Shown in pieces: positions 1-64,000 of a stretch of 64,000 bases of DNA. The stretch covers positions 7,083,299 to 7,147,298 of the forward strand of contig NZ_JAGKQQ010000001.1 in assembly GCF_017939745.1 (NCBI RefSeq), written 5' to 3'. Source of the stretch: Gemmata palustris (GTDB taxonomy: Bacteria > Planctomycetota > Planctomycetia > Gemmatales > Gemmataceae). Numbering within the stretch: position 1 is the first letter of the stretch; each line of letters begins with the position of its first letter. The notes below the pieces were generated by a model, which ran no database searches, was not told the DNA's origin, and was given only the letters and a program-made list of their open reading frames with translations. The translations under genes and the position numbers were made by a program.

Positions 1-900
1 TTCCGGCTCGCGCGCTGGCTCGCTCCCGCGATCGAGGTGTGGCTGCCGGGCGCGATCGGCCCGAACCCGACCGCCCGTATCGACGGCACGGGCGCGGCAC
101 TGGTGCCGGTCGGCGACGCGGACGGCGGGCGCCGGTTCCGGGTGAATTTGCCCGACGTCCCGGGCGGCCGGGTCACCGTTCTGGAGGTGCAGTACACCCT
201 CCCCGGTTCGCGGCAGGTACTCGGCGAAACGGCCTACCAGCCCCCGCGGGTGCTTTCGGCCGCGTACTCCGGCCCGGTTCGGTGGCTCGTCACCGAGGCG
301 TCCGGTTCCGCCCCGTTCCTCTTTAGCGACCGCGCGCGGCCGGAACTCCGGTGGCGCTGGCGCGGCCCGGTTCTCGCGCCCACGGCCGTCCCGCGCGCCG
401 ATCTCGAGCACTGGTTCAACTCCGGTGGCGAACCCGACGCGGGCGGGCTCACGCCCGTGCAAGAAGGTGAACCGCTCGTGGCCCGGCAGAACGCGCCGGA
501 CACGTTGCGCGTGGCCCGCGCGCCGTGGACCGCGCTGGTCATCGTGTGCTCGCTGGTCGTGTTCCTCGTCGCGCTCGTGCTGACGCGGTTGAACGCGGTC
601 GCGTCCGGCCTGGTCGTCACGCTCCTCGGTGGGGCGTTCGGGGTCGCGGCGGTGTTGTACCCGCAACCGGCCGCGCAAGCGGTCGCGGCCGGTCAACCGG
701 GGCTGGTGATCGCGGTACTCGCGCTGGGGGTGCAGGCGGTCGTGCGGTGGCAGGTGCGCCGACGGGTGCGGTACCTCCCGGGCTTCACGCGGACGGCGCC
801 GGAACCGGCCACCGGCACGATGGCCCATCCCGCGCCGGCGTCGGTGCGGGCGCGCCCGGGCAGCACGGGCGCGCCCGCACCAACGGGGAGCGGCTCGTAG
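1..900 (+). CDS. C-terminal part of a large membrane-anchored protein (5' end outside window)
   Basis: The frame is open from the first base, so the true start lies upstream. About 300 residues are visible. The first 150 are rich in short beta-like stretches, with the segment VTVLEVQYTLPG. A hydrophobic region follows at about residues 175-255 (several membrane segments), then a basic cytoplasmic-looking tail rich in Ala, Pro and Gly. The beta region and its position before the membrane segments match the middle of the giant protein encoded immediately downstream (FEVRYRLPVPSGWP, then membrane helices), so the two look like tandem paralogues; this is my inference from reading both. No enzymatic motif is visible and the function is unknown. 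The stop is TAG at 898-900. Confidence 0.75.
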   Translation, partial: FRLARWLAPAIEVWLPGAIGPNPTARIDGTGAALVPVGDADGGRRFRVNLPDVPGGRVTVLEVQYTLPGSRQVLGETAYQPPRVLSAAYSGPVRWLVTEASGSAPFLFSDRARPELRWRWRGPVLAPTAVPRADLEHWFNSGGEPDAGGLTPVQEGEPLVARQNAPDTLRVARAPWTALVIVCSLVVFLVALVLTRLNAVASGLVVTLLGGAFGVAAVLYPQPAAQAVAAGQPGLVIAVLALGVQAVVRWQVRRRVRYLPGFTRTAPEPATGTMAHPAPASVRARPGSTGAPAPTGSGS

Positions 901-930
901 CTGATTTCGGGATCGTCGTAGCCGGTCGGA

Positions 931-1180
931 CGAGCCGCGACCGCAAGGGAGCGGGAGGCACCGCGCCCTGCCGAGTGATCTCAAGTTGACTCGGGGAACT
1001 GCGCCTTGTAACGAGCCGCGACCGCAAGGGAGCGGGAGGCACGACGCGCACGGGTGACTCAAGAGAACCCGGGGGGCCGCGCCCCGCTCCCTTGCGGTCG
1101 CGGCTCGTTTACCCGCAACACACTCGTGGTGTGGTGCGCCGGGTTCAGGCGCTTGCGCTCCCTTGCGGTCGCGGCTCGTT
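931..1180. repeat. Repeat family A, four copies (two in each orientation)
   Basis: A unit of about 25 nt, centred on GAGCCGCGACCGCAAGGGAG, occurs at 931-959 and 1012-1041. The reverse complement occurs at 1084-1108 and 1155-1180. The two forward and two reverse copies make a large potential stem-loop between the two giant-protein genes. The same unit recurs as an inverted pair at 36495-36586. This cluster accounts for most of the 901-1265 gap; I see no gene in it. Confidence 0.85.
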
Positions 1181-1265
1181 CGAGGCAGCACGGCGATCGT
1201 GGGCGCAACTGAGCGGCCCGAACTAGGAATTGACGCCCGACGATTTCACCCCGGTGAACCGACCC

Positions 1266-4200
1266 ATGCCCCGTTCGGGCTGGCTACTTCTGGTGTGCGT
1301 GTGTGCGGCCGGGGGCGCGCTCGGGGCGGTGCCGCGCCAGCCCGTGAAGTCCGTCGTTCACAGCGCACTCGACCTCGTGCCAGTCGACGACCCGTTCCCC
1401 ATCAGGCGCATGCGGGGCGCTGATGCGCGTTTGCCGCACCTACTCAAAGAACTCGAACCCGGCCCGGTCGTCCAACTACCGCGCCCGGAGTTCGAGGCCC
1501 GGGTGCGGGCGGCCGGGCGCGCCAGTTATCAGGCGAAACACGGCGCGCGGATCGCGGACGCGACCTACACCGCCGAACTCGATGGCGGCGACCTGACGGG
1601 TACGGCCGAACTCGGCATCCTGAACGCGAGCGGCGCGAGCACGTTCCTGCCCCTCGACCCCCTTAAACTGGCCGTGAGTGGTGCGAAATGGGCGCCGGGC
1701 GGTGAGGCGGTGATGGCCGTGCTGCCGACCGCGCCGAGCACGCCGAGTACTTCGGTGCCGGTCGTCTGGGTGAGCGGGGACGGGCGCCGGGTGCTGCAAT
1801 TTCGCTGGTCGCTGACCGGCACCACGGAACCCGGTGAGCGCCGGTTCGAGATGCGCGTGCCGCCGTGCCCCGCGGCCGTGCTCCAACTCGACCTGCCGGC
1901 CGACCAGGTGCCGACGACGTCCGCGGACGTGCTTCTCACGGGGCCGTTCGAGGTGCCCGGGAAACCGGCCCGGCGCGCGTGGAGCCTCCGATTCGGCGGG
2001 CGCCCGAAGCTCGAATTCGCGGTCCGCGCCGGCGGTACGCCCTCCGTGGTCGCGACCGCGGCCCTCGTCGCGAAGTACGAACTCAACCCGGGCCAACTGT
2101 CGGCCGCGTTCGAGTACGAGCTGCGCCCGGCGCGCGGGTCCGTGGGCGAATGGGCGTTCACCGCCGATCCCGGCTTGCGTATTACGGAAGTGGTCACGAA
2201 CAACCGCGCCGGGTGGGTCGTCGACCCGCCCCTCGTTCCCAACGGCCCGCGCCGCGTGCGCGTCAGCCTCCGGCAACCCGGTCCCGGCGGGAAGGTGCTC
2301 ATCAGCGCGGTCGCGCCGCTGCCCGACCCCGCGCGCCCGCCGGACGCGCCGTTGCCGGTCGTGCGCCCACTGGGTGCGGTACTCGAGAGCGAGAGCATCG
2401 AACTGCGCCTCGCACCGGGGCTGAAAATCGATTCGTGGGCGCCCGGCGATTACCGCTTGATTGACTCGACCCAGCCCCCGCCCGGCACAACGGACCCGGC
2501 GCGCGTGCTGTCGCTGGTCGGTACGCTGCTCGCGACCGGCCCGGACGACGTGTTCCGGCGCATGCCGTCGGTCCGCACGAGCGCGCCCGACGTCGAGTTC
2601 ACCTCGCTCGAGCGGCTCGAGTGGAGGCTCCGCGCGGCGCACGCGACCCTCGTCGCGCGCGTGCGGGTGCGCGTGACACGCGGCCCGCTGTTTCAGCTCA
2701 CGGTCCGCCCCCCGCCGGGCTTCACACTCGATCGCGGCGCCGCGGGCACCGACGAGCTGGTCGCGCACATCGGCCCGCCGGTGCCCGCGGGGCAGGTGAT
2801 CGAACTGGCCCGCCCGCTGCTCTCGTCGCAGTACGCGGACCTGCGCCTGGAGTTCCGCGGGGCCGGTGCCAGGCCCGGCGCGCCGGTGCCGTTCCCGGCG
2901 TTCGCGGTACTCGGCGCGACCGAGCGGAGCGGGTGGTTGAGCGTCACGGCCGACCCCACTTGGGCGCTCGACGCGGAGCCCGGCGCGGGCGCGACGCCCG
3001 CGGGCTTGTGGGGGTGGGTGACGACGGACGCTCCCCGCGACGCTCGGGCGGTGTATTTCTTCCGCGCGAAGGAACCGGACGGGTTCGTGACCCTCGCCCC
3101 GGCGCGTCCGCAGGTCCGCGCGCAAGCATCCGCGTCTCTCGACGCGCCCGGTTCGCGGTGGAACGCGACCACGCGCCTCACGCTCTCCGTGAGTGGGGGC
3201 GTGCTTTCCAATGTTACGGTGTTCGTTCCGGGATCGCACGAGCGCGAACGTTCATGGAAGCTGCTCGACCCGGCGAACGCGGTGACCGCCGCGGTACCCG
3301 TTCCGCCCGAACTGTTGAACGCTGCCCCGCTCCTCGCGCCACTCGATGTGCGCGCGAGTACCATCGGGACGCGCGCACGGGGGAACACGGACGGAACATT
3401 TTGGGTGCTGCAATTTGCCCGCCCGCTCACCGGAACCGCCGTTCTCGAAACGACCGCGCCCGGACCGGCGTTCGGTGACGACGCGGTGGCCCTCCCGGTA
3501 CCGCAAGTGCCCGGCGCGGGTCAAACAACGAAGGCGGACGTGTCCCCCGCTCTCAAGGGCCGGGTGGCGGTGGAGGTGATCGGAAATTCGGTGCGCGTGG
3601 GGGCACGTCCGGGTGCGGGGCTGGGCGCGCACCCGGTGTCGGATGCGTACCTGCTCACGGCGGTACGCGCCCCCGACGATGTGGTCGTCGCGTTCGGCGG
3701 GACGGTGCGCGACTCTCTCGGGGGAACACTTCGGATCGGTTTACCGCCGGGTGCGGACGTGCGCGGGGTGTGTGTCGCGGGCCGGTGGGTGAATCCGGCC
3801 GCGTCCCGCGCACCGGGCGCGGAACTGCCGGTCCCCGTTCCGGCGGGAGCCGTGGTGCATTTTGAAGTGCGCTACCGACTACCGGTACCGTCCGGGTGGC
3901 CGACGCGGCGCGTCACGAGCCCGGTGCCGACGGTACCCGGTGACCCGCCGGTGCGCCGGTGGTGGAGCTTCGCGCCCGGCGCGCTTCCCGGGTGGCCCGC
4001 GCGCCCGTGGGACACAAGTGTCGACGAGCCCGCCCTGTTGGGGGGACCGCTCGCGGGCGGCGCGCCGGTGCTCGTGACCCGCTCCGACGACGAGTGGGTT
4101 CGGGTCGGTTCGGTGCGCGCGGCCGACGCTCTGGCGGTCGGCGCGATCGCGCTGGTTAGCGCCCTTGGGTGGATCGCCGCGCACCGGCGCCGCGCCCGCG

Positions 4201-6062
4201 TTACGCTGGTGCTGGCCGGCGCCGTTGTCGGCGCGCTCGTCATCACGGAACTCGGCCCGCCGTGGTGGGGGCGGGTCGCGTGGCCGGTGTTGTGCATGGC
4301 CGTTGTTGTTTTGGCCGGGGTGCTCGCGCACCTCGGGGGCCTGCGCCGGGGCGTTGCGCCGGTGGGCGCGGGCGTAGTCGCACTGGGGTTCGCGCTGCAC
4401 TCGATCAGCGCACTGGCACAGCAACCCGCGCCGGTGACCGTGCTGGTCGTGCCGCGCGCGGACGGGGGCGAGGACGTCGTTGCGCCGCGCGCGCTCCTGG
4501 ACGGCCTGGACGCGATCACGCGCCCCCCGCTCCCCGCGCCCGCGATCACCTCTGCGGCGTACCAGGTGCGGGCGGACGAAGCCGGCGCGCGGGTGACCGC
4601 GCGGTTCGTTGTTCACGCGCTCCGCGCGAGCGACAACGTGGTGCCGCTGCCACTGGGGGACGCCCGGTTGGAGAGCGTGACGGTGGGCGGGGCGCCGGCG
4701 TTCCCGGTGGCGCGCTCGGACGGGTACGCCGTCGCGCTGCCCGGTCCGGGGCGCTACGAGGTCGAGGTCCGGTTCGCCGTGGCCGCGACCGTGGCCGGGG
4801 CCGAGCGCGAGGTCCGGTTCAGCGTGCCCGAGGTCGCGGACGCGAAGCTGTCGGCCGCGCTGCCCGGGTCCGCGCACCAGCCGCACACGGTCGGCCGGGT
4901 CGGGCGCCAGGTCGTGGGGCGGGCGAGCGAGAGCGCGACCGTAGAAACCGAACTCGGTGCGGTGAAGAGCGTGCAGTTGCGCTGGCGCGAGGGCGCGGGG
5001 GGATCGGCCGTCGTCAAGGTTCGCGAGGGGTGCGTTTGGGACGTGACCGAGGCCGGCGCCGAACTGAGTGCCGCTTACCTCGTGCGCGTCGACCAGGGGT
5101 CCGTGGGCGGGTTGCGGTTCGACGTGCCCGCGGAACTGGAGGTCCTGCGCGTCGCGGTCCGGTCCACCGATTTGCTGGCCGCGCCGCTCGCACTGCGCGA
5201 TTGGACCCTGGGCCAAGAACAGGGCGGAGCGCGCCCGCTCCAGCTCGACTTTCAAGCGCCCGCCGGTGGGCGGTTCCTCGTGGTGCTGGAGTGCGCGCCG
5301 CGGAGGTCGCTCACGCGGCAACCGGTGCTGCGGTTCCCGAGAATCGTGTTCGGTTCGGTGAAGGGCGAAACGGAGGCGATCTACGGCTTGCGCGCGAACC
5401 GCGTGACCGTAGACGAAGTGGGGCGCGGGGGCGTGATCGACTTCCCGGCCGACGCGCTGCGGGATTTCGCCGCGATTCCCGATCTGAAGCTCGATCCGAA
5501 CAAACCGGTCCGCGCGTTCCGTTTGGTGCCCGGGGCGACCGCCGAACTGCGCCCCGTCCTTCGTGCGGGCGATCCACCAGCGGTGCGCACCGTTACCACC
5601 TGGCGCGTCGGTCCGCACCGGGCCGATGCGACCGGCACCGTGACGTGGACGGCGCGCGATCCGGTCGCGCTCGTCGAGTTCAGTGTCGCGAACGTCACCG
5701 TTCTGGAGGTCCGCGGACCGGACGTAATGAGTTGGAATCAGACCGGTGGGCGCGTGCAGGTCTGGCTCCGCTCGGGCGCGAAAGAGGACGCGATCGAATG
5801 GACGGGCACCAGCGCTCCCGCGCCGCCCGGTGCGCCCCCCGCCCCGCTGCCGTTCGACCCGGCGCACCCGAAGGTCGCGCACGCGAACCTCGTGTCCGAC
5901 GAGGTCCGCGTCCAACCGATCGACGGCTGGTCCGCGCTCGTCGACCGCGCCCGCGGGTGGCAGACGGTTCCCGCACTTAACGGCGAACTGAGGTTCCGGG
6001 CGGATTCGCCCTCGGCTCAAGGGCTCCGCGTGCAACTGGCGCCGCGCCCGCCCGCGCGATGA
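1266..6062 (+). CDS. Giant secreted/membrane beta-rich protein of unknown function (about 1,598 aa)
   Basis: I chose the ATG at 1266 because it starts a signal-peptide-like sequence (MPRSGWLLLVCVCAAGGALG). A TTG at 1230, preceded by AGGA, is an alternative that adds 12 residues. Roughly the first 955 residues are beta-rich with alternating charged and hydrophobic stretches and look extracytoplasmic. Residues about 955-1050 carry three or four membrane helices. A second extracytoplasmic-looking beta-rich block of about 550 residues follows. No catalytic motif or named domain is recognisable. The half up to the membrane region resembles the protein encoded just upstream, suggesting duplication. 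Composition is very high G+C with no sign of transfer. A role in the cell envelope is only inferred from topology. Confidence 0.85.
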   Translation: MPRSGWLLLVCVCAAGGALGAVPRQPVKSVVHSALDLVPVDDPFPIRRMRGADARLPHLLKELEPGPVVQLPRPEFEARVRAAGRASYQAKHGARIADATYTAELDGGDLTGTAELGILNASGASTFLPLDPLKLAVSGAKWAPGGEAVMAVLPTAPSTPSTSVPVVWVSGDGRRVLQFRWSLTGTTEPGERRFEMRVPPCPAAVLQLDLPADQVPTTSADVLLTGPFEVPGKPARRAWSLRFGGRPKLEFAVRAGGTPSVVATAALVAKYELNPGQLSAAFEYELRPARGSVGEWAFTADPGLRITEVVTNNRAGWVVDPPLVPNGPRRVRVSLRQPGPGGKVLISAVAPLPDPARPPDAPLPVVRPLGAVLESESIELRLAPGLKIDSWAPGDYRLIDSTQPPPGTTDPARVLSLVGTLLATGPDDVFRRMPSVRTSAPDVEFTSLERLEWRLRAAHATLVARVRVRVTRGPLFQLTVRPPPGFTLDRGAAGTDELVAHIGPPVPAGQVIELARPLLSSQYADLRLEFRGAGARPGAPVPFPAFAVLGATERSGWLSVTADPTWALDAEPGAGATPAGLWGWVTTDAPRDARAVYFFRAKEPDGFVTLAPARPQVRAQASASLDAPGSRWNATTRLTLSVSGGVLSNVTVFVPGSHERERSWKLLDPANAVTAAVPVPPELLNAAPLLAPLDVRASTIGTRARGNTDGTFWVLQFARPLTGTAVLETTAPGPAFGDDAVALPVPQVPGAGQTTKADVSPALKGRVAVEVIGNSVRVGARPGAGLGAHPVSDAYLLTAVRAPDDVVVAFGGTVRDSLGGTLRIGLPPGADVRGVCVAGRWVNPAASRAPGAELPVPVPAGAVVHFEVRYRLPVPSGWPTRRVTSPVPTVPGDPPVRRWWSFAPGALPGWPARPWDTSVDEPALLGGPLAGGAPVLVTRSDDEWVRVGSVRAADALAVGAIALVSALGWIAAHRRRARVTLVLAGAVVGALVITELGPPWWGRVAWPVLCMAVVVLAGVLAHLGGLRRGVAPVGAGVVALGFALHSISALAQQPAPVTVLVVPRADGGEDVVAPRALLDGLDAITRPPLPAPAITSAAYQVRADEAGARVTARFVVHALRASDNVVPLPLGDARLESVTVGGAPAFPVARSDGYAVALPGPGRYEVEVRFAVAATVAGAEREVRFSVPEVADAKLSAALPGSAHQPHTVGRVGRQVVGRASESATVETELGAVKSVQLRWREGAGGSAVVKVREGCVWDVTEAGAELSAAYLVRVDQGSVGGLRFDVPAELEVLRVAVRSTDLLAAPLALRDWTLGQEQGGARPLQLDFQAPAGGRFLVVLECAPRRSLTRQPVLRFPRIVFGSVKGETEAIYGLRANRVTVDEVGRGGVIDFPADALRDFAAIPDLKLDPNKPVRAFRLVPGATAELRPVLRAGDPPAVRTVTTWRVGPHRADATGTVTWTARDPVALVEFSVANVTVLEVRGPDVMSWNQTGGRVQVWLRSGAKEDAIEWTGTSAPAPPGAPPAPLPFDPAHPKVAHANLVSDEVRVQPIDGWSALVDRARGWQTVPALNGELRFRADSPSAQGLRVQLAPRPPAR

Positions 6063-6238
6063 GATTCTTGCTCGGGCGGTAGTGTTTTGTGTTGGGCGCT
6101 TCGGGGCCAGTTGTTATCGTGCTGGTGTCGGCCGGGTCGGTTGCGTTTAGCTCTGTGCTTTGCACAAGGGCGATGTTGCGTCGCTCCGAGCGTTTGCCGG
6201 TCCGTGCGTCGTGAGGAAGGCTGTTCCAACACCGCTCT

Positions 6239-6325
6239 CGTTTCATTTGGGGCACCTGAACCGCGGCGGTCTGGTGCTACCCCGCCGACCGCGGTGCCGC
6301 CGCGGTTCAGGTGCCAAATGAAACG
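6239..6325. repeat. Imperfect long inverted repeat (family F)
   Basis: The left arm at about 6239-6269 and right arm at about 6296-6325 pair over nearly 30 bp, with small bulges and a GC-rich loop. The core CACCTGAACCGCGGCGG and its complement are present. It lies after the giant gene and could end its transcription, although no T-run follows. The 6063-6583 gap holds this element and the family B pair; I see no convincing gene. Confidence 0.7.
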
Positions 6326-6402
6326 GCGGTGCCGTGAGCCTTCCAAACCCCAGGTCAGGAAGTAAACGCGCCGACCCGGCCGGTATTTTTGCAGTGCTTG
6401 TG

Positions 6403-6507
6403 GGCGAACGGCCGGTGTAAGCCGGCCGGTGAGAGCGGCAAAGAGCTTTTACAGGATCAACAAGAGACGGGCTCATTCAACCGGCCGGCTTACACCGGCC
6501 GTTCGCC
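6403..6507. repeat. REP-like family B inverted pair
   Basis: Two 28-nt units form a perfect inverted repeat (6403-6430 and 6480-6507) around a 49-nt spacer. Each unit starts GGCGAACGG and contains an inner hairpin CGGCCGG-TGTAAG-CCGGCCG. The spacer includes ACAGGATCAACA (6451-6462), which recurs inverted inside the pair at 12951-13116. The layout, a palindromic unit in head-to-head pairs between genes, is that of REP/BIME elements mobilised by RAYT transposases. A RAYT gene flanked by the same unit lies at 46906-47478. Confidence 0.9.
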
Positions 6508-6583
6508 TAATGCGCCCGGCACAAAGCACAACGCCGACCAGCGGCCGGCGTTGCGAGTGCGGAACCGCTTCTTGTTACTCGTC

Positions 6584-7906
6584 TCACGCGAGGCCGGTGA
6601 GCGGACCCGCGGCGCAGTGGTTCGGGTTGCCGAACGCCTTCACGGTATGGCCGAAGCCGTGGGCGAGCGACATCAGGAGGCGGTTGTGCGCCACCTTGTT
6701 GAACTTCAGTGACCGGCCCATCTTATAGTCCAGCCCGCCGCCGACCATCACGAACGGGATGTTGTCCATCGTGTGCGAGTTACCCTTGCCCAGTTCGTTC
6801 GTCCACACGATCAGCGTGTTATCGAGCAGGCTGCCGGTGCCGCCCGGTTCCGGTGTTTCGGCCAGGCGCTTGGCGAGGTAGGCCACCTGCTCGCAGTACC
6901 ACTTGTTGATCTTCACCAGCTTCTCTTGGGCCTTTTCGTTCGTGTCAGGCTCGTGCGACAGTTCGTGGTGCCCCTCGTCCACGCCCAGCCACTTCATGCG
7001 GGCACCGCCCACCGAGTTCGTGATCTGGTACGACGCGACGCGGGCGAAGTCGGCCGCGAAGCTGTTCACCAGCAGGTCGATTTGCGCCTTGCTGATCTTC
7101 GGCATGTTGTCGTTGTCTTTCTTCATGCCGGCTTCGAGCTTCGGCACCACGTGGCCCACGTTCGCCGCGGCCTTTTGCTCCTTCAGTTCCTTCTCCATGT
7201 CGCGCACGAACGCGGCGTGCTCGTCGAGCAGTCGCTTGTCCGCCGCGCCCACCTTGTCGCCGACCTTCTTCAGATCGTCCTTGATGTCGTCGAGGACGCT
7301 GGCGAGCGCTTCGTTGTCCTTCGCCCGGCCGTAGAGCTTGTTGAACATCTGGTACGGGTCATCGATCGGGGTGATCGGCTTGTTCGCGCCCGCGTAGCTC
7401 CAGCGCGTCCAGGTGTCGGCGCGGTCGGGGACCATCACGCCCATTTCGAGCGAGCCGAAGCGCGTCTTGGTGGCCGCGTCTTTCTGGAGGAAGTTCTTGA
7501 TCTCCTGGTCGATGGAGATGCCCTTCGCCCAACCCGCCGGCGTGTCGGACCCGCCCTGCACGTTCCCGGGGTACAGTTCGATGCCCGTGAGCAAGCAGCC
7601 GATGCCGCGCATGTGGCCGTCGCCGTCGCCGCGGATGCGGTCGCAGACGCCGTGCAGCGTGAGCGTCTTGTCCTTGAACGGTTCGAGCGGCGTGAGGATC
7701 TCTTTGAGCGTGAACTTCGCCCCCTCTTCGTCCGGCCAGAACGACTTGGGCACGATCCCGTTCGGGCTGAAGATGAAGACGATCCGCTGCTTCCGCTTGG
7801 CCTGGTTCGCGAAGCTGAGGCTCGGCAGGTTCAGCAGGAACGGCACGGCCGCGGCGCTGATGCCGAGGTCGCGCACGAACTCGCGCCGGGTGCGGGTGAG
7901 GGACAT
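6584..7906 (-). CDS. DUF1552 family protein with Tat-type signal
   Basis: A 440-residue protein starting at [15 protein letters not shown], whose twin arginine followed by a hydrophobic stretch resembles a Tat export signal. An ATG 60 nt further upstream gives a less likely start. The body matches the planctomycete DUF1552 family, with the early segment [18 protein letters not shown] and the late segment [17 protein letters not shown]. The fold is probably related to alkaline phosphatase/sulfatase-like proteins (COG4102 neighbours). Biochemical function is unknown. It lies 81 bp downstream of the DUF1592 gene on the same strand. That pairing recurs across planctomycetes and implies co-expression and a joint periplasmic role. 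Confidence 0.92.
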
Positions 7907-7987
7907 GGCTTGGCTCCGAGGCGGGTGAGTATTAGGTGGGTGTGGCACGCGGGCGATAGCATTCACGCGGGTTAAGCGTGGGCCACA

Positions 7988-10312
7988 CTATTTCGGCGGT
8001 TTCTCGTTCTTGGGAGGCATAGCACCGATTACGGCAATCTCCACTACCAGTTTTCGCATATTCAGGTTGTTATCGGCAAATATTTTCCGCAATTCTTCGG
8101 GCCTCGCAAGCCCATAAGCCCGGACGGGTTGCTTCACGAAGTAGTGGAACGCTTGCTGTGCGAAGGCGTACTGCGTTTCTTCGCTTGAGGCGAGGAACTT
8201 GGCCAGTTCCTTCGCGCCGGTGAATTTGGCCGTGACGCCGGCCCGCGCGTCGTAGCTGCCGGTCGCGTCCACGGTCTTCTTGTTGTCCTGCTCGCGGAAC
8301 CGACCGGCCGCGTCGAAGTTTTCCAGCGCGAACCCGAGCGGGTTCATGATCGTGTGGCACCCGGCACATGCGGGAGCCTTCGTTTGCAGCAAGACACGCT
8401 CACGGGTGGTCAGGCTGGGGTGCAGGTCCGGGGCAAGAGGTGTGAACGCTTCCATCGGCGGCTTGATGCCGATGCCGAGTAGCCCGCGCCCGATGAACAC
8501 GCCGCGGTGAATCGGCGACGTTTCCCCCGTGTATGCGAGCGACGAGAGAACGTAGGGGTGTGTGACGACGCCGGAGCGCTTGTCGGCCTCCAGTTTCACT
8601 TTCTGGAAGGGCGCTTCCGGCGGCAGTTTCGCACCGTAGAACTTCGCGAGCCGGCCGTTGAGATACGTTTCTTCGTTGAGGAAGAGTTGGCGGAAGTCGG
8701 CGTTGGGGCTTCCCATCACGTCGTCGAGGAACAGTTCCAGCGACGTGCGAAGATCGGACGCGAGGGCCGCGTCGAAATCGGGGAACCGCTTCGTGTCTTT
8801 CGGAAGTTCTTTGGCCTGATCGAGTTTCAGCCAGGCGAGCAGGAAATCGCGGAGCTTGGCCTTCGCACGCGGATCGTTCAGCATGCGCTCGGCGTGTTTG
8901 GCGATTTCGGCGCGCGTGCGCAATTTGTTCGCGGCCGCTGCGTCGAGCAGTTCCTTGTCGGGCGGCGAGTCCCATAACTCGAACGCGAGCCGGGACGCGA
9001 TCGTGTACTGTTCAGGTGCCCCAGCCGCGTCGGGGTAGAGGAAGCGGGGCGATTTCAGCACGATCAGAACGACGCGCTTCACCGCGAGTTGCACATCGTC
9101 GCCGGCCGCTTCAAATTGCCGGTCGATGTACAGGGCTTTCTCGGGTTCCGTCAGCGGGTGACGCAGCGCACGCTCTGCGAACGTCCGGCAAAACGCTTTG
9201 GTCTTCGCAACGCGATCGGCCGAATTGGGTTGCGCGCCGCTCAATTCGGGCAGTTTCGCGACAATGTACGCGGCCGTTTCGAGCGCCCCTTCGGTGGTCG
9301 CGGCTTCCCACTCCTTCGAGACGGTGGTGCCGCGTTCCCAGCCGAAACTGCGGTCGTCGGGCGGAAACGGCGCTTCGATCACTGCGACTTCCGGGAACTT
9401 CTGAGGCGTGAGGTGCTTCGCGGAGATCACCTCGATCGCGCGCCCGGGGCGCTTCCAGTTGAGCGAAACGAACGCGGGTTTAACGGGCGGGTTCGGGTTC
9501 GTTTTCGAGTCGTCCACGCCCTGTTTGGCCTTCGAGAACTCCAGCCGGATCGGGTACGCGCGCCCGGCGAGGAGGAACACGTTCGCCTTGAACTCGGTGT
9601 CGGTGCCGGACTTCACCCAGGCATCGAGGACGGCTTTGCGGTTGTCGTTGACCCACAACCGCAGTGCGTGATCGGTGCGCACAACGAACTCGTACATTCC
9701 GGTTTCGGGCGCCCACACCGAGCCTTCCCACTTGATGCAGAACGTGTGCGGGTCGAACTTTTCCTTCGCGTCCGGGGCTGTGGCCGGTCCCTCTTTGCCG
9801 AAATCGAACTTCACCTCGGCGTCGCTACGATCGATCAGCCGCTTGTTCCCCTGGAACCCGCGGGCGTTGAAGTATTCGCCCCGAAGTCCTTGCTTGTCTT
9901 CCGGTTTCGGTTGCCCCCGGAAACTGCCGATCACGTCCGCGATGCTGTTGCGGTACTGCTTGATCGTGAGACGCGCGAGTTCTACTCGGGGTGGGTTGAG
10001 TTTTGCTTGTGCGTTGGGGGAGTAGAAAGCGTCGTGCATGTACTCGGCGACGCGCTTCGATCCCGCGGCGTCGAGCAGTTCCGGCGCGCCGTCGGGCATG
10101 GTGAGATCGACAACGTGTGCGAGCTGCGCGACCGATTTGTCGCCGATGAGCGGTAGCGGGTAGTTCTTCGCGCCCTCGCCCTTCGCCCCGTGACACTTCG
10201 CGCACATCTGACGGTAGATCACTTCGCCGCTTTTCTCTTGGGCGTTCGCGAAGGGAACGAGTGCGAGCAGCGCGACGAACGTAAAACCGAATTTCGGCAG
10301 GGAAGAGATCAT
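7988..10312 (-). CDS. DUF1592/DUF1588/DUF1587 planctomycete cytochrome with PA14-like domain
   Basis: A 774-residue exported protein with a signal peptide at about residues 1-24. A first heme motif CAKCH (37-41) sits in a cytochrome c-like N-terminus. A DUF1587-like segment with ARLTIKQYRNSIADVIG follows at about 110-130. A PA14-like block begins GLRGEYFNARGF (about 145-290). DUF1592 and DUF1588 regions come next, with a second heme motif CAGCH (649-653) in APACAGCHTIMNPLGFALE. A short DUF1585-type end closes the protein. Domain order is normal for the family. The DUF1552 gene follows. These proteins are thought to work in periplasmic electron transfer or polymer use, but no reaction is proven. 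The gene is divergent from the disrupted dehydrogenase at 10513. Confidence 0.93.
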   Translation of the reverse strand: MISSLPKFGFTFVALLALVPFANAQEKSGEVIYRQMCAKCHGAKGEGAKNYPLPLIGDKSVAQLAHVVDLTMPDGAPELLDAAGSKRVAEYMHDAFYSPNAQAKLNPPRVELARLTIKQYRNSIADVIGSFRGQPKPEDKQGLRGEYFNARGFQGNKRLIDRSDAEVKFDFGKEGPATAPDAKEKFDPHTFCIKWEGSVWAPETGMYEFVVRTDHALRLWVNDNRKAVLDAWVKSGTDTEFKANVFLLAGRAYPIRLEFSKAKQGVDDSKTNPNPPVKPAFVSLNWKRPGRAIEVISAKHLTPQKFPEVAVIEAPFPPDDRSFGWERGTTVSKEWEAATTEGALETAAYIVAKLPELSGAQPNSADRVAKTKAFCRTFAERALRHPLTEPEKALYIDRQFEAAGDDVQLAVKRVVLIVLKSPRFLYPDAAGAPEQYTIASRLAFELWDSPPDKELLDAAAANKLRTRAEIAKHAERMLNDPRAKAKLRDFLLAWLKLDQAKELPKDTKRFPDFDAALASDLRTSLELFLDDVMGSPNADFRQLFLNEETYLNGRLAKFYGAKLPPEAPFQKVKLEADKRSGVVTHPYVLSSLAYTGETSPIHRGVFIGRGLLGIGIKPPMEAFTPLAPDLHPSLTTRERVLLQTKAPACAGCHTIMNPLGFALENFDAAGRFREQDNKKTVDATGSYDARAGVTAKFTGAKELAKFLASSEETQYAFAQQAFHYFVKQPVRAYGLARPEELRKIFADNNLNMRKLVVEIAVIGAMPPKNEKPPK

Positions 10313-11259
10313 TCTTGTTGCCGTGAGAACGGGAGCGAATGCGTGAGGCGGGCGGAGCGTAACTGCATTCTAATGATAGCGTGGAGATGAGTGGTGCGGG
10401 AGTCAAACGCGCCGGGAGCGGCGGATTTTGGTTTTTACTCCGAAGGGGTAGTATCTCATAGCCCTGGGTCGATCGCGAAGCGCGCGCCCGTGGACACTGA
10501 AGGAGATTCACAATGCCTCTGCCCCGCGTGCTCGCCGATCTTCCGGTGTCATCAGCCGTGCTGGAGTTGCTCGGCGGGCGCGTCGAACTCGTACCCTGGA
10601 ACGCGACCGGGCGCGTGGACGCGATCTACACCTACGGTCACCCGACCGTTGACGCGGCGATGATGGACCGCTTCGCGGGCTCGAAGGTCATCAGTAACTT
10701 CGGCGTGGGCGTCGATCACATTGATGTGAAGGCGGCGACCGAGCGCAATATCCCGGTCGGGAACACCCCTGGCATCCTTGATGGTGCGACGGCGGACCTC
10801 GCGTTCGCGCTCATCCTCGCGGCTGGTCGGCGCATTGTGGAAGGCGACCGCTACGCACGCGGGCCGGACTTCACGCGGTACGACCCGTCGTACATGCTCG
10901 GGCGCGAGGTCCACGGCAGCACGCTCGGGGTGTTCGGGATGGGGCGCATCGGCCGGCAGGTCGCGATGCGCGCGAACGGCTTCGGGATGAAGGTGCTGTA
11001 CCACAACCGCAACCGGAGCGACGAGGCCGAAGTCGCGCTGAAGGCTCGGTACGCGACGAAGGACGAATTGCTCGCCGCCGCCGACTATGTCGTACTCACG
11101 GTACCACTCACACCCGAAACGCGCAGTTTCATCGGTCGGGCCGAACTCGCGAAAATGAAGCCCACCGCGACGCTGGTGAACGTCGCACGCGGAGCGGTCG
11201 TTGATAAAGACGCCCTCACGGAAGCACTTTCGGCGAAACGCATCTTCGCGGCGGCCCTC

Positions 11260-11266
11260 GACGTAA
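11260..11266. repeat. 7-bp target-site duplication, left copy
   Basis: GACGTAA occurs here and again at 12739-12745, directly abutting the two ends of the insertion sequence. Removing the IS and one copy restores the dehydrogenase reading frame (codons for LDVTDPE). An eighth base (C) also matches on both sides, but the left one is better read as the first base of the IS terminal repeat. Confidence 0.85.
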
Positions 11267-12738
11267 CTGTACTTTGCGCGACTTCCTGTATTCGAGCGGC
11301 TGAGGCTTAGCGTGTAGACAGGCGCCGGCCCGTCCGAGACGATGGGGTTACCACACCACCCTCGCCCCGGACGGACGCGGCCATGCCATCATCGCATCCG
11401 CTACCCTCGTCGTGCCACTGGTTTTCGGTTCTCGCGGCGGCGTTAGACCCACGATCGGCTCCGCGGCTGGCATGGTTGCTGGTCGGAGCCGTTCTGGCTC
11501 GGGGCCGGCGCACCGTTACGACCTGGATTCGGTCCGCCGGGCTGAGCGATGAGTATCGCCCGTGCTACACCACGGTGGCCGCGCTGGGGGCCGGACCGAC
11601 CGCGCGGCGTCACACCTGCTGCGGGAGGTCGTGAGGCCCCTGGCGGCGGAGGCCAGACGGCTCACGTTGGCCCTGGATGACACCCCAACGGAACGATACG
11701 GGGCAACGGTACAAGGGGCCGGGGTGCACCACAACCCGACGCCCGGGCCGGCCGGCGGACCGTTCGTGTACGGGCACGTGTGGGTGGTCCTCGGGCTCCT
11801 GGCCCGGCACCCCTCTTGGGGCATCGTTGCGCTCCCGCTGCTGGCCCGGTTGTACGTGCGCGCAAGGACCTTCCGGGGATCCCGGCGAGGACCCGGCCCG
11901 GGTTCCGGACCAAGCTGGAACTGGCCGTCGAGTTGGTGCGGTGGGCCGCCTCGTGGCTCGGGCACCTGGGCAAGCCCCTCTGGGTGGTGGCCGACGGGGC
12001 GTACGCCAAGGCCCCGGTACTCAAGCCCCTGCGGGAGCTCGGGGTGACGGTGGTGAGCCGACTGAGGAAGGACTCGGCCCTGTGGTCCGTGCCCGGCCCG
12101 CGGGGCCCCACCAGCGGACCGAACCGGACCTATGGGGACCAGCGAATCGAGTTGGCCAAGCGAGCCGGACAGACCCGCGGGTGGGCCACCGGGACGTTCG
12201 ACTTGTACGGGAAACCGACGGAGAAGAAGTACAAGACGTTCGTGGCCACCTGGCGCCCGGCCGGTGGGGCGATTCGCGTCGTTCTGGTGGACGAGCCCAC
12301 CGGGTGGGTGGCGTTCTTCTGCACCGACACCGCCGCGCCGGTGGGCGACATCCTCGGAAGTGTCGCGAGTCGCTTCAGCCTGGAGATCGCGTTCCGCGAT
12401 CTGAAAGAAGTTGTCGGGGCGGGTCAGCAGCAGGTGCGCCTCGTGCGGGCCAACGTCGGGGCGTTCCACGTGTGCCTGTGGGCGCTCACGATGACCGAAG
12501 CTTGGGCCTGGAATCGGGATGCCAAGGCGTTGGCCGGGCACCGGGCCGCAAGTCCATGGGACGACGGGGAACGGCGACCGAGTCACGCGGATAAGCGCCG
12601 CGCCTGGCGCCGTGAGCTACTGCGGAACGAAATTCAGGCGGTTCTGCGGCCCGGGATCAACGAGGCCGAATTACAAGTCGCCGCCGAACGACTACTCGAC
12701 TTGGCCGCTTAATGGTGATGAAGTTGCGCAAAGAGCAG
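11267..12738 (+). mobile_element. Insertion sequence, 1,472 bp, with 19-bp imperfect terminal inverted repeats
   Basis: The left end CTGTACTTTGCGCGACTTC (11267-11285) and the reverse complement of the right end, CTGCTCTTTGCGCAACTTC (12720-12738), agree at 16 of 19 positions. Both ends are flanked by the direct repeat GACGTAA. The element carries one transposase gene in the same orientation as the host gene. The transposase is of the DDE type (IS4-like group). I cannot assign a named IS family; the 7-bp duplication argues against the 4-bp-duplicating IS701 group. The preserved duplication and clean restoration of the host frame suggest a fairly recent insertion. Confidence 0.9.
11383..12712 (+). 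pseudogene. DDE transposase broken by two apparent frameshifts
   Basis: The protein is spread over three frames. Frame one runs 11383 to about 11590 (through DEYRPCYTTVAALG). Frame three runs about 11590-11870 (ASHLLREVVRPLAAEARRLT, then LALDDTPTERYG with the first Asp). Frame two runs about 11870-12712, with the second Asp in WVVADGAYAKAP and the Glu in FSLEIAFRDLKEVVG. Each shift fits a single-base loss, for example near the GCGCGCAAGGAC run at 11860-11875. All three acidic catalytic residues survive, but not in one frame. Sequencing error at these two GC-rich points is an alternative. Programmed frameshifting is unlikely because two shifts in the same direction would be needed and no slippery A-run is present. 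Confidence 0.82.
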
Positions 12739-12745
12739 GACGTAA
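12739..12745. repeat. 7-bp target-site duplication, right copy
   Basis: GACGTAA matches the left copy at 11260-11266 and is the first in-frame part of the dehydrogenase 3' fragment. Confidence 0.85.
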
Positions 12746-12950
12746 CCGACCCGGAACCGTTGCCGCGCGACCACCCGCTCTTGAAGCTCGATAACGTCAT
12801 CATCACCCCGCACCTCGGCAGCGCGACCGAAGAAACCCGCCGGCGCATGGCGGAACTGTCGGTCGTGAACCTGTTTGCGGGCCTGGAGGGGAAGGAACTG
12901 CCGTTCCGCGTGCGGTGATTCCTGAGACCGCGGGCATCTTGCCCGCTCTT

Positions 12951-13116
12951 GCATCGGGCGAACGGCCGGTGTGAGCCGGCCGGTGGTGCCACACGCGAAC
13001 GGCTGATGGAGTGCCGTGAATAGGCCCGGCTGCTCGGGATCGTGTTGATCCTGTGAATCCTGTCAAAGCTCGTGGTGGTTTCACCGGCCGGCTCACACCG
13101 GCCGTTCGCCCGATGC
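12951..13116. repeat. REP-like family B inverted pair with 35-bp perfect arms
   Basis: The 28-nt units at 12957-12984 and 13083-13110 carry TGTGAG in place of TGTAAG in the hairpin loop. The identity extends outward by six bases (GCATCG) and inward by one, giving perfect 35-bp arms (12951-12985 and 13082-13116). The 96-nt spacer contains TGTTGATCCTGT (13043-13054), the complement of the ACAGGATCAACA core in the pair at 6403-6507. The element fills most of the gap between the dehydrogenase remnant and the LolA-like gene. Confidence 0.9.
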
Positions 13117-13236
13117 AATGCCCCGATCCCGGGTGAAATACGCTACTTCGGCCGTCGTCACAGTTTGCGAGAAATATTCTCACCCGTGTCCCGAATAGCA
13201 AGTGCATCGCCCGGCCCATCCCGAACGGAGTGCCTC

Positions 13237-14001
13237 ATGTCTCGCTCACGTCTGTTGCTCCTGTCTACCGCTGCCGCATTTGTGGTCGCGTTCGTGCCCG
13301 CCGGGGCGCGGGCCGCGGACGAACCGAAGGACATCATCGAGAAGGCGATCAAGGCCCACGGTGGCGCGGACGCTCTCACGAAGAACAAGGCCGCGCAACT
13401 GAAGACGAAGGGCAAACTCAACATCCCCGGTGTGGGCGAGGTCGAATTCACGCAAGAAACCGCCTTCATGATCCCCGACAAGATCAAAGAGTCACTGGAG
13501 TTCAAGGTGATGGGCCAGAACGTGAGCCTGCTCACGCTCATCAACGGCGACAAGGTCACGGTCGAGGTGAACGGCAAGGAGATCGACGGCGCGGGCGACA
13601 AGGTGAAGGACGCACTGAAGGGCGTCGGGCACATGATGGAAGTCGCCCGCCTGGTGCCGGTGCGGGGCAAGGGGTACGAACTGAGCCTCATCGGTGACGA
13701 CAAAGTGGGCGACAAAAAGGTGGTGGGCGTCCGCGTGTCGAAGAAGGGCGAGAAGGACGTGAGCCTGTACTTCGACAAGGAAACGTTCCTGATCGCGAAG
13801 ATCGAGCACCGCACCATCGATCAGGCGACCGGGAACGAGATCACCGAGGAGCGGATGCCCAGTGATTACTCGAAGACCAAGGAAGGGTTGATGGCTCCCA
13901 AGAAGATCACGGTCAAACACGACGGGAAAGATTTCCTCGAAGCTGAAGTGCTCGAAATGAAGTATTTCGAGAAGCTCGACGACAGCGAATTCAAGAAGTA
14001 A
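13237..14001 (+). CDS. Exported LolA-like (outer membrane lipoprotein-sorting fold) protein
   Basis: The start is the ATG at 13237, preceded by GGAG six bases upstream. The 254-residue product has a clear signal peptide (MSRSRLLLLSTAAAFVVAFV, cleaved near ARA-AD). The mature part opens DEPKDIIEKAIKAHGGADAL, the usual opening of LolA-like single-domain proteins. Strand-rich repeats follow, such as LNIPGVGEVEFTQETAFMIP and VSLYFDKETFLIAKIEHR. This fold binds lipophilic ligands in LolA and LolB. Here ligand and role are unknown. Planctomycetes have many such proteins, so a true lipoprotein carrier role should not be assumed. The gene stands alone, with a nested inverted repeat after it. Confidence 0.8.
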   Translation: MSRSRLLLLSTAAAFVVAFVPAGARAADEPKDIIEKAIKAHGGADALTKNKAAQLKTKGKLNIPGVGEVEFTQETAFMIPDKIKESLEFKVMGQNVSLLTLINGDKVTVEVNGKEIDGAGDKVKDALKGVGHMMEVARLVPVRGKGYELSLIGDDKVGDKKVVGVRVSKKGEKDVSLYFDKETFLIAKIEHRTIDQATGNEITEERMPSDYSKTKEGLMAPKKITVKHDGKDFLEAEVLEMKYFEKLDDSEFKK

Positions 14002-14021
14002 CACACGCCGCTTTGTGCTGA

Positions 14022-14126
14022 GGGAGGGCTTTCGACGGGTAGCGGAACGAATCGAGCGCGACGGGCGAAATTCACTTTCTTGGTCCCGATCGCGCTCGAT
14101 CTTGTTATCCTGTCGAAAACCCTCCC
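14022..14126. repeat. Nested imperfect inverted repeat (family G)
   Basis: The outer arms GGGAGGGCTTTCGAC (14022-14036) and GTCGAAAACCCTCCC (14112-14126) pair with one mismatch. Inner arms ATCGAGCGCGA (14051-14061) and TCGCGCTCGAT (14090-14100) pair perfectly. The structure occupies most of the gap between the LolA-like gene and the isomerase gene. It ends about 20 bp before the ATG at 14147, so it could act as a terminator or mask the downstream leader. Confidence 0.65.
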
Positions 14127-14146
14127 CCCACGGTTTGAAGCGACCC

Positions 14147-15043
14147 ATGCCGCTCCGCATTTCTGCGTTCCCCAAGTGCTACCTCGAAGCGATCGCCGGC
14201 GAACGGAGCATGACCGTTTTCGAGTGGATCGAGATGGCCAAGGCGCTCGACTGCGACGGCCTGGAGATGTACGAGGGGTTCTTCACCAGTCTCGAACCGG
14301 GCTACCTCGACTCCGTGGGCGACGCGATCCGCGCGACCGGGCGCGTCATGCCCATGCTCTGCTGCTCACCGGACTTCACCAACCCCGACGCGGACGCCCG
14401 CAAACGCGCCATCGACAAAGAAGTCGAGATGGTCCGCGTCACGCGGCGGCTCGGCGGCCCTCGAACCGTGTGCCGCGTGCTCAGTGGCCCGCGATACCCG
14501 GACGTCGCGCGCGAACAGGGCCTCGGGTGGGTGGTCGAGTGCATCAACGCGGTGCTTCCCGTCGCGCGGGAGTGTGATGTGATCCTCGGCCTGGAGAACC
14601 ATTACAAGGACGGGTTCTGGAAGTACCCGGAGTTCGCACAGAAGAAGGACGTGTTTCTCGATCTGGTGAACGCGATCCCGGACCGGACGCACTTCGGCGT
14701 GCAGTACGACCCCTCGAACGCGGTCGTGGCTGGTGACGATCCCATCGAGTTACTTCGAGCCGTTGCGGACCGCGTGGTGAGTATGCACGCGAGCGACCGA
14801 TACCTCGCGGACGGCGCCACGCTCGACGACCTCCGCGCTGCGGACGGCAGCATTGGTTACTTCGACAAGCTCCGCCACGGCGTCACCGGTAAGGGGCTGA
14901 ACGACTTCGACGCGATCTTCCGCATTCTCGCGGAGCACAACTACCGTGGGTGGGTGAGCATCGAAGACGGCATGAACGGCATGGGCGAGATGGCCGAATC
15001 GCTCGCGTTCCTGCGAAACGTCACCGCCAAGTATTTCCCGTAG
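14147..15043 (+). CDS. Sugar phosphate isomerase/epimerase family protein (xylose isomerase-like TIM barrel)
   Basis: A 298-residue cytosolic protein starting MPLRISAFPKCYLEAIAGER. An in-frame longer version would run back through the inverted repeat and is unlikely. Segments typical of the AP_endonuc_2/COG1082 barrel are present. ALDCDGLEMYEGFF lies on an early strand, VILGLENHYKD carries a metal-binding Glu/His, FGVQYDPSNAVVAG an Asp, VSMHASDRYL a His, and WVSIEDGMNG a late Glu. These acidic and His residues normally bind a divalent metal. The substrate is unknown. The following gene encodes a Gfo/Idh/MocA oxidoreductase on the same strand, and the two families often work together on sugars or inositols. 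Confidence 0.9.
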   Translation: MPLRISAFPKCYLEAIAGERSMTVFEWIEMAKALDCDGLEMYEGFFTSLEPGYLDSVGDAIRATGRVMPMLCCSPDFTNPDADARKRAIDKEVEMVRVTRRLGGPRTVCRVLSGPRYPDVAREQGLGWVVECINAVLPVARECDVILGLENHYKDGFWKYPEFAQKKDVFLDLVNAIPDRTHFGVQYDPSNAVVAGDDPIELLRAVADRVVSMHASDRYLADGATLDDLRAADGSIGYFDKLRHGVTGKGLNDFDAIFRILAEHNYRGWVSIEDGMNGMGEMAESLAFLRNVTAKYFP

Positions 15044-15380
15044 GGAGCCACAGCCCCAAGCACGAAGCAGAAATTTTTGAACCTATGTGTATTTCCGTTC
15101 ACTTGGTGGGTATAATTTCACTGCATTCGCGGTGTTCACTCACCATGTGACGAAATGCACGGGGCATTCCGCTTGTCGGGAAGCAAGAATGTTGGCAATT
15201 GTTAGCCGTTTGGGGCGCTCCGCCAAAGGGCGAAAACGCGGATGAGCTGGAAATCTCAGCGTTTCGTGATGCGCGGAGCGGGTACGGCTCCCGGGCGGGC
15301 CAAAATGTTAGCAAATGTTACCCTGGCGGCGTGGGGCGGAACTTTTCGGCCGTAATTGCAACTCGAAGTGAAGCTCTCCC
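15044..15380. other. Intergenic region, lower G+C, possible -10 box
   Basis: This 337-bp gap is less GC-rich than its surroundings. It contains TATAAT at 15111-15116 but no good -35 at the proper distance. GTTAGCAAATGTTA-type words occur at about 15190-15320. I see no convincing gene. It presumably carries the promoter of the downstream oxidoreductase. Confidence 0.4.
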
Positions 15381-16616
15381 ATGACGCCAATGCGTGTTGC
15401 TCTCGTCGGTTGCGGAAAGGTCGCGGGCATTCATGCGACCGCACTTGCAGCGATACCGGAAGCGGAATTCGTCGCGGCGTGCGACGTGAACGCCGATCGC
15501 GCGAATGCCTTCGCTGCAAAATATGGTGCCCGACCGTTCACCGACCTCGGCACGATGCTCCGCGACGCGCGCCCGGGCGCTATCATCATCGGTACGCCAC
15601 ACCCGATGCACGCAGAAGCCGCAATTCGGGCCGCGGAAGCCGGCGTTCACGTCCTCGTCGAGAAGCCGCTCGCCGCGAGCGTCGCGGATTGCGACCGGAT
15701 GCTGGCGGCCGCCAAGAAGGGCGGCGCTACGCTCGGTGTCATCAGCCAGCGCCGGTTCCTGGAGCCGGTTCAGCGCATGAAGCGCGCGATCGATGAGGGC
15801 AAGATCGGGAAGCCGGCGCTCGGCGTCTTCATCCAGTACAGTTGGCGCGACGCGGCGTACTACCTCTCGGACCCGTGGCGCGGGAAGTGGGACACCGAGG
15901 GCGGCGGCGTGCTCGTGAACCAGTCGCCGCACCAACTCGACATCCTCCTGTGGCTCATGGGGCCGGTCGCCGAAGTGAGCGGTTACTGGGCGAACTTGAA
16001 CCACCCGACCGTGGAAGTGGACGATACCGCGGTCGCATCGATCCGGTTCAAAAACGGTGGGCTGGGTTCGATCATCACGAGCCTTTCACAGAAGCCGGGC
16101 ATTTACACGAAGGTCCACATCCACGGTTCCCTCGGCGCATCGGTCGGAGTCGAAACGGACCGCGGCGCGACGTTCATTGCGGGCGTGTCGGAGATCGCGG
16201 AACCGCCGCTCACCGATCTGTGGACCGTTCCCGGCGAAGAAAAGCACCTTGCCGAATTTCAAGCGCAAGACCGGGCGAGTTTCGCCAGTGTGAACGCCAC
16301 GGTTTACTACCACATGCTCCAGATTCGCGACTTCCTGCAAGCGATCCGCGAGAACCGCTCGCCGCTCGTGACCGGCGAGGACGGGCGCGCGGTGGTGGAG
16401 CTGTTCAGCGCGATTTACCGCTCCAATCAAGAGAAACGAGCGATCACGCTACCGCTCGCGCCACCGGAAGAGAAGTGGGCCGTGTGCCGCACCGACGACA
16501 CCGGCAACACGTTCATCGTGCGCGAGCACCTCACGCGCGCGGAGGCCGATCGCGTCGTGGCCGAGTTCGAGGCGCGCGGCCACAAACAGACGTACTGGAC
16601 GGAGCGCGAGAAGTAA
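15381..16616 (+). CDS. Gfo/Idh/MocA family oxidoreductase
   Basis: A 411-residue protein starting MTPMRVALVGCGKVAGIHA; the GxGxxxG-type loop binds NAD(P) at about residues 9-15. VHVLVEKPLAASVADCD carries the family EKP motif. The C-terminal alpha/beta domain includes DTEGGGVLVNQSPHQLDILL, whose His fits the catalytic region of the family. Length is slightly above the usual 340-390, with an added C-terminal stretch ending GHKQTYWTEREK. No signal peptide is visible, so it is probably cytosolic. Together with the preceding TIM-barrel protein it may oxidise or epimerise a sugar, but the substrate is not evident. Confidence 0.92.
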   Translation: MTPMRVALVGCGKVAGIHATALAAIPEAEFVAACDVNADRANAFAAKYGARPFTDLGTMLRDARPGAIIIGTPHPMHAEAAIRAAEAGVHVLVEKPLAASVADCDRMLAAAKKGGATLGVISQRRFLEPVQRMKRAIDEGKIGKPALGVFIQYSWRDAAYYLSDPWRGKWDTEGGGVLVNQSPHQLDILLWLMGPVAEVSGYWANLNHPTVEVDDTAVASIRFKNGGLGSIITSLSQKPGIYTKVHIHGSLGASVGVETDRGATFIAGVSEIAEPPLTDLWTVPGEEKHLAEFQAQDRASFASVNATVYYHMLQIRDFLQAIRENRSPLVTGEDGRAVVELFSAIYRSNQEKRAITLPLAPPEEKWAVCRTDDTGNTFIVREHLTRAEADRVVAEFEARGHKQTYWTEREK

Positions 16617-16659
16617 CTGGTCGGGGAGCGAATTGGCGCCTGGCGCTCGGGTTCAACAG

Positions 16660-16905
16660 CTATGGTTTCGGTTTGCGGAGTTCTTCTACGAGCGACCGGA
16701 GTTCCCGCACTTCTCTTTCGAGTTGTTGGACGCGCAGTTCCAGCACGCGGACGACCGACACCATCGGCCCGTGTCGGCGCACCAGTTCGGAGAACGCAGC
16801 CGCGTCAGTGTGCGCGAAGAAGCGCTCAAGAAGGCGCGCGTTCTCCTCCGGCTCCGCCGTCAACCTCCGAAACTGGTTCACCGTCCGGGCGTCGTTCGCG
16901 GCCAT
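16660..16905 (-). CDS. Short ORF resembling a truncated ECF sigma factor N-terminus plus coiled coil
   Basis: An 81-residue product with GGGGAAG just upstream of the ATG. Residues about 20-48 (NARLLERFFAHTDAAAFSEL, then VRRHGPMV) match the opening of Gemmata-type ECF sigma factors. The rest of sigma region 2 and all of region 4 are missing. Instead the protein ends in a heptad-like helix (VLELRVQQLEREVRELRSLV). It could be a decayed sigma factor or a small regulator keeping only the N-terminal helix. The opposite strand is also open over this stretch, so the coding call is moderate. Confidence 0.55.
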   Translation of the reverse strand: MAANDARTVNQFRRLTAEPEENARLLERFFAHTDAAAFSELVRRHGPMVSVVRVLELRVQQLEREVRELRSLVEELRKPKP

Positions 16906-17275
16906 TTCTTCCCCGCCGGGTGACTGTCACTGGATAGTCCCGTCCCACCGCGGAAAGTGTTCACGTTTTTCTGGATTCTTGAGTTCGCGATGAACTGGGT
17001 GCCGAGGATCAGGCGTTTTAAAGTGTGGCACAAGATGGGACCGCGCCGAGCGAATACAGATCGGACGGATTTGATCGGATGCGAGCGCGCATTGTGTTTC
17101 AATTCCGAACGAGTGCGCGGGGAATGGCACGCAGATCGCATGAACTGTAACACTGGTGCCGAAGGCGGTGCTGTTAGCGATTTCCGCGCGGCGCACTCGG
17201 CCAGTATTGACGGCGGGTCGGAACCGGTTCGACGGCAGCCGCGTCGCGTCGTTCGCCCTCGGTCCGAGACGACCT
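16906..17275. other. Intergenic region without recognisable gene
   Basis: A 370-bp gap between the divergent sigma-like ORF and the sterol desaturase gene. Open frames exist on both strands, but none shows codon bias, a ribosome binding site or family resemblance. The promoters of both flanking genes should lie here; I cannot point to them. Confidence 0.4.
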
Positions 17276-18187
17276 ATGCCCGAAACCCTACTCACTTTAC
17301 TCGATCAAGTCGGCGCGCTCCCGTCGCAAACCAAAATCCTCATGTTGGTCGCTGTCATGCCGGCGGCCTTCGTTCTTCTGGAGCACCTGTTCCCGGCGCA
17401 CACGCACCAAGCCGCCGCGCGCCGGTCGATCGTGCTGAACGTCACGTACTGGCTCGTCAACCCGTTGCTCATTCAGGTTGTATCGAAGTTTGCCGTCTGT
17501 TTGGTCGGTTTGGGACTGTGCCTCGCGCTCGGTTGGCCAATGGACGAGTCGGTTTTAAACGGGTTCGGTCCCCTGGGGCGCCAACCGCTCTGGCTGCAGG
17601 CGATCGAAATACTGGTAATCGCCGACTTTGTCGACTATTGGACCCACCGCGGGTTCCACGTCACGCGGTTCTGGCGGTTCCACGCGATCCACCACAGCCC
17701 GGAACAGATGACGTGGCACGCTTCGGCCCGGATGCACCCGGTGAACGACTTCGTCACCCGGTTGTGCCAGGTGATCCCGGTGGTGCTGCTGGGCCTATCG
17801 ATCAAGGCCGTGCTGATCGTGGTACCGATCCTGGTGTTCTTCGTGATCGTGTTACACTCGAACTTGAATTGGGACTTCGGGCCATTGCGTTGGGTGTTCG
17901 TCAGCCCGTTGTATCACCGGTGGCACCACACCCGCGACGAAGAGGGGTTGGACAAGAACTTCTCGGGCATCTTCCCGATCTGGGATCTGCTGTTCGGGAC
18001 CGCGCACTTCCCGCACCGCGAACCCGCGAAATTCGGTGTGAACCACGACCCACCCCCGGAAACGCTCTGGGGGCAACTGGCCTACCCGTTCCGCCGGCTC
18101 GAACGCCAGCATACGGATCACGCCTCGCCCTCACAGGAACCGCACACAGCCCCGTCCGATGTCGCGCCAGTTGGAAGTGCAGCCTGA
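17276..18187 (+). CDS. Sterol desaturase / fatty acid hydroxylase superfamily membrane protein
   Basis: A 303-residue integral membrane protein; the start is the ATG at 17276 (MPETLLTLLDQVGALPSQTK). It has helices at about 22-40, 52-85 and 165-193. The three-cluster histidine signature of di-iron membrane oxygenases is complete: HRGFH (124-128), HAIHH (136-140) with H148 and H154, and a last cluster around H214, H217 and H218 (YHRWHH). The superfamily uses oxygen and electrons to hydroxylate or desaturate lipids. Gemmata is known to make sterols, so a sterol or hopanoid-type substrate is possible, but the sequence does not decide it. The gene ends five bases before the convergent DUF1559 gene. 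Confidence 0.92.
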   Translation: MPETLLTLLDQVGALPSQTKILMLVAVMPAAFVLLEHLFPAHTHQAAARRSIVLNVTYWLVNPLLIQVVSKFAVCLVGLGLCLALGWPMDESVLNGFGPLGRQPLWLQAIEILVIADFVDYWTHRGFHVTRFWRFHAIHHSPEQMTWHASARMHPVNDFVTRLCQVIPVVLLGLSIKAVLIVVPILVFFVIVLHSNLNWDFGPLRWVFVSPLYHRWHHTRDEEGLDKNFSGIFPIWDLLFGTAHFPHREPAKFGVNHDPPPETLWGQLAYPFRRLERQHTDHASPSQEPHTAPSDVAPVGSAA

Positions 18188-18192
18188 GCGGG

Positions 18193-19026
18193 TCACCAGT
18201 TTGCGGGAACTTCCTCGCCGCCCGCGATGGTCGCGAGGGCGCGGAGTACGTCGAGGTTGATGTCGTTCGTGATGTAACGTACCGAGGCGTCCGCGAACCC
18301 GACGTTGAAGCCGTCCGCGCGTTTCTGGTACGTCCACGCGTGCCGGAGATGGGTGCCACCGAACGGACGATCCGCTCCGGTGGGCGGTTCGCTCCCCGTG
18401 TCCAGTCCGCGCACCGTAGCCGGACCGCCTCGAATCCACGGCCCGAGTTCGTGTGTCGTTTCGATCAGGAGTAGCGTGTTCGCGGTGCCGTCTGTGATGT
18501 CCTTCATTTGGGTACTACGATCGTAGCCGAAAATACCGATCCCTGGCGCTTCGGGTGGTCGTGTGGCCGCGTCCATCCCCACACCCGCGACGCCGACGTA
18601 GTTACCGATCGCCAGGTGCCCCACGGGCGGGGGGCGAATGCTTGTTCCGCCGGTCCACGCCGGACACTGAAAGTATTTGAAACCGGCCCGGTCCATGACG
18701 TCGATGTTTTTCGGTGAGTCCCACGGTTCCGTCTTGGCGAGCTGAGAATACGTGGGATCGCTTTCGATGTAAGGGAGCAGGGCCACGAAAAAACTCAATC
18801 GCTGCTCCGGCGAGAGTGCGGCATTCAACATCGTCCCGGGCGGAAAATGATCGCTTGATCCCACGTAGTTGCAGGTTGCCAGACCGAGTTGCCTGAGATT
18901 GTTGCTGCACTGCATTCGCACGGCGGCGGCGCGCCACTGCTGCACTGCGGGCACAGCGAGCGCGACCAACAGGGCAATAATCACACACGCACAGGCCAAT
19001 TCCGGGCGCTTCAGGCCGTGGCGCAT
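18193..19026 (-). CDS. DUF1559 family prepilin-like protein
   Basis: A 277-residue protein with a type IV prepilin-like N-terminus. A short basic leader is followed by PELACACVIIALLVALAVPA, then VRMQCSNNLRQLGLATCNYV. The Glu five residues after the expected cleavage point is kept, but the usual GFTLIE is altered to RPELAC, so peptidase processing is uncertain. The C-terminal DUF1559 signature is present (GFNVGFADASVRYITNDI, then VLRALATIAGGEE). The family is greatly expanded in planctomycetes, exported and membrane-attached, of unknown role. The gene is convergent with the sterol desaturase gene. Confidence 0.93.
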   Translation of the reverse strand: MRHGLKRPELACACVIIALLVALAVPAVQQWRAAAVRMQCSNNLRQLGLATCNYVGSSDHFPPGTMLNAALSPEQRLSFFVALLPYIESDPTYSQLAKTEPWDSPKNIDVMDRAGFKYFQCPAWTGGTSIRPPPVGHLAIGNYVGVAGVGMDAATRPPEAPGIGIFGYDRSTQMKDITDGTANTLLLIETTHELGPWIRGGPATVRGLDTGSEPPTGADRPFGGTHLRHAWTYQKRADGFNVGFADASVRYITNDINLDVLRALATIAGGEEVPANW

Positions 19027-19089
19027 GGCAACCTCTGACGGGAGAAGGAATGGCCGTCATTGGTAGGACGCGGGCCGGGCGCGGGCGTT

Positions 19090-19746
19090 TCACCACAGCC
19101 GGCGGTCGGTGCGCGTGTCGGCCATGAGCGCGGGGAAGTCCACCGCGTCGCGGCGGTCGTTGGCGTGAACCGAGTACACGCGGTGAACGTGGTACCCGGT
19201 GCGAGCCACGAACTCGATCATGCGCTCGCACGAGCCCAGCCGCACATCGACCGGGACGCGCTCGTTTACTGTGCGCACCGTGTTGAGTTCCCAGTCCCCG
19301 GTACACGCCGCGCCGCGGAAGATCACCATCGTATCGGTGTAGCTGTGTTTCGGCGCGTGAACGAGGTGCAGCAGTTCGCCGCCGACGAACAGCGTAAGGC
19401 CGTCGTCGAAATACCTGATGTCGGGGGCGCCGCCGGCGAGTTGGCGGAAGCCGCTTTGCAACACCGGTTCCGCGCGCGGAAACTGCCGGCGCATCGCGTC
19501 GAACGTCCGGGTGCTGAAATGGTCGTGGTGCGCGTGCGTGCAAAGTAGGAACTTCACCGCGACCCCGAGTTCGCGCGCGGCCGAAGCCGCGTCCCCGGCC
19601 GGGTCGGGGCCGAGGTCGATTCCCACGAGACTGGTCGGTGGGAGTTCCAACACCGCCGCCTCGCCGTTGTGAGCGAGCAACCACACACCGGTTTGCAGCC
19701 AGTTGTAGCGACCGACCAAATACACACCATCGAACCAACGGTCCAT
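19090..19746 (-). CDS. MBL-fold metallo-hydrolase
   Basis: A 218-residue cytosolic protein. The metallo-beta-lactamase signature HxHxDH is at residues 71-76 (THAHHDHFS), and a later metal-ligand stretch is HAPKHSYTDTMVIFRGAA followed by CTGDWEL. The fold binds two zinc or iron ions and hydrolyses esters, thioesters or related bonds. The length is near the minimum for the fold, close to glyoxalase II-like or quorum-lactonase-like members without an extra domain. The specific substrate is not evident. It lies 63 bp downstream of nothing on its own strand and 63 bp upstream of the DUF1559 gene, possibly co-transcribed with it. Confidence 0.88.
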   Translation of the reverse strand: MDRWFDGVYLVGRYNWLQTGVWLLAHNGEAAVLELPPTSLVGIDLGPDPAGDAASAARELGVAVKFLLCTHAHHDHFSTRTFDAMRRQFPRAEPVLQSGFRQLAGGAPDIRYFDDGLTLFVGGELLHLVHAPKHSYTDTMVIFRGAACTGDWELNTVRTVNERVPVDVRLGSCERMIEFVARTGYHVHRVYSVHANDRRDAVDFPALMADTRTDRRLW

Positions 19747-20071
19747 GTGCGATCCCTGTGCGATTGACCGGGCACCACCACGGCCGAACCCGGCACGAGC
19801 GGCGGTCGTCCGTTTTCGGCGCCCCTGCGCCTCGAATGAAGGATACCGCGGTCCGTGATTCCTCTAAAAATGGCACCGCGCCGGTCGATGGTCTGACGGC
19901 GGCCGCGGGCGGTTCGGGCGCGTATTGGTATGAAACTCGGGTCGAGTGCGCACCCGCGTCGGACAGGCAAAATCGCGAACGCAATAGTCCTACTGCGGAG
20001 ATTGCGTCCGGGCACGCGCTAGGGTAAACTCTCTTTCGACTCGCACAATTACCTCAAACTCACAACGCACT
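19747..20071. other. Divergent promoter region without gene
   Basis: A 325-bp gap between the divergent MBL-hydrolase and kinase genes. A less GC-rich stretch (CCTCTAAAAATGGC, about 19860) stands out. I see no RNA gene, hairpin pair or coding frame with support. It should hold both promoters. Confidence 0.4.
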
Positions 20072-22018
20072 ATGGGCACCAACCCGATAACGTGTCCGCA
20101 GTGTTCGAGCCCACTGCTACCCGACTCACACGAGACCGGGTGCCCGGTGTGCGCGAAGACCCGACACCTGGACCTGCGCGCGGACACGGATAAGCCGGAC
20201 GTCACCGTGGGGCCGCGCGCGCGGGTACGATCGACTCCCCCCGCCCCCGAATCGCTCCCCCCCAACCCACCGGGGTTGGCCCTTTCGCGCCTGCTCGGGA
20301 GCGGCGGCATGGGTAAGGTGTACCTCGCACTCGACGAGGAAACGAAGCGCCAAGTCGCGGTCAAACTGCTCCACGCCCCCGGCGATCCCACCGCTCTTGA
20401 TCGGCTCCAACTCGAAGTGCGCGCGCTGGCCGCGCTCGCGCACCCGAACGTCGTTACCGTTTTCGCCGCGAACCTGCACCAGCACCCCCCGCACTACACG
20501 ATGGAGTTCGTCCCGGGAGGGACACTTGCTCGGCTCGTTGGGACTCGGGGGCCACTCGCTCCCAAGGACGCCGCGGAGCTAATTAAGGCCGTGGCCCACG
20601 GAACCCACGCGACCAACCAAGCGGGGATCGTTCACCGCGATATTAAACCGGGGAACGTGCTCCTGCAGTTCAAAAGCGGAACCGAAGGTTCGAGTGGACC
20701 CGCTGATTTGACGACACTGCGTTCGGCCGACGTGGTGCCGAAACTGTCCGACTTCGGCCTCGCCAAGCAACTCGACCGCACGGTCAGTCTCACGCAGGGC
20801 ACCGGGATCTTGGGCACGCCCGGCTTCATGGCCCCGGAGCAGGTAACCAACGCGCCCGTCACCCCCCGAACCGATGTTTACGGGCTGGGCGCGACCCTCT
20901 ACCACGCGCTCACCGGTAGCGCCCCGTTCGAGGAGGCAGAACCGCACCAACTGATGGCGCAGATCGAGCGCGCGGAACCGTCCCGCGTTCGCGCCGCGCG
21001 CCCCGAAATCCCCCTCGAACTCGAAGCCATCGCCCACAAATGTTTGGAGAAGAAGCCGGCCGACCGGTACGCGACCGCGGAGGAACTGGCCGACGATTTG
21101 GGCCGGTTCCTTGATAAGAAGCCCGTTCTGGCCAAACCGCTCACGCCCGCGCGCCGCGCGTGGAAGACCGTGACGCGGAACCGCACGACCCTCGCGCGGG
21201 TGGCCGCCGCGGTGTGTGTGCTGGCGAGCGTGTTCGCGATCGGCGCGGGGCTCCGAGCCTCCGGGGAGCCCGCGTGGGAGAAAATTGAGAAGGAACTGGC
21301 CGCGGGGCGCGCGGTCACCCTGGTGGGCGCTACAGGAGAGCCGCTGTGCTCCAAGTGGGCACTCGGTCCGGCCGAACTTGTGCCCGGCGAGAGCGGTGCC
21401 CCGTGCTCGTTCAGCGCGCTGGACTTATCCATGCTCGATCTGTGCCGCGACCCTATGAATGACAGCTATCAGATTCGCGCCGAATTGTCACAGGCCGATG
21501 TGACCCGTACTCCGGATGGCCTATTACCCCAAGGCGGAGGGCACGAAATAGGGCTGTATTTCGGCCGGCAGACTGCGCCCGGCGCAAACGGTCTACAATC
21601 CCAGATCGCGTTTCTGATCAGATTCGACGAACTGCTTCGCGACCACGCGGAACTCGTCCGCCTGTCCGTACCGCGGTCGCGGGCCACTACGCCCGGTATA
21701 GGGCTTGAGAGTTTGGCTTCCGTCCCGTTCGATTCGGCAAAACAAGTTCCGAGTCCGTGGCGCACGATCGAGATCGATGTGACGCAGGCCGGTATCGAGG
21801 CGCGGTGGATTCAACCGGATGGGGCCAAGAGCGCGTTCCGGACCGTACCACTCGCCGAGGCTCGTGCGAAGTACTCCAAAACCCACGAAGAGCTGGATAA
21901 ATTGATTCCCGGTAACGGCATTACCTACCCCGCGTGGAACGCGCGAGCCCCGATTGGCATTTGGGCATACCGGTCCGTTGTTACCGTTCGGAACGTTACT
22001 CTTACCCCGATCCCATAG
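20072..22018 (+). CDS. Transmembrane Ser/Thr protein kinase with N-terminal zinc ribbon
   Basis: A 648-residue protein. Residues 8-27 hold two CxxC pairs (CPQC and CPVC), a likely zinc ribbon. The Hanks-type kinase domain spans about 70-350, with Gly loop LLGSGGMGKVY, Lys98 (VAVKLL), HRDIKPGN at 188-195, DFG at 227-229 and APE at 254-256, so it should be active. A single membrane helix follows at about 375-395 (VAAAVCVLASVFAIGAGLRA). The extracytoplasmic part of about 250 residues has no domain I recognise and may be the sensor. The small Ig-like gene starts 19 bp after the stop and is probably in the same transcript. The intact kinase motifs and membrane topology make the class call firm; ligand and targets are unknown. 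Confidence 0.95.
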   Translation: MGTNPITCPQCSSPLLPDSHETGCPVCAKTRHLDLRADTDKPDVTVGPRARVRSTPPAPESLPPNPPGLALSRLLGSGGMGKVYLALDEETKRQVAVKLLHAPGDPTALDRLQLEVRALAALAHPNVVTVFAANLHQHPPHYTMEFVPGGTLARLVGTRGPLAPKDAAELIKAVAHGTHATNQAGIVHRDIKPGNVLLQFKSGTEGSSGPADLTTLRSADVVPKLSDFGLAKQLDRTVSLTQGTGILGTPGFMAPEQVTNAPVTPRTDVYGLGATLYHALTGSAPFEEAEPHQLMAQIERAEPSRVRAARPEIPLELEAIAHKCLEKKPADRYATAEELADDLGRFLDKKPVLAKPLTPARRAWKTVTRNRTTLARVAAAVCVLASVFAIGAGLRASGEPAWEKIEKELAAGRAVTLVGATGEPLCSKWALGPAELVPGESGAPCSFSALDLSMLDLCRDPMNDSYQIRAELSQADVTRTPDGLLPQGGGHEIGLYFGRQTAPGANGLQSQIAFLIRFDELLRDHAELVRLSVPRSRATTPGIGLESLASVPFDSAKQVPSPWRTIEIDVTQAGIEARWIQPDGAKSAFRTVPLAEARAKYSKTHEELDKLIPGNGITYPAWNARAPIGIWAYRSVVTVRNVTLTPIP

Positions 22019-22037
22019 CCCCGAACCCAGAGAATCA

Positions 22038-22325
22038 ATGCCCACGCCCTTGATCACGATTTCTTCCCCTACCAACGGCGCGACAGTGGCGCGCACGTTT
22101 ACGGTCGGCGGTGACTACACGACAGATAATCCCCCACCACTAATCACTGTTGTTCTCAAAAATGCGTCCGGCACAGTGGTCGCGTCCGCTCTCCCCTTTT
22201 CTGCTTCGGGCAACACTTGGAGCACTTCCATTACGGCCTCTCAAGGGTACACGGGGGCATCGGTCGAGGCGGCGATTTCTGGAACCGCAGCGTCCGATTC
22301 AAAGACTAGTATCGCCGTGACCTGA
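22038..22325 (+). CDS. Small single-domain Ig-like protein
   Basis: A 95-residue protein with no signal peptide, starting MPTPLITISSPTNGATVART. The pattern of alternating strands with conserved-looking FTVGGDYTTD, ITVVLKNASGTVVASALP and NTWSTSITASQGYTG suggests one bacterial Ig-like beta-sandwich domain. It starts 19 bp after the kinase gene and is probably co-transcribed with it. The lack of an export signal is unusual for an Ig-like domain and leaves two possibilities: a cytosolic adaptor, or a domain exported by a non-classical route. AGAG just before ATCAATG is a weak ribosome site. Confidence 0.7.
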   Translation: MPTPLITISSPTNGATVARTFTVGGDYTTDNPPPLITVVLKNASGTVVASALPFSASGNTWSTSITASQGYTGASVEAAISGTAASDSKTSIAVT

Positions 22326-22405
22326 CGGCCCGCGGGGCGAGGGCCGGCCCATTAGGTCCGTGAAGTAACGCGGCCTTTTCCTCTCTTACGGCCGCCCCGA
22401 TCACC

Positions 22406-22436
22406 TTTCGATCGCGGCCCTGTCCCTATCTATAAT
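22406..22436 (+). promoter_or_regulatory. Possible sigma-70-like promoter of proS
   Basis: A perfect TATAAT lies at 22431-22436, about 65 bp before the proS start. The best upstream hexamer is TTTCGA at 22406-22411, with a long 19-bp spacer, so only the -10 is convincing. Confidence 0.4.
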
Positions 22437-22500
22437 CGTGACCACACGCGGCGCCCGAGCTGAGCCCCGGGTGCTCGCCTTATTTGTCAAGGAACATCTC

Positions 22501-24042
22501 ATGGCCGATGTGATTACGCCCCGCGCCCGGAACTACTCCCAGTGGTACCTAGACATCGTCAAGGAAGCCGGGCTCGCCGACAATTCCGACGTCCGCGGGT
22601 GCATGGTCATCAAGCCGACCGGGTACGCCATCTGGGAGAAGATGCAGCGCGCGCTCGACCGGTTGTTCAAGGACACCGGGCACGTTAATGCCTACTTCCC
22701 CCTCTTCATCCCCATGAGCTTCCTGGCCAAAGAAGAGCAGATGGCCGAAGGGTTCGCGAAGGAGTGCGCGGTGGTCACGCACTACCGCCTGAAGGCGGAA
22801 CCCGGTAAGCCCCTGCACGTCGATCCCGCGGCCGAACTCGAAGAGCCGCTCATCATCCGCCCCACGTCCGAAACGATCATCTGGAACACCTACAAGAAGT
22901 GGGTGCAGAGCTACCGCGACCTGCCGCTGCTCATCAACCAGTGGGCCAACGTGGTGCGCTGGGAGATGCGCACGCGGTTGTTCCTCCGCACCGCGGAGTT
23001 CCTGTGGCAAGAGGGCCACACCGCGCACGCGACCGCACAGGAGGCCGAAGCGGAAACGCTCCAGATGGTCCGCGTGTACCAGAAATTCGCGGAGGAGTGG
23101 ATGGCCATGCCCGTGTTGGTCGGGCCGAAGACCGACGGGCAGAAGTTCCCCGGGGCGGTGTACACGCTCTGCATCGAAGCGATGATGCAGGACGGCAAGG
23201 CGCTCCAGGCCGGTACGTCGCACTTCCTGGGGCAGAACTTCGCGAAGGCGTTCGATGTGAAGTTCAAGGACAAGGAGAACAAGGAAGAGTTCGCGTGGGC
23301 GACGAGCTGGGGCGTGAGCACGCGGCTCATCGGCGGCCTCATCATGACGCACTCCGACGACAACGGACTCGTAATTCCTCCGCGGCTCGCGGCCACGCAC
23401 GTCGTCATCGTGCCGCTGGGTAAGAACGACGCGGAGCGCGGGCCTTCGATCGCCGCGGCGGAAAAGCTCGCGGCCGAACTGCGGGCACTGCCCCGCGACG
23501 ACTTCTTCGGCTACGAGCCGATCAGCGTGAAGATCGACACGCTGTTCGACAAGCAGCCCGGCTTCCGGTACGCGGAGCACGAGGTCCGCGGCGTGCCGGT
23601 TCGCGTGGAGATCGGGCCGAAGGACATCGAGAAGGGCGCCTGCGCCGTTGCCCGGCGCGACGTGCCCGGAAAAGAGGGGAAACAGTTCGGCATCCCGCTC
23701 ACGGGCGCGGCCGAGCACATTGCGAAGCTGCTCCGCGACATTCAGTCCGCGCTCTACAACCGGGCGAAGACGTTCCGCGACTCGCGCATCGTGACCGCAG
23801 ACACGCTCGACGAGTTCAAGGCCCTGTTCCCCGCGCGCGAGGAAGCCGCGGAAGCGGGCACGGAGCCGCTGAAGTTCGTGTACGCCCACTGGGACGGCAC
23901 GCGCGAGACGGAAGAGAGCGTGCAGAAGGAGTTCGCGGCGACGATCCGGTGCCTGCCCTTCGACGGCCCGCAGGAGCCCGGCACGTGTATTTTCACCGGT
24001 AAGCCGTCCGCGCGCCGCGTGGTGTTCGCACGGGCGTACTAA
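22501..24042 (+). CDS. proS: Proline--tRNA ligase, short archaeal/eukaryotic-like type
   Basis: A 513-residue cytosolic class II aminoacyl-tRNA synthetase that charges tRNA-Pro with proline. The start is the ATG at 22501, preceded by AAGGA; an in-frame GTG at 22438 is less likely. Class II motifs are visible: motif 2 in [20 protein letters not shown] and motif 3 in [19 protein letters not shown]. An anticodon-binding domain ([12 protein letters not shown] onward) and a C-terminal domain ending FARAY follow. The bacterial editing insertion between motifs 2 and 3 is absent, as in the short ProS type (class 3). A strong hairpin terminator follows at 24157. Confidence 0.96.
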
Positions 24043-24156
24043 ATCGCGTCCGGGGCGATCGGTGGAAACACGCCCTCGGCCAAAAGTGCGGCCCGAACGA
24101 CGCGAATCATTGCGTCGTTTGCGGCCAGGACAAAACCCGCAGCACTCATTGCAAAC

Positions 24157-24205
24157 GAAAGGGTCCGCGCGTGCTTTCACGCGCGGACCCTTTCCGCTTT
24201 TTGTT
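24157..24205 (+). terminator. Strong intrinsic terminator between convergent proS and rpmA
   Basis: A perfect 17-bp stem (24157-24173 with 24178-24194) has a 4-base loop CTTT and is followed by CGCTTTTTGTTTTT on the plus strand. The T-run favours termination of proS. On the other strand the downstream sequence is only mildly T-rich (GTTTGC), so rpmA may use the hairpin less efficiently. Confidence 0.9.
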
Positions 24206-24225
24206 TTTCTACAATCCTGCTCGCA

Positions 24226-24495
24226 TTACGCGATCGCGGTGGCCGTCGCGTCGTCGGGCTGCACGTTGATGCGCTTGCCGCCCTGATCGAAGTACACCTT
24301 GCCGTCCACCAGCGAGAAGATGCTGCTGTTCTTCGCCAGCCGCACGAACCGGCCGGGCGAGTACTTGGTGCCGCACTGCGTCACGATGATGCTGCCGATG
24401 GTGACCGCCTGGCCGCCATAAGCCTTCAGCCCGCGGCGCTTCGACACCGAGTCCCGACCGTTGCGGACGGACCCTTGACCCTTCTTGTGTGCCAT
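24226..24495 (-). CDS. rpmA: 50S ribosomal protein L27 (bL27)
   Basis: An 89-residue ribosomal protein of the large subunit whose N-terminus reaches the peptidyl-transferase centre. MAHKKGQGSVRNGRDSVSKR is the family opening, with GSIIVTQCGTKYSPG in the core. AAGGAG lies nine bases before the ATG. There is no N-terminal cleavable extension of the Firmicutes type. The usual partner rplU (L21) is not adjacent, which is a departure from the common rplU-rpmA order. Confidence 0.97.
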   Translation of the reverse strand: MAHKKGQGSVRNGRDSVSKRRGLKAYGGQAVTIGSIIVTQCGTKYSPGRFVRLAKNSSIFSLVDGKVYFDQGGKRINVQPDDATATAIA

Positions 24496-24537
24496 GACTC
24501 TATACTCCTTATTTTCAGTATTTACGGAGGATGGAGT

Positions 24538-24565
24538 ATTGTAGCGGTCCCGCGGGGGCGGGCAA
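24538..24565 (-). promoter_or_regulatory. Probable sigma-70-like promoter of rpmA
   Basis: On the minus strand, TTGCCC (24565-24560) and TACAAT (24543-24538) are separated by 16 bp, about 43 bp upstream of the rpmA ATG. The leader between is A+T-rich compared with its surroundings. Confidence 0.5.
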
Positions 24566-24591
24566 GGCGCTGGCCCCCGAACCGTCGCGCC

Positions 24592-25020
24592 TCACTTCTT
24601 GACGCGCTCCAGGACGAACAGAATCGCCCCGGACTCCTTCTTCGCCGCGAACTCCGTCGGGCGCTTGCTGTCGCCGCGCCCGCAGATCGTGAGCGTGTCG
24701 TCCCCGGTGAACTTGTAGATGCCCTCGACCCGGTCCCCGTTCTTGTCGAGGATGTCTAGAGTTGCCGGTTTCTTGCTCGGATCGATCTTGATCGTCGCGG
24801 CGTCGTCTTTGTTGTACAGTGGAACCAGTTTGTCCCCCTTAAACGACCAGACGCGGTCCTTGAGCTTGTCGCCTTTCCGCGTCTCGCCGTCTTTTGTCAC
24901 TTCCACCATCTGCCAATCGCCCTGGAACCGTTTGAGTTCCTTTTCCGTGGCATCATCGGCCGCACGAACTGGTGCGAACGCGAGAGCAATGGTCAGCGCG
25001 GTGAGAGCGAGAACTCGCAT
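24592..25020 (-). CDS. Exported TIGR03067 family protein
   Basis: A 142-residue protein with signal peptide MRVLALTALTIALAFAPVRA. The mature part matches the planctomycete TIGR03067 family: ELKRFQGDWQMVEVTKDGET at the start of the domain, then IYKFTGDDTLTICGRG near its end. Paralogues are numerous in planctomycetes, with a probable lipocalin-like small beta-barrel fold, and the function is unknown. It sits upstream of rpmA on the same strand, but the 96-bp gap contains the rpmA promoter, so it is probably a separate unit. It is divergent from the M6 protease gene. Confidence 0.9.
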   Translation of the reverse strand: MRVLALTALTIALAFAPVRAADDATEKELKRFQGDWQMVEVTKDGETRKGDKLKDRVWSFKGDKLVPLYNKDDAATIKIDPSKKPATLDILDKNGDRVEGIYKFTGDDTLTICGRGDSKRPTEFAAKKESGAILFVLERVKK

Positions 25021-25183
25021 TGCCGGTCTCCGGGTTTGGGCATCAAAGAAGATTCTTAACCTGGACCGAGGGCCGAAACAAGCGAGCGTAACGAGCGGCT
25101 TTCATTTCCGCTTCACATCTCGGGGGCTACAACGCGACTACTCCCCCCGTTTCTCATTTTCCCCCATTTCCCGCGCGTGCCAC

Positions 25184-26782
25184 ATGACGCACACTCGCCT
25201 TTTCGCACTCGGATCGCTCGCGTCCCTGTCGATCCTTCTGATTACCGAATCAGTCCGATCGGAACCCGATGTCGCACCGTTCCCCACGCCGGGCGGTTAC
25301 AGGACGGTGAAAACCGCCAAGACGATCAAAGATTCGCCCACAACGCCGGGGGCGCTCAATCTCGCGGCCGGGTACCTCGGTGTGATGGTGGGTGATCGGA
25401 GCGGGCGCCCGGTGATCGAAGCACTTGCTCCCGATTCCCCGGCCGAAGAAGCCGGGCTGAAGGAAGGCGACGTGGTGCTCAAGCTCGGCAGCGAAGCGGC
25501 GACGACCGCCGCGTGGGTGCGGGACATCCTGCGGAGCAAGTTGGCCGGGGACTCGGTCGCGTTCACCGTGTCCCGTGGCGGTAGCCCCAAGACCATCACG
25601 ACCAAGTTGAAAGCCGCAACCAGTCCGATGGCGGCCGAGGCGGGAGGCGGCGGCGGAAAGGGAATGGGCTGGGACGACCGGCTGCCGCGCTCGTGGCGCA
25701 AGCCCGGCTACAACCTCGCCATCATCGGGGTCGAGTACCCGGACATGAAGCACAACCCGAAGATCGAGGATCAGGCCTGGGAAGACTCGATGTTCAGCCT
25801 GGGGACGTACAAGGACAAGAACGCGACCGGGCAGCAGGTTTTCGGCAGCATGAACGACTACTACAAGGAACTCAGCTACGGCACGTTCAAGATCAACGGG
25901 AAGTTCGTGGGCTGGGTGGAAGCGTCCAAGAAGCGGATGGACTACTCCAGCGGCAGCGGCACCAGCGCCGGCGAGAAGAAGGCGCTGCTGACCGAGGCGC
26001 TCGACCTGTACACGAAGAAGGCCGGCAAGGACGCGCTCAAGGAGTTTGACGGGGTGTTCTTCCTGTACGCGGGGGCGCGCGTGCAGACCACACGCGGCGG
26101 GCTGTATTGGCCGCACCGGGCGAACGTGAGCTACGGCGGGCGCAGCCTCCCATATTTCATCGTGCAGGAGGGCGGCACCACGATGAACGACATCAGCGTG
26201 TTCTGCCACGAGTTCGGCCACATGCTCGGGCTACCGGACCTGTACGCCCGGCCCGAACTGCCGGGGAGTGAAGGCGTGGGGCAGTGGTGCGCGATGTCCA
26301 ACCAGATCGGCAACGGGCGCCCGCAGCACTTCAGCGCGTGGAGCAAGGAAGTGCTCGGTTGGGTGAAGCCGACCGTGATCGACCCGAGCGTGAAGCAGAA
26401 ACTGATCCTGTCGCCGATCGAGAACGACCCGGCGCAGTGCTTCAAGATCAAGGTGCGGCCCGACGGGAGCGAATACTTCCTGCTGGAAGTGCGCAAGAAG
26501 ACGGGGTGGGACGAGAAGCTGCCGGGCGAGGGGCTACTGGTCTGGCGCGTGGTGAACAACAAGCCGGTTCTGGAGGAGTCTCACGGCGTTGAAGGGGCAC
26601 GCGGACCGAACGTTCACCTGAGTTCGGTGCCGTACCCCAGCGCGGCGAACGACAGCTTCACGCCGTACACGATCCCATCAAGTAAGAGTCAGTTGGGGGG
26701 CGGTTCAACCGTATACATCACCAACATCCGCCGGCTGCCCGACGGCCGCGTGACGTTCCACATCGGTTACGACTACCAGTGA
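25184..26782 (+). CDS. Exported PDZ-containing M6-family metalloprotease
   Basis: A 532-residue protein; the start is the ATG at 25184, which begins a signal peptide (MTHTRLFALGSLASLSILLI). The frame is open far upstream, but that part overlaps the divergent TIGR03067 gene and its codon use is wrong. A PDZ domain occupies about residues 63-145 (GYLGVMVGDRSGRP, SPAEEAGLKEGDVVLKLG). The protease domain carries HEFGHMLGLPDL with His342, Glu343 and His346, the M6 (immune inhibitor A-like) zinc site. The C-terminal part is beta-rich. It probably cleaves proteins outside the cytoplasm, with the PDZ guiding substrate or assembly. A hairpin terminator follows. Confidence 0.93.
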   Translation: MTHTRLFALGSLASLSILLITESVRSEPDVAPFPTPGGYRTVKTAKTIKDSPTTPGALNLAAGYLGVMVGDRSGRPVIEALAPDSPAEEAGLKEGDVVLKLGSEAATTAAWVRDILRSKLAGDSVAFTVSRGGSPKTITTKLKAATSPMAAEAGGGGGKGMGWDDRLPRSWRKPGYNLAIIGVEYPDMKHNPKIEDQAWEDSMFSLGTYKDKNATGQQVFGSMNDYYKELSYGTFKINGKFVGWVEASKKRMDYSSGSGTSAGEKKALLTEALDLYTKKAGKDALKEFDGVFFLYAGARVQTTRGGLYWPHRANVSYGGRSLPYFIVQEGGTTMNDISVFCHEFGHMLGLPDLYARPELPGSEGVGQWCAMSNQIGNGRPQHFSAWSKEVLGWVKPTVIDPSVKQKLILSPIENDPAQCFKIKVRPDGSEYFLLEVRKKTGWDEKLPGEGLLVWRVVNNKPVLEESHGVEGARGPNVHLSSVPYPSAANDSFTPYTIPSSKSQLGGGSTVYITNIRRLPDGRVTFHIGYDYQ

Positions 26783-26795
26783 CCCGGAAGAACTT

Positions 26796-26826
26796 CCGCG
26801 TGCGCACCACTTTTGTGCGCACGCGG
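26796..26826. terminator. Terminator-like hairpin between convergent genes
   Basis: A perfect 12-bp stem (CCGCGTGCGCAC with GTGCGCACGCGG) and a 7-base loop, without a T-run. It sits in the 51-bp gap between the M6 protease gene and the convergent coiled-coil protein gene, and could serve both. Confidence 0.65.
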
Positions 26827-26833
26827 GGGGGAA

Positions 26834-27814
26834 TCACTTCTGCTCGGGCTTGGGTTTCGGTTCAGGCTTGGATTCCGATTGCGGTTCGGGCTTCGCGATA
26901 GGCTTCTGCTTCCAGAACTCGGTGAGCGTAGGCGCATCCGGGGGAGCCGTCTTTGCGAACAGCAACCCGTACTCACGAACGTAGAACGCCCCACCGTTTT
27001 CATCTTGAAGTAACTGGAACCAGGCCCCGACCGGAAGCGCTTCACCCTGGGATATGATCCCGATGGTGAGCGGCAGGCCTGAGTGATCGATCAATTCCCT
27101 GCCAGTGACGGGATCTAATATCGATGAGGGTAAGCCGCGAACCGGGACATCCAATCCGGCTTCCTTCTTGAACAACTCCAGTACCTTCTCGAACGGCACT
27201 CTTTCACCCTTCGCGCCGATCTTCACGGGCTTATCAAGTGCCGCGCGGATCTGATCCGGGATCGGGCCTTTGATCGCGGACGCCTTATGTAAGGCTTCGA
27301 TGGCCCGATAGTTTAGGATTAGCTCGCGTCTCCGTACCTCTGCTAACTCACTATGCGCAGTGAGATCGGTGCCGCCGGTGAGCAGCTTCCACTCGGCTTC
27401 GGCCAGCGCGAGGGCGGTCTTCGCTGTGGCGAGTTTCTCGCGCTCTATGAGCAGCGGTGCTTGAGGGAGCGTTCCCTTATCGACCATACCTTTGGTTGCC
27501 TTGACGCGCTCCTCGGCCGCGACCATCTCGCTCTTGAGTTGGTCGATTTTGGCCTTTAGCGTTAGCACCTTGAGGGTGACGACCTGGCGCGCTTTCGCGA
27601 GTTCGGCTTCGGCGAGTTGGATCTTCGCCTTCGCCATTTTCACGTCGGCGTCGTTCGCTAGCGCGGCGCTAATTCCCGCGTCCGTCGGGTCGGCCGGCTT
27701 CTTGTCGCCCAGCACCTTGGGTTGAGGTTGAGGTTCGGGATTCGGGGGCTGTGCGCTGATCGTTGTGGCGCAGAGCGTGAGCGCGAAGAGCGCGCTAACC
27801 GTCAGTCGTCGCAT
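26834..27814 (-). CDS. Exported coiled-coil protein, third gene of the sigma/anti-sigma operon
   Basis: A 326-residue protein starting at the ATG at 27814 (MRRLTVSALFALTLCATTIS, signal peptide). A long coiled coil spans about residues 45-150, rich in Ala, Lys and Glu (KIQLAEAELAKARQVVTLKV). A globular part follows, with FEKVLELFKKEAGLDVPVRG, which recalls secretin-type N-domains; that likeness is weak. A Pro/Lys/Glu tail ends the protein. Its start overlaps the end of the anti-sigma-like gene by 20 bp, pointing to translational coupling. The family occurs next to sigma/anti-sigma pairs in Gemmata-type genomes as far as I recall; function unknown. Confidence 0.8.
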   Translation of the reverse strand: MRRLTVSALFALTLCATTISAQPPNPEPQPQPKVLGDKKPADPTDAGISAALANDADVKMAKAKIQLAEAELAKARQVVTLKVLTLKAKIDQLKSEMVAAEERVKATKGMVDKGTLPQAPLLIEREKLATAKTALALAEAEWKLLTGGTDLTAHSELAEVRRRELILNYRAIEALHKASAIKGPIPDQIRAALDKPVKIGAKGERVPFEKVLELFKKEAGLDVPVRGLPSSILDPVTGRELIDHSGLPLTIGIISQGEALPVGAWFQLLQDENGGAFYVREYGLLFAKTAPPDAPTLTEFWKQKPIAKPEPQSESKPEPKPKPEQK

Positions 27815-28367
27815 GGATCTTCTCCTTGAATGCCGCGTTCTTGAGGGACGCGAGCAACCACGAATCGTCCGATTCTGGTGACAACGCGGTGTCACCGCCC
27901 CGGGTGAGGAACAGTCGGTAGCACCGGGCCGCGTTCGCGTAGTCCTGTTCGGTGGCCAAATACGTGTCGCCGGCGCGCCGGTAGAGCGTAGCCGCGGCCG
28001 CGCCATCAGCTTGTTCCGCGTCCAGTTCGAGCCGGGCGGCAGTGAGCGTTGGGGGCGGAACAGGTGGAGGCTCGGTCGCGGAGATCATGACCGGAACGAC
28101 CACCGGGATCGCTGCCACGATCGTTTCCACTTCGCGAGTAACGACCACCTTTTCGCGCTCGGGCGGTGTGCGCAGTACCCCCACACCAACGCCCACCACG
28201 AACACCGCGGCTATAGCCGCGACCTTGCCCGCGCGCCGGACCCACCTCGTTCGACTGATGCGGCGCTGAGTGGCACGCAGAAGCGCGCTTCGCAGCGCCG
28301 CGTCGGTCGTTGTCGGTAGGGGCGCGAGTAGGTGATCGAGGTCGTCGGGGGGGAGTGAATCACTCAT
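27795..28367 (-). CDS. Membrane-anchored anti-sigma-like protein
   Basis: A 190-residue protein with an N-terminal cytosolic segment of about 45 residues, one membrane helix (VAAIAAVFVVGVGVGVL, about 49-65) and an external part. The external part includes a TPR-like helix pair (AATLYRRAGDTYLATEQDYA, NAARCYRLFLTRGG). Its ATG overlaps the stop region of the ECF sigma gene by 8 bp (ATGAGTGA). That coupling and topology are typical of an anti-sigma factor, although no ZAS zinc motif (HxxxCxxC) is visible. It is probably the partner that holds the sigma factor at the membrane. Confidence 0.75.
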   Translation of the reverse strand: MSDSLPPDDLDHLLAPLPTTTDAALRSALLRATQRRISRTRWVRRAGKVAAIAAVFVVGVGVGVLRTPPEREKVVVTREVETIVAAIPVVVPVMISATEPPPVPPPTLTAARLELDAEQADGAAAATLYRRAGDTYLATEQDYANAARCYRLFLTRGGDTALSPESDDSWLLASLKNAAFKEKIHATTDG

Positions 28368-28914
28368 GGCCGTCCTCGTAAATCACGCGGAACGCTTGTC
28401 GGGCGCGTGCGAGCAGAGATTCCACTGCCTTCGGCGAATCGTTGCGTGCGGCGGCGATCTCGTCGGCCGTTTGCCGGTCGAGGTACTTGGCCCGCAACAC
28501 GGCCTCGTAGTGGTCGGGTAGCGCCGCGAGCGCTGCGGCTACGCGCTCGGCCTTTTCGACTTCGGCCCGTGCGTCCGGCCCGGGGCGGTCGTCGCCCGGG
28601 GCGAGCGGACGGATTCTCGCGTTCCGCCGATACCGGGCGCGGATCGCGTTGCGTGCGACGTTGGACGCGATCCCGCAGAGCCAGTGAAAGAACGCCCCTC
28701 GCGCCGGGTCGAACGCACGCACCCGCCGAACGGCCGTTAACCACGTCTCCTGGAGCACGTCGTCCGTCAGGTCGCGCAGCCCGCCGCAGCGCCAGCGGAC
28801 GTAATCGGCGAGGCGCTCGTAGTGCGCGTCGAACCACTGGCGCCACGCGGTCGCGTCGCCGGCCAGGACCGCGTCGCGGATCGCCCGCTCGTGCCAAGGG
28901 TCGCCGTCGCTCAT
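28360..28914 (-). CDS. ECF RNA polymerase sigma factor
   Basis: A 184-residue protein; the start is the ATG at 28914 (MSDGDPWHERAIRDAVLAGD). A much longer open frame upstream runs through an inverted repeat and lacks coding character. Region 2 is seen in YERLADYVRWRCGGLRDLTD and DVLQETWLTAVRRVRAFDPA, and region 4 in LPDHYEAVLRAKYLDRQTAD followed by a helix-turn-helix (SPKAVESLLARARQAFR). It directs RNA polymerase to its own regulon and is the first gene of a three-gene operon with the anti-sigma-like and coiled-coil proteins. Gemmata genomes hold many ECF factors, so the regulon cannot be guessed. Confidence 0.93.
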   Translation of the reverse strand: MSDGDPWHERAIRDAVLAGDATAWRQWFDAHYERLADYVRWRCGGLRDLTDDVLQETWLTAVRRVRAFDPARGAFFHWLCGIASNVARNAIRARYRRNARIRPLAPGDDRPGPDARAEVEKAERVAAALAALPDHYEAVLRAKYLDRQTADEIAAARNDSPKAVESLLARARQAFRVIYEDGHE

Positions 28915-28980
28915 CGTCCGGATATTGTCCGCGTGGGGGCGAAATCCCTCGCGAGAATTTTTTGCGGGAACAACAAGGAT

Positions 28981-29155
28981 CACAGGGCTTCCGCCCTGTG
29001 CTACGTCCGCCGGCCCCTCCGGGCGGAAACGCATTGGTTTTGGCAGCCACATCGAGAGCAGAAGGTGACAAGCTCCGGTGCTTTTACGGTGGTTGTTGGT
29101 TCCGATCTTCGCCCCGGAGGGGCCGACTTCCGTAGCACAGGGCGGAAGCCCTGTG
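28981..29155. repeat. REP-like family C inverted pair
   Basis: The left arm 28981-29025 and right arm about 29110-29155 are nearly perfect complements over about 45 bp. Each arm starts or ends with the inner hairpin CACAGGGC-TTCC-GCCCTGTG. The 85-nt spacer is unrelated to the family B spacers. It sits between the divergent sigma operon and the small secreted protein gene. The 28915-29268 gap holds this element and presumably both promoters. Confidence 0.88.
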
Positions 29156-29268
29156 CGCTCTTTCTCAAAATGAGCGGAGAACGTCGAAAATGGCCAGAAA
29201 TGGGCGCGATGATTGCTCACTTTTGGGCAGGGACGGCCATTTTGGTCGTTTCGCACCTGTGAGGTATC

Positions 29269-29556
29269 ATGATGCGTACCCTCGTTCTCTTTGCTCTTAG
29301 CGTTGCTTCGTTCGCTGCGTTCGCGGACGACGCTTCGGCCTGTGGTAAGAAGCGCGGTCGGAAGTCGGCCACAGTTTCGTGTGCTCCCCCGCCGCCGTGT
29401 GGCGGTTGCGGTTCCAGTTATGGTGTCCCCGCGGGTGCGTATTATCATGGGCAACCGGGTTACCCCGGCGGCGCGGCGCTGATGCCGGGTGCGTACCCGC
29501 CGGGCACGGTGCTTCCCGGTGGCACGGTCGTTCCGGGAACGATGCCGCCTAAGTAG
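29269..29556 (+). CDS. Small secreted Gly/Pro/Cys-rich protein
   Basis: A 95-residue protein with a signal peptide (MMRTLVLFALSVASFAAFAD). The mature part begins with a basic patch (CGKKRGRKS), has a Cys cluster (CAPPPPCGGCG) and ends in a Gly/Pro/Tyr-rich low-complexity tail (PGYPGG, GAYPPG, VLPGGTVVPG). GAGG lies upstream; the second Met is an alternative start. Similar short Cys-plus-Gly/Pro proteins are common in Gemmata-type genomes. The cysteines could bind metal or form disulfides. No function is known. A hairpin follows at 29568. Confidence 0.75.
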   Translation: MMRTLVLFALSVASFAAFADDASACGKKRGRKSATVSCAPPPPCGGCGSSYGVPAGAYYHGQPGYPGGAALMPGAYPPGTVLPGGTVVPGTMPPK

Positions 29557-29567
29557 TGATCGCAATC

Positions 29568-29602
29568 GCTCCCATCCGGCAACTCGTTCGCCGGGCGGGA
29601 GC
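29568..29602. terminator. Terminator-like hairpin between small secreted protein gene and nth
   Basis: GCTCCCATCCGGC (29568-29580) pairs with GCCGGGCGGGAGC (29590-29602) except at two central positions, with a 9-base loop; CATTTC follows. It lies in the 49-bp gap between convergent genes. Confidence 0.6.
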
Positions 29603-29605
29603 ATT

Positions 29606-30289
29606 TCAACCGTGTCGCGTGACACCAACCTGTTGACACATTTCTAATAGCGGGCACGACGAACACTTGGGCCGGTCGCCGGTGCAGATATGCTTGCCGA
29701 ACGGTACGAGCAGCGCGTTGATCTCGACCCGCAAGTGCTGCGGGAGCTTCTCGTGTAGCTCGTCCATCGTCCTTTCTGGCGTCTTCGCGCTCACGTAGCC
29801 CCACCGGTTCGTGACGCGGTGAACGTGAACGTCCACACCCGTGAGCATCTGCCCGCACGTGATGCCGACTGCGAGGTTCGCGCACTTCGGCCCGACTCCC
29901 TTGAACTTCATCAGTTCGTCGGCATCGCACGGCAACACGCCGTCGTACTTCTCGACCGTTTCGCGCGCGATGGTGCGAATGGTCCCGGCCTTCACGTCGT
30001 GGAACGTGGAGGGGTAAATGAGGCGCTCGATTTCCTTCGCTGATAGCGCGGCAACGTCGGCGGGCCTCGGTGCGGCCGCGAACAACTGGCGCGACACGGG
30101 AAGTGTCGTTTCGTCCCGCGTGCGAATGGAGACGATACACGCGACGAGGATCTCGAAGACGGATGTGTGACCCTCGCCAGCCAACTCGAACAGTGCGGCC
30201 TTCGGGTAGGGGGCAACCGCGTCGCGTAAGAGGGGAACTGCTTCTTCGATATCAAAAGGCTTCTTCTTGGGGTGTTTCGCAGCGGGCAT
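29606..30289 (-). CDS. nth: Endonuclease III (DNA glycosylase/AP lyase)
   Basis: A 227-residue DNA repair enzyme that removes oxidised pyrimidines and cuts at abasic sites. The start is the ATG at 30289 with AGGAG nine bases upstream. The helix-hairpin-helix spans about 127-138 (MKFKGVGPKCAN) with catalytic Lys135, and Asp153 lies in GVDVHVHRVTNRWG. The C-terminal 4Fe-4S cluster cysteines are C202, C209, C212 and C218 (C-x6-C-x2-C-x5-C), complete. Length is slightly above the E. coli enzyme because of an N-terminal KHPKKK stretch. It lies 5 bp downstream of the 30295-30990 gene and is probably co-transcribed with it. Confidence 0.94.
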   Translation of the reverse strand: MPAAKHPKKKPFDIEEAVPLLRDAVAPYPKAALFELAGEGHTSVFEILVACIVSIRTRDETTLPVSRQLFAAAPRPADVAALSAKEIERLIYPSTFHDVKAGTIRTIARETVEKYDGVLPCDADELMKFKGVGPKCANLAVGITCGQMLTGVDVHVHRVTNRWGYVSAKTPERTMDELHEKLPQHLRVEINALLVPFGKHICTGDRPKCSSCPLLEMCQQVGVTRHG

Positions 30290-30294
30290 TGGAG

Positions 30295-30990
30295 TTACTC
30301 CTTTCCCAGCAGCAAATCGATCACCCAACAGCCTCGAACGTGCGGACCGTTGCTGCGACAGTGCCCCAGGATGTCGGCGCTGTCGCAACCAGCATCCTGC
30401 AAAGCGTCGGCCAAGATCGGCATCCGGTCGAAGGCGCGGTCTTGGTAGATGTCGGTGGCGAGTGCGACGACACCGGACGTAAGCCAAGAGTGGTTAGTGG
30501 TTATGGGGCGAAAGGGGTTGCCGAAAATGTCCCAGAGTAGGCGGCATTGAAGGCTGCGTTCGGCTCGTCTTGCTTCCTCAGACCCTACACCTGATGCCTC
30601 AGCACAGAGGCGGGATACTTCGGAAGTTGGGTGACAGTCTGAAGTAGATGCGTCGTCGGTTTCCCATCCAACATGCCAACTGGCCGCACCTGCCCAATCT
30701 TCTGCAATGAGCGGGCAACGTCCTGCATGTCGAAGTATTGCCTTCTCGTGATGATCGGCCTCCCACGCTGCTTTGTGGGCTTCGATGAGTTGTTCTTGCG
30801 TCGCTAACCCATCCGAGAATTGCTCCGCAATGACCACGGCATTGCGGCTTCGTGGGTCAGTAAGGTGATGCCAAATGTTACGGCAACATGCAATGGCGAA
30901 CAGCCGCAACTTCCGGTCGCTCGCCTTGCCCCGCAGGAACTCCAGCATCGGGGCCAGGTCGGTGCAGCTCAGCCACTCTTGTTCGGTCAC
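30295..30990 (-). CDS. Gemmata-type paralogous family protein of unknown function
   Basis: A 231-residue protein with a GTG start. The opening LEFLRGKASDRKLRLFAIAC followed by CRNIWHHLTDPRSRNAV, and the ending DALQDAGCDSADILGHCRSN then GPHVRGCWVIDLLLGKE, are signatures I recall from many paralogues in Gemmata. There they often follow a TIGR02996-type leader, which is absent here. It looks soluble and helical with many Cys and His, and has no known catalytic motif. Its stop is only 5 bp before the nth start, so it may be co-transcribed with nth, but a repair role is not implied. Base composition is lower in G+C than its neighbours, which could mean a different origin. Confidence 0.75.
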   Translation of the reverse strand: MTEQEWLSCTDLAPMLEFLRGKASDRKLRLFAIACCRNIWHHLTDPRSRNAVVIAEQFSDGLATQEQLIEAHKAAWEADHHEKAILRHAGRCPLIAEDWAGAASWHVGWETDDASTSDCHPTSEVSRLCAEASGVGSEEARRAERSLQCRLLWDIFGNPFRPITTNHSWLTSGVVALATDIYQDRAFDRMPILADALQDAGCDSADILGHCRSNGPHVRGCWVIDLLLGKE

Positions 30991-31216
30991 GGTGTTGGCT
31001 CCGGTCGGTTCACGTCAGCATGACCGGAGGTCGCGTGCAAGACAAGCGAGTAGGGCGGTGTGTAATGTGTGCGAATCGAAGTGAGGTACGCGCCTTGGGC
31101 TCGTAACTTTTTCTTCGTGTTGCTCATTCTTACACCGCTCGTTGGTCGGCAAATAATGCCGGATAGGGTGAAGCAACTTCTGTGCTCCACCTCAAACGAG
31201 CGCGACCGCGGCGCAA

Positions 31217-32677
31217 TTAATCAAGCGGGTACATCGGCCGGTGGATGCGCTTGTACTCGAACCGGGCCGCGTTGATCGCGGTGAGGCCGGGCGTGTCCAC
31301 TTCGATGATCTCGCCGCCGATCGGCTCATACGCCGCTTTGTACGCGACCGCAGCCTTCACGACGATCACGCGCGCCTGCTTCGGGTCGATGCCGAGGCTC
31401 GTGAGTTGTCCGAGGCTGAACGGCGGCGTGCGGAGCGTGTTCAGCACGAGCAAGTTGCCGTCGGCGAGGTCGATGACGGCGGTGTGCCCCTGATCGTTCT
31501 GTCGGCGCCCGCCGTGCCGCGGTTCGACCTCCGTCCACTTCCCCTCGTGGAGCGAGCGCACCATTCCGCGCACACGAACCGGCTCGCCGTGTAGCTTCCC
31601 CGTCGCGCCACCGATGGTCACTTCGAGCGTACCGCCGATACCAACGGTCTTCGCTTGCTCGACGGCCGCGGGCGCGTGAATCACCACAACAAAGCCTCTC
31701 GCACGCTGTTTCAGAAGCTCGGTGAGCAACACGGTACCGTCGCCCGCGGACCCGCCGCCGATGTTGTCGCCGAGGTCGATGAGCAGGGCCGGCGATTTCG
31801 TGCCCGTGAGAGCCGTGCGAACGGCTGCTTCCGGCTGCGGGCACGGGACGTTCAGTTGTTCGCGCACGGACCACATCGCGTTCGCGAGTTCGTCGGCCGC
31901 GGCCTTCGCGTGGGTGCGGTTCCCGTCGGCGACCACGATCACGCTCGCGCCCATTTCGGGTACGTCCGCGTAGGGGAAGCCGGCCATCAGGCTCACCGAA
32001 AGGATGCCCGGCTGTTTCTCCATCTCGCGGGCCATGCGCATGAGCCCGGCCATCGGCTCGCGGCTTGTGTCCTGGCCCAGCAGGTTCAGGAGCATCGGCG
32101 GTTTGGCGACGTGGCACACCGGGTGCACTTCGCCTTTCACGGCCCGCGCGAGCAGTTCGGCCGCAACCAAGCCGCGCTGCCGTTGATCGACGTGCGGGTA
32201 CGTCTGGTAACCAACCAGGATGTTTGCGGTTTCGGCCATTTGTGGCGAAACGTTCCCGTGGAAATCGAGCGTCACCGCGATCGGTACGTTCGGCCCGAGT
32301 GCGGCCCGAATTCGGCGAAGGATTTCTGCGTCCGCGTCCGGGTGCTTGGGGGTGACCATTGCGCCGTGCAGCGCGAGCAGCACGCCATCTGCTCGTGCGA
32401 GCTTGCAACCAGTCGCCAGTGCGTCCGTGAAGTGGTTGAAGAATTCGTCCGTAACAGGCCCGGCCGGAGTCGCCCACGCCATCGCGACCGGCACGAGGTC
32501 GTAACCGAATTTGGCCCCACCTTCGATGAACCCGCCGACTTCGTGGTGCGCGTCCTGCCAGATGGGAACCACCGTGTCGCCGTAGGTCAGGCTGCCGTCG
32601 CGGAACCGTTGGAGGTCCGTCGGGAGCGGGGCGAAGGTGTTCGACTCGTGCATGAACCCGCCGATGGCGATTCGCAT
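31217..32677 (-). CDS. M81 family metallopeptidase (MlrC-like)
   Basis: A 486-residue protein of the M81/MlrC family, named for microcystin-degrading microcystinase C. The opening MRIAIGGFMHESNTFAPLPT is the family hallmark. DGVLLALHGAMVTPKHPDAD, VTLDFHGNVSPQMAE (metal ligands Asp and His) and ALLIDLGDNIGGGSAGDG in the C-terminal domain are all present. No signal peptide is visible, so it is cytosolic. The physiological substrate in planctomycetes is unknown; the family is far wider than microcystin use. It is divergent from asd. Confidence 0.92.
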   Translation of the reverse strand: MRIAIGGFMHESNTFAPLPTDLQRFRDGSLTYGDTVVPIWQDAHHEVGGFIEGGAKFGYDLVPVAMAWATPAGPVTDEFFNHFTDALATGCKLARADGVLLALHGAMVTPKHPDADAEILRRIRAALGPNVPIAVTLDFHGNVSPQMAETANILVGYQTYPHVDQRQRGLVAAELLARAVKGEVHPVCHVAKPPMLLNLLGQDTSREPMAGLMRMAREMEKQPGILSVSLMAGFPYADVPEMGASVIVVADGNRTHAKAAADELANAMWSVREQLNVPCPQPEAAVRTALTGTKSPALLIDLGDNIGGGSAGDGTVLLTELLKQRARGFVVVIHAPAAVEQAKTVGIGGTLEVTIGGATGKLHGEPVRVRGMVRSLHEGKWTEVEPRHGGRRQNDQGHTAVIDLADGNLLVLNTLRTPPFSLGQLTSLGIDPKQARVIVVKAAVAYKAAYEPIGGEIIEVDTPGLTAINAARFEYKRIHRPMYPLD

Positions 32678-32912
32678 GGAGGCGCTGGGGTGGGAGGAGT
32701 CACGGGCTTCCGCCCGGTACGGCTTGAACGACGGCCCTATTTGTGGGGCGCGAAGAGCAATGTATTCTCTTCACCGCGGAACGGCCGGCGTTTGTCGCGG
32801 CAGCGGGAACCCGCGCTCTCGTCTCTCCTGTGATTTCCATAACAACGAGAATTCGTATTCTTATCTGTGGGCGGAGTGGTCCGTCCCAATCTCCAAATTA
32901 AGAGGTGTTACC

Positions 32913-33929
32913 GTGTCCGTGAACGTGGCGGTTGTCGGTGCGACGGGTGCCGTTGGCGACCTGATTCGGAAGGTGCTCGCGGAGCGCAACTTCCCGATCA
33001 AGTCGATCAAATTCCTGGCTTCCGAGAAAAGCGCTGGTAAATCCGTCGAGTTCGCGGGGAAACAGTACACCGTCGAACCGATCCGCGCCGAGGCGTTCGC
33101 GGGCGTGCAGATCGTGCTCAGTAGCACGCCAGGTTCGGTGAGCAAGGAGTATTCACCGATCGCGGCGAAGGCCGGGGCGATCGTGGTGGACAACTCCTCC
33201 GCGTGGCGCATGGACCCGGACTGCCCGCTCGTGGTGCCGGAGGTGAACGCGGACCAGCTCCACCACATCAAGAAGGGCATCGTCGCGAACCCGAACTGCG
33301 TCGCGATCCCGCTGTGCGTGGCGCTCAAGCCGCTGCACGACCTCGCGCAAGTGCGGCGCATCGTCGTGGCGACGTACCAATCGTCTTCGGGCAAGGGCGC
33401 GAAGGGACTGTTGGACTTCAACGCGCAGCTCAGCGCGTGGGCCGCGGGCAAGCCCGTGCCGGCGCCGACGGCGCACCGGGCACAGCTCGCGGGGAACGTC
33501 ATCACGCTGGACTGGACGCTCGACCCGAACGGCTTCACGGAAGAAGAGAACAAGGTCATCAACGAGACGCAGAAAATCCTGGGCGACGCGACCATCGGCG
33601 TGAGCCCGACGTGCGTCCGCGTGCCGGTGAAAGTCGCGCACAGCGAGGCGATCACGGTCGAGTTCGCGCGCCCGCTCTCGGTCGCCGACGCGAAGGCCGC
33701 GCTCGCGAACGCGCCCGGCGTGGTGTTCATGGACGAAACGAAGGGCGAGTTCCCGCAACCGCTCCATGCCGAGGGCAGTGACCACACGTTCGTCGGCCGC
33801 GTGCGCCAGGACCCGAGCAACCCGAACGCGCTGTGCCTGTGGGTCGTGGCCGACAACCTCCGCAAGGGCGCGGCGAGCAACGCCGTGCAGTGTGCGGAGG
33901 AGTTGGTGAAGCGCGGCATTGTGAAGTGA
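32913..33929 (+). CDS. asd: Aspartate-semialdehyde dehydrogenase
   Basis: A 338-residue cytosolic enzyme that reduces aspartyl phosphate to aspartate semialdehyde with NADPH, the branch point to lysine/diaminopimelate, threonine and methionine. I chose the GTG at 32913 with AGAGG upstream, because it starts directly at the Rossmann strand (MSVNVAVVGATGAVGDLIRK). The catalytic Cys is Cys129 in NPNCVAIPL, and the substrate-binding His sits in VRVPVKVAHSEAI. Motifs and length are normal. The gene appears monocistronic; a hairpin follows at 33962. Confidence 0.95.
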   Translation: MSVNVAVVGATGAVGDLIRKVLAERNFPIKSIKFLASEKSAGKSVEFAGKQYTVEPIRAEAFAGVQIVLSSTPGSVSKEYSPIAAKAGAIVVDNSSAWRMDPDCPLVVPEVNADQLHHIKKGIVANPNCVAIPLCVALKPLHDLAQVRRIVVATYQSSSGKGAKGLLDFNAQLSAWAAGKPVPAPTAHRAQLAGNVITLDWTLDPNGFTEEENKVINETQKILGDATIGVSPTCVRVPVKVAHSEAITVEFARPLSVADAKAALANAPGVVFMDETKGEFPQPLHAEGSDHTFVGRVRQDPSNPNALCLWVVADNLRKGAASNAVQCAEELVKRGIVK

Positions 33930-33961
33930 TACCGAACCGGGCGAGTGAGTTACTTCGCAGC

Positions 33962-33993
33962 AGGCTCGTGGGCACATGTGCGCCCACGAGCCT
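33962..33993 (+). terminator. Terminator-like hairpin after asd
   Basis: AGGCTCGTGGGC (33962-33973) and GCCCACGAGCCT (33982-33993) form a perfect 12-bp stem with an 8-base loop. No T-run follows, so it may be a weak or factor-assisted terminator. Confidence 0.65.
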
Positions 33994-34045
33994 ACTCAAC
34001 CGTGAGCTGTTGGCACCTGCACGAAACTGATCCAGGCGGTTTGGC

Positions 34046-34399
34046 ATGAGTCAGCAACCCATCGCGGGGCCAGAGGATCTGACCCCGCTTGAGCGGCGAT
34101 ACCTTCAAAATTTGTGGGATTATTGCAAATCGTCACCAACTCTCGCCATGATTTACGCGAAGTCGTGGCGAAACACCTGCGTACTGCTGCTGATCACCGG
34201 CCTAGTAATTGCGGCCGGTTTGCTGTGGGAAAGTCCCTTTGCTGCCTGGTTTATTGGTGGAATTACGACTGGCGCTTTGCTCCGCGATTTGGGTTACTTT
34301 CGACAAACGATACGATTGTGGCGAGCGACCGAAACCATCATTGACCGCCAGAAACTCGACGAGTTAGTCGCTGACCCGCCCGATGCCAACTACTCATGA
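34046..34399 (+). CDS. Small inner-membrane protein of unknown function
   Basis: A 117-residue protein with a soluble N-terminus (MSQQPIAGPEDLTPLERRYL) and two membrane helices (about 47-62 and 66-85), then a charged cytosolic tail. It ends with ATGA overlapping the truA start, so translation is coupled to truA. Composition is less GC-rich than truA. No family is recognised. Confidence 0.75.
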   Translation: MSQQPIAGPEDLTPLERRYLQNLWDYCKSSPTLAMIYAKSWRNTCVLLLITGLVIAAGLLWESPFAAWFIGGITTGALLRDLGYFRQTIRLWRATETIIDRQKLDELVADPPDANYS

Positions 34400-35154
34400 C
34401 GGTTCGCAACCTCAAACTCACCATCCGCTACGACGGGACGGACTTCTTTGGCTGGCAAACGCAGCCCGGCCAGCGCACGGTGCAAGAAACGATCGAAAAG
34501 GCCATCAGCGAAATCACCCGCGAGAGCCGCGTGCGCGTGAACTGCAGCGGGCGCACGGATTCCGGCGTTCACGCCGTCGGGCAAGTCGCCAACGTTTACA
34601 CCGTGTCGCGGTTAAGTTGTGAGACGCTCCTCAAAGCGATCAACGCGAAACTCCCGAACGATGTGAGCGTTCGCGAGGTGATCGAGGCGCCCCAGAGCTT
34701 CTGTGCGAACAAGGACGCCGTGCGGAAAATGTACCGCTACGTCGTTCAGGACGGGCGGCAGCAAGACCCGTTCTTGCGTAAATACGCCTGGTTCGTCAGG
34801 CAAAACCTCGATGCGGAAGTGATGGCGCGTGCCGGGCGGTGTCTGGTCGGGCGCCACGACTTCCGCTGCTTCGAGACGGAGTGGCCGAACCGCCTCACGA
34901 GCGTGCGCACCATCACGCACCTGAGCGTGAACCGGTTCGGCGAGTGCATCTGGATCGACGTGGAGGCGAACGGCTTCCTCTATAACATGGTGCGGGCGAT
35001 CGCGGGCAGTCTGGTGCAGGTCGGGCGCGGGTTCTGGCCCGAAACGCAGATCGCCGACGTGCTCCGCGCGATGGACCGCCGGCTCGCCGGCCCCACCGCG
35101 CCGCCCGAAGGCCTCTTCCTCATGCGTGTAACGTACCACCCATGTCCGACGTGA
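34396..35154 (+). CDS. truA: tRNA pseudouridine(38-40) synthase
   Basis: A 252-residue enzyme that isomerises uridines 38-40 in the tRNA anticodon arm. The opening MTVRNLKLTIRYDGTDFFGW is typical and the catalytic Asp55 lies in CSGRTDSGVHAVGQV. Further family segments are KMYRYVVQDG and ANGFLYNMVRAIAGSLVQVG. Its start overlaps the preceding membrane-protein gene by 4 bp, and its end overlaps aroA by 13 bp. The three form a tight operon. Length is normal. Confidence 0.96.
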   Translation: MTVRNLKLTIRYDGTDFFGWQTQPGQRTVQETIEKAISEITRESRVRVNCSGRTDSGVHAVGQVANVYTVSRLSCETLLKAINAKLPNDVSVREVIEAPQSFCANKDAVRKMYRYVVQDGRQQDPFLRKYAWFVRQNLDAEVMARAGRCLVGRHDFRCFETEWPNRLTSVRTITHLSVNRFGECIWIDVEANGFLYNMVRAIAGSLVQVGRGFWPETQIADVLRAMDRRLAGPTAPPEGLFLMRVTYHPCPT

Positions 35155-36464
35155 CTTACCCCGCCGAACTCGAAATCGCCCCACTCACGAAGCCCGTGAG
35201 CGCGGCCGTGACCGTACCGGGCAGCAAGAGCATTACCAATCGCGCGCTGGTCCTCGCCACGCTGTCGGTCGCCGAGAAGGGCACGACGCTCCGTGGCGTG
35301 CTCCGGAGCGAGGACACCGAGGTGATGATCGAGTGCCTCCGGTGGTTGGGTTTCGTGATCGATACCGACTGGGACCAGAACACCGTCTGGATCTCGCCCG
35401 AGCAAGATCCGAGGTTGCACCGGAAGAACGACCTCATCCCGGCCGAGTCCGCGGACCTGTTCGTCGGGAACTCGGGAACCACTGTGCGGTTCTTGACGGC
35501 CGCGGTCGCGCTGGGGCAAGGCACGTACCGGCTCGACGGCATCCCGCGGATGCGGGAGCGCCCGATCAAAGACCTGCTCGACGCGCTCCAACAACTCGGC
35601 GTGAATGCGTACAGCGAGCACGGCAACGGGTGCCCGCCCGTCGTGGTTCAGACGACCGGTCTGCGCGGCGGGCGCGTTCGGGTGAAGGGCGACGTGAGCA
35701 GCCAGTTCCTGAGCGCGCTCATCATGGCCGCGCCGTTCGCGGACGGGGATTCCGACATCGAGGTGGACGGGCCGCTGGTGTCAGAGCCGTACATCGCGAT
35801 GACGTTCAGAATGCTGCAAGACTTTGGTCTGAAGTTCGAGGTGCGCGGTCCTGGGAATTACCACATCTTCGGCGATCAGTATTTGGGCGTGACCGAGTAC
35901 GCCATCGAACCCGATGCCTCGGCCGCGTCGTACTTCTGGGCGGCGGCTGCCATTGCCGGTGGCCGGATCACGGTCACGGGGCTGAACCGCAAGTCGCTCC
36001 AGGGAGACGTGCGGTTCGTTGATGTGCTGGCGCAGATGGGCTGTCAGATCGAGGAGGGCGATAACGGTATCACGGTTCACGGCGGGCGACTGCGTGGGGT
36101 CGATGTCGATATGAACGACATCAGCGACACCGTGATGACGCTCGGCGCGGTCGCGTGCTTCGCCGAGGGGCCGACCACGATCCGCAACGTCGGGCACATT
36201 CGCCACAAGGAAACGGACCGCATCGCCGCACTCGCGACGGAACTGCGCAAATTCGGCGCGGAGGTCGAAGAACGCGACGACGGGCTGACGATCGTGCCGC
36301 GCCCGCTAAAGGGTTGTGCGGTAGATACCTACAACGATCACCGCATGGCGATGAGTCTGGCGCTGGTCGGGTTGAAGGTACCGGGAGTGGTGATTCGCAA
36401 CCCGGGCTGTGTGGTGAAGACGTACCCGGGGTTCTGGCAGGATTTGGAACTGCTCCGGGGCTAG
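35142..36464 (+). CDS. aroA: 3-phosphoshikimate 1-carboxyvinyltransferase (EPSP synthase)
   Basis: A 440-residue cytosolic enzyme of the shikimate pathway joining shikimate 3-phosphate and phosphoenolpyruvate. Seen are VPGSKSITNRALVLATLS (substrate Lys/Ser), FVGNSGTTVRFLTAAVALGQ (phosphoenolpyruvate loop; Ser and Thr replace the common Ala and Ala/Met), RMRERPIKDLLDALQ, KGDVSSQFLSALIMAAP, HKETDRIAALATEL and YNDHRMAMSLAL. All key regions are present and length is normal. The start overlaps truA by 13 bp, suggesting coupling. A family A repeat pair and a hairpin follow. Confidence 0.96.
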   Translation: MSDVTYPAELEIAPLTKPVSAAVTVPGSKSITNRALVLATLSVAEKGTTLRGVLRSEDTEVMIECLRWLGFVIDTDWDQNTVWISPEQDPRLHRKNDLIPAESADLFVGNSGTTVRFLTAAVALGQGTYRLDGIPRMRERPIKDLLDALQQLGVNAYSEHGNGCPPVVVQTTGLRGGRVRVKGDVSSQFLSALIMAAPFADGDSDIEVDGPLVSEPYIAMTFRMLQDFGLKFEVRGPGNYHIFGDQYLGVTEYAIEPDASAASYFWAAAAIAGGRITVTGLNRKSLQGDVRFVDVLAQMGCQIEEGDNGITVHGGRLRGVDVDMNDISDTVMTLGAVACFAEGPTTIRNVGHIRHKETDRIAALATELRKFGAEVEERDDGLTIVPRPLKGCAVDTYNDHRMAMSLALVGLKVPGVVIRNPGCVVKTYPGFWQDLELLRG

Positions 36465-36494
36465 TCTCGTTTCGAGATCCACGTAGTGGCCGAA

Positions 36495-36586
36495 CGAGCC
36501 GCGACCGCAAGGGAGCGGGGCTTCCCGTGCGTGGAACCCGGGGCTACAAACGGGAGCCCCTCCCGCTCCCTTGCGGTCGCGGCTCG
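36495..36586. repeat. Repeat family A inverted pair
   Basis: The forward unit GAGCCGCGACCGCAAGGGAG lies at 36495-36520 and its reverse complement at about 36562-36586, around a spacer of about 40 nt. It matches the four copies at 931-1180. It lies just after aroA and could contribute to ending its transcript. Confidence 0.85.
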
Positions 36587-36615
36587 CCAAGAAAACGGCT
36601 CTGAGCCTAAAAGCG

Positions 36616-36664
36616 AACGGCCGTTGAGACTCGGCGCAAATCGTTGCGCGTCTCAACGGCCGTT
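36616..36664. terminator. Long perfect hairpin after aroA
   Basis: AACGGCCGTTGAGAC (36616-36630) and GTCTCAACGGCCGTT (36650-36664) form a perfect 15-bp stem, with a partly paired loop (GCGCAA/TTGCGC). It lies between the convergent aroA and the 56-residue protein gene and may terminate both. Confidence 0.7.
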
Positions 36665-36680
36665 GCGAAATACTTCGCTG

Positions 36681-36851
36681 TTACTTGCCTTCGGGCTTTG
36701 CCGGCTCGACCCAGAACGGGCTGAGGCGCTTGATCTTGTAGAGAACCTTGTCGCGCGCTTCGCCGGTCGCGGTTTCCAGCTTCTCCTTGAGCTTCTTCAT
36801 CTTCTTCTTGCGCCCGTAGCGCCGGTCCAATTCAATTCGCCGCTCGACCAT
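36681..36851 (-). CDS. 56-residue basic protein (resembles planctomycete DUF6800-type)
   Basis: The minus strand reads MVERRIELDRRYGRKKKMKK, continues LKEKLETATGEARDKVLYKI and ends KRLSPFWVEPAKPEGK. AGGAG lies seven bases before the ATG. The sequence is highly charged and helical, with a run of Arg/Lys at the N-terminus. It resembles short planctomycete proteins that I remember under DUF6800; I cannot verify the family. The basic nature suggests RNA or ribosome contact, but this is only inference. It is convergent with aroA and divergent from the membrane protein gene at 36892. Confidence 0.75.
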   Translation of the reverse strand: MVERRIELDRRYGRKKKMKKLKEKLETATGEARDKVLYKIKRLSPFWVEPAKPEGK

Positions 36852-36891
36852 ATACTGCTCCTAGAAAGATGCACTTCCGAATACGGATGCG

Positions 36892-38232
36892 ATGACACAA
36901 ACTTACACGCCGCCCCCCCCAGCGACAAGCGCAACGTTCGGTTCGCTCCGCCGCGCGCTCGTCGCGGTGTGGGCGGTATTCGCCCTCGGCGCGTTCGCGT
37001 TCGTGGCCTTTATCGGCACGAACGCCCCCTACGCTGACGAGTGGGAATTCGTCCCGGCGCTCTTGGGCGACGAACCGGCCGGGCCGTGGTTGTGGCAGCA
37101 ACACAACGAGCACCGGATGCCGCTCCCGCGAGCGGTGGTGCTCACGTACTTCAAACTCACGCACGACTTCCGCGCCGGAATGGTGCTGCAGGTCGCGATG
37201 CTGTCGGCACTTGCGCTCTTTCTCGTGCGATTAGCCGACAAGCTACGCGGCAAGCCACACTGGGCGGACGCATTCTTCCCCGTCTCGCTGCTGCACATCG
37301 GACACTGGGAAAACTTCGTGATGGGTTATCAGGTGTGTTTCGTGCTGTTCGCGGTGCTGACGACGTCTCTCGTTGTCATTGTGCTGCGAATCACGCGCGA
37401 AAATGCCTTTCGTTCCGGCGCGCTTGCGGGCGTGTGCCTGATGTTGCTTGCACTGACGGGAGGCTCGGGACTGGTCGTCGTGCCGTGCGTCAGTGCGTGG
37501 ATCGTGTTCGTTGCGGTAAATGTGTGGCGCGGCGGTTCAAAGGGCCGGGCCGTACTTTTGTTGGTCCTCGCGGTTTTGCCGATCGCGTATCTGGGTGTGT
37601 ACTTTCAGGATTATCATAAGCCGCCGCACCACCCGGCACCGAGTTCCAATCCGATAGCCGTGGCTGGCGTAACGGGCGAAGTGCTCGCGATGTCGTTCGG
37701 CATCGGGCTGAGCGTCGTGTGGTGGGCCGCGGCCAGTGGGTTACTTGTGGTTGGCGTGCTCACCCTCACGGTGCTCGTACCGCGGTGGAAAGAGCCAGAC
37801 GAGCGTCTGTCGGTCGCGGGGCTAATCGCGGTCGCCGCGGGGGTAACCGGTGTCGCGCTCGCGATCGGCGTGGGCCGCGGTGGGTGGGGCGCGGGAATGG
37901 GGCTGTGGTCGCGGTACTCGCTACTCACGTGGCCACTGCTCGCCGCGACGTACCTCGTGTGGGTGAAACTCGGCCGCAAGTGGGTGCCGATTGCGCTGTG
38001 CGTAGTGGCCGCGCTCGCGTTCCCCGGCAATACCGGTACCGGAATGGCGAACGGGTCAGTGGTCGCGGCGCACTACGCCGACATCGCTGCACAAGCCCAG
38101 AGCGGACTCACCGCGGAACAGATCGTGACGGGGGAACCGTTTACGGTGAGCCATCACTCCGGGCAACCGGAGCGGGCGCTGCGTGCGATTCCGCTCCTGC
38201 GCCGCGACCGCATCGGGATTTTTGCGAGGTAA
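36892..38232 (+). CDS. Multi-pass membrane protein, possibly GT-C glycosyltransferase-like
   Basis: A 446-residue protein with about 10-11 membrane helices. After the first helix, the external loop holds NAPYADEWEFVPALLGD and then HNEHRMPLPRAVV. An acidic motif in the first external loop plus a nearby His/Glu/Arg cluster is the layout of GT-C enzymes that use lipid-linked sugars, but the classical family signature is not recognisable. The protein ends in a soluble stretch of about 60 residues. The next gene starts 5 bp downstream, so the two are probably co-transcribed. Function is unknown; the envelope-glycan idea is inference. Confidence 0.75.
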   Translation: MTQTYTPPPPATSATFGSLRRALVAVWAVFALGAFAFVAFIGTNAPYADEWEFVPALLGDEPAGPWLWQQHNEHRMPLPRAVVLTYFKLTHDFRAGMVLQVAMLSALALFLVRLADKLRGKPHWADAFFPVSLLHIGHWENFVMGYQVCFVLFAVLTTSLVVIVLRITRENAFRSGALAGVCLMLLALTGGSGLVVVPCVSAWIVFVAVNVWRGGSKGRAVLLLVLAVLPIAYLGVYFQDYHKPPHHPAPSSNPIAVAGVTGEVLAMSFGIGLSVVWWAAASGLLVVGVLTLTVLVPRWKEPDERLSVAGLIAVAAGVTGVALAIGVGRGGWGAGMGLWSRYSLLTWPLLAATYLVWVKLGRKWVPIALCVVAALAFPGNTGTGMANGSVVAAHYADIAAQAQSGLTAEQIVTGEPFTVSHHSGQPERALRAIPLLRRDRIGIFAR

Positions 38233-38237
38233 CGCCG

Positions 38238-38711
38238 ATGGGCAGTTTGGGGTGGTGGTTCACCGGCGGGGTGGTGGTCGTCGTTCTGCTCGCGCTCGTC
38301 GCGCGGTGGCTGTGGTACCTCGGCCGGGTGGTCCACGTCGAGCGCTGTCGCGAACTGTTCCGGCTCCAGCACGAGCGCTTCGAGGAGCAGTTGGTGAAAG
38401 CGGCCGGTGCGTCGGGATTGCCCCGCGGACTGCGGTGGGTCCGGTGCAACATCACCGGCGACGCGGTTCTGGTCCGCGACACCGCGACCGGTGGAATTGT
38501 TGCGCTCGTTCCGGTGCTGGTGGAGTTCGAGCCGCTGGAGGGCGGCGACATGGAGGACGTGCCCGCGGCCCGTGCCCCGCGCCCCGCGACCGCGGTGTTC
38601 AGCTTCCACCAAGGGAACTGGCACACGGGCGGGCGCGTCGTGTTCAACCACACGCCCGACCAGACCGTGACCGCGTTCGCGGAGCTACAGCGCCTGCCGG
38701 ACCACGTGTGA
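38238..38711 (+). CDS. Single-span membrane protein of unknown function
   Basis: A 157-residue protein with one N-terminal helix (GGVVVVVLLALVARWLWYLG) followed by a soluble domain. That domain includes HVERCRELFRLQHERFEEQL (helical) and VLVRDTATGGIVALVPVLVE (strand-rich). It starts 5 bp after the membrane-protein gene and is convergent with the DUF4870 gene, only 5 bp apart. No known domain is recognised. Confidence 0.75.
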   Translation: MGSLGWWFTGGVVVVVLLALVARWLWYLGRVVHVERCRELFRLQHERFEEQLVKAAGASGLPRGLRWVRCNITGDAVLVRDTATGGIVALVPVLVEFEPLEGGDMEDVPAARAPRPATAVFSFHQGNWHTGGRVVFNHTPDQTVTAFAELQRLPDHV

Positions 38712-38716
38712 CCCGG

Positions 38717-39274
38717 TCACGTCAAAAACGGAATCGCGAGCGGGTACTTCCACACCCGCCCCTCGTTCGCCTTCATCGCGGCAATGATCGGGAACACGAT
38801 CCCCAAGACCACCACAACGGGCAGCAGCACGAATCCAATAAACACGAGACACAGCACGGCACTGATGATGAAGTAGAGGGCGAACGAGATGAGCCAGTTC
38901 ACCGCGTTCTTGCCGTGCCGGTCGATCTTCGGCAACTCGTCCTTCTTCATCTGCCAGATTACGATGGGCACGATGATCCCGCCGAGCGGGATGACGTGGC
39001 CCGCGAACAGCGACAGGTGCAGGAACATGCCCCATTCGCGCGCCTTCTTCTCCAACTCGCGCGGCGACAGTTCTTCGAGTTCGTCGTAGTCGCGCAGGCG
39101 CCGGTACTCGCGATCTTCGTCTTTATCTTCGTCACGATCGCGCCGGTGGACCCGCACGCGGCCCTCTTCGCGCCCCTCGTCGAGTTCGGCCACGGCGCGC
39201 GCGTACTGCTCCTCGGTGATGGTCCCGTCGTCGCGCATTTTCTTGAGTTTGTCCAGTTCTTCGGCGACGCTCAT
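38717..39274 (-). CDS. DUF4870 membrane protein with N-terminal SHOCT-like motif
   Basis: A 185-residue protein starting at the ATG at 39274 (MSVAEELDKLKKMRDDGTIT). A longer open frame upstream antiparallel to the DUF11 gene is a shadow. The first 30 residues (LKKMRDDGTITEEQYARAVA) match the SHOCT short-helix motif. A strongly charged Arg/Asp/Glu segment follows (about 35-70). Then comes the DUF4870 membrane region (GMFLHLSLFAGHVIPLGGII, KNAVNWLISFALYFIISAVL). Function is unknown; these proteins are small inner-membrane proteins found widely in bacteria. Confidence 0.88.
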   Translation of the reverse strand: MSVAEELDKLKKMRDDGTITEEQYARAVAELDEGREEGRVRVHRRDRDEDKDEDREYRRLRDYDELEELSPRELEKKAREWGMFLHLSLFAGHVIPLGGIIVPIVIWQMKKDELPKIDRHGKNAVNWLISFALYFIISAVLCLVFIGFVLLPVVVVLGIVFPIIAAMKANEGRVWKYPLAIPFLT

Positions 39275-39518
39275 GGGTGGAACTCGCGGTACGTGAAATC
39301 GCCCATACAAGCGCAATTCGCTCACAGTGTCCCGATATTGCGCTCGCACCCGAAAATATTCTGCCCGCCCGTAGCGTGCCCATTTTGCCAGAAGTCGCAG
39401 TGCTCTGCTACCCGCCGTCGCCGCGACCCGCCCGCGCCGACTGATCTTTCGCAGATTCGCGCGAAACGCTATACCCCCACCGCGAGCCGGTCTGACCGGT
39501 GCGTCGCGGAGGGGCATC

Positions 39519-41267
39519 ATGAGTCGGTGGAAGCACATCCGGGCGGCAACGGGCGGCGGAGCGGCGGTCGTCGCGGTGTGGGCTTTCGTCTCACTGGCGG
39601 CCTCGGCGCAAAAGCCACAACTCACGTTCCACAACGTGCCGGAACCACCAGCGACAGAGGCGGAACACCTCCTGCCGCTCGGTGATTTCACCGACCCCAA
39701 CGTGGAGCAGGCGCAGTTCAAACAGCGTGCGCCCGGCAGCGGCGCGCCGGGGCAACCAACGGGCGCGTCCGCGGCGGTGACCGATCCGGCGTATCCCGTT
39801 GTCACGATCCGCGTGCGCGTGCCCGCCGACGCGATGCCCGGCGACGACATCAAGTACATCATCACCGTGCAGAACGTCTCCGCCGCGGACGCGCACTCCG
39901 TGACCGTGCGCAACCCGCTCGCGAAGGAAGTAGCTGATGTCGTGAGGGCCGAACCGCAGCCCGATAAGCCGACACCATCAGGCAAACTGCAGAGCGATGC
40001 ACAGCCGGGCGGCGTAACGTCACAGAGTGACCTGTCGAGACAACTCGTCTGGTCGCTCGGCACGCTCAAAGCGGGGGCAGTCAAGGTGATCGAACTCACC
40101 CTGCGCCATAAACCCGACATCACGGAGCTGAAGAATCTGGCCTACGTGAAGTACGAGCACGGCCAGTCGGTGACGACGAAGATCGGCAAGCCCACGGTCA
40201 AAGTGACGAAGACCGCGCCCAAACAGAGCGTGCGCGACGAGACGTACAACGTCCGCCTACTGGTCGAGAACACCGGGAAGATACCGGCCGAAGGCGTGCG
40301 CGTGTTAGAGAACGTGCCGACGTCGGCGGAGATCGAACCGGTCACGGCCGGCGCGAAAAAAATTCAGCAACCGGAAGGATTGAAAGGGGCTGGGGCACAG
40401 CAGTGGATGTGGGAGATCGCGAAGCTCCAACCCGGCGAGCGAAGAGTGATCGAGTACCGTGTCACCGCGCGCGAGGCGAAGGAAATCTACACCCTCACGA
40501 ACGTGACCGGGCAGAAACTCGTACCGGACAAGCCCGCCGAGACCCGCACGCAGGTGCTCGTGCCGGGGTTGGAGCTGAAGTTCACGGGGCCGGACGGTGT
40601 GGTGAACGCGGGCGAGTCCGCAAAGTACGAGATCCTGGTGCGAAACACCGGCACGCTCCCGAGTACCAACCTGAAAGTTGTGGGCACGATCCCGGTCGAT
40701 TGCCGGCCGACGCGCAAGACGGACGGCGGTCAAATCCTCCGCGATTCCATCGCGTGGCAGGTGCCCAGGTTGGACCCGGGTGAGGCGCAGACGTTCCGGT
40801 ACGAACTGAAGGCGAGTACGACCGGCCGGCGCAAGGTGACGAGTAGCGCGTCGGACGCCCGCGGTACGCGCGCCGCGCAGGAACTGGCGACGACGTTCTC
40901 GGGCGCGGCCGCGCTCGCGTGGGAAACGAAGTTCGACCCGCAGACGGTCCAGGTCGGCAAGCGGGGCGTGCTCACGGTAAGAGTGAAGAACACCGGCGGC
41001 GCGGAGGGCCGCAACGTGCGCGTCCAGATCGAGGCCCCGGATTGCGTGAGCGTCGTGCAAACCACGCCGAACGTTCGTTTCGCGGGCAACGTCGTTCAAT
41101 TCAACGCGGAGTCCGTTCCCAGCAATGGAGAAACGACGTACACGCTCACGTTCGAGGGGAGGAAGGTGGATCAGGCAGAGTTCCTCTTCAGGATGACCGC
41201 AGACAGTTTGGGCGACCGGCCAATGACGACCAATAAGTCGGTCGAAGTGATTAGCGCTCCGAAGTGA
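39519..41267 (+). CDS. Exported DUF11/CARDB-type repeat protein
   Basis: A 582-residue protein with a signal-anchor-like N-terminus (GGGAAVVAVWAFVSLAASAQ). The rest is about four tandem beta-sandwich repeats of the DUF11/CARDB type. Typical phrases recur: IKYIITVQNVSAADAHSVTV, YNVRLLVENTGKIPAEGVRV, AKYEILVRNTGTLPSTNLKV and LTVRVKNTGGAEGRNVRVQI. Such repeats build surface or envelope proteins. In planctomycetes, which have unusual envelopes, DUF11 proteins are common. It is divergent from the DUF4870 gene. No anchor is seen at the C-terminus. Confidence 0.9.
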   Translation: MSRWKHIRAATGGGAAVVAVWAFVSLAASAQKPQLTFHNVPEPPATEAEHLLPLGDFTDPNVEQAQFKQRAPGSGAPGQPTGASAAVTDPAYPVVTIRVRVPADAMPGDDIKYIITVQNVSAADAHSVTVRNPLAKEVADVVRAEPQPDKPTPSGKLQSDAQPGGVTSQSDLSRQLVWSLGTLKAGAVKVIELTLRHKPDITELKNLAYVKYEHGQSVTTKIGKPTVKVTKTAPKQSVRDETYNVRLLVENTGKIPAEGVRVLENVPTSAEIEPVTAGAKKIQQPEGLKGAGAQQWMWEIAKLQPGERRVIEYRVTAREAKEIYTLTNVTGQKLVPDKPAETRTQVLVPGLELKFTGPDGVVNAGESAKYEILVRNTGTLPSTNLKVVGTIPVDCRPTRKTDGGQILRDSIAWQVPRLDPGEAQTFRYELKASTTGRRKVTSSASDARGTRAAQELATTFSGAAALAWETKFDPQTVQVGKRGVLTVRVKNTGGAEGRNVRVQIEAPDCVSVVQTTPNVRFAGNVVQFNAESVPSNGETTYTLTFEGRKVDQAEFLFRMTADSLGDRPMTTNKSVEVISAPK

Positions 41268-41577
41268 GGTTCGCGGCTCCCCACGTAACGGAGCGGCACA
41301 AACAGTGGCCCGCAGCATTTCCTATTGAGCGGACGCCGTGCGGTGTTGGCTTCCCGGCGCGACGGTGCCGAAGATGAAGCCGGCGCCGTTGGGGGTGGGG
41401 CGGGCCTTTTTCCTTTACGCGCCTTCCGCTTGACAAGTCCGGGTGCTACGTTTCAAGTATGCGGATTATTTCCGCGTGCGGTGTTTGGGTACCGTGGCTC
41501 GCCGGTATCTCTTCCCGTAGAAGACGCCTAAGTCAAAAGCACCAAGCGCGAAAGCCGCCCCAAGGAGGAGGGTTATT
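41268..41577. other. Intergenic region without recognisable gene
   Basis: A 310-bp gap. It holds a GC-rich stretch followed by GGGCCTTTTTCCTTT (about 41402), which could be part of a terminator for the DUF11 gene. It ends with a strong Shine-Dalgarno AAGGAGGAGGG about 10 bases before the next ATG. No gene is evident. Confidence 0.45.
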
Positions 41578-42051
41578 ATGACCGTATTACGGTCGACCCG
41601 ACCGACCGATTCTTCCTACCGCACGGCGTGGGGCCGGCGCGCACGAGCCGCGGTACTGGTGGTGTTCCCGGTCGCGCTGCTCGGTTGTGGTTCCGCCACT
41701 CCTCCGGGCGCTGACTCGGCACCGACACCGGCGGGCGGCCCGAACGATCCGGCCTGGGTGACGAACCGGCCGAAACTGCCGCCGCCCGACGCGGACCGCA
41801 TTAACTACGACGAGCACACCTGCACGCTCACGCTGTACGACCTGCCCGGAAACGACCGCTGGATGGTGCAGATGCCCGGCGAAGGGTCCGGGCGCCCGGT
41901 CACCCCGCAGCACCGCCTCCCGGCCGACACGGAACTGTCTCAGGTGATGGTGTACTACGCGCGCCCCGGCGTGAAGCCGTCCGCGCCGGTGAGCGTGAAG
42001 CAGATCCGCGACAGCGGCAACGCCCACAGCAGTCTCGCTCACTTCCGCTAA
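41578..42051 (+). CDS. Putative lipoprotein of unknown function
   Basis: A 157-residue protein with a long basic leader, a hydrophobic stretch (AAVLVVFPVALLGC) and a lipobox LLGC at about residue 37, then a Pro/Gly linker. The lipidated Cys would anchor it to a membrane through the Lgt pathway; an lgt gene lies at 47536. The mature part contains YDEHTCTLTLYDLPGNDRWM and no known domain. AAGGAGGAGGG before the start is among the strongest ribosome sites in the window, suggesting high expression. Confidence 0.75.
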   Translation: MTVLRSTRPTDSSYRTAWGRRARAAVLVVFPVALLGCGSATPPGADSAPTPAGGPNDPAWVTNRPKLPPPDADRINYDEHTCTLTLYDLPGNDRWMVQMPGEGSGRPVTPQHRLPADTELSQVMVYYARPGVKPSAPVSVKQIRDSGNAHSSLAHFR

Positions 42052-42074
42052 ATTGTTGATACGTGCCGAGAAAT

Positions 42075-42122
42075 GTCTTGCGGCCGGGAGACCATAGTGT
42101 GTCTCCCGGCCGTAAGACGTTT
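42075..42122 (+). terminator. Intrinsic terminator-like hairpin after the lipoprotein gene
   Basis: GTCTTGCGGCCGGGAGAC (42075-42092) and GTCTCCCGGCCGTAAGAC (42101-42118) pair over 18 bp with one mismatch, with an 8-base loop, followed by GTTTT. Confidence 0.8.
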
Positions 42123-42133
42123 TGGAGTGTAGT

Positions 42134-42291
42134 CCGCTCGCTCCGCGAGCGGTTGGCTTCCTGAATTGAAGGGGTGAATTCATCGCCCCGAGAGCCGAAA
42201 CCCCGCTCGCGGAGCGAGCGGACTACAGTTAACGTCACTGACCACGTTTCGACTGCGATACAAGATCCCAACCCGCTCGCAGAGCGAGCGG
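42134..42291. repeat. Hairpin repeat family D, three copies
   Basis: The 19-nt unit CCGCTCGC-GGA-GCGAGCGG occurs at 42203-42221, with a one-base variant at 42273-42291 (AGA loop) and the reverse complement at 42134-42152. The first and second copies also share the outer GTAGT/ACTAC flank, so they make an inverted pair of about 26 bp arms. The third is in the same orientation as the second. It lies between the convergent lipoprotein and S9 peptidase genes. Confidence 0.85.
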
Positions 42292-42319
42292 ACTGCGCCC
42301 CAGCGCGGCTCGTTACGAC

Positions 42320-45300
42320 TCAGCGCTCGTAGGCTTCGTCGCCCTTTTGACCGTACAGCTTGCGCCACTGCTCTTTTTCCTTTTCGCGGTCGAGGTACGG
42401 GACGCCCTTTTCCATCCATTCGGGCGCGGGCTTGTTCTTCAAGTGGTGCTCGAAGAACTGGAACATCCGCATCGCGAAGTCGCGCGCCGCGGGCTTCTTC
42501 GCGAGGTTGTGCGGTTCACCGTTGTAGTTCAGCAGGTACGCTTCCTTACCGAGGCGCCGGAGGGCCAGGAAGTATTCGATGCCCTGGTACCACGGCACCG
42601 CGTCGTCCTGATCGTTGTGGATCATCAGGAGCGGCGTCTGGACCCGGTCCGCCATGAAGACCGGCGAGTTCTCGATGTAGCGCAGGGGCGCGTCCCACAG
42701 CGTCGCCCCGATGCGGCTCTGGGTTTTCTCGTACTGGAACTGGCGCGGCAACCCGGTGCCCCAGCGGATGCCGTCGTAGGCGCTCACCATGTTGGCCACC
42801 GGCGCGCCCGCCACGGCCGCTTTGAAGCGGTTCGTCTGCGTGACCATGTACGCGATCTGGTACCCGCCCCACGACTGCCCGTTGATGCCAATTGCCTTTT
42901 CGTCCACGAACCCCTTATCGACCGCGGCCTGGATCGCGGGCAGCACGCACTTGATCGCGCTGGGGCCGGGGTACCCGATCTTGTACGCGATGTCCGGCAT
43001 CAGCACGATGTAGCCGTTGCTCGCGTAGAACGTCGGGTTGATGACCTGGCCCCGCGTCACGTTGGGCACGCGGAACTGGTGCAGGTTCTCCGACAGCCGC
43101 TCGTAGATGTACACCACCATCGGGTACTTCTTCGTCGGGTCGAAGTTCTCCGGCTTAATCAGGATGCCGGTCAGCGGGACGCCGTCCCCGCTGGTGTACT
43201 TGATCTGTTCCGCCCGGCCCCAGTTGTAGTTCTTCACGTGCGGGTTGATGTCCGTCACGCGCGTCAGTTCGTTGAAGTCCGGCGTGGTGACGTAGTAGTC
43301 CGGGTACTGTGAGAACGTCTGCACCGTGAGCAGGTACACGTCCGCGTCTTTTGCCTTGATCGGGTTGCCGTAACTGCGCCCGCCCATCAACAGCAGGCGC
43401 GGTTCCGCGCCCGGCTCGAGGCGGTAGAAGCCGGTGTCGTGGGTGCTGAGCTTTTCTGCGCCGAGCAGGTGGGTCTTGCCCAGGTCGATGGTGCGCTCGA
43501 TCGGGCTGCGATCGTCCGGGCTGCGCGGGCGCAGCAGCGTGAAGCGCAGACCCTGCTCGCGCCCCACTTTCGTGAGATTTTCCGCACCGGACCCGTCGGC
43601 CGCGAGCTTCCAGATGTCGTACCGGTCGCTCACCAGGACGAATTTACCGTCCGAGGTCCACTGTGCGCTGCCGTAGGCGGGCGCGGTGCTCGGCGAATCG
43701 TGTTCTTCGTCGAAGAATTTTACCGCGAGTTTGGCCGTCAGGTTCACCTTCTTGCCATCTGGTACGGAGACGGTGTACCAGTCCTTGCCATCAAACGACA
43801 GCAGGTACTTCCCGCTCGGCGCGAGGGTAAAATTCACCGCGCTCGCGGTCGCGATCGGGAGTTTGGCGCCCGACCGCACGTTCACGAGCGCGTAGTCGTT
43901 GGGCACCGGGAAGGCGTACCCGGTCGTGTGCTTGTACTTCCGCTCGTCCGTGCTCACGGCCCAGTCGCCGGTCGCGGCCTGCTGCACGGTCACGTCGTCT
44001 TCCGAGAGCTGGCGGAACTGTTTCGTGTCGAGCAGGACGACCGCGCCGAAAGTCCGGTTGCGGTCCTGTGTGGCACGCAGCTTCTGCATCGGCTGGATGT
44101 TCGCGTCCTTCCAGTGCCACAGGTCGAGTTGAATCTCGTCCGCCGGCGCGGTGGCTGGCGGCGGGGCGCGTTCGGGGGCCGTGGCGACGTAGAGCTTCGT
44201 GCCGTCCTGCGAGAAACTCAGTGAGTTGCCCGAGAGCGCCCAGCCCTTCTTGATGCCGGGGGTATCGGGTCCGAGTACCTCACTGAGCGCGACCGGGGCC
44301 GGCGCGTTGGCCGCCACGACCGTAGCCGTGATCGCGCCGAACCCGCCGACCGTGCCCAGCGGCACGCGCGAGAGGGGTTTGGGTTCGGCCTTCGTAACTC
44401 GGTCCCACACGAACACGCGGTACCGCGGCGGAGTTGGCGCGCTCGGGGTCGTTGTGATGGCGGTGCCGACGGGTGAACCGGCCGGGTGCGGGGGCGGCGC
44501 GAGCGTCGCGGAGGGAATCTGGCTGTCGTCGAAGAAGAACGCGAGCTTGTTCTGCTTTTCGTCCCAAGTGAGGCTCGTGTACCGACCCGGCCCGGATTTC
44601 AGCGGAGCCCCGCCGGTGCCGAAATTCGGGTTCAGCGCGTACACGCCGTTCTTCTCGTCTTTGCGCGACGACACTGTGTACACCAGCGTCTTCTCATCGG
44701 CCGAGAGGCTGTATTCGCTCACTTCCAAAATCGTGCGGTCGGTGGTGCCGGAAAGGTCGCGGATGAAGAGATCGGACCCGTAGGTCCGCGTCGGTCCCGG
44801 GGGGGCTCCGCCGCTGGGTGGGAGCGCCCCTTTGCCCTTGCCTTTGACCGGTGGTGTGGTGGGCTCTTTGGTGTCGCTTTTGCCAGACTCGGCTGCGGTC
44901 GGCTTGCGGTAAATCAAGAAGCCGTCGCCCTCGCCGCCGACCTGGAACGAACCGGCGCCCGCGATGCGGTCCAGTTCCTTCCCGCTCGATAGATCGACGA
45001 TCGCGATCGCGGCCTTCGGGTACTCGTCCACCTTCAGTTTGTCGGCCTTTGCCTTATCGAGCGCCGCCTTCGTGGGGGTGAGCGGCAGCAGCAACTTTTT
45101 GCCGTTGGGAGTGAATCGCGGGGACGTGCCGAGCGCAGCGATTCCGCTCGCCGTACCGCGCGGGAACCGGTACTCCCTCCCGCTGCTCACGTGCCGCACC
45201 ACCGCTTCGCCGTCCCCGCTTTCCGCGCCGGCGAGGTACGCGACATACTGTCCGTCGCGCGAGAGCGTGACCCCACTCGCAGCGCGCCAGATATCGTAGT

Positions 45301-45424
45301 CCGCGAACGTGAGCACCTTTTTGTTGGCAGGTTGTGCCGAGAGCGGCCCCGCGGACGCGACGATCAGCCCGAATAAGGCAATCGCCGCGAACCCGCGCGA
45401 CAGCGCAAACTGGGAGCGCAGCAT
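42320..45424 (-). CDS. Exported S9 family (prolyl oligopeptidase-like) serine peptidase
   Basis: A 1,034-residue protein with a signal peptide (about residues 1-31). The N-terminal two thirds form a large propeller-like region with an inserted Pro-rich segment (about 185-215, PPVKGKGKGALPPSGGAPPG). The C-terminal alpha/beta hydrolase domain carries the nucleophile Ser851 in GINGQSWGGYQIAYMV, an Asp in HNDQDDAVPWYQG and the His in NGEPHNLAKK, so the triad is complete. At over 1,000 residues it is longer than typical S9 enzymes (about 650-800), mostly through the propeller. It probably trims peptides outside the cytoplasm. Confidence 0.93.
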   Translation of the reverse strand: MLRSQFALSRGFAAIALFGLIVASAGPLSAQPANKKVLTFADYDIWRAASGVTLSRDGQYVAYLAGAESGDGEAVVRHVSSGREYRFPRGTASGIAALGTSPRFTPNGKKLLLPLTPTKAALDKAKADKLKVDEYPKAAIAIVDLSSGKELDRIAGAGSFQVGGEGDGFLIYRKPTAAESGKSDTKEPTTPPVKGKGKGALPPSGGAPPGPTRTYGSDLFIRDLSGTTDRTILEVSEYSLSADEKTLVYTVSSRKDEKNGVYALNPNFGTGGAPLKSGPGRYTSLTWDEKQNKLAFFFDDSQIPSATLAPPPHPAGSPVGTAITTTPSAPTPPRYRVFVWDRVTKAEPKPLSRVPLGTVGGFGAITATVVAANAPAPVALSEVLGPDTPGIKKGWALSGNSLSFSQDGTKLYVATAPERAPPPATAPADEIQLDLWHWKDANIQPMQKLRATQDRNRTFGAVVLLDTKQFRQLSEDDVTVQQAATGDWAVSTDERKYKHTTGYAFPVPNDYALVNVRSGAKLPIATASAVNFTLAPSGKYLLSFDGKDWYTVSVPDGKKVNLTAKLAVKFFDEEHDSPSTAPAYGSAQWTSDGKFVLVSDRYDIWKLAADGSGAENLTKVGREQGLRFTLLRPRSPDDRSPIERTIDLGKTHLLGAEKLSTHDTGFYRLEPGAEPRLLLMGGRSYGNPIKAKDADVYLLTVQTFSQYPDYYVTTPDFNELTRVTDINPHVKNYNWGRAEQIKYTSGDGVPLTGILIKPENFDPTKKYPMVVYIYERLSENLHQFRVPNVTRGQVINPTFYASNGYIVLMPDIAYKIGYPGPSAIKCVLPAIQAAVDKGFVDEKAIGINGQSWGGYQIAYMVTQTNRFKAAVAGAPVANMVSAYDGIRWGTGLPRQFQYEKTQSRIGATLWDAPLRYIENSPVFMADRVQTPLLMIHNDQDDAVPWYQGIEYFLALRRLGKEAYLLNYNGEPHNLAKKPAARDFAMRMFQFFEHHLKNKPAPEWMEKGVPYLDREKEKEQWRKLYGQKGDEAYER

Positions 45425-45690
45425 GGGATGAGACCTCTTGCGGTGGGAGCGAAGGCGGTAGATTTAGATTTACCCCCGAGTTCGGGGTGCGCGCCAGTCG
45501 TTTTTCCCAGCCTCGCCCAATTGCCCCGCCTGCCGGGTCGATTCAACCCGCAGGGTAGCTTCCCGCAGCGCACTCGTCTGTATCATGAGGTAGACCCCGC
45601 GAACCGTCGGCGAACCCCACCCACTAATCGCAGTGGGTATGATGCGTACAACCCGCCATCTTGAATGGGTGGGGTTCGCCTGGAGCGACC

Positions 45691-46665
45691 ATGACCGACC
45701 CGGCGACCATCGAGAAACTGCGGCCGAAGCTGGACCCGTTCTACCGGGCGGTCGAGAGCGTACTCATCGGTCAGCGCAAGTTGATCGACGGGCTACTCAT
45801 CGGGCTACTCACGGACGGTCACGTGCTGCTCGAGGGCGTGCCGGGGCTGGCGAAGACGCTCGCGGTGCGCACGGTCGCGAGCGCCCTGCACCTCAAGTTC
45901 GCGCGCGTCCAGTTCACTCCCGACTTGTTGCCGGCGGACGTGATCGGCACGCAGATCTACAACCCGCGGACCGGTGACTTCACCGTGAAGCAGGGGCCGG
46001 TGTTCGCGAACGTGGTGCTGGCCGACGAGATCAACCGCGCCCCCGCGAAGGTGCAGAGTGCGCTCCTCGAGGCGATGGCCGAGCGCCAGGTCACCATCGG
46101 CGAGAGCACGCTCAAGCTCCCGCGGCCGTTCTTCGTGCTCGCCACGCAGAACCCCATCGAGCAAGAGGGCACTTACCCGCTACCGGAAGCGCAGGTGGAC
46201 CGGTTCATGCTGAAGGTGGTGATCGACTACCCGAGCCGCGCGGACGAACTGGCGGTTCTGGACCGAATGGGCGGTTTGGCGACGAGCGTGGAAATCTCCC
46301 CGGCCCTCGAAGCGAACGAACTGGAGGAGTTGCGGCGGGCGGTGGATTCGGTATACGTCGACGCGAAGGTGAAGGAGTACATGATCGACGTGATCCGCGC
46401 CACGCGCAAGCCCGCGGATTACGGGCTCGATATGGCCGGGCTCATTCAGTTGGGCGCGAGTACCCGGGCCGCGATCGCGCTCCTCCGGGCGGCCAAGGCC
46501 CACGCCTTCCTCGTGGGCCGCGGGTACGTGACGCCCGAGGACGTGAAGGCGGCCGCCCCGGACGTGCTCCGGCACCGGCTCGTGATCTCCTTTGAGGCCG
46601 AGGCCGAGGACCTGCGCCCCGAGTCGCTGGTGAAGCAGGTGCTCGACCGATTACCGGTACCGTGA
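45691..46665 (+). CDS. MoxR-type AAA+ ATPase
   Basis: A 324-residue protein. I prefer the ATG at 45691, preceded by GGAG at six bases; an in-frame ATG at 45661 is an alternative. Walker A is LEGVPGLAKT (about 48-57), Walker B lies in VVLADEINRAPAKVQSALLE, and the sensor and lid regions are seen in FFVLATQNPIEQEGTYPLPE and PEAQVDRFMLKVV. MoxR ATPases usually act as chaperones for a VWA/DUF58 partner encoded next door. Here the next gene is a RAYT transposase inside REP-like units, and no DUF58 gene is in view. Partner and target are unknown. Confidence 0.94.
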   Translation: MTDPATIEKLRPKLDPFYRAVESVLIGQRKLIDGLLIGLLTDGHVLLEGVPGLAKTLAVRTVASALHLKFARVQFTPDLLPADVIGTQIYNPRTGDFTVKQGPVFANVVLADEINRAPAKVQSALLEAMAERQVTIGESTLKLPRPFFVLATQNPIEQEGTYPLPEAQVDRFMLKVVIDYPSRADELAVLDRMGGLATSVEISPALEANELEELRRAVDSVYVDAKVKEYMIDVIRATRKPADYGLDMAGLIQLGASTRAAIALLRAAKAHAFLVGRGYVTPEDVKAAAPDVLRHRLVISFEAEAEDLRPESLVKQVLDRLPVP

Positions 46666-46676
46666 CGGGCGGTATT

Positions 46677-46762
46677 GGCGAACGGCCGGTGTGAGCCGGC
46701 CGGTGAGAGATTGGCCGATGATCGGCGGGAGGTCGGTGAACGGCCGGCGTAAGCCGGCTGGT
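46677..46762. repeat. Two direct family B REP-like units upstream of the RAYT gene
   Basis: Units at 46677-46704 (loop TGTGAG) and 46735-46762 (variant GGTGAACGG start, CGTAAG loop) lie in the same orientation. The matching inverted unit is at 47496-47523, on the other side of the transposase gene. Confidence 0.9.
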
Positions 46763-46905
46763 GAACTGTCTACCGGTCAGTTAATGAACGAGCGAGCGAT
46801 GAACGACTGGGGGAGTGATCGCGGCAATAAGTAATTGAGTACAGGCGGCATTGTGGCGGCACGCCCACCAACTAGCTGGTGCCGGCTCACCTGGGCGAGG
46901 TCTTT

Positions 46906-47478
46906 ATGACCTTTGATGGTCACTCGCGTCACTGGCTGCTGACGTGGCGAACCTATGGTACATGGCTTCCCGGCGACCCGCGGGGCTTCGTTGGTGCCGT
47001 CGTTACGACGAGAGGTACGCGCGAAATCCACAACACACCAGGAGCGCCACAGGAGGCGCCTTCGGCGGGATTGCGAGAATACGCCCGATCGGTCATGCGG
47101 GGCTCCGTGGTGCTGCTCGAACCGGCACACGCGATAGATGTGTTCTCGCAGTTACGGGAAACCTCAGCGCGTCGCGGCTGGGCGCTGCTCGCCCTCGCGG
47201 TCCTTACGAACCACATCCACGCCGTGGTTCGTGTCGAAGGTGATCCCGATGGCGCGGTTCTACTTCGTGATTTCAAGAGCTACGCGAGTCGTCGGCTCAA
47301 TACCGCGCACGGCAAACCCGTAGCGGGTTCCTGGTGGTCGGAATCTGGTTCGCGCCGGGTGCTTCGTGATGAGAAGAACATTCTCGCCGCGATCGAGTAT
47401 GTCAGTAGTCAGACCGGAGCGCTGTTCGTCTGGGCAGTCGCGCCGGTTGGGGAATCGATTGGCATTGATGTTGGTTGA
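46906..47478 (+). CDS. REP-associated tyrosine transposase (RAYT, Y1/IS200-like HUH family)
   Basis: A 190-residue protein starting MTFDGHSRHWLLTWRTYGTW; a GTG at 46879 would add nine residues. RHWLLTWRTYGTWLPGDPRG is the usual opening of planctomycete/proteobacterial RAYT proteins. The HUH motif is NHIH in LTNHIHAVVRVEGDP (about residues 106-120). The catalytic Tyr is probably in DFKSYASRRLNTAH, downstream of HUH as in Y1 transposases. The family nicks single-stranded REP hairpins with a covalent Tyr link. Motifs look intact, so the enzyme may be active or domesticated. The gene sits between moxR and lgt. Confidence 0.9.
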   Translation: MTFDGHSRHWLLTWRTYGTWLPGDPRGFVGAVVTTRGTREIHNTPGAPQEAPSAGLREYARSVMRGSVVLLEPAHAIDVFSQLRETSARRGWALLALAVLTNHIHAVVRVEGDPDGAVLLRDFKSYASRRLNTAHGKPVAGSWWSESGSRRVLRDEKNILAAIEYVSSQTGALFVWAVAPVGESIGIDVG

Positions 47479-47495
47479 TCGTCCTTGTCGCTCTC

Positions 47496-47523
47496 ACCGG
47501 CCGGCTTACACCGGCCGTTCGCC
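47496..47523. repeat. Inverted family B REP-like unit downstream of the RAYT gene
   Basis: A 28-nt unit in reverse orientation to the two upstream copies, with the consensus loop. It ends 12 bp before the lgt ATG, so its hairpin could form in the lgt leader RNA next to the ribosome site (AGGTAG). Confidence 0.9.
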
Positions 47524-47535
47524 AGGTAGTACCTC

Positions 47536-48747
47536 ATGCAACAAGTTCTATTCACGATCCCGATCTTCAAGGACTCGTTCAAGCCCGACGGCATCCCGAT
47601 GTACGGGTTCGGGGCGATGCTGTTCGTGTGCTTCGTCGCGGTGACGGTGTGGGGGTCGCGGCGCGCCAAGCGGACCGCGAACATGCCGCCCGAGCGGTTC
47701 CAGGACATGGTCATCTGGCTGTTCGTGTCCGGTCTGATCGGCGCCCGCACCCTGTACATGATCCAGTATTCCCGCCAGTTCCCAGACCAGAGCATCGGCG
47801 GGCTGATCGCCGCGTTCTTCAAGATCTGGGAAGGCGGGATCATCTTCTACGGTTCGGCGCTCGGCGGGGTGATCGGCTACGGGCTCTTCTACCAGCTCAT
47901 CCTGCGCCGGCTCGATGTGTCGGGCTGGCGCCTCGCGGACGCGGTGGCCCCGCTGCTCGCGCTCGGGCTCGCGATCGGCCGCATCGGGTGCTACCTCAAC
48001 GGCTGCTGCTGGGGGCAGGTCGCGTGCGAGGAGTGCCGGCCGGTGCCGCTTGGCGCGGCTCACTTCCCACTGCTCCCCGCACACGCACGGCAACAAGTGG
48101 TGGGCGATGTTGCGAGTAAAGAGGCGTCGCTGTACCTCCAGACCGCCACCGGTTTCGTCCGTGTACCCGATGAAGAGGGGAAATTGAAAGTTGTGGCCGT
48201 CGAGACGGACTCCCCCGCGGCGCGCGCGGGCGTGAAGGTCGGGGACCGGATCGCCGAGGTCAACGGTGAACCGAACGAGGTGGCCCGTCCCGGCTACGAC
48301 CGACTCGACGAAATCACCCAATCGTGGCCTCGGGGTAAATCGAAGTTAGAGCTTGCTGTGAGCCGCAACGGGGAGGTCGTGAAACTGCCCGCGTTCGCGC
48401 CCGCGACCGTTGGGCTGTACCCGACGCAGCTCTACGAAACCGTAAGCATGGTGCTGCTCATCCTGCTATTGGTCGCGTACTACCCGTACCGCCGGCACGA
48501 CGGGCAGGTGATGGTGCTGCTCATGGTCGGCTACGCGGTTCACCGGTTCATCAACGAATCGCTCCGGATCGAGCCGGCCGTTGGCGGGGGCCTGACGCTC
48601 TCTCAGTGGGGCAGTGTGGTCATCTTCACGGCGGCGGTCGGGATCGAAATCTACTTGCGGCGCACGATGCCGACGCCGCCCGAGCCACTGATACCCGTCG
48701 CGACGTTGGTCCCCTCGCTCCCGCCGGGTGCGGCCCCCGCGCAGTGA
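47536..48747 (+). CDS. lgt: Prolipoprotein diacylglyceryl transferase with inserted PDZ domain
   Basis: A 403-residue inner-membrane enzyme that transfers diacylglycerol from phosphatidylglycerol to the lipobox Cys of prolipoproteins. Family segments are GIIFYGSALGGVIGYGLFYQ (about 101-120), the signature GRIGCYLNGCCWG (148-160), LYPTQLYE (294-301) and HRFINESLR (336-344). Between the signature and YPTQLYE about 130 residues are inserted. Residues about 205-288 form a PDZ-like domain (VVAVETDSPAARAGVKVGDR, LELAVSRNGEVVKLP). Normal Lgt is about 260-300 residues. The Pro-rich C-terminal tail is also longer. The insert probably lies on the periplasmic side and may bind substrates. Confidence 0.93.
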   Translation: MQQVLFTIPIFKDSFKPDGIPMYGFGAMLFVCFVAVTVWGSRRAKRTANMPPERFQDMVIWLFVSGLIGARTLYMIQYSRQFPDQSIGGLIAAFFKIWEGGIIFYGSALGGVIGYGLFYQLILRRLDVSGWRLADAVAPLLALGLAIGRIGCYLNGCCWGQVACEECRPVPLGAAHFPLLPAHARQQVVGDVASKEASLYLQTATGFVRVPDEEGKLKVVAVETDSPAARAGVKVGDRIAEVNGEPNEVARPGYDRLDEITQSWPRGKSKLELAVSRNGEVVKLPAFAPATVGLYPTQLYETVSMVLLILLLVAYYPYRRHDGQVMVLLMVGYAVHRFINESLRIEPAVGGGLTLSQWGSVVIFTAAVGIEIYLRRTMPTPPEPLIPVATLVPSLPPGAAPAQ

Positions 48748-48795
48748 TGCGGAACGCGATTGAACGTTCGCCCGACTCTCCCGAGGGAACCGCAC

Positions 48796-50226
48796 ATGGA
48801 CCGCCGCGCGTTTCTGGCCGCTTCTGCCGCGAGTGCCGTTGGCGCGCTGGGGAGCGCGAACTCCCCGCGCGCTGGGGGCGCCGAGACTCCCGGATTCGCT
48901 TCGCCGAAGGAGGCGATGAAGGGGCCGCGCGAGGAACTGCTCTTCGTCACCTGCACTTACGCGAACACCGGGATCGACAAACCCGATTACCTCGCGGTGG
49001 TGGACGCGAAGCCCGGTTCCAAAACGTATGGGCAGGTCGTTCACAGGCTGAAAATGCCGAAGGTCGGTGACGAACTGCACCACTTCGGCTGGAACATTTG
49101 CTCCTCGTGTCACGGCAAGCCGGGCGACCGCCGGTACCTCATCGTGCCCGGGCTGAAGTCGGGCCGGATTCACATCGTCGACGCGAAAGACCCGCTCGCG
49201 CTGAAGGTCCACAAGGTGATCGAGCCGGAGGAGATCGCGAAGAAGGCCGATCTGTCCGCGCCGCACACGGCCCACTGTTTGCCGACCGGCGAAATCATGC
49301 TCTCAATGCTCGGCAACGCGAAGGGCGAGGCGCCCGGCGGGTTCCTGCTGCTCGACGACAAGTACGAGATCAAAGGGCGGTGGGAAAAAGACCTGACGGG
49401 GATGAACTTCAACTACGACTTCTGGTACCAACCGCAGCACAACGCGATGGTGTCGAGCGAGTGGGCCGCGCCGAAGACGTTCGCTCCCGGCCCGAACTTC
49501 GACGACGTGAAGGCCGGCAAGTACGGCCAGAAGATCCACCTCTGGGACTGGAAAGAGCGGAAGATCAAGCAATCTTTCGATTTGGGGGCCGCATCGATTC
49601 CGTTGGAAGTGCGCTTCCTCCACGACCCGTCCCGCCCGATCGGGTTCGTCGGCGCGGCGCTGAGCAGCACGATGTGGCGGTTCGCGCCCGATGGTCGGGG
49701 CGGTCAGAAGTGGGCCGCTGATAAAGTCATCGAACTCGCGCCGGTCAAGAACGACAAGTTCCCCGGTGGAGCAGTGCCGGGGCTCATCAGCGACTTCGTG
49801 ATCTCGATGGATGACCGCTTTCTGTACTTGGCCGCGTGGTTGCACGGCGAGGTCAAGCAGTACGACATCACCGACCCCGGCAAACCGAGACTCACCGGTA
49901 CCGTGAAGCTCGGCGGCGCGCTCGGCAAACCCGAAAAGCTGATGGGCAAGGAGTTGGCCGGCGGGCCGCAAATGCTCCAGCTCTCGCTCGACGGCAAACG
50001 ACTGTACGCGACGAATTCGCTCTACAGTACCTGGGATAACGCCTTCTACCCGGACCTCGGGAAGCAAGGTTCGTGGATGGTGCAGATCGACTGCGACACC
50101 GAGAAGGGCGGGCTGGCGCTCAACGACAAGTTCTGTGTGGACTTCGGTAAGGAACCGGACGGGCCGAGCCGCGCGCACGAAGTTCGTTACCCGGGCGGCG
50201 ACTGTACGAGTGACATTTTCAGTTGA
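48796..50226 (+). CDS. Selenium-binding protein / methanethiol oxidase-like (SBP56 family)
   Basis: A 476-residue protein starting MDRRAFLAASAASAVGALGS, a Tat-like export signal (twin Arg then a hydrophobic stretch). The body matches the SBP56 family: LLFVTCTYANTGIDKPDYLA, DELHHFGWNICSSCHG (the conserved CSSC site), APHTAHCLPTGEIMLSMLG and FVISMDDRFLYLAAWLHGEV. Bacterial members oxidise methanethiol to formaldehyde, sulfide and peroxide, using copper. All conserved Cys and His segments I know are present. The SUI1-like gene follows after 6 bp, so the two share a transcript. Confidence 0.92.
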   Translation: MDRRAFLAASAASAVGALGSANSPRAGGAETPGFASPKEAMKGPREELLFVTCTYANTGIDKPDYLAVVDAKPGSKTYGQVVHRLKMPKVGDELHHFGWNICSSCHGKPGDRRYLIVPGLKSGRIHIVDAKDPLALKVHKVIEPEEIAKKADLSAPHTAHCLPTGEIMLSMLGNAKGEAPGGFLLLDDKYEIKGRWEKDLTGMNFNYDFWYQPQHNAMVSSEWAAPKTFAPGPNFDDVKAGKYGQKIHLWDWKERKIKQSFDLGAASIPLEVRFLHDPSRPIGFVGAALSSTMWRFAPDGRGGQKWAADKVIELAPVKNDKFPGGAVPGLISDFVISMDDRFLYLAAWLHGEVKQYDITDPGKPRLTGTVKLGGALGKPEKLMGKELAGGPQMLQLSLDGKRLYATNSLYSTWDNAFYPDLGKQGSWMVQIDCDTEKGGLALNDKFCVDFGKEPDGPSRAHEVRYPGGDCTSDIFS

Positions 50227-50232
50227 GATCGC

Positions 50233-50799
50233 ATGGCGAAAGTATTTCGTACCGCTCTGTTCGTTTCCGCCGACCTCGCGAAAGCTGAAGGCGCGCGGTC
50301 GGCCTTTGACTCCGCCGCCGGGCGCCTGGGGATGCCCTGGCGCGGGGTGACCGTCGCGCCGGCGGCGTTCGCGGGTGTGGAAGTCGTCGTTGCGCTCGAC
50401 GGCTCCGCGCCGGACGGCTGGACCGGGCGCGTCGAGAAATGGGCCACCGGTGACTCGGGCGCCGCCGCGGCCGGTCTAATCGCGCGGCTCCTCGGCGGCA
50501 GCGACGAAGAGCTCCCGCCCAGGCCGGCCGCGCCCCGTCCTCCGGCGCCGCCGAAGAAGGTTCACACGGTGAAGCTGAGCCGCGAAACCGCCGGGCGGAA
50601 GGGGAAGGGCGTCACGGTGGTGTCCGAACTGCCGCTGAACGAAGACGCACTCAAGGAACTCGCGACGCAGCTCAAGAACAAGTGCGGCACCGGCGGCACC
50701 GCGAAGGACGGGCGCATCGAGATCCAGGGCGACCACCGCGACAAACTCGCGCAGGAACTGGAGAAACTCGGCTACAAGGTGAAGCGCTCTGGTGGGTGA
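50233..50799 (+). CDS. SUI1/eIF1-like (YciH) protein with an extra N-terminal domain
   Basis: A 188-residue protein. Residues about 108-188 are a full SUI1 domain: KLSRETAGRKGKGVTVVSEL, CGTGGTAKDGRIEIQGDHRD, LEKLGYKVKRSGG. Bacterial YciH has this fold and affects start-codon fidelity on the 30S subunit. The first 90 residues are extra. They resemble a low-molecular-weight phosphatase fold (TALFVSADLAKAEGARSAF, VVVALDGSAPDGW, RVEKWATGD) but lack the catalytic CxxxxxR loop. A Pro/Ala linker (95-107) joins the parts. It starts 6 bp after the methanethiol oxidase-like gene. Confidence 0.85.
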   Translation: MAKVFRTALFVSADLAKAEGARSAFDSAAGRLGMPWRGVTVAPAAFAGVEVVVALDGSAPDGWTGRVEKWATGDSGAAAAGLIARLLGGSDEELPPRPAAPRPPAPPKKVHTVKLSRETAGRKGKGVTVVSELPLNEDALKELATQLKNKCGTGGTAKDGRIEIQGDHRDKLAQELEKLGYKVKRSGG

Positions 50800-50800
50800 C

Positions 50801-50958
50801 GGCGAACGGCCGGTGTAAGCCGGCCGGTGAGAACCAGATGGCCGTTGTGTCGCCTCCACCGGCGCGGAACTGGCGGTGCGTCGTCGCGCACACGTCTGGG
50901 GTAAGAATCAGATGGCCGGTGTGTCGTCTCCACCGGCCGGCTTACACCGGCCGTTCGC
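50801..50958. repeat. REP-like family B inverted pair with duplicated spacer
   Basis: Units at 50801-50828 and 50932-50958 are inverted. The spacer holds a direct duplication of about 35 nt: CCAGATGGCCGTTGTGTCGC (about 50834) and TCAGATGGCCGGTGTGTCGT (about 50908). The right unit ends two bases before the stop codon of the convergent M41-like gene. Confidence 0.88.
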
Positions 50959-50959
50959 A

Positions 50960-51424
50960 TCACTCCTTTGTCGCTAACTCGAACAGGTGTCGCGCGGCTC
51001 TCCCGCTGATGGCACCGTGCTTCAGTAGCTCCGCGGCGATCAGTTGCACCGCTTTCCAGTTTCCCTCGTCCGCGAGCATGTACTCAACTTTGTCTAGCAT
51101 TCGCTGTTCGTAGCGCTCCACTTGTCGGTCGGACTTGCGCTCCTGTGTGAGCCGGCGGACGAATCGCAGATCCTGCCCGGCTTCGTCCATCGCGTAAGTG
51201 CCCGTGTGCCGGGCCTCGGCCGCCATGCCGCCGAGCGCGATCAGGATCTCGCGCTCGGCCCAGTCGTCGGTCGGCTTCGCCGCGCCCTTCGCGAACCGGC
51301 ACTCGCCCATGCGCTCACGGTTGGGCAGCACGCTCACTTTGTGGATGGCGCGCCCGAGCACCAGTGCGATCACCGCGTGCCCGGCCTCGTGGTACGCGGT
51401 CACTTCGTCGTGGGTCTGATCCAT
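50960..51424 (-). CDS. Stand-alone M41-like (FtsH protease domain) peptidase
   Basis: A 154-residue protein from the ATG at 51424 (a GTG at 51430 adds two residues). TAYHEAGHAVIALVLG holds HEAGH (residues 12-16), the zinc site of M41. A third ligand is probably the Asp in DEAGQDLRFVRRLT, matching the FtsH position. ILIALGGMAAEARHTG corresponds to the FtsH AGRAAEE helix. There is no AAA+ ATPase domain and no membrane helix, so it is roughly the FtsH protease domain alone. It may be a small soluble metalloprotease acting on unfolded or small substrates. Function otherwise unknown. Confidence 0.85.
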   Translation of the reverse strand: MDQTHDEVTAYHEAGHAVIALVLGRAIHKVSVLPNRERMGECRFAKGAAKPTDDWAEREILIALGGMAAEARHTGTYAMDEAGQDLRFVRRLTQERKSDRQVERYEQRMLDKVEYMLADEGNWKAVQLIAAELLKHGAISGRAARHLFELATKE

Positions 51425-51557
51425 GCCCACATTTTACGCGAGTGGGAGGGACCAAGAAAGTCGCTTCGGCACCCATTGACGCGGGCGCGCCTACCGCGAC
51501 AATTGGCGTGCCGCGACCGCGCGGTTCCCGCCCCACAACCTCCCTCCCAGGTGACTC

Positions 51558-52601
51558 ATGCTCCGTCCGCTACTCGCCGGCCTGCTCATTGCCGGCTGCG
51601 CACTCGCCATCGGCTTCCCCAGATCGATCGCGGAAGACAAAAAAGACGCGCCCAAGAAGAAGGAACGCATCGCGATTGCGGAGCCGAAGGACGTCGCCAA
51701 AGACCCCGATTTCGCGATCCAGGGTGAGTACGAGGGGGAAGTCATAATCGATCGCAAACCAACCAAGATCGCCCTTCAAGTCGTTGCGCGTGGTGGTAGC
51801 GAGTTCATGGTGAAGGCATTTGTGGGCGGGCTTCCCGGGGCCGGTTGGAACGGCAAAGAGACAGCAACAGCGACTGCAACGCGCACCGGGGATCAGGTGA
51901 TTATTACCGAAGCCCGAAACAAGAAAACTCGGCAGGTGGGGGAGTTCGAGAGCGGAGCCATCCGTATCCACTGGGACGATGCCGAGGGAACCTTGAAGAA
52001 AGTTGAGCGCACGTCCAAGACGATCGGCGCGAAACCGCCCGCGGACGCCGTCGTGCTGTTCGGCGGTGAGGGCGACGAGAAGAACTGGAACGGCGGGAAG
52101 TTGGTCACGCTCTCGGACGGGAAGTACCTCGACGTGGGCGTGACGAGCAAGCAGAAGTTCGGCGCGTTCAAAGCGCACGTCGAGTTCCGCCTCCCGTGGA
52201 TGCCGAACAGCACCGGCCAGGGGCGCGGGAACAGCGGGGTGTACTTCCAGAACCGCTACGAGTGCCAGGTGCTCGACAGCTTCGGGCTGAGCGGCGAAAA
52301 CAACGAGTGCGGCGGGATCTACACGCAGCACAAGCCGAGCGTGAACATGTGCCTGCCGCCGCTAACGTGGCAAACGTATGACATCGAGTTCACGCCCGCG
52401 CAGTTCGATTCGGCCGGCAAGAAGACCAAAAACGGCCACGCGACGGTCTACCACAACGGCGTGAAGATCCACGACAACATCGAGTTCCCGAAGGAGTGCC
52501 CCGGCGGTCAGAAGGAAGACGCGAACTCCGGGCCGTTCCAGTTCCAGAACCACGGTGACCCGGTCGTATACCGCAACGTGTGGGTCGTCGAAGTGAAGTA
52601 G
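51558..52601 (+). CDS. Exported DUF1080 (3-keto-disaccharide hydrolase-type) protein
   Basis: A 347-residue protein with a lipoprotein-like leader (PLLAGLLIAGCALAIGF; LIAGC could be a lipobox at about residue 14). Residues about 35-160 are a beta-rich region of unknown kind. Residues about 160-345 are the DUF1080 concanavalin-like domain: GAFKAHVEFRLPWMPNSTGQ, NSGVYFQNRYECQVLDSFGL, ATVYHNGVKIHDNIEFP and GPFQFQNHGDPVVYRNVWVV. The family includes 3-keto-glycoside hydrolases acting on disaccharides. It fits the polysaccharide-using lifestyle of planctomycetes. The sulfatase gene follows on the same strand. Confidence 0.92.
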   Translation: MLRPLLAGLLIAGCALAIGFPRSIAEDKKDAPKKKERIAIAEPKDVAKDPDFAIQGEYEGEVIIDRKPTKIALQVVARGGSEFMVKAFVGGLPGAGWNGKETATATATRTGDQVIITEARNKKTRQVGEFESGAIRIHWDDAEGTLKKVERTSKTIGAKPPADAVVLFGGEGDEKNWNGGKLVTLSDGKYLDVGVTSKQKFGAFKAHVEFRLPWMPNSTGQGRGNSGVYFQNRYECQVLDSFGLSGENNECGGIYTQHKPSVNMCLPPLTWQTYDIEFTPAQFDSAGKKTKNGHATVYHNGVKIHDNIEFPKECPGGQKEDANSGPFQFQNHGDPVVYRNVWVVEVK

Positions 52602-52615
52602 CAATCGATCGCTTC

Positions 52616-52669
52616 AACCCCGATACTTGTGTATCGGGTTCACCAAGAGCGGTACGTGCAATACGTACC
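52616..52669 (+). terminator. Two hairpins between the DUF1080 and sulfatase genes
   Basis: AACCCCGATAC with GTATCGGGTT (52616-52640, one bulge, 4-base loop) is followed by GGTACGT-GCAAT-ACGTACC (52651-52669). The first could terminate the DUF1080 transcript. The second ends about 24 bp before the sulfatase ATG and could influence its leader. Confidence 0.6.
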
Positions 52670-52693
52670 CTCCTTTCCGAGCACTTCTTCTCA

Positions 52694-54007
52694 ATGTGCA
52701 TCATTATGCTGCGCCTCTTCGCATCGTTCGTACTCGCACTCGTATTCACGCTCCCCGCTCAAGCGGTCCCGCCGAACGTTGTGCTCATCGTGGGAGACGA
52801 TCAGGGGGTGGGCGATTACGGGTTCATGGGCCACGAGCACATCAAGACACCGCACCTCGATAAGCTCGCGCGCGAGTCGCTCGTCTTCAAACGCGGCTAC
52901 GTGCCCACCAGCTTGTGTCGCGCGAGTCTGGCGACGATGGTTACCGGGCTTTACCCGCACCAGCACCTGATGACCTCCAATGATCCGCCCATCCCGAAGG
53001 GCCTGACCAACGCCCAGGCGCAGAGGGACGTGGGGTTCCTGAAGCAGCGACAGGAAATGATCGCCCTGTTTGAAAAGGCGCCCACGCTACCGAAGTTGCT
53101 GGAGAAGGAAGGGTACGTGAGCTTCCAGGCCGGGAAGTGGTGGGAGGGGAATGCGTGTCGGTGCGGTGGGTTCACCGAGGGTATGACGCACGGCGACCCC
53201 GCAAAAGGCGCGCGCCACGGCGACGAGGGGCTGAAAATCGGGCGCGAAGGGTTGCAACCCGTCTTCGATTTCCTCGACAAAGCCCAGAAGGACAAGAAAC
53301 CGTTCTTCGTGTGGTATGCGCCGATGATGCCGCACCTGCCCCACAACCCGCCCGACCGCCTCTTCAACAAGTACAAGGACAAAACGAAATCCGAGTTCGT
53401 CGCGAAGTATTGGGCCATGTGCGAGTGGTTCGACGAAACGATCGGCGATTTACTCGCGAAGATTGAAAAGAGCGGACAATCCGAGAACACAATCGTGATT
53501 TACTTGCACGACAACGGCTGGATTCAGGACGAGACGTCGGCGAACTTCGCGCCGAAATCGAAGCGCTCGCCCTACGACGGCGGGCTGCGTACTCCGATCC
53601 TCGTGAAGTGGCCGGGGCACGTGAAGCCGGGCGAATTGGACCGGCTCGCGAGTTCAATCGACCTCGCCCCAACCATCCTGCACGCGGTCGGCGCCAAGCC
53701 GAGTAGGGGGATGTCCGGTATCGACCTACTCGATGCTCACTGGGTCGCGAGTCGCGGGGAGCTGTTCGGCGAAATCTTCGAGCACAACGCGGTCGACATC
53801 ACGAAGCCGGCCGCGAACTTACAATACCGCTGGGTGCTCGACGGAAACTGGAAACTGATCCTGCCGCACGAGCCGAACGTGACGGACGCCAAGCCCGAAC
53901 TGTACGACGTGGCCAAAGACCCGACCGAGAAAGACAACTTGGCCGCGAAGCACCCCGACAAGGTGAAAGACCTGACGAAACGGCTCGATGCGTGGTGGAA
54001 GCCGTAA
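52694..54007 (+). CDS. Exported sulfatase-family protein with non-canonical activation motif
   Basis: A 437-residue protein with a signal peptide; the ATG at 52694 or the one at 52706 (MLRLFASFVLALVFTLPAQA) can start it. The sulfatase fold is seen in VPPNVVLIVGDDQGVGDYGF (metal-binding Asp pair), YVPTSLCRASLATMVTGLYP, PFFVWYAPMMPHLPHNPP, VIYLHDNGW and YDGGLRTPILVKWPGH. The activation site reads C-R-A-S-L instead of C-x-P-S-R. The Cys (residue 75) is present but the Pro and Arg of the formylglycine signature are missing. Conversion to formylglycine is therefore doubtful. It follows the DUF1080 gene and may act on the same glycan. Confidence 0.92.
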   Translation: MCIIMLRLFASFVLALVFTLPAQAVPPNVVLIVGDDQGVGDYGFMGHEHIKTPHLDKLARESLVFKRGYVPTSLCRASLATMVTGLYPHQHLMTSNDPPIPKGLTNAQAQRDVGFLKQRQEMIALFEKAPTLPKLLEKEGYVSFQAGKWWEGNACRCGGFTEGMTHGDPAKGARHGDEGLKIGREGLQPVFDFLDKAQKDKKPFFVWYAPMMPHLPHNPPDRLFNKYKDKTKSEFVAKYWAMCEWFDETIGDLLAKIEKSGQSENTIVIYLHDNGWIQDETSANFAPKSKRSPYDGGLRTPILVKWPGHVKPGELDRLASSIDLAPTILHAVGAKPSRGMSGIDLLDAHWVASRGELFGEIFEHNAVDITKPAANLQYRWVLDGNWKLILPHEPNVTDAKPELYDVAKDPTEKDNLAAKHPDKVKDLTKRLDAWWKP

Positions 54008-54018
54008 CTAGATGCGCA

Positions 54019-54157
54019 GGCGAACGGCCGGTGTAAGCCGGCCGGTACGAACGAACGCTGGCCCACGCGATCACTGCGGATCTGACTTCCGACTTTATGT
54101 GTGAGCCGGATGGCGTGAGGGCGAGCTACACCGGCCGGTTTACACCGGCCGTTCGCC
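54019..54157. repeat. REP-like family B inverted pair abutting hrpB
   Basis: Units at 54019-54046 and 54130-54157 are inverted, 27 of 28 identical. The right unit overlaps the last base of the hrpB stop codon (54157-54159). The 83-nt spacer lacks the ACAGGATCAACA core of other pairs. Confidence 0.88.
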
Positions 54158-56760
54158 TATTCGTGTCTCTTCCGAGCCCCGCGAATGGCCTCCGCGGTGA
54201 GCGGGTCTTCGGGCCAACCGTGTTTCGGGTAGCGCGCACGCAACTCCTTCCGCACGAGCGGGTAGCCGTTCTTCCAGAAACTCGCGAGATCGTCCGTTAC
54301 CTGTTGCGGGCGGTAGTTCGGCGCGAGTAAGTGGAGCAGCACTTTCACGCGCCCGCGGGCGACGCGGGGCGTTTCCGTCAGGCCGAACATTTCCTGAATC
54401 CGAGCCGCGAGTACCGGCGGGCGCCCCTCTGCATACTCGATTTGAATGTGACTGCCGCTCGGCACTTCGATTCGCTCCGGGGCCTCGTTCTCTACTGTTT
54501 GGAGTTGCTGATACGTCAACTGCCCTTTAAGGAAATCGAGCCACGGCCCGTTGCGCACATCGGCGAGTGACCGCCGGTTGCGGCACAGTGCTTCAAGTGC
54601 TTCGTGAAGGTCGGCCGCCTCGAACGCCGGGAGTTCCAACTCGGGTACCCACGCTTGCAGGCAGCGCACGCGAGTACGAAACGCTCCCGCAGCGGAATCG
54701 GGCGGTGGCAGCACTTTTTCCAGGCGCTCCGCGGCAGCAGCGGCGAGCACGCTTGCGGCTTCGGATTCGTCGGCGATGTGCGCGTTCGTTTCGTCCAGAA
54801 CGAGGTCGTCGAAGCGCGTTACCTTTCGCGCCGCTAGTCGCTCGGTCTTGTCGTCGAATACTACTTCGATGCGTGCTGATATTCGATCCGAGGGCAGCCA
54901 TTCGCGTTCCACGCCAGACGCGAGCCGCACGAACGAATCCGCTCCTCCGGCATCCACGTCGACGCACACGAACAGTTCCGGCTCGCTCACGCCACTTGTT
55001 TGCGCGAGCCTCACCCCGCGCCCGCCCACGGTGAGCGCTTTTGTGCTCCCGGGTTCGCGCCGGCGTGCGAGTCGGTCCGGATACGCGGTGAGGATACAGC
55101 GGAGAAGTGCATCATCACCTCCACTGCCGAGGGGAGCAGAAGACCGGCGCGAATCTTCCGCTTCTTGCCTTCTTCCCCTTTCCTTTAGGGAGGGGGTCGG
55201 GGGGGAGGTTGCCTTTGCTCCTTCTAACCGCGCGAGCTGATTTCGCACTTCCAGTACGCCGTGTGCGCCGCCGCGGTGCAGGCGCCCGAGCGGGCCATCG
55301 AGCCGTCCTCCACGCTCGAATGCTTCGAGTGCCTCCACGCGGTCCAATACGTCCGACACGGTGGGCGGGGCTCTTCGGACGGGTGGTCCGCTGTCGAACT
55401 CGCGCAGGAACGGGTCGCGCTCCGAAAGTAGAGCGGCCGCGAGTGCGGCGCGAGGCGTGCAGCCCAGGCACTGGCCTTCGAGAAGGAGCCGCCCGAGTCG
55501 CGGGTGAACCGGTAGCGCGGCCGCGGCTTCGCCGAGCGGTGTCAGGCCGTCGGCGTTCAGCAGTCCGAGTTGTTCAAGCAAGCGAAGTGCTTGCTGTACA
55601 GCCTCTTCGGTCGGCGCATCGAGCCACGGGAACTTGCGCACGTCGCGTTCGCCGAGCGCGGCCAGTTGAAGTGCCGCACCGCACAAGTCGACGCGCTTGA
55701 TTTCGGGCACAGTCTGTTCCGGGCGCGCGCGGTGACTCGGCTCGTCCCACAGTCGGACACACACACCGGGGGCAGTGCGCCCGGCACGGCCCGCGCGCTG
55801 ATCGGCCGACGCGCGCGAAATGGGAACGAGCCGGAGCCGGTCCATGCCGACGTCCGGTGCGAACTCCATTTGCCGCGCGAGTCCCGAATCGACCACCGCG
55901 GTCACGCCGGCTACCGTCACGGACGTTTCTGCGACGTTCGTTGCCAGGACAATCTTCCGCTGATCGAGCTTCTGAAGTGCGCGGTCCTGTTGTTCGGGCG
56001 GGAGATCGCCGTGAAGCGGCAGTACGACGATGTTTTGTTCGCGTGCCAACGTTTCGAGGTGGTCGGCCGTTTGGCCGATCTCGCGCAGCCCGGGCAGGAA
56101 CGCGAGCACGTCCCCGTCGCGCTCGGTGAGCACGTCCCGGACCGCGTCGGCGACCGCGAGCGGCACGGGCGTATCGGTGCGGCGCGGGCGGTACTTCACG
56201 TCCACCGGAAACGTGCGCCCCGCGCTGTCCACGACCGGGCACCCGCCGAAGTACGTGGACACCGCGAGCGGGTCCACGGTTGCGGACATCACGATGACTT
56301 TTAATTCCGGTCGCACGTTCTCTCGAACGAGGCGCACCATGCCGAGCGCGAGATCGGCTTCCAAACCGCGTTCGTGAAATTCATCGAATACGACGCACGC
56401 GGTTCCGTCCAAGAACGGGTCGTCGATGAGCCGACGGAGCAGCACGCCCGGTGTGACAACGAGTACCCGCGTGCGCGCACTGGCTTTGCGGTCGAACCGC
56501 ACTTGGTAGCCGAACACATCGCCGATCGGTGAACCGTGCTCGATCGCCATGCGCCGCGCCGCGGCCCGCGCGGCCACGCGACGCGGTTCGAGCATCAACA
56601 CGAGACCGGTCCCCGCGAGCCCACTTTCCACGACCGCGGGCGGCACGCGGGTGGTCTTCCCGGCGCCGGTGGGGGCACGCAGCACCGCGGCCCCGTTCGC
56701 GCGGAGCGCGGCGAGTAATTCGGGTAGCGCGTCATCGATCGGGAGTGCGTCCTTCGGCAT
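54157..56760 (-). CDS. hrpB: ATP-dependent RNA helicase HrpB (DExH-box)
   Basis: An 867-residue cytosolic helicase. Walker A is APTGAGKTTR (29-38), motif II is DEFH (126-129, ACVVFDEFHERG), motif III is VIVMSATVDP, and motif VI lies in ASADQRAGRAGRTAPGVCVR. The C-terminal HrpB region is present (GRVKVLLHLLAPNYRPQQVT, PLVRKELRARYPKHGWPEDP). Length is near the family norm of about 800-820 plus an insert. Residues about 515-545 contain SPPTPSLKERGRR, a low-complexity stretch whose DNA (55176-55208) looks like a planctomycete repeat read through in frame. It lies convergent to the sulfatase gene. Confidence 0.94.
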   Translation of the reverse strand: MPKDALPIDDALPELLAALRANGAAVLRAPTGAGKTTRVPPAVVESGLAGTGLVLMLEPRRVAARAAARRMAIEHGSPIGDVFGYQVRFDRKASARTRVLVVTPGVLLRRLIDDPFLDGTACVVFDEFHERGLEADLALGMVRLVRENVRPELKVIVMSATVDPLAVSTYFGGCPVVDSAGRTFPVDVKYRPRRTDTPVPLAVADAVRDVLTERDGDVLAFLPGLREIGQTADHLETLAREQNIVVLPLHGDLPPEQQDRALQKLDQRKIVLATNVAETSVTVAGVTAVVDSGLARQMEFAPDVGMDRLRLVPISRASADQRAGRAGRTAPGVCVRLWDEPSHRARPEQTVPEIKRVDLCGAALQLAALGERDVRKFPWLDAPTEEAVQQALRLLEQLGLLNADGLTPLGEAAAALPVHPRLGRLLLEGQCLGCTPRAALAAALLSERDPFLREFDSGPPVRRAPPTVSDVLDRVEALEAFERGGRLDGPLGRLHRGGAHGVLEVRNQLARLEGAKATSPPTPSLKERGRRQEAEDSRRSSAPLGSGGDDALLRCILTAYPDRLARRREPGSTKALTVGGRGVRLAQTSGVSEPELFVCVDVDAGGADSFVRLASGVEREWLPSDRISARIEVVFDDKTERLAARKVTRFDDLVLDETNAHIADESEAASVLAAAAAERLEKVLPPPDSAAGAFRTRVRCLQAWVPELELPAFEAADLHEALEALCRNRRSLADVRNGPWLDFLKGQLTYQQLQTVENEAPERIEVPSGSHIQIEYAEGRPPVLAARIQEMFGLTETPRVARGRVKVLLHLLAPNYRPQQVTDDLASFWKNGYPLVRKELRARYPKHGWPEDPLTAEAIRGARKRHE

Positions 56761-56842
56761 ACCACAAGTTTAGTGGTGCCCCTTCGGGGGGCGCTGCTAT
56801 ACCACTCTGAATCGAGCTTTCACCCACAGGAGGTCCGCCAAG

Positions 56843-58402
56843 GTGAACCCACGCTGGTTGCTCGTCGCCGTCGCGGCGCTGGTCCTCGCTCCGCCGATGC
56901 CCGGTCAGGAGAAGAAAGACAAGAAGGAGCTGCGTTGGGGCACCGACCCGACCGGCGGCGCGCCTTACGTTTACAAGGACGGTGACACGTTTGTTGGGTT
57001 CGAGGTGGAACTCGCGGAGTACCTCGCGAAAGAAATCGGCCGCACCAGCAAGATGGTTACCGGCGACTGGGACAAGCTACCCGAACTTCTCGGCAAACCC
57101 GCTGATGACGACGGCATCGATATCGTTCTGAACGGATACGAACTCACGGAAGATAAGGAGAAAATGTATCCGTCCACGGTCCCGTACTACGTCTACAAGC
57201 TCGGCCTCATCATCCACAAAGACCGCGCCGAGAGCATCTCGGGGTGGAGTGATTTGAACCGCGAACGAGACGAAGACGGGAAGAAACGGAAGACCTCTGT
57301 CGGCGTACTCGGTGGGTCCGCGGCCCACAAATACATGAAGGGCAAGAAGTTCGGAGACAAAATTGAGTTGGCGATCAATCCAGATGTTGCAACGGTCATC
57401 GGGCTGGTCGAGCAGAAGCGCCTCGACGCGACCGTTCAGGATCTCCCGGCCGCGCTCTACTACGTCAAACACGGCAAGGGGTTGATGCTGGCAGACGAAC
57501 CCCGCAAGTCGGGGTTCTATGTCGTCCTCACGCGAGAAAACGATAAAGAACTCCGCGAACAGCTTAATGCCGCCATCAAGAAGGGGATCAAGGATGGGAC
57601 GTTGAAACGGATCTATGAGAAATACGGATTGTGGAACGAAGATCAGGAGCGATTGCTCTACTGGACTGAGCAAAAGTGGCCGCCACCGTTCCCGTCTGAA
57701 GAAGGTGAAGAGGGTGACGCGCAGGGTGAGAGCGGTAAGGCGAATTGGGGCCGAATGTTCTTAGAACTGCTCCGGGCCGCGGGCATGACGGTGTTCCTCG
57801 CGGCCGCGTCGTTTCCGATCGCGATGCTCATCGGCATGTTGGTCGCGCTGGGGCGCGTATACGGACCGGCTTTACTACGGATTCCGCTCGGCTTGTACGT
57901 CGAATTTCTGCGCGGCACCCCGCTGCTACTGCAACTGTATTTCGTGTTCTACCTGCTCCCGCAACTCATTCCTGGTTTCAATCTCTCGCCGATCGAGGCC
58001 GGCATTCTCGGGCTGGCGATCAACTATTCGGCCTACGAAGCGGAGAACTACCGCGCCGGGCTTCTCGCGATCCCGCGGGGGCAGATGGAAGCGGCGCTCG
58101 CACTCGGGATGAACCCGCTTACGGCGCTCCGCGTGGTGATCGTTCCGCAAGCGGTGCGGATCGTGATCCCGCCCGTGACGAACGACTTCATCGCGCTGTT
58201 CAAGGACACCTCCGTGTGCTCCGTGATCCTCATCACCGAACTGACGCGGAAGTACAACGAACTCTATAACTTCAACCGCGACTACATCATTCAGCTCGCG
58301 TTCATCACCGCCGGGCTGTACCTCGTGATGAGTTACCCGCTGGCGATCGTCGCGCGCGTTCTTGAAAAGCGCCTGGGCAGCGTCGGAGGTACCCACCGGT
58401 GA
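56843..58402 (+). CDS. Polar amino-acid ABC transporter: substrate-binding protein fused to permease
   Basis: A 519-residue protein with a GTG start behind AGGAGG. After a signal peptide, residues about 30-270 are a family 3 solute-binding domain (LRWGTDPTGGAPYVYKDG, TFVGFEVELAEYLAKEIGRT). An acidic linker (EEGEEGDAQGESG) leads to the permease domain (about 300-515), a His/Glu/Gln-type membrane unit with YVEFLRGTPLLLQLYFVFYL and the EAA-like loop EAALALGMNPLTALRVVIVP. The fused layout resembles glutamine transporters such as GlnP. The ATPase gene follows after about 109 bp. Confidence 0.93.
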   Translation: MNPRWLLVAVAALVLAPPMPGQEKKDKKELRWGTDPTGGAPYVYKDGDTFVGFEVELAEYLAKEIGRTSKMVTGDWDKLPELLGKPADDDGIDIVLNGYELTEDKEKMYPSTVPYYVYKLGLIIHKDRAESISGWSDLNRERDEDGKKRKTSVGVLGGSAAHKYMKGKKFGDKIELAINPDVATVIGLVEQKRLDATVQDLPAALYYVKHGKGLMLADEPRKSGFYVVLTRENDKELREQLNAAIKKGIKDGTLKRIYEKYGLWNEDQERLLYWTEQKWPPPFPSEEGEEGDAQGESGKANWGRMFLELLRAAGMTVFLAAASFPIAMLIGMLVALGRVYGPALLRIPLGLYVEFLRGTPLLLQLYFVFYLLPQLIPGFNLSPIEAGILGLAINYSAYEAENYRAGLLAIPRGQMEAALALGMNPLTALRVVIVPQAVRIVIPPVTNDFIALFKDTSVCSVILITELTRKYNELYNFNRDYIIQLAFITAGLYLVMSYPLAIVARVLEKRLGSVGGTHR

Positions 58403-58511
58403 GTAAATCCGAAGCACGAAATACGAAACACGAAACGGAGAACGAGCCGGCCCTTCTTTCGGGTTTCGAGTTTCGATTTTCGTTTTTCCCGGCCGACGAA
58501 GGAGGTCGGGC
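58403..58511. other. Gap inside the ABC operon with imperfect inverted repeat
   Basis: CGAAATACGAAACACGAAAC (about 58415-58434) and a TTTCGAGTTTCGATTTTCGT stretch (about 58464-58483) are roughly complementary and A+T-rich for this genome. A strong ribosome site GAAGGAGG sits before the ATG at 58512. The hairpin could tune expression of the ATPase relative to the permease. Confidence 0.55.
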
Positions 58512-59240
58512 ATGATTCGCGTTTCCAACATCGTGAAGTACCACGGCGACGCCCGGATTCTGGACGGTGCGTCCGTCGAAGTGCGCCGGGGACAGGTCGC
58601 GGCACTCGTCGGGCCGTCCGGCGGCGGGAAGAGTACGCTCCTCCGGTGCATCAACGGCCTGGAGGAGTTCCAGGAGGGCGAAGTCGCCGTTGGCGATTCG
58701 CTGAAACTCGTGGGCGGCGCGGCGCCTCACCGTTCGACGCTGGTCGCGCTGCGCCGCACGGTCGGGATGGTGTTTCAGCAGTTCAACTTGTTCCCGCACA
58801 TGAGCGTACTGAAGAACGTGATGGCCGGGCCGATTCACGCCCTCGGCAAGCCCACCGCCGAAGCCGAAACGACCGCGAAGAAGTGGCTGGACCGCGTCGG
58901 GCTGGGGCAGAAGTTTGATGCACGCCCGGCTCAACTTTCGGGCGGCCAACAACAGCGTGTTGCGATCGCGCGGGCGCTTGCGGTTAACCCCACGGCGATC
59001 CTCTTCGACGAGCCGACGAGTGCGCTGGACCCGAAAATGGCCGCCGAAGTCATGCGCGTGATCGACGACCTCGCGGACGACGAGCAGTTGCAGGTCGCGA
59101 TGGTTATCGTCACACACGACATCCCGGCCGTGAAGCGGATCGCCGACGTGGTCCACCTGCTCGATAAGGGGCGGGTCGTTTACTCCGGCCCCGCGGACGA
59201 AGCATTCGCCCCCGGCGGGCCGGCCGAAGCCCTGGAATGA
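58512..59240 (+). CDS. Amino-acid ABC transporter ATP-binding protein (GlnQ-type)
   Basis: A 242-residue ATPase. Walker A is GPSGGGKST (34-42), the Q-loop is in [15 protein letters not shown], the signature [15 protein letters not shown] begins at residue 142, Walker B is [13 protein letters not shown] (about 162-174) and the switch His is in [11 protein letters not shown]. It matches the polar amino-acid branch, supporting glutamine or a related amino acid as cargo, and serves the fused binding protein-permease encoded just upstream. All motifs are intact. Confidence 0.95.
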
Positions 59241-59306
59241 TTCACCGGGGCGGTAGAGCTAGAAAGAAACGGGACGCGCGTCCCGCGTGTTAAGTAAGGA
59301 ACGTTC

Positions 59307-60173
59307 ATGAGCACTGCAACGACACAGAAGGTGATCCGCGTCGGACACAGCCCGGACCCGGACGATGCGTTCATGTTTCACGCGCTCGCCAACGACAAGA
59401 TCCCGACCGGCGATCTCAAGTTCGTTCACGAGCTACAGGACATCGAGACGCTCAACCGCCGCGCGCTGAAGGGCGAACTCGAAGTCACCGCCGTGAGCAT
59501 TCACGCTTACAGTTTCCTGCTCGACAAGTACGCGCTGCTCCCCACCGGGTGCAGCATGGGCGACAAGTACGGCCCGATGGTGGTGGCGCGGAAGCCGTTC
59601 GCGGTGGCCGACCTGCCCGGTATTAAGATCGCGGTGCCGGGCACGCTCACCACGGCGTTCCTCACGCTGAAGCTGCTGTTCGAGTCGATCGGCGCGCAGG
59701 ACAAGCTGACGTATGACGTGATCCCGTTCGACGAGATCATCCCGGCCGTCGCGAGCGGGAAGTACGACGCCGGCTTGATTATTCACGAGGGGCAGCTCAC
59801 GTTCCAGAACCAGGGGCTGCACCTCGTGACCGACCTCGGCGTGTGGTGGCAGGAGCGGACCGGGCTGCCGCTGCCGCTCGGCGGGAACGTGGTTCGCAAG
59901 GATCTCGGCGCGGCCACCATGAAAGAGGCGAGCCGGCTCATCAAGCAGAGCATCCAGTACGCCCTCGACCACCGGCGCGAGGCACTCGATTACGCCCTGA
60001 AGTACGCCCGCGACATGGACGTGTCGCTCGCGGACAAGTTCGTGGGCATGTACGTGAACGACTGGACGCTCGATTACGGCGAGCGGGGTCGGGCCGCGAT
60101 CCGAAAACTGCTCGGCGAAGCGCACCGCGCGGGCATCATCCCGAACCCGGTCGCGGTGGAATTCGTGGAGTGA
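59307..60173 (+). CDS. mqnD: 1,4-dihydroxy-6-naphthoate synthase (futalosine menaquinone pathway)
   Basis: A 288-residue cytosolic enzyme that converts cyclic dehypoxanthinylfutalosine to 1,4-dihydroxy-6-naphthoate. AAGGAA precedes the ATG. Family features are VGHSPDPDDAFMFHAL at the N-terminus, KYGPMVVARKPFAVADLPG, KYDAGLIIHEGQLTFQNQGL with the catalytic His, and LPLPLGGNVVRKDLG. The fold is that of periplasmic-binding proteins. It implies that this organism makes menaquinone by the futalosine route rather than MenFD. Other mqn genes are not nearby. Confidence 0.93.
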   Translation: MSTATTQKVIRVGHSPDPDDAFMFHALANDKIPTGDLKFVHELQDIETLNRRALKGELEVTAVSIHAYSFLLDKYALLPTGCSMGDKYGPMVVARKPFAVADLPGIKIAVPGTLTTAFLTLKLLFESIGAQDKLTYDVIPFDEIIPAVASGKYDAGLIIHEGQLTFQNQGLHLVTDLGVWWQERTGLPLPLGGNVVRKDLGAATMKEASRLIKQSIQYALDHRREALDYALKYARDMDVSLADKFVGMYVNDWTLDYGERGRAAIRKLLGEAHRAGIIPNPVAVEFVE

Positions 60174-60180
60174 TACCCGC

Positions 60181-60211
60181 GGGCCGCTCACTTCACGAGC
60201 GGCCCATTTTT
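60181..60211 (+). terminator. Intrinsic terminator after mqnD
   Basis: GGGCCGCTC (60181-60189) pairs perfectly with GAGCGGCCC (60197-60205), with a 7-base loop, followed by ATTTTT. It starts 7 bp after the mqnD stop. Confidence 0.85.
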
Positions 60212-60339
60212 GAACGCAGTCTGATCGCCCGCATCGCACTTTCGTTACCCGCGCGTTACATTCGCGGTGTCGCAATCGCCGATCGCTTCTGATTCGTCGA
60301 ATAGATGGCGATTCGCGTCCCGCACGCTCGGAAGACGAC

Positions 60340-62994
60340 ATGCGCACAACTCTCCTGCCGGTCCTGGCACTTCTCGCGCTCGCTTCGCCCGCACGCGCTG
60401 ACGACGCGAAACAGCTCGCGCAGCAAGCCAAAACCGTGCTGAAGACGCACTGTTACCGGTGCCACGGTCAGGACGGGAGCGTCGAGGGCGCGATGAACTT
60501 CGTGACCGATTTGGGCAAGCTGGTCGCGCGCAAGAAGATCGTTCCCAACGACGCGAAGGGCAGCCGGTTGTTTCGTCGCGTGGACGACGGCACGATGCCG
60601 CCGCCCGACGAAAACCCGCGCCCGAGCGCTGCGGAAGTCGCGATTCTGAAGAAGTGGATCGAGGCCGGCGCACCCACCGGTGAAACCGATGTCGCCCACA
60701 AGCCGATCACGCAGGCGGACGTGTTCGCGGCCGTTCTCGCGGACCTTGAGACGCTGGACCGGCGCGCCCGGCGCTTTCAGCGGTACTTCACGCTCACGCA
60801 CCTCCACAACGCGGGCCTCTCTGACGAGGAACTGCAAACGTACCGCAATGCGCTCGCGAAACTGGTGAACAGCTTGTCGTGGGGGTCGAAGATCGTGAAC
60901 CCGGTCGCGGTGGACGCGAACCGAACGATCCTGCGAATCGATTTGCGCTGGTTCGTGTGGGACGCGACCATCTGGAACCGCATTCTGCAAGAGTACCCCT
61001 ACGGCGTCCTCGACGATTCCGTGAGCGCGCGGGCCGTGGCCGTGGGCAGCGCGGCAAAACAGCCCCTTCTGCGAGCCGACTGGTTCATCGCCACCGCGTC
61101 GCGTGCGCCGCTCTATTACGACGTGCTTCAACTCCCCGCGAACCTCGCCGAGTTGGAGAAACAGATCCGAGTCGATGCCGCGGAGAACATCCGGCAGGAG
61201 CGCGTCGCGCGGGCCGGCTTCAACGGCAGCGGCATCTCGCGCTTCAACCGCGTGCTAGAGCGCCACGACTCGGCACAGGGGATGTACTGGCGCACCTACG
61301 ACTTCGACGAACCCCAAGCGAACCTCGTCGACCGCGTGAACGGCGGGCTGCTCCCGGATCGCCGCAACATTTTCGCGTTCCCACTCGGACCGGGGGGGCT
61401 CGCACAGAACCCGTTCCAGCACGCGGGCGGCGAAGCCATCTTCGCGCTCCCGAACGGCCTGCACGCCTACTACTTGATAAACGCCGTCAATACGCGGCTC
61501 GATAAGGGACCGCTCAACATCGTGAGCGACCCGAAGCGCCCGGACCGCGCGGTCGAAGCGGGCGTGTCGTGCATGTCGTGTCACGTGACCGGCATTCTCC
61601 CGAAAGCGGATCAGGTTCTCGATCACCTCGGCAAGAACCCGAAGGCGTTCAAGCGCGAAGAGGGTGAAGTGATCCGGGCGCTGTTCCCCGGCAAGGACGC
61701 GGTGCTCAAGTTGATGGAAGCGGACGCGAAGAAGTACGCCGAAGCCGTTGCGAAAACGGGGGCGAAGGTGAGCCGGTTCGAGGCCGTCAGTACCATCACG
61801 CAGAAGTACGAAGCGGACGTGGATCTGGTCACCGGGGCGAGCGAAATCGGGCTATCCGTCGACGAGTTCCGCGGGCGCATTAGCCAATCGGAGCTTCTCG
61901 TGAAGCACGTTGGTGCTCTGGGTGCGGGAGGAACTGTGACCCGGCAACTCTGGGTGCAGGCGTTCGGCGACATCGTGCGCGAATTGCAACTCGGGGGGCT
62001 GTACCAAGCCAACTTGAACGGCCCGACATTGAAGGACAACACCGGCGAACTCGACCCGCTCGAAGCACGGGGGGATTCGGCCAATCAGTGGGCGTTCACC
62101 CCGGACGGGCGCCGGGCGATCGTCGCGAGCGGTGACCGGAGCGTGCGCTACTTCGATGTGGAGGGCCGGCGCGACCTCAAGCGGTTCGTGGGGCACACCG
62201 CGAGCGTATGGGCGGTCGCGCTCTCTGCGGACGGCAAGTGTGCCGCATCCGGCGGGATGGACGGCACGGCCCGCGTGTGGGATCTGGCGACCGGGCTCGA
62301 AATCGCGAAGTTCACCGACCACACGAGTCTCGTGAGTGCGGTCGCGTTTGTACCGAGTGGCAAATGGGTCGTGTCCGGGAGCTTCGACGGTACCGTGGCG
62401 TACTGGAAGGTCGCCGACGGCAAAGAGGGCTGGCGCGTGGAGACGCTCGGCCTCGTCACCGCGCTCGCGGTCGATCCGCACGGGAAATTCGTAGCGGTCG
62501 CGACCGAGAACGCGCTCGTGTTGCTCGACCTCACCACCGGCGCCGAGTTGAAGCGCTACGGTAAATTCACGTCCCCTCTCTCCGCGGTCGCGATCAGCCC
62601 CGACAGTCAGTGGATCGCGGCCGGCAACGACGCGGGCACGGTCCGCGTGTGGCAATTGGGCGAAGAAAAAGCCCGATTCACACTCACCGGGCACGAGGGC
62701 GGGGTTCGGAGCGTTGCTGTTAAAGATAGCGGGCGCTGGGTACTTACCGGCGGGGCCGACCGCACATTGCGTCTCTGGGACACGTCCGCCGCGAAGCAAG
62801 AGGTTCCTGTGTTCCGCAAGCACGGCGCGAGTGTGACGGGGGCCGCGTTCCTGGGGAACGGCACGCAGACCGTTTCCGGTGACCGCGACCTCGTTGTGTT
62901 GCCCTGGAAGATCGACCGGTTCATCGGCGCGGCCCCGGCGCCGATAGTGGAAATGCCCAAAACACCGGACCGGATTCCTTACGCTGAGCCGTAA
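60340..62994 (+). CDS. Exported heme c-WD40 fusion protein
   Basis: An 884-residue protein with a signal peptide (about 1-20). The first heme motif is CYRCH (38-42) in a PSCyt1-like segment with DDGTMPPPDENPRPS, as in planctomycete cytochromes. A large middle region (about 110-570) has a second motif CMSCH (411-415) and no domain I recognise. The end (about 580-870) is a propeller of about seven WD40 repeats (GHTASVWAVALSADGKCAAS, GMDGTARVWDLATGLEIAKF, GHEGGVRSVAVKDSGRWVLT). It probably transfers electrons on the external side, with the propeller docking partners. Confidence 0.92.
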   Translation: MRTTLLPVLALLALASPARADDAKQLAQQAKTVLKTHCYRCHGQDGSVEGAMNFVTDLGKLVARKKIVPNDAKGSRLFRRVDDGTMPPPDENPRPSAAEVAILKKWIEAGAPTGETDVAHKPITQADVFAAVLADLETLDRRARRFQRYFTLTHLHNAGLSDEELQTYRNALAKLVNSLSWGSKIVNPVAVDANRTILRIDLRWFVWDATIWNRILQEYPYGVLDDSVSARAVAVGSAAKQPLLRADWFIATASRAPLYYDVLQLPANLAELEKQIRVDAAENIRQERVARAGFNGSGISRFNRVLERHDSAQGMYWRTYDFDEPQANLVDRVNGGLLPDRRNIFAFPLGPGGLAQNPFQHAGGEAIFALPNGLHAYYLINAVNTRLDKGPLNIVSDPKRPDRAVEAGVSCMSCHVTGILPKADQVLDHLGKNPKAFKREEGEVIRALFPGKDAVLKLMEADAKKYAEAVAKTGAKVSRFEAVSTITQKYEADVDLVTGASEIGLSVDEFRGRISQSELLVKHVGALGAGGTVTRQLWVQAFGDIVRELQLGGLYQANLNGPTLKDNTGELDPLEARGDSANQWAFTPDGRRAIVASGDRSVRYFDVEGRRDLKRFVGHTASVWAVALSADGKCAASGGMDGTARVWDLATGLEIAKFTDHTSLVSAVAFVPSGKWVVSGSFDGTVAYWKVADGKEGWRVETLGLVTALAVDPHGKFVAVATENALVLLDLTTGAELKRYGKFTSPLSAVAISPDSQWIAAGNDAGTVRVWQLGEEKARFTLTGHEGGVRSVAVKDSGRWVLTGGADRTLRLWDTSAAKQEVPVFRKHGASVTGAAFLGNGTQTVSGDRDLVVLPWKIDRFIGAAPAPIVEMPKTPDRIPYAEP

Positions 62995-63013
62995 CACCAA
63001 ATCGTGCATTTGC

Positions 63014-63091
63014 CTTCTGTAGTCGGCCTCTGTGAGGCCGGGGTGCCACTGTCCGTGGATATCCCGGCCTCACAGAGGCCGGCTACAGAAG
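63014..63091. repeat. REP-like family E inverted pair
   Basis: The left arm 63014-63042 and right arm 63063-63091 are complementary over 29 bp with one mismatch, around a 20-nt spacer. Each arm contains the inner palindrome GGCCTC-TGT-GAGGCC. It lies between the convergent heme-WD40 and CDF genes and could act as terminator for both. Confidence 0.87.
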
Positions 63092-63124
63092 ACAATCGAA
63101 ACGAGGCTGTACGAGACGCGACAT

Positions 63125-64000
63125 TCAGGGGACTTGTGGGGTTGTGGGCGGCGGGGGGAGCGGCTCTTCGCCGAGCCGCTGGAGGTACTCCGGCTCCCAC
63201 GACTCCTGCTCGTCCACCGGCTCGACGTGAATGGTTACGGCCACTTCGGGCATCGCGGCTTCGAGCGCGGCTTCGAGTTTCGTCGCGAGGTGGTGCCCCT
63301 CGCGCACGGAAATGTCGCCGTCCACGAGCAAGTGAAACTCGATGAACCGGCGCGCCCCGGACAGGCGCGTGCGGAGCAGGTGGAAGGTCGCGCCTTCGGG
63401 CAGGTTCGCGCGGATCACTTCGCGGATGCGGTCGCGCTCGTCAAGGGGGATCGCGTGGTCCATGAGTCCGTCGAACGACCGGCGGATCAGCCCCCACCCG
63501 GTCCAGGTGATGTGCAACCCCATGATGATCGCGAGCAGCGAATCGAAGAACGTGAGCCCGGTCGCGTAGACGAGCGCCAGCCCCACGAGGACGCCGACGG
63601 AGGTCAACACGTCGGCCATGAGGTGCTGACCGTCGGCTTCCATCACGATGGACTTGTGAACGCGCCCGTAGTGCAGGAGCACCCGTGCGACGACCAGGTT
63701 CACGACCGACGCGACCAGGGCGAGCCCGCTGCCGAGTTCGAGCGCCTGGAGTGGCTCGGGGAAAATTAACCGGCGGACGGCGTACCCCGCGGCGCCGAGG
63801 CCGGCGGCCACGATGAGCACGCCTTCGAGCCCGCTCGAAAGGAACTCGATTTTCTCGTGACCGTAGGTGTGCGTGGGGTCGGCGGGGCGGGAGGCGTACC
63901 ACAGCGCGAAGTACGCGGTGACGGCCGCGAGCAGGTTCACCACCGATTCGAGCGCGTCGGTGAGCAACCCGACGGACCCGGTGAGCGCGTAGGCCGCGCT
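63125..64000 (-). CDS. Cation diffusion facilitator transporter (5' end outside window)
   Basis: The frame is open to the window edge on the minus strand; the first visible codons read SAAYALTGSVGLLTDALES. About 291 residues are visible. LLTDALESVVNLLAAVTAYF carries the membrane metal-site Asp. HTYGHEKIEFLSSGLEGVLI is the family HxxxxE/D loop. MEADGQHLMADVLTSVGVLV is the second metal helix, with His and Asp. The C-terminal cytosolic domain follows (EFHLLVDGDISVREGHHLAT). Such proteins export zinc, iron or manganese by proton exchange. The metal is not evident, and only the N-terminal helix is missing. Confidence 0.93.
   Translation of the reverse strand, partial: SAAYALTGSVGLLTDALESVVNLLAAVTAYFALWYASRPADPTHTYGHEKIEFLSSGLEGVLIVAAGLGAAGYAVRRLIFPEPLQALELGSGLALVASVVNLVVARVLLHYGRVHKSIVMEADGQHLMADVLTSVGVLVGLALVYATGLTFFDSLLAIIMGLHITWTGWGLIRRSFDGLMDHAIPLDERDRIREVIRANLPEGATFHLLRTRLSGARRFIEFHLLVDGDISVREGHHLATKLEAALEAAMPEVAVTIHVEPVDEQESWEPEYLQRLGEEPLPPPPTTPQVP

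Follow-up and report, generated by a model that had tools for sequence, protein, structure and literature searches.

The window analysed here, a stretch of 64,000 nucleotides from the genome of Gemmata palustris, very probably carries a REPtron: one chromosomal HUH/Y1 transposase gene whose cognate hairpin brackets the gene and has spread as paired, non-autonomous REPINs. The system is a variant of this known kind, with a familiar layout and with a protein and a hairpin foot that differ from those of the described classes. It bears on the way in which hairpins are recognised and spread by RAYT-like enzymes and on the reasons for which hosts retain them.

The transposase gene and its protein

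The gene lies at 46906-47478 on the forward strand and encodes 190 amino acids from its ATG; an upstream in-frame GTG at 46879 is also possible as a start. The first-pass annotation had described the product as an HUH/Y1 protein with an NHIH motif and a downstream tyrosine, and this was borne out by alignment. H103 and H105 of the NHIH motif (residues 102-105, codons at 47209-47220, forward strand) and the predicted catalytic Tyr165 (codon at 47398-47400, forward strand; motif YVSSQ, thus Y---Q) are invariant in 30 rows, as are T13, Y17, L21, G23, G27, R90, K124, G148 and S149. Nearly invariant positions of this alignment span residues 10 to 169. When it was widened to 82 rows, partial ones included, H103 and H105 were kept in 78 and Y165 in 74.

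Profile models place the protein between families. It scores 21 bits with Pfam Y1_Tnp (cut-off 23) and 41.7 bits with the NCBI model REP_Tyr_transpos (cut-off 80), and at E values up to 0.001 all 30 members of the smaller alignment match REP_Tyr_transpos and 28 of them the IS200 model. An AlphaFold2 model of the protein has the HUH fold (pLDDT 84, pTM 0.77). A Foldseek search with this predicted fold put ISDra2 TnpA at the top (E 5e-6); 4ER8, the E. coli RAYT-REP complex, came in twelfth place (E 8e-5), with ISDra2 and IS608 TnpA both ranking above the E. coli RAYT. Searching structures with the sequence profile gave the IS200-type 2f4f (E 3e-6), and 4ER8 was missing from the matches at E up to 1; a PHROGs search found nothing. 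The enzyme family seems to bridge the IS200 transposases and the RAYTs. The protein is present in a single copy in its own genome, where the next match is 35% identical.

The hairpin unit

Two direct units lie upstream of the gene (46677-46706 and 46735-46764, both forward) and one inverted unit downstream (47494-47523, reverse), all matching the unit pattern and all as first annotated. The outer flanking units form a 34-nt inverted repeat that is 97% complementary. The eight further copies that the annotation had counted in the window were also recovered, in inverted pairs at 6403-6507 (6403-6432 forward, 6478-6507 reverse), 12957-13110 (12957-12986 forward, 13081-13110 reverse), 50801-50959 (50801-50830 forward, 50930-50959 reverse) and 54019-54157 (54019-54048 forward, 54128-54157 reverse). 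The window thus holds 11 matches at up to 3 mismatches, compared with none in 100 shuffles. The repeat is real, and it is better described as a 30-nt unit than as one of 28 nt, composed of a foot GGYGAA, an 8-bp stem, a GTNA loop and a tail GTGA. As single-stranded DNA it is predicted to form the 8-bp stem and a GTNA tetraloop (-10.7 kcal/mol, z -3.5), and the pair at 6403-6507 to fold as one long hairpin (z -9.9).

The unit is far from confined to the window. Over the three contigs of the genome, 9.23 Mb in all, 225 copies match at up to 3 mismatches, 108 of them on the forward strand and 117 on the reverse, and 88 of the 225 are perfect to the degenerate pattern; the reversed pattern, searched over the whole genome, gave none. 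Across the 117 copies collected from 41 genome stretches, foot (GGCGAA) and stem hardly vary, with at least 113 copies agreeing at each of the six foot positions, and polymorphism falls on positions 14, 17, 25 and the last two. No T-run was seen 3' of the unit: any one position from +1 to +10 has a T in 7 to 35 of the 117 copies. The units are therefore not plain intrinsic terminators, and that candidate was rejected.

Another repeat, TTTTTGACAGGATYAACACGATCAAG, is enclosed by units at window positions 6433-6477 and 12987-13080 and in the unit spacers of L166 and L194. Allowing 4 mismatches, it was counted 8 times in the 1.2 Mb that were sampled. Since several unit pairs enclose it, repeats nest within the same gaps.

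Placement and pairing of the units

Placement was assessed in 41 stretches, namely 40 of 20 kb picked around listed unit copies plus the window, with gene calls from a home-made codon-usage caller rather than a published one. Only 13 of 112 units fall inside predicted genes, against 89.9 expected. The 99 intergenic units lie in convergent (36) and co-directional (63) gaps and never in divergent ones, although the latter make up 38 of the 154 kb of gap length; the median distance to the nearest gene 3' end is 62 nt. Close neighbours number 55: in 50 the two units are inverted and have their feet outward, in 5 they are direct, and in none do the feet point inward. This paired share is not an unbiased genome figure because the stretches were picked around listed copies. 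The genome-wide count and the check for intergenic inverted pairs, both proposed by the first-pass annotation, thus came out in its favour.

Inverted pairs have start-to-start distances of 39-160 nt (mode 57-63). Both arms carry the same loop base in 45 of the 50 pairs (permutation mean 20.8, maximum 32) and the same 14/25 type in 43 (permutation mean 25.6, maximum 35), and other non-consensus bases occur in one arm only 28 times and in both arms once. With the loop base and 14/25 type shared and other variants private, the two arms of a pair seem to stem from one donor at birth and to drift apart later. Homogenisation of the arms by conversion within pairs was rejected on the same count of shared and private bases (1 vs 28). 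Copying of pairs together with their spacer did not hold up either, above-shuffle spacer similarity being limited to two small groups (4 and 3 of the 50 pairs); REPIN spacers are already described as highly diverse in Park 2021 (PMC8049555). A possible target preference shows outside the foot, where positions -4 to -2 favour T or A, then Y, then Y (p from 7e-4 to 1.5e-6 per position), and it is present on both outer sides of pairs.

Other arrangements occur elsewhere. A variant unit in another genome (G011:C1, e.g. 648962-649029) forms pairs at 41-nt spacing whose feet point inward, the reverse of what the window's genome shows. At G038:C78:13178-13482 (L051, L089) the units beside the RAYT form a same-strand tandem array with a 46-nt period, not inverted pairs.

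Sister enzymes and their hairpins

The window protein has a match at E up to 1e-3 in 65 of 95 family genomes, its own included. A search with the alignment profile matched, at E up to 1e-8, at least 78 of 392 genomes drawn from the phylum, a lower bound since up to nine candidates were scored per genome. For the hairpins we scanned 82 loci: 80 from a named collection that has at least this number, together with the window gene and its paralogue. Nearly all of the 80 come from planctomycete records; the label is Chloroflexi for three and simply bacterium for two.

Two scans were run, each blind to the feature used by the other. Searching by the foot, 66 of the 82 loci have at least two copies of a YGARC-footed repeat within 450 nt, compared with none in each of five Markov shuffles and 3 of 45 far controls. 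Many of these 66 units carry a loop GTNA or GCNA, to which the search was blind; five of the consensuses do not look like hairpins (L081, L110, L123, L130 and L139). The other 16 loci, some of which have short flanks, show no repeated YGARC unit within that distance. Searching by the loop, a repeated GNNA-loop hairpin was found within 450 nt at 42 of the 82 loci and at none in one shuffle, and by a count from the listing 35 of the 42 have the YGARC foot. Foot and GNNA loop are constant at most sister loci, and the stem arms vary.

The stem arms vary with the enzyme. The first-pass annotation had suggested comparing a protein tree with unit sequence, and stem-loop similarity does follow protein identity (r 0.31, 0 of 2000 permutations) in a Mantel test over 55 loci, which left out six consensuses with more than four undetermined bases and the five that do not look like hairpins. 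Homologues 70% (L033), 62% (L034) and 53% (L035) identical to the window protein adjoin the same unit as the window gene, L034 on one side only. In a tree of 71 of the 82 rows (the partial or odd L079, L100, L102, L122, L128, L131-L133, L136, L137 and L139 were left out), whose bootstrap values are not fully settled, the window protein, L062, L063 and L064, all with a GGCCGG arm, belong to a supported clade of 12 rows (98/93). The foot reads GAAC in all 11 rows of this clade that have a determined unit (L086 is the twelfth) and GAGC in 45 other rows. Residue 15 is Arg in the window protein (codon at 46948-46950, forward strand) and goes with foot base A in its own clade, and it is mostly Thr with G elsewhere. 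Foot base and residue 15 each change once on the tree, in a count that again left out the five odd consensuses, among them L110, which reads GAAC outside the clade and is not a hairpin. As the two change together only once, they give no independent support for a coupling.

Units in genomes with and without the enzyme

The unit is common in congeners where no close relative of the enzyme was found: 119 copies in G010 and 144 in G020, both without a homologue found, and 112 in G009, whose best homologue is 43% identical. RAYT and unit are therefore not tied genome by genome. G010, a single contig of 10.1 Mb, gave no match to the window protein at E up to 1e-3 and none to PF01797; because PF01797 missed the window gene itself, a divergent enzyme could be missed in G010 and only the protein search counts. 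The first-pass annotation had held that a unit equally common in genomes lacking this RAYT clade would speak against it. This half applies, as the unit is abundant in these three genomes, with a smaller intact share there: perfect units number 21 in G010, 19 in G009 and 3 in G020, compared with 88 of 225 in the window's genome.

When genomes are pooled, those with a RAYT of at least 70% identity (the window's genome and G013) have 139 perfect units out of 352, and eight congeners without one have 98 out of 587 (Fisher p 2e-14). Units of one genome are not independent of each other, the eight congeners range from 0 to 36%, and the consensus comes from the window's genome. Left out of this comparison were the remaining nine congeners, which have between 0 and 3 matches each and 8 units in total, and all genomes from outside the genus, including G089, where a 62% identical RAYT accompanies 386 unit matches, 3 of them perfect to the consensus of the window's genome. 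In G019, an assembly of 1430 contigs whose best homologue is about 36% identical, 35 of 105 units are nonetheless perfect.

Four other unit families were counted in the 95 genomes at up to 2 mismatches. The CCGGCGGC-arm unit peaks in G038, the genome with its RAYT (211, the next having 52). The GGCGCGGC-arm unit (U5) peaks in G016 (157), whose RAYT carries U5 arms; G022 comes second with 128 copies, though its RAYT was not seen with U5, and G015 has 19 copies, though its RAYT is flanked by U5. In the case of the CCCCGCCC-arm unit, G009 (143) and G044 (133) both have their RAYTs and the highest count is that of G019 (184). The CCGCCTGC-arm unit has 71 copies, 17 perfect, in G012, which has the RAYT, and 91 copies, 1 perfect, in G019. 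Genomes hold several unit families. Across genomes, enzyme and unit are indeed linked, though loosely, which is to be expected of units that outlast the gene.

History of the sites among relatives

By Pfam, the neighbours of the transposase gene are an AAA_3/MoxR-type ATPase and Lgt; the Lgt homologue, at 47536-48747, has a PDZ-like stretch (residues about 208-246) inside its LGT domain. The RAYT is absent between these neighbours in all 12 congeners, of 14 asked, where both were found. In G013 (65% complete) the site lacks the RAYT and one 70% identical homologue lies on another contig, beside other genes; no second near copy of the window gene was found in this assembly.

One stretch can be aligned with G010 and G009 in blocks 76-97% identical. 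At the site of the pair at 50801, G010 has one full unit and a shortened remainder, and G009 has no unit. The site at 54019 lacks a unit in G009; in G010 just its left flank could be matched, and the stretch that follows has no unit. Conversely, a pair in G010 lies at a site that has none in the window's genome and one of another family in G009. From 40 unit clusters over 464 kb of the window's genome and 500 kb each of G010 and G009, 13 cross-comparisons were possible (sites can count repeatedly); in 6 the site in the other genome was occupied, and in 7 it lacked a unit. One pair common to the window's genome and G009 keeps its spacer, and one of its arms is shortened in the former.

Clean empty sites for pairs were looked for and rejected, because other sequence often fills the same gap in G009 or G010, so that no insertion footprint can be read. 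In the G009 and G010 gaps orthologous to 54019, and in the G009 gap orthologous to 50801, lies another long repeat (CCACGGATGA.CACAGAG...). These 3' gaps thus look like shared landing places for several kinds of repeat.

Comparison with known systems

In our best reading the system works like a REPtron and stands nearest to the class 3 TnpA-Y1 of Quentin 2018 (PMC6006769), a class described there on the basis of 24 proteins (11 from planctomycetes) and having structures with a CnGA foot. Compared by these described features, over 82 loci here against the 24 published proteins, the likenesses are an NHVH-type HUH motif (NHIH in the window protein; NHVH in 29 and NHIH in 12 of the 82 homologue rows), an N-terminally extended conserved core (profile about 155 aa), a largely planctomycete distribution, and flanking non-GTAG hairpins that can reach high copy number, as with the 225 matches here and the roughly 600 copies that the same source gives for Solibacter usitatus. 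The differences are Y----Q in the class and Y---Q (YVSSQ) in the window protein, W[TA] against WS, and a CnGA foot against GGYGAR (GGCGAA). Among relatives these features are mixed: the 74 rows with the tyrosine aligned have Y---Q in 62, Y----Q in 10 and another motif in 2, the 76 rows with the tryptophan have WT in 60, WA in 9, WS in 4 and others in 3, and a CCGA foot was found in some (e.g. L090, L134). Y----Q was rejected as the marker of one clade, as it involves 3 changes on the tree.

With the class 2 RAYT/TnpA-REP of E. coli and Pseudomonas the window shares the REPtron layout of a single gene flanked by its own repeat, and intergenic inverted pairs with diverse spacers; background on REPINs and on TnpA-REP recognition is found in Bertels and Rainey 2011 (PMC3116915), Park 2021 and PMC8266576. 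The protein differs from this class in lacking Y---NP (it reads YVSSQT) and in staying below the NCBI RAYT model cut-off, and the unit in lacking the GT[AG]G foot, so a canonical RAYT was rejected. The first-pass reading of a RAYT-REP system in a planctomycete thus survives in so far as an HUH/Tyr protein goes with a cognate repeat that is genome-wide, intergenic and in inverted pairs, and fails as a textbook RAYT on these points and on the fold ranking. Since defining features were tested and not found, we file the system neither as class 3 nor as class 2 RAYT.

IS200/IS605 TnpA (ISDra2, IS608) have the same fold, HUH motif and Y---Q, and in the literature recognise single-stranded hairpins with a guide 5' of the stem, a likeness that may extend to the present unit; they differ from the window's system, where no multicopy element was found, hundreds of units lie apart from the gene and the N-terminal region is longer. 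The GTAG/CGTC REPs with their TIRYTs (Di Nocera 2013, PMC3733652) are likewise palindromic repeats tagged at one end and mostly downstream of genes, with tags that the window unit lacks. That article reports GTAG repeats in Planctomycetes and its text does not name Gemmata. Among the papers searched by RAYT and REP terms, we found no other title or opening of an abstract on such a planctomycete system.

Discussion

Other explanations have to be weighed against a REPtron. The units could be functional 3'-end elements under selection, acting as protein-binding sites or, in the form of RNA hairpins, in termination or mRNA stability, with the transposase merely among them. Their absence from divergent gaps and their closeness to gene 3' ends are in keeping with this, as is the persistence of units in G010, where no Y1 transposase was found. 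However, differently armed hairpins lie beside most sister genes and some sites differ between close relatives, and we regard such a role as unlikely to explain the units, while their later recruitment to it would be compatible with the data. It is quite unlikely that the gene is an ordinary IS200/IS605-type insertion sequence with the units as its ends. Hundreds of units lie away from the gene, it is single in its genome and near-identical copies of a whole element were not found, for which this candidate was rejected; G013, with its one homologue at another locus, agrees. The resemblance is nonetheless considerable, given Y---Q as in class 1, a fold and sequence profile nearest to IS200/IS605 TnpA and a gene site empty in every relative checked.

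A further option, which we consider very unlikely, is that the units belong to another transposase and that the window gene is a passenger that landed among them. The genome does have three further Y1_Tnp matches that exceed the cut-off, genomes in which no close relative of the gene was found are rich in the unit, and there are several unit families per genome. Yet the window unit (up to 6 mismatches) was not found within about 2 kb of the Y1 genes L306 and L307 or in 7.5 kb round the paralogue L002, which has a unit of its own, whereas the three homologues L033, L034 and L035 adjoin the same unit as the window gene, L033 at another locus.

Returning to the REPtron, the enzyme would, judging from its family, bind the folded single strand of the unit, reading the foot as a guide and the stem and loop as an address. 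Tyr165 would cut beside the foot, as in IS200/IS605 and the E. coli RAYT, and pairs of units may be moved in trans via single-stranded intermediates, probably at replication forks. After loss of the gene, units would persist and decay. A possible but rather doubtful extension is that planctomycetes hold a large natural set of enzyme-hairpin combinations in which a constant foot and GNNA loop with swapped stem arms make up an orthogonal address code for single-strand DNA transposases; that the foot base (GAAC or GAGC) is read via residue 15 (Arg or Thr), where the first strand of the enzyme ends; and that a new pair takes both arms from one donor, with a new spacer. The dozens of related enzyme-hairpin pairs, with constant foot and loop and changing arms, are material for swap experiments. 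G010, in one contig, with its hairpins kept and no Y1 transposase found in it, is material for measuring decay without the enzyme.

Some of the other Y1 enzymes of the genome have repeats of their own. L002 (G000:C1:4313675-4314151, G000 being the window's genome) encodes the 35% identical relative, with Y----Q, and is flanked by a bulged-stem unit, ACGAGCCGCGACCGCAAGGGAGCGG, found 51 times in the 1.2 Mb of genome that were sampled, where the reversed pattern gave none. L306 (G000:C1:4265594-4269932) and L307 (G000:C1:3634373-3638702) are IS200-like and end in Y---Q--HH, as in the published subclass 1.2. Repeated inverted blocks lie on the flanks of L306, and their core occurs 9 times elsewhere in the 1.2 Mb sampled.
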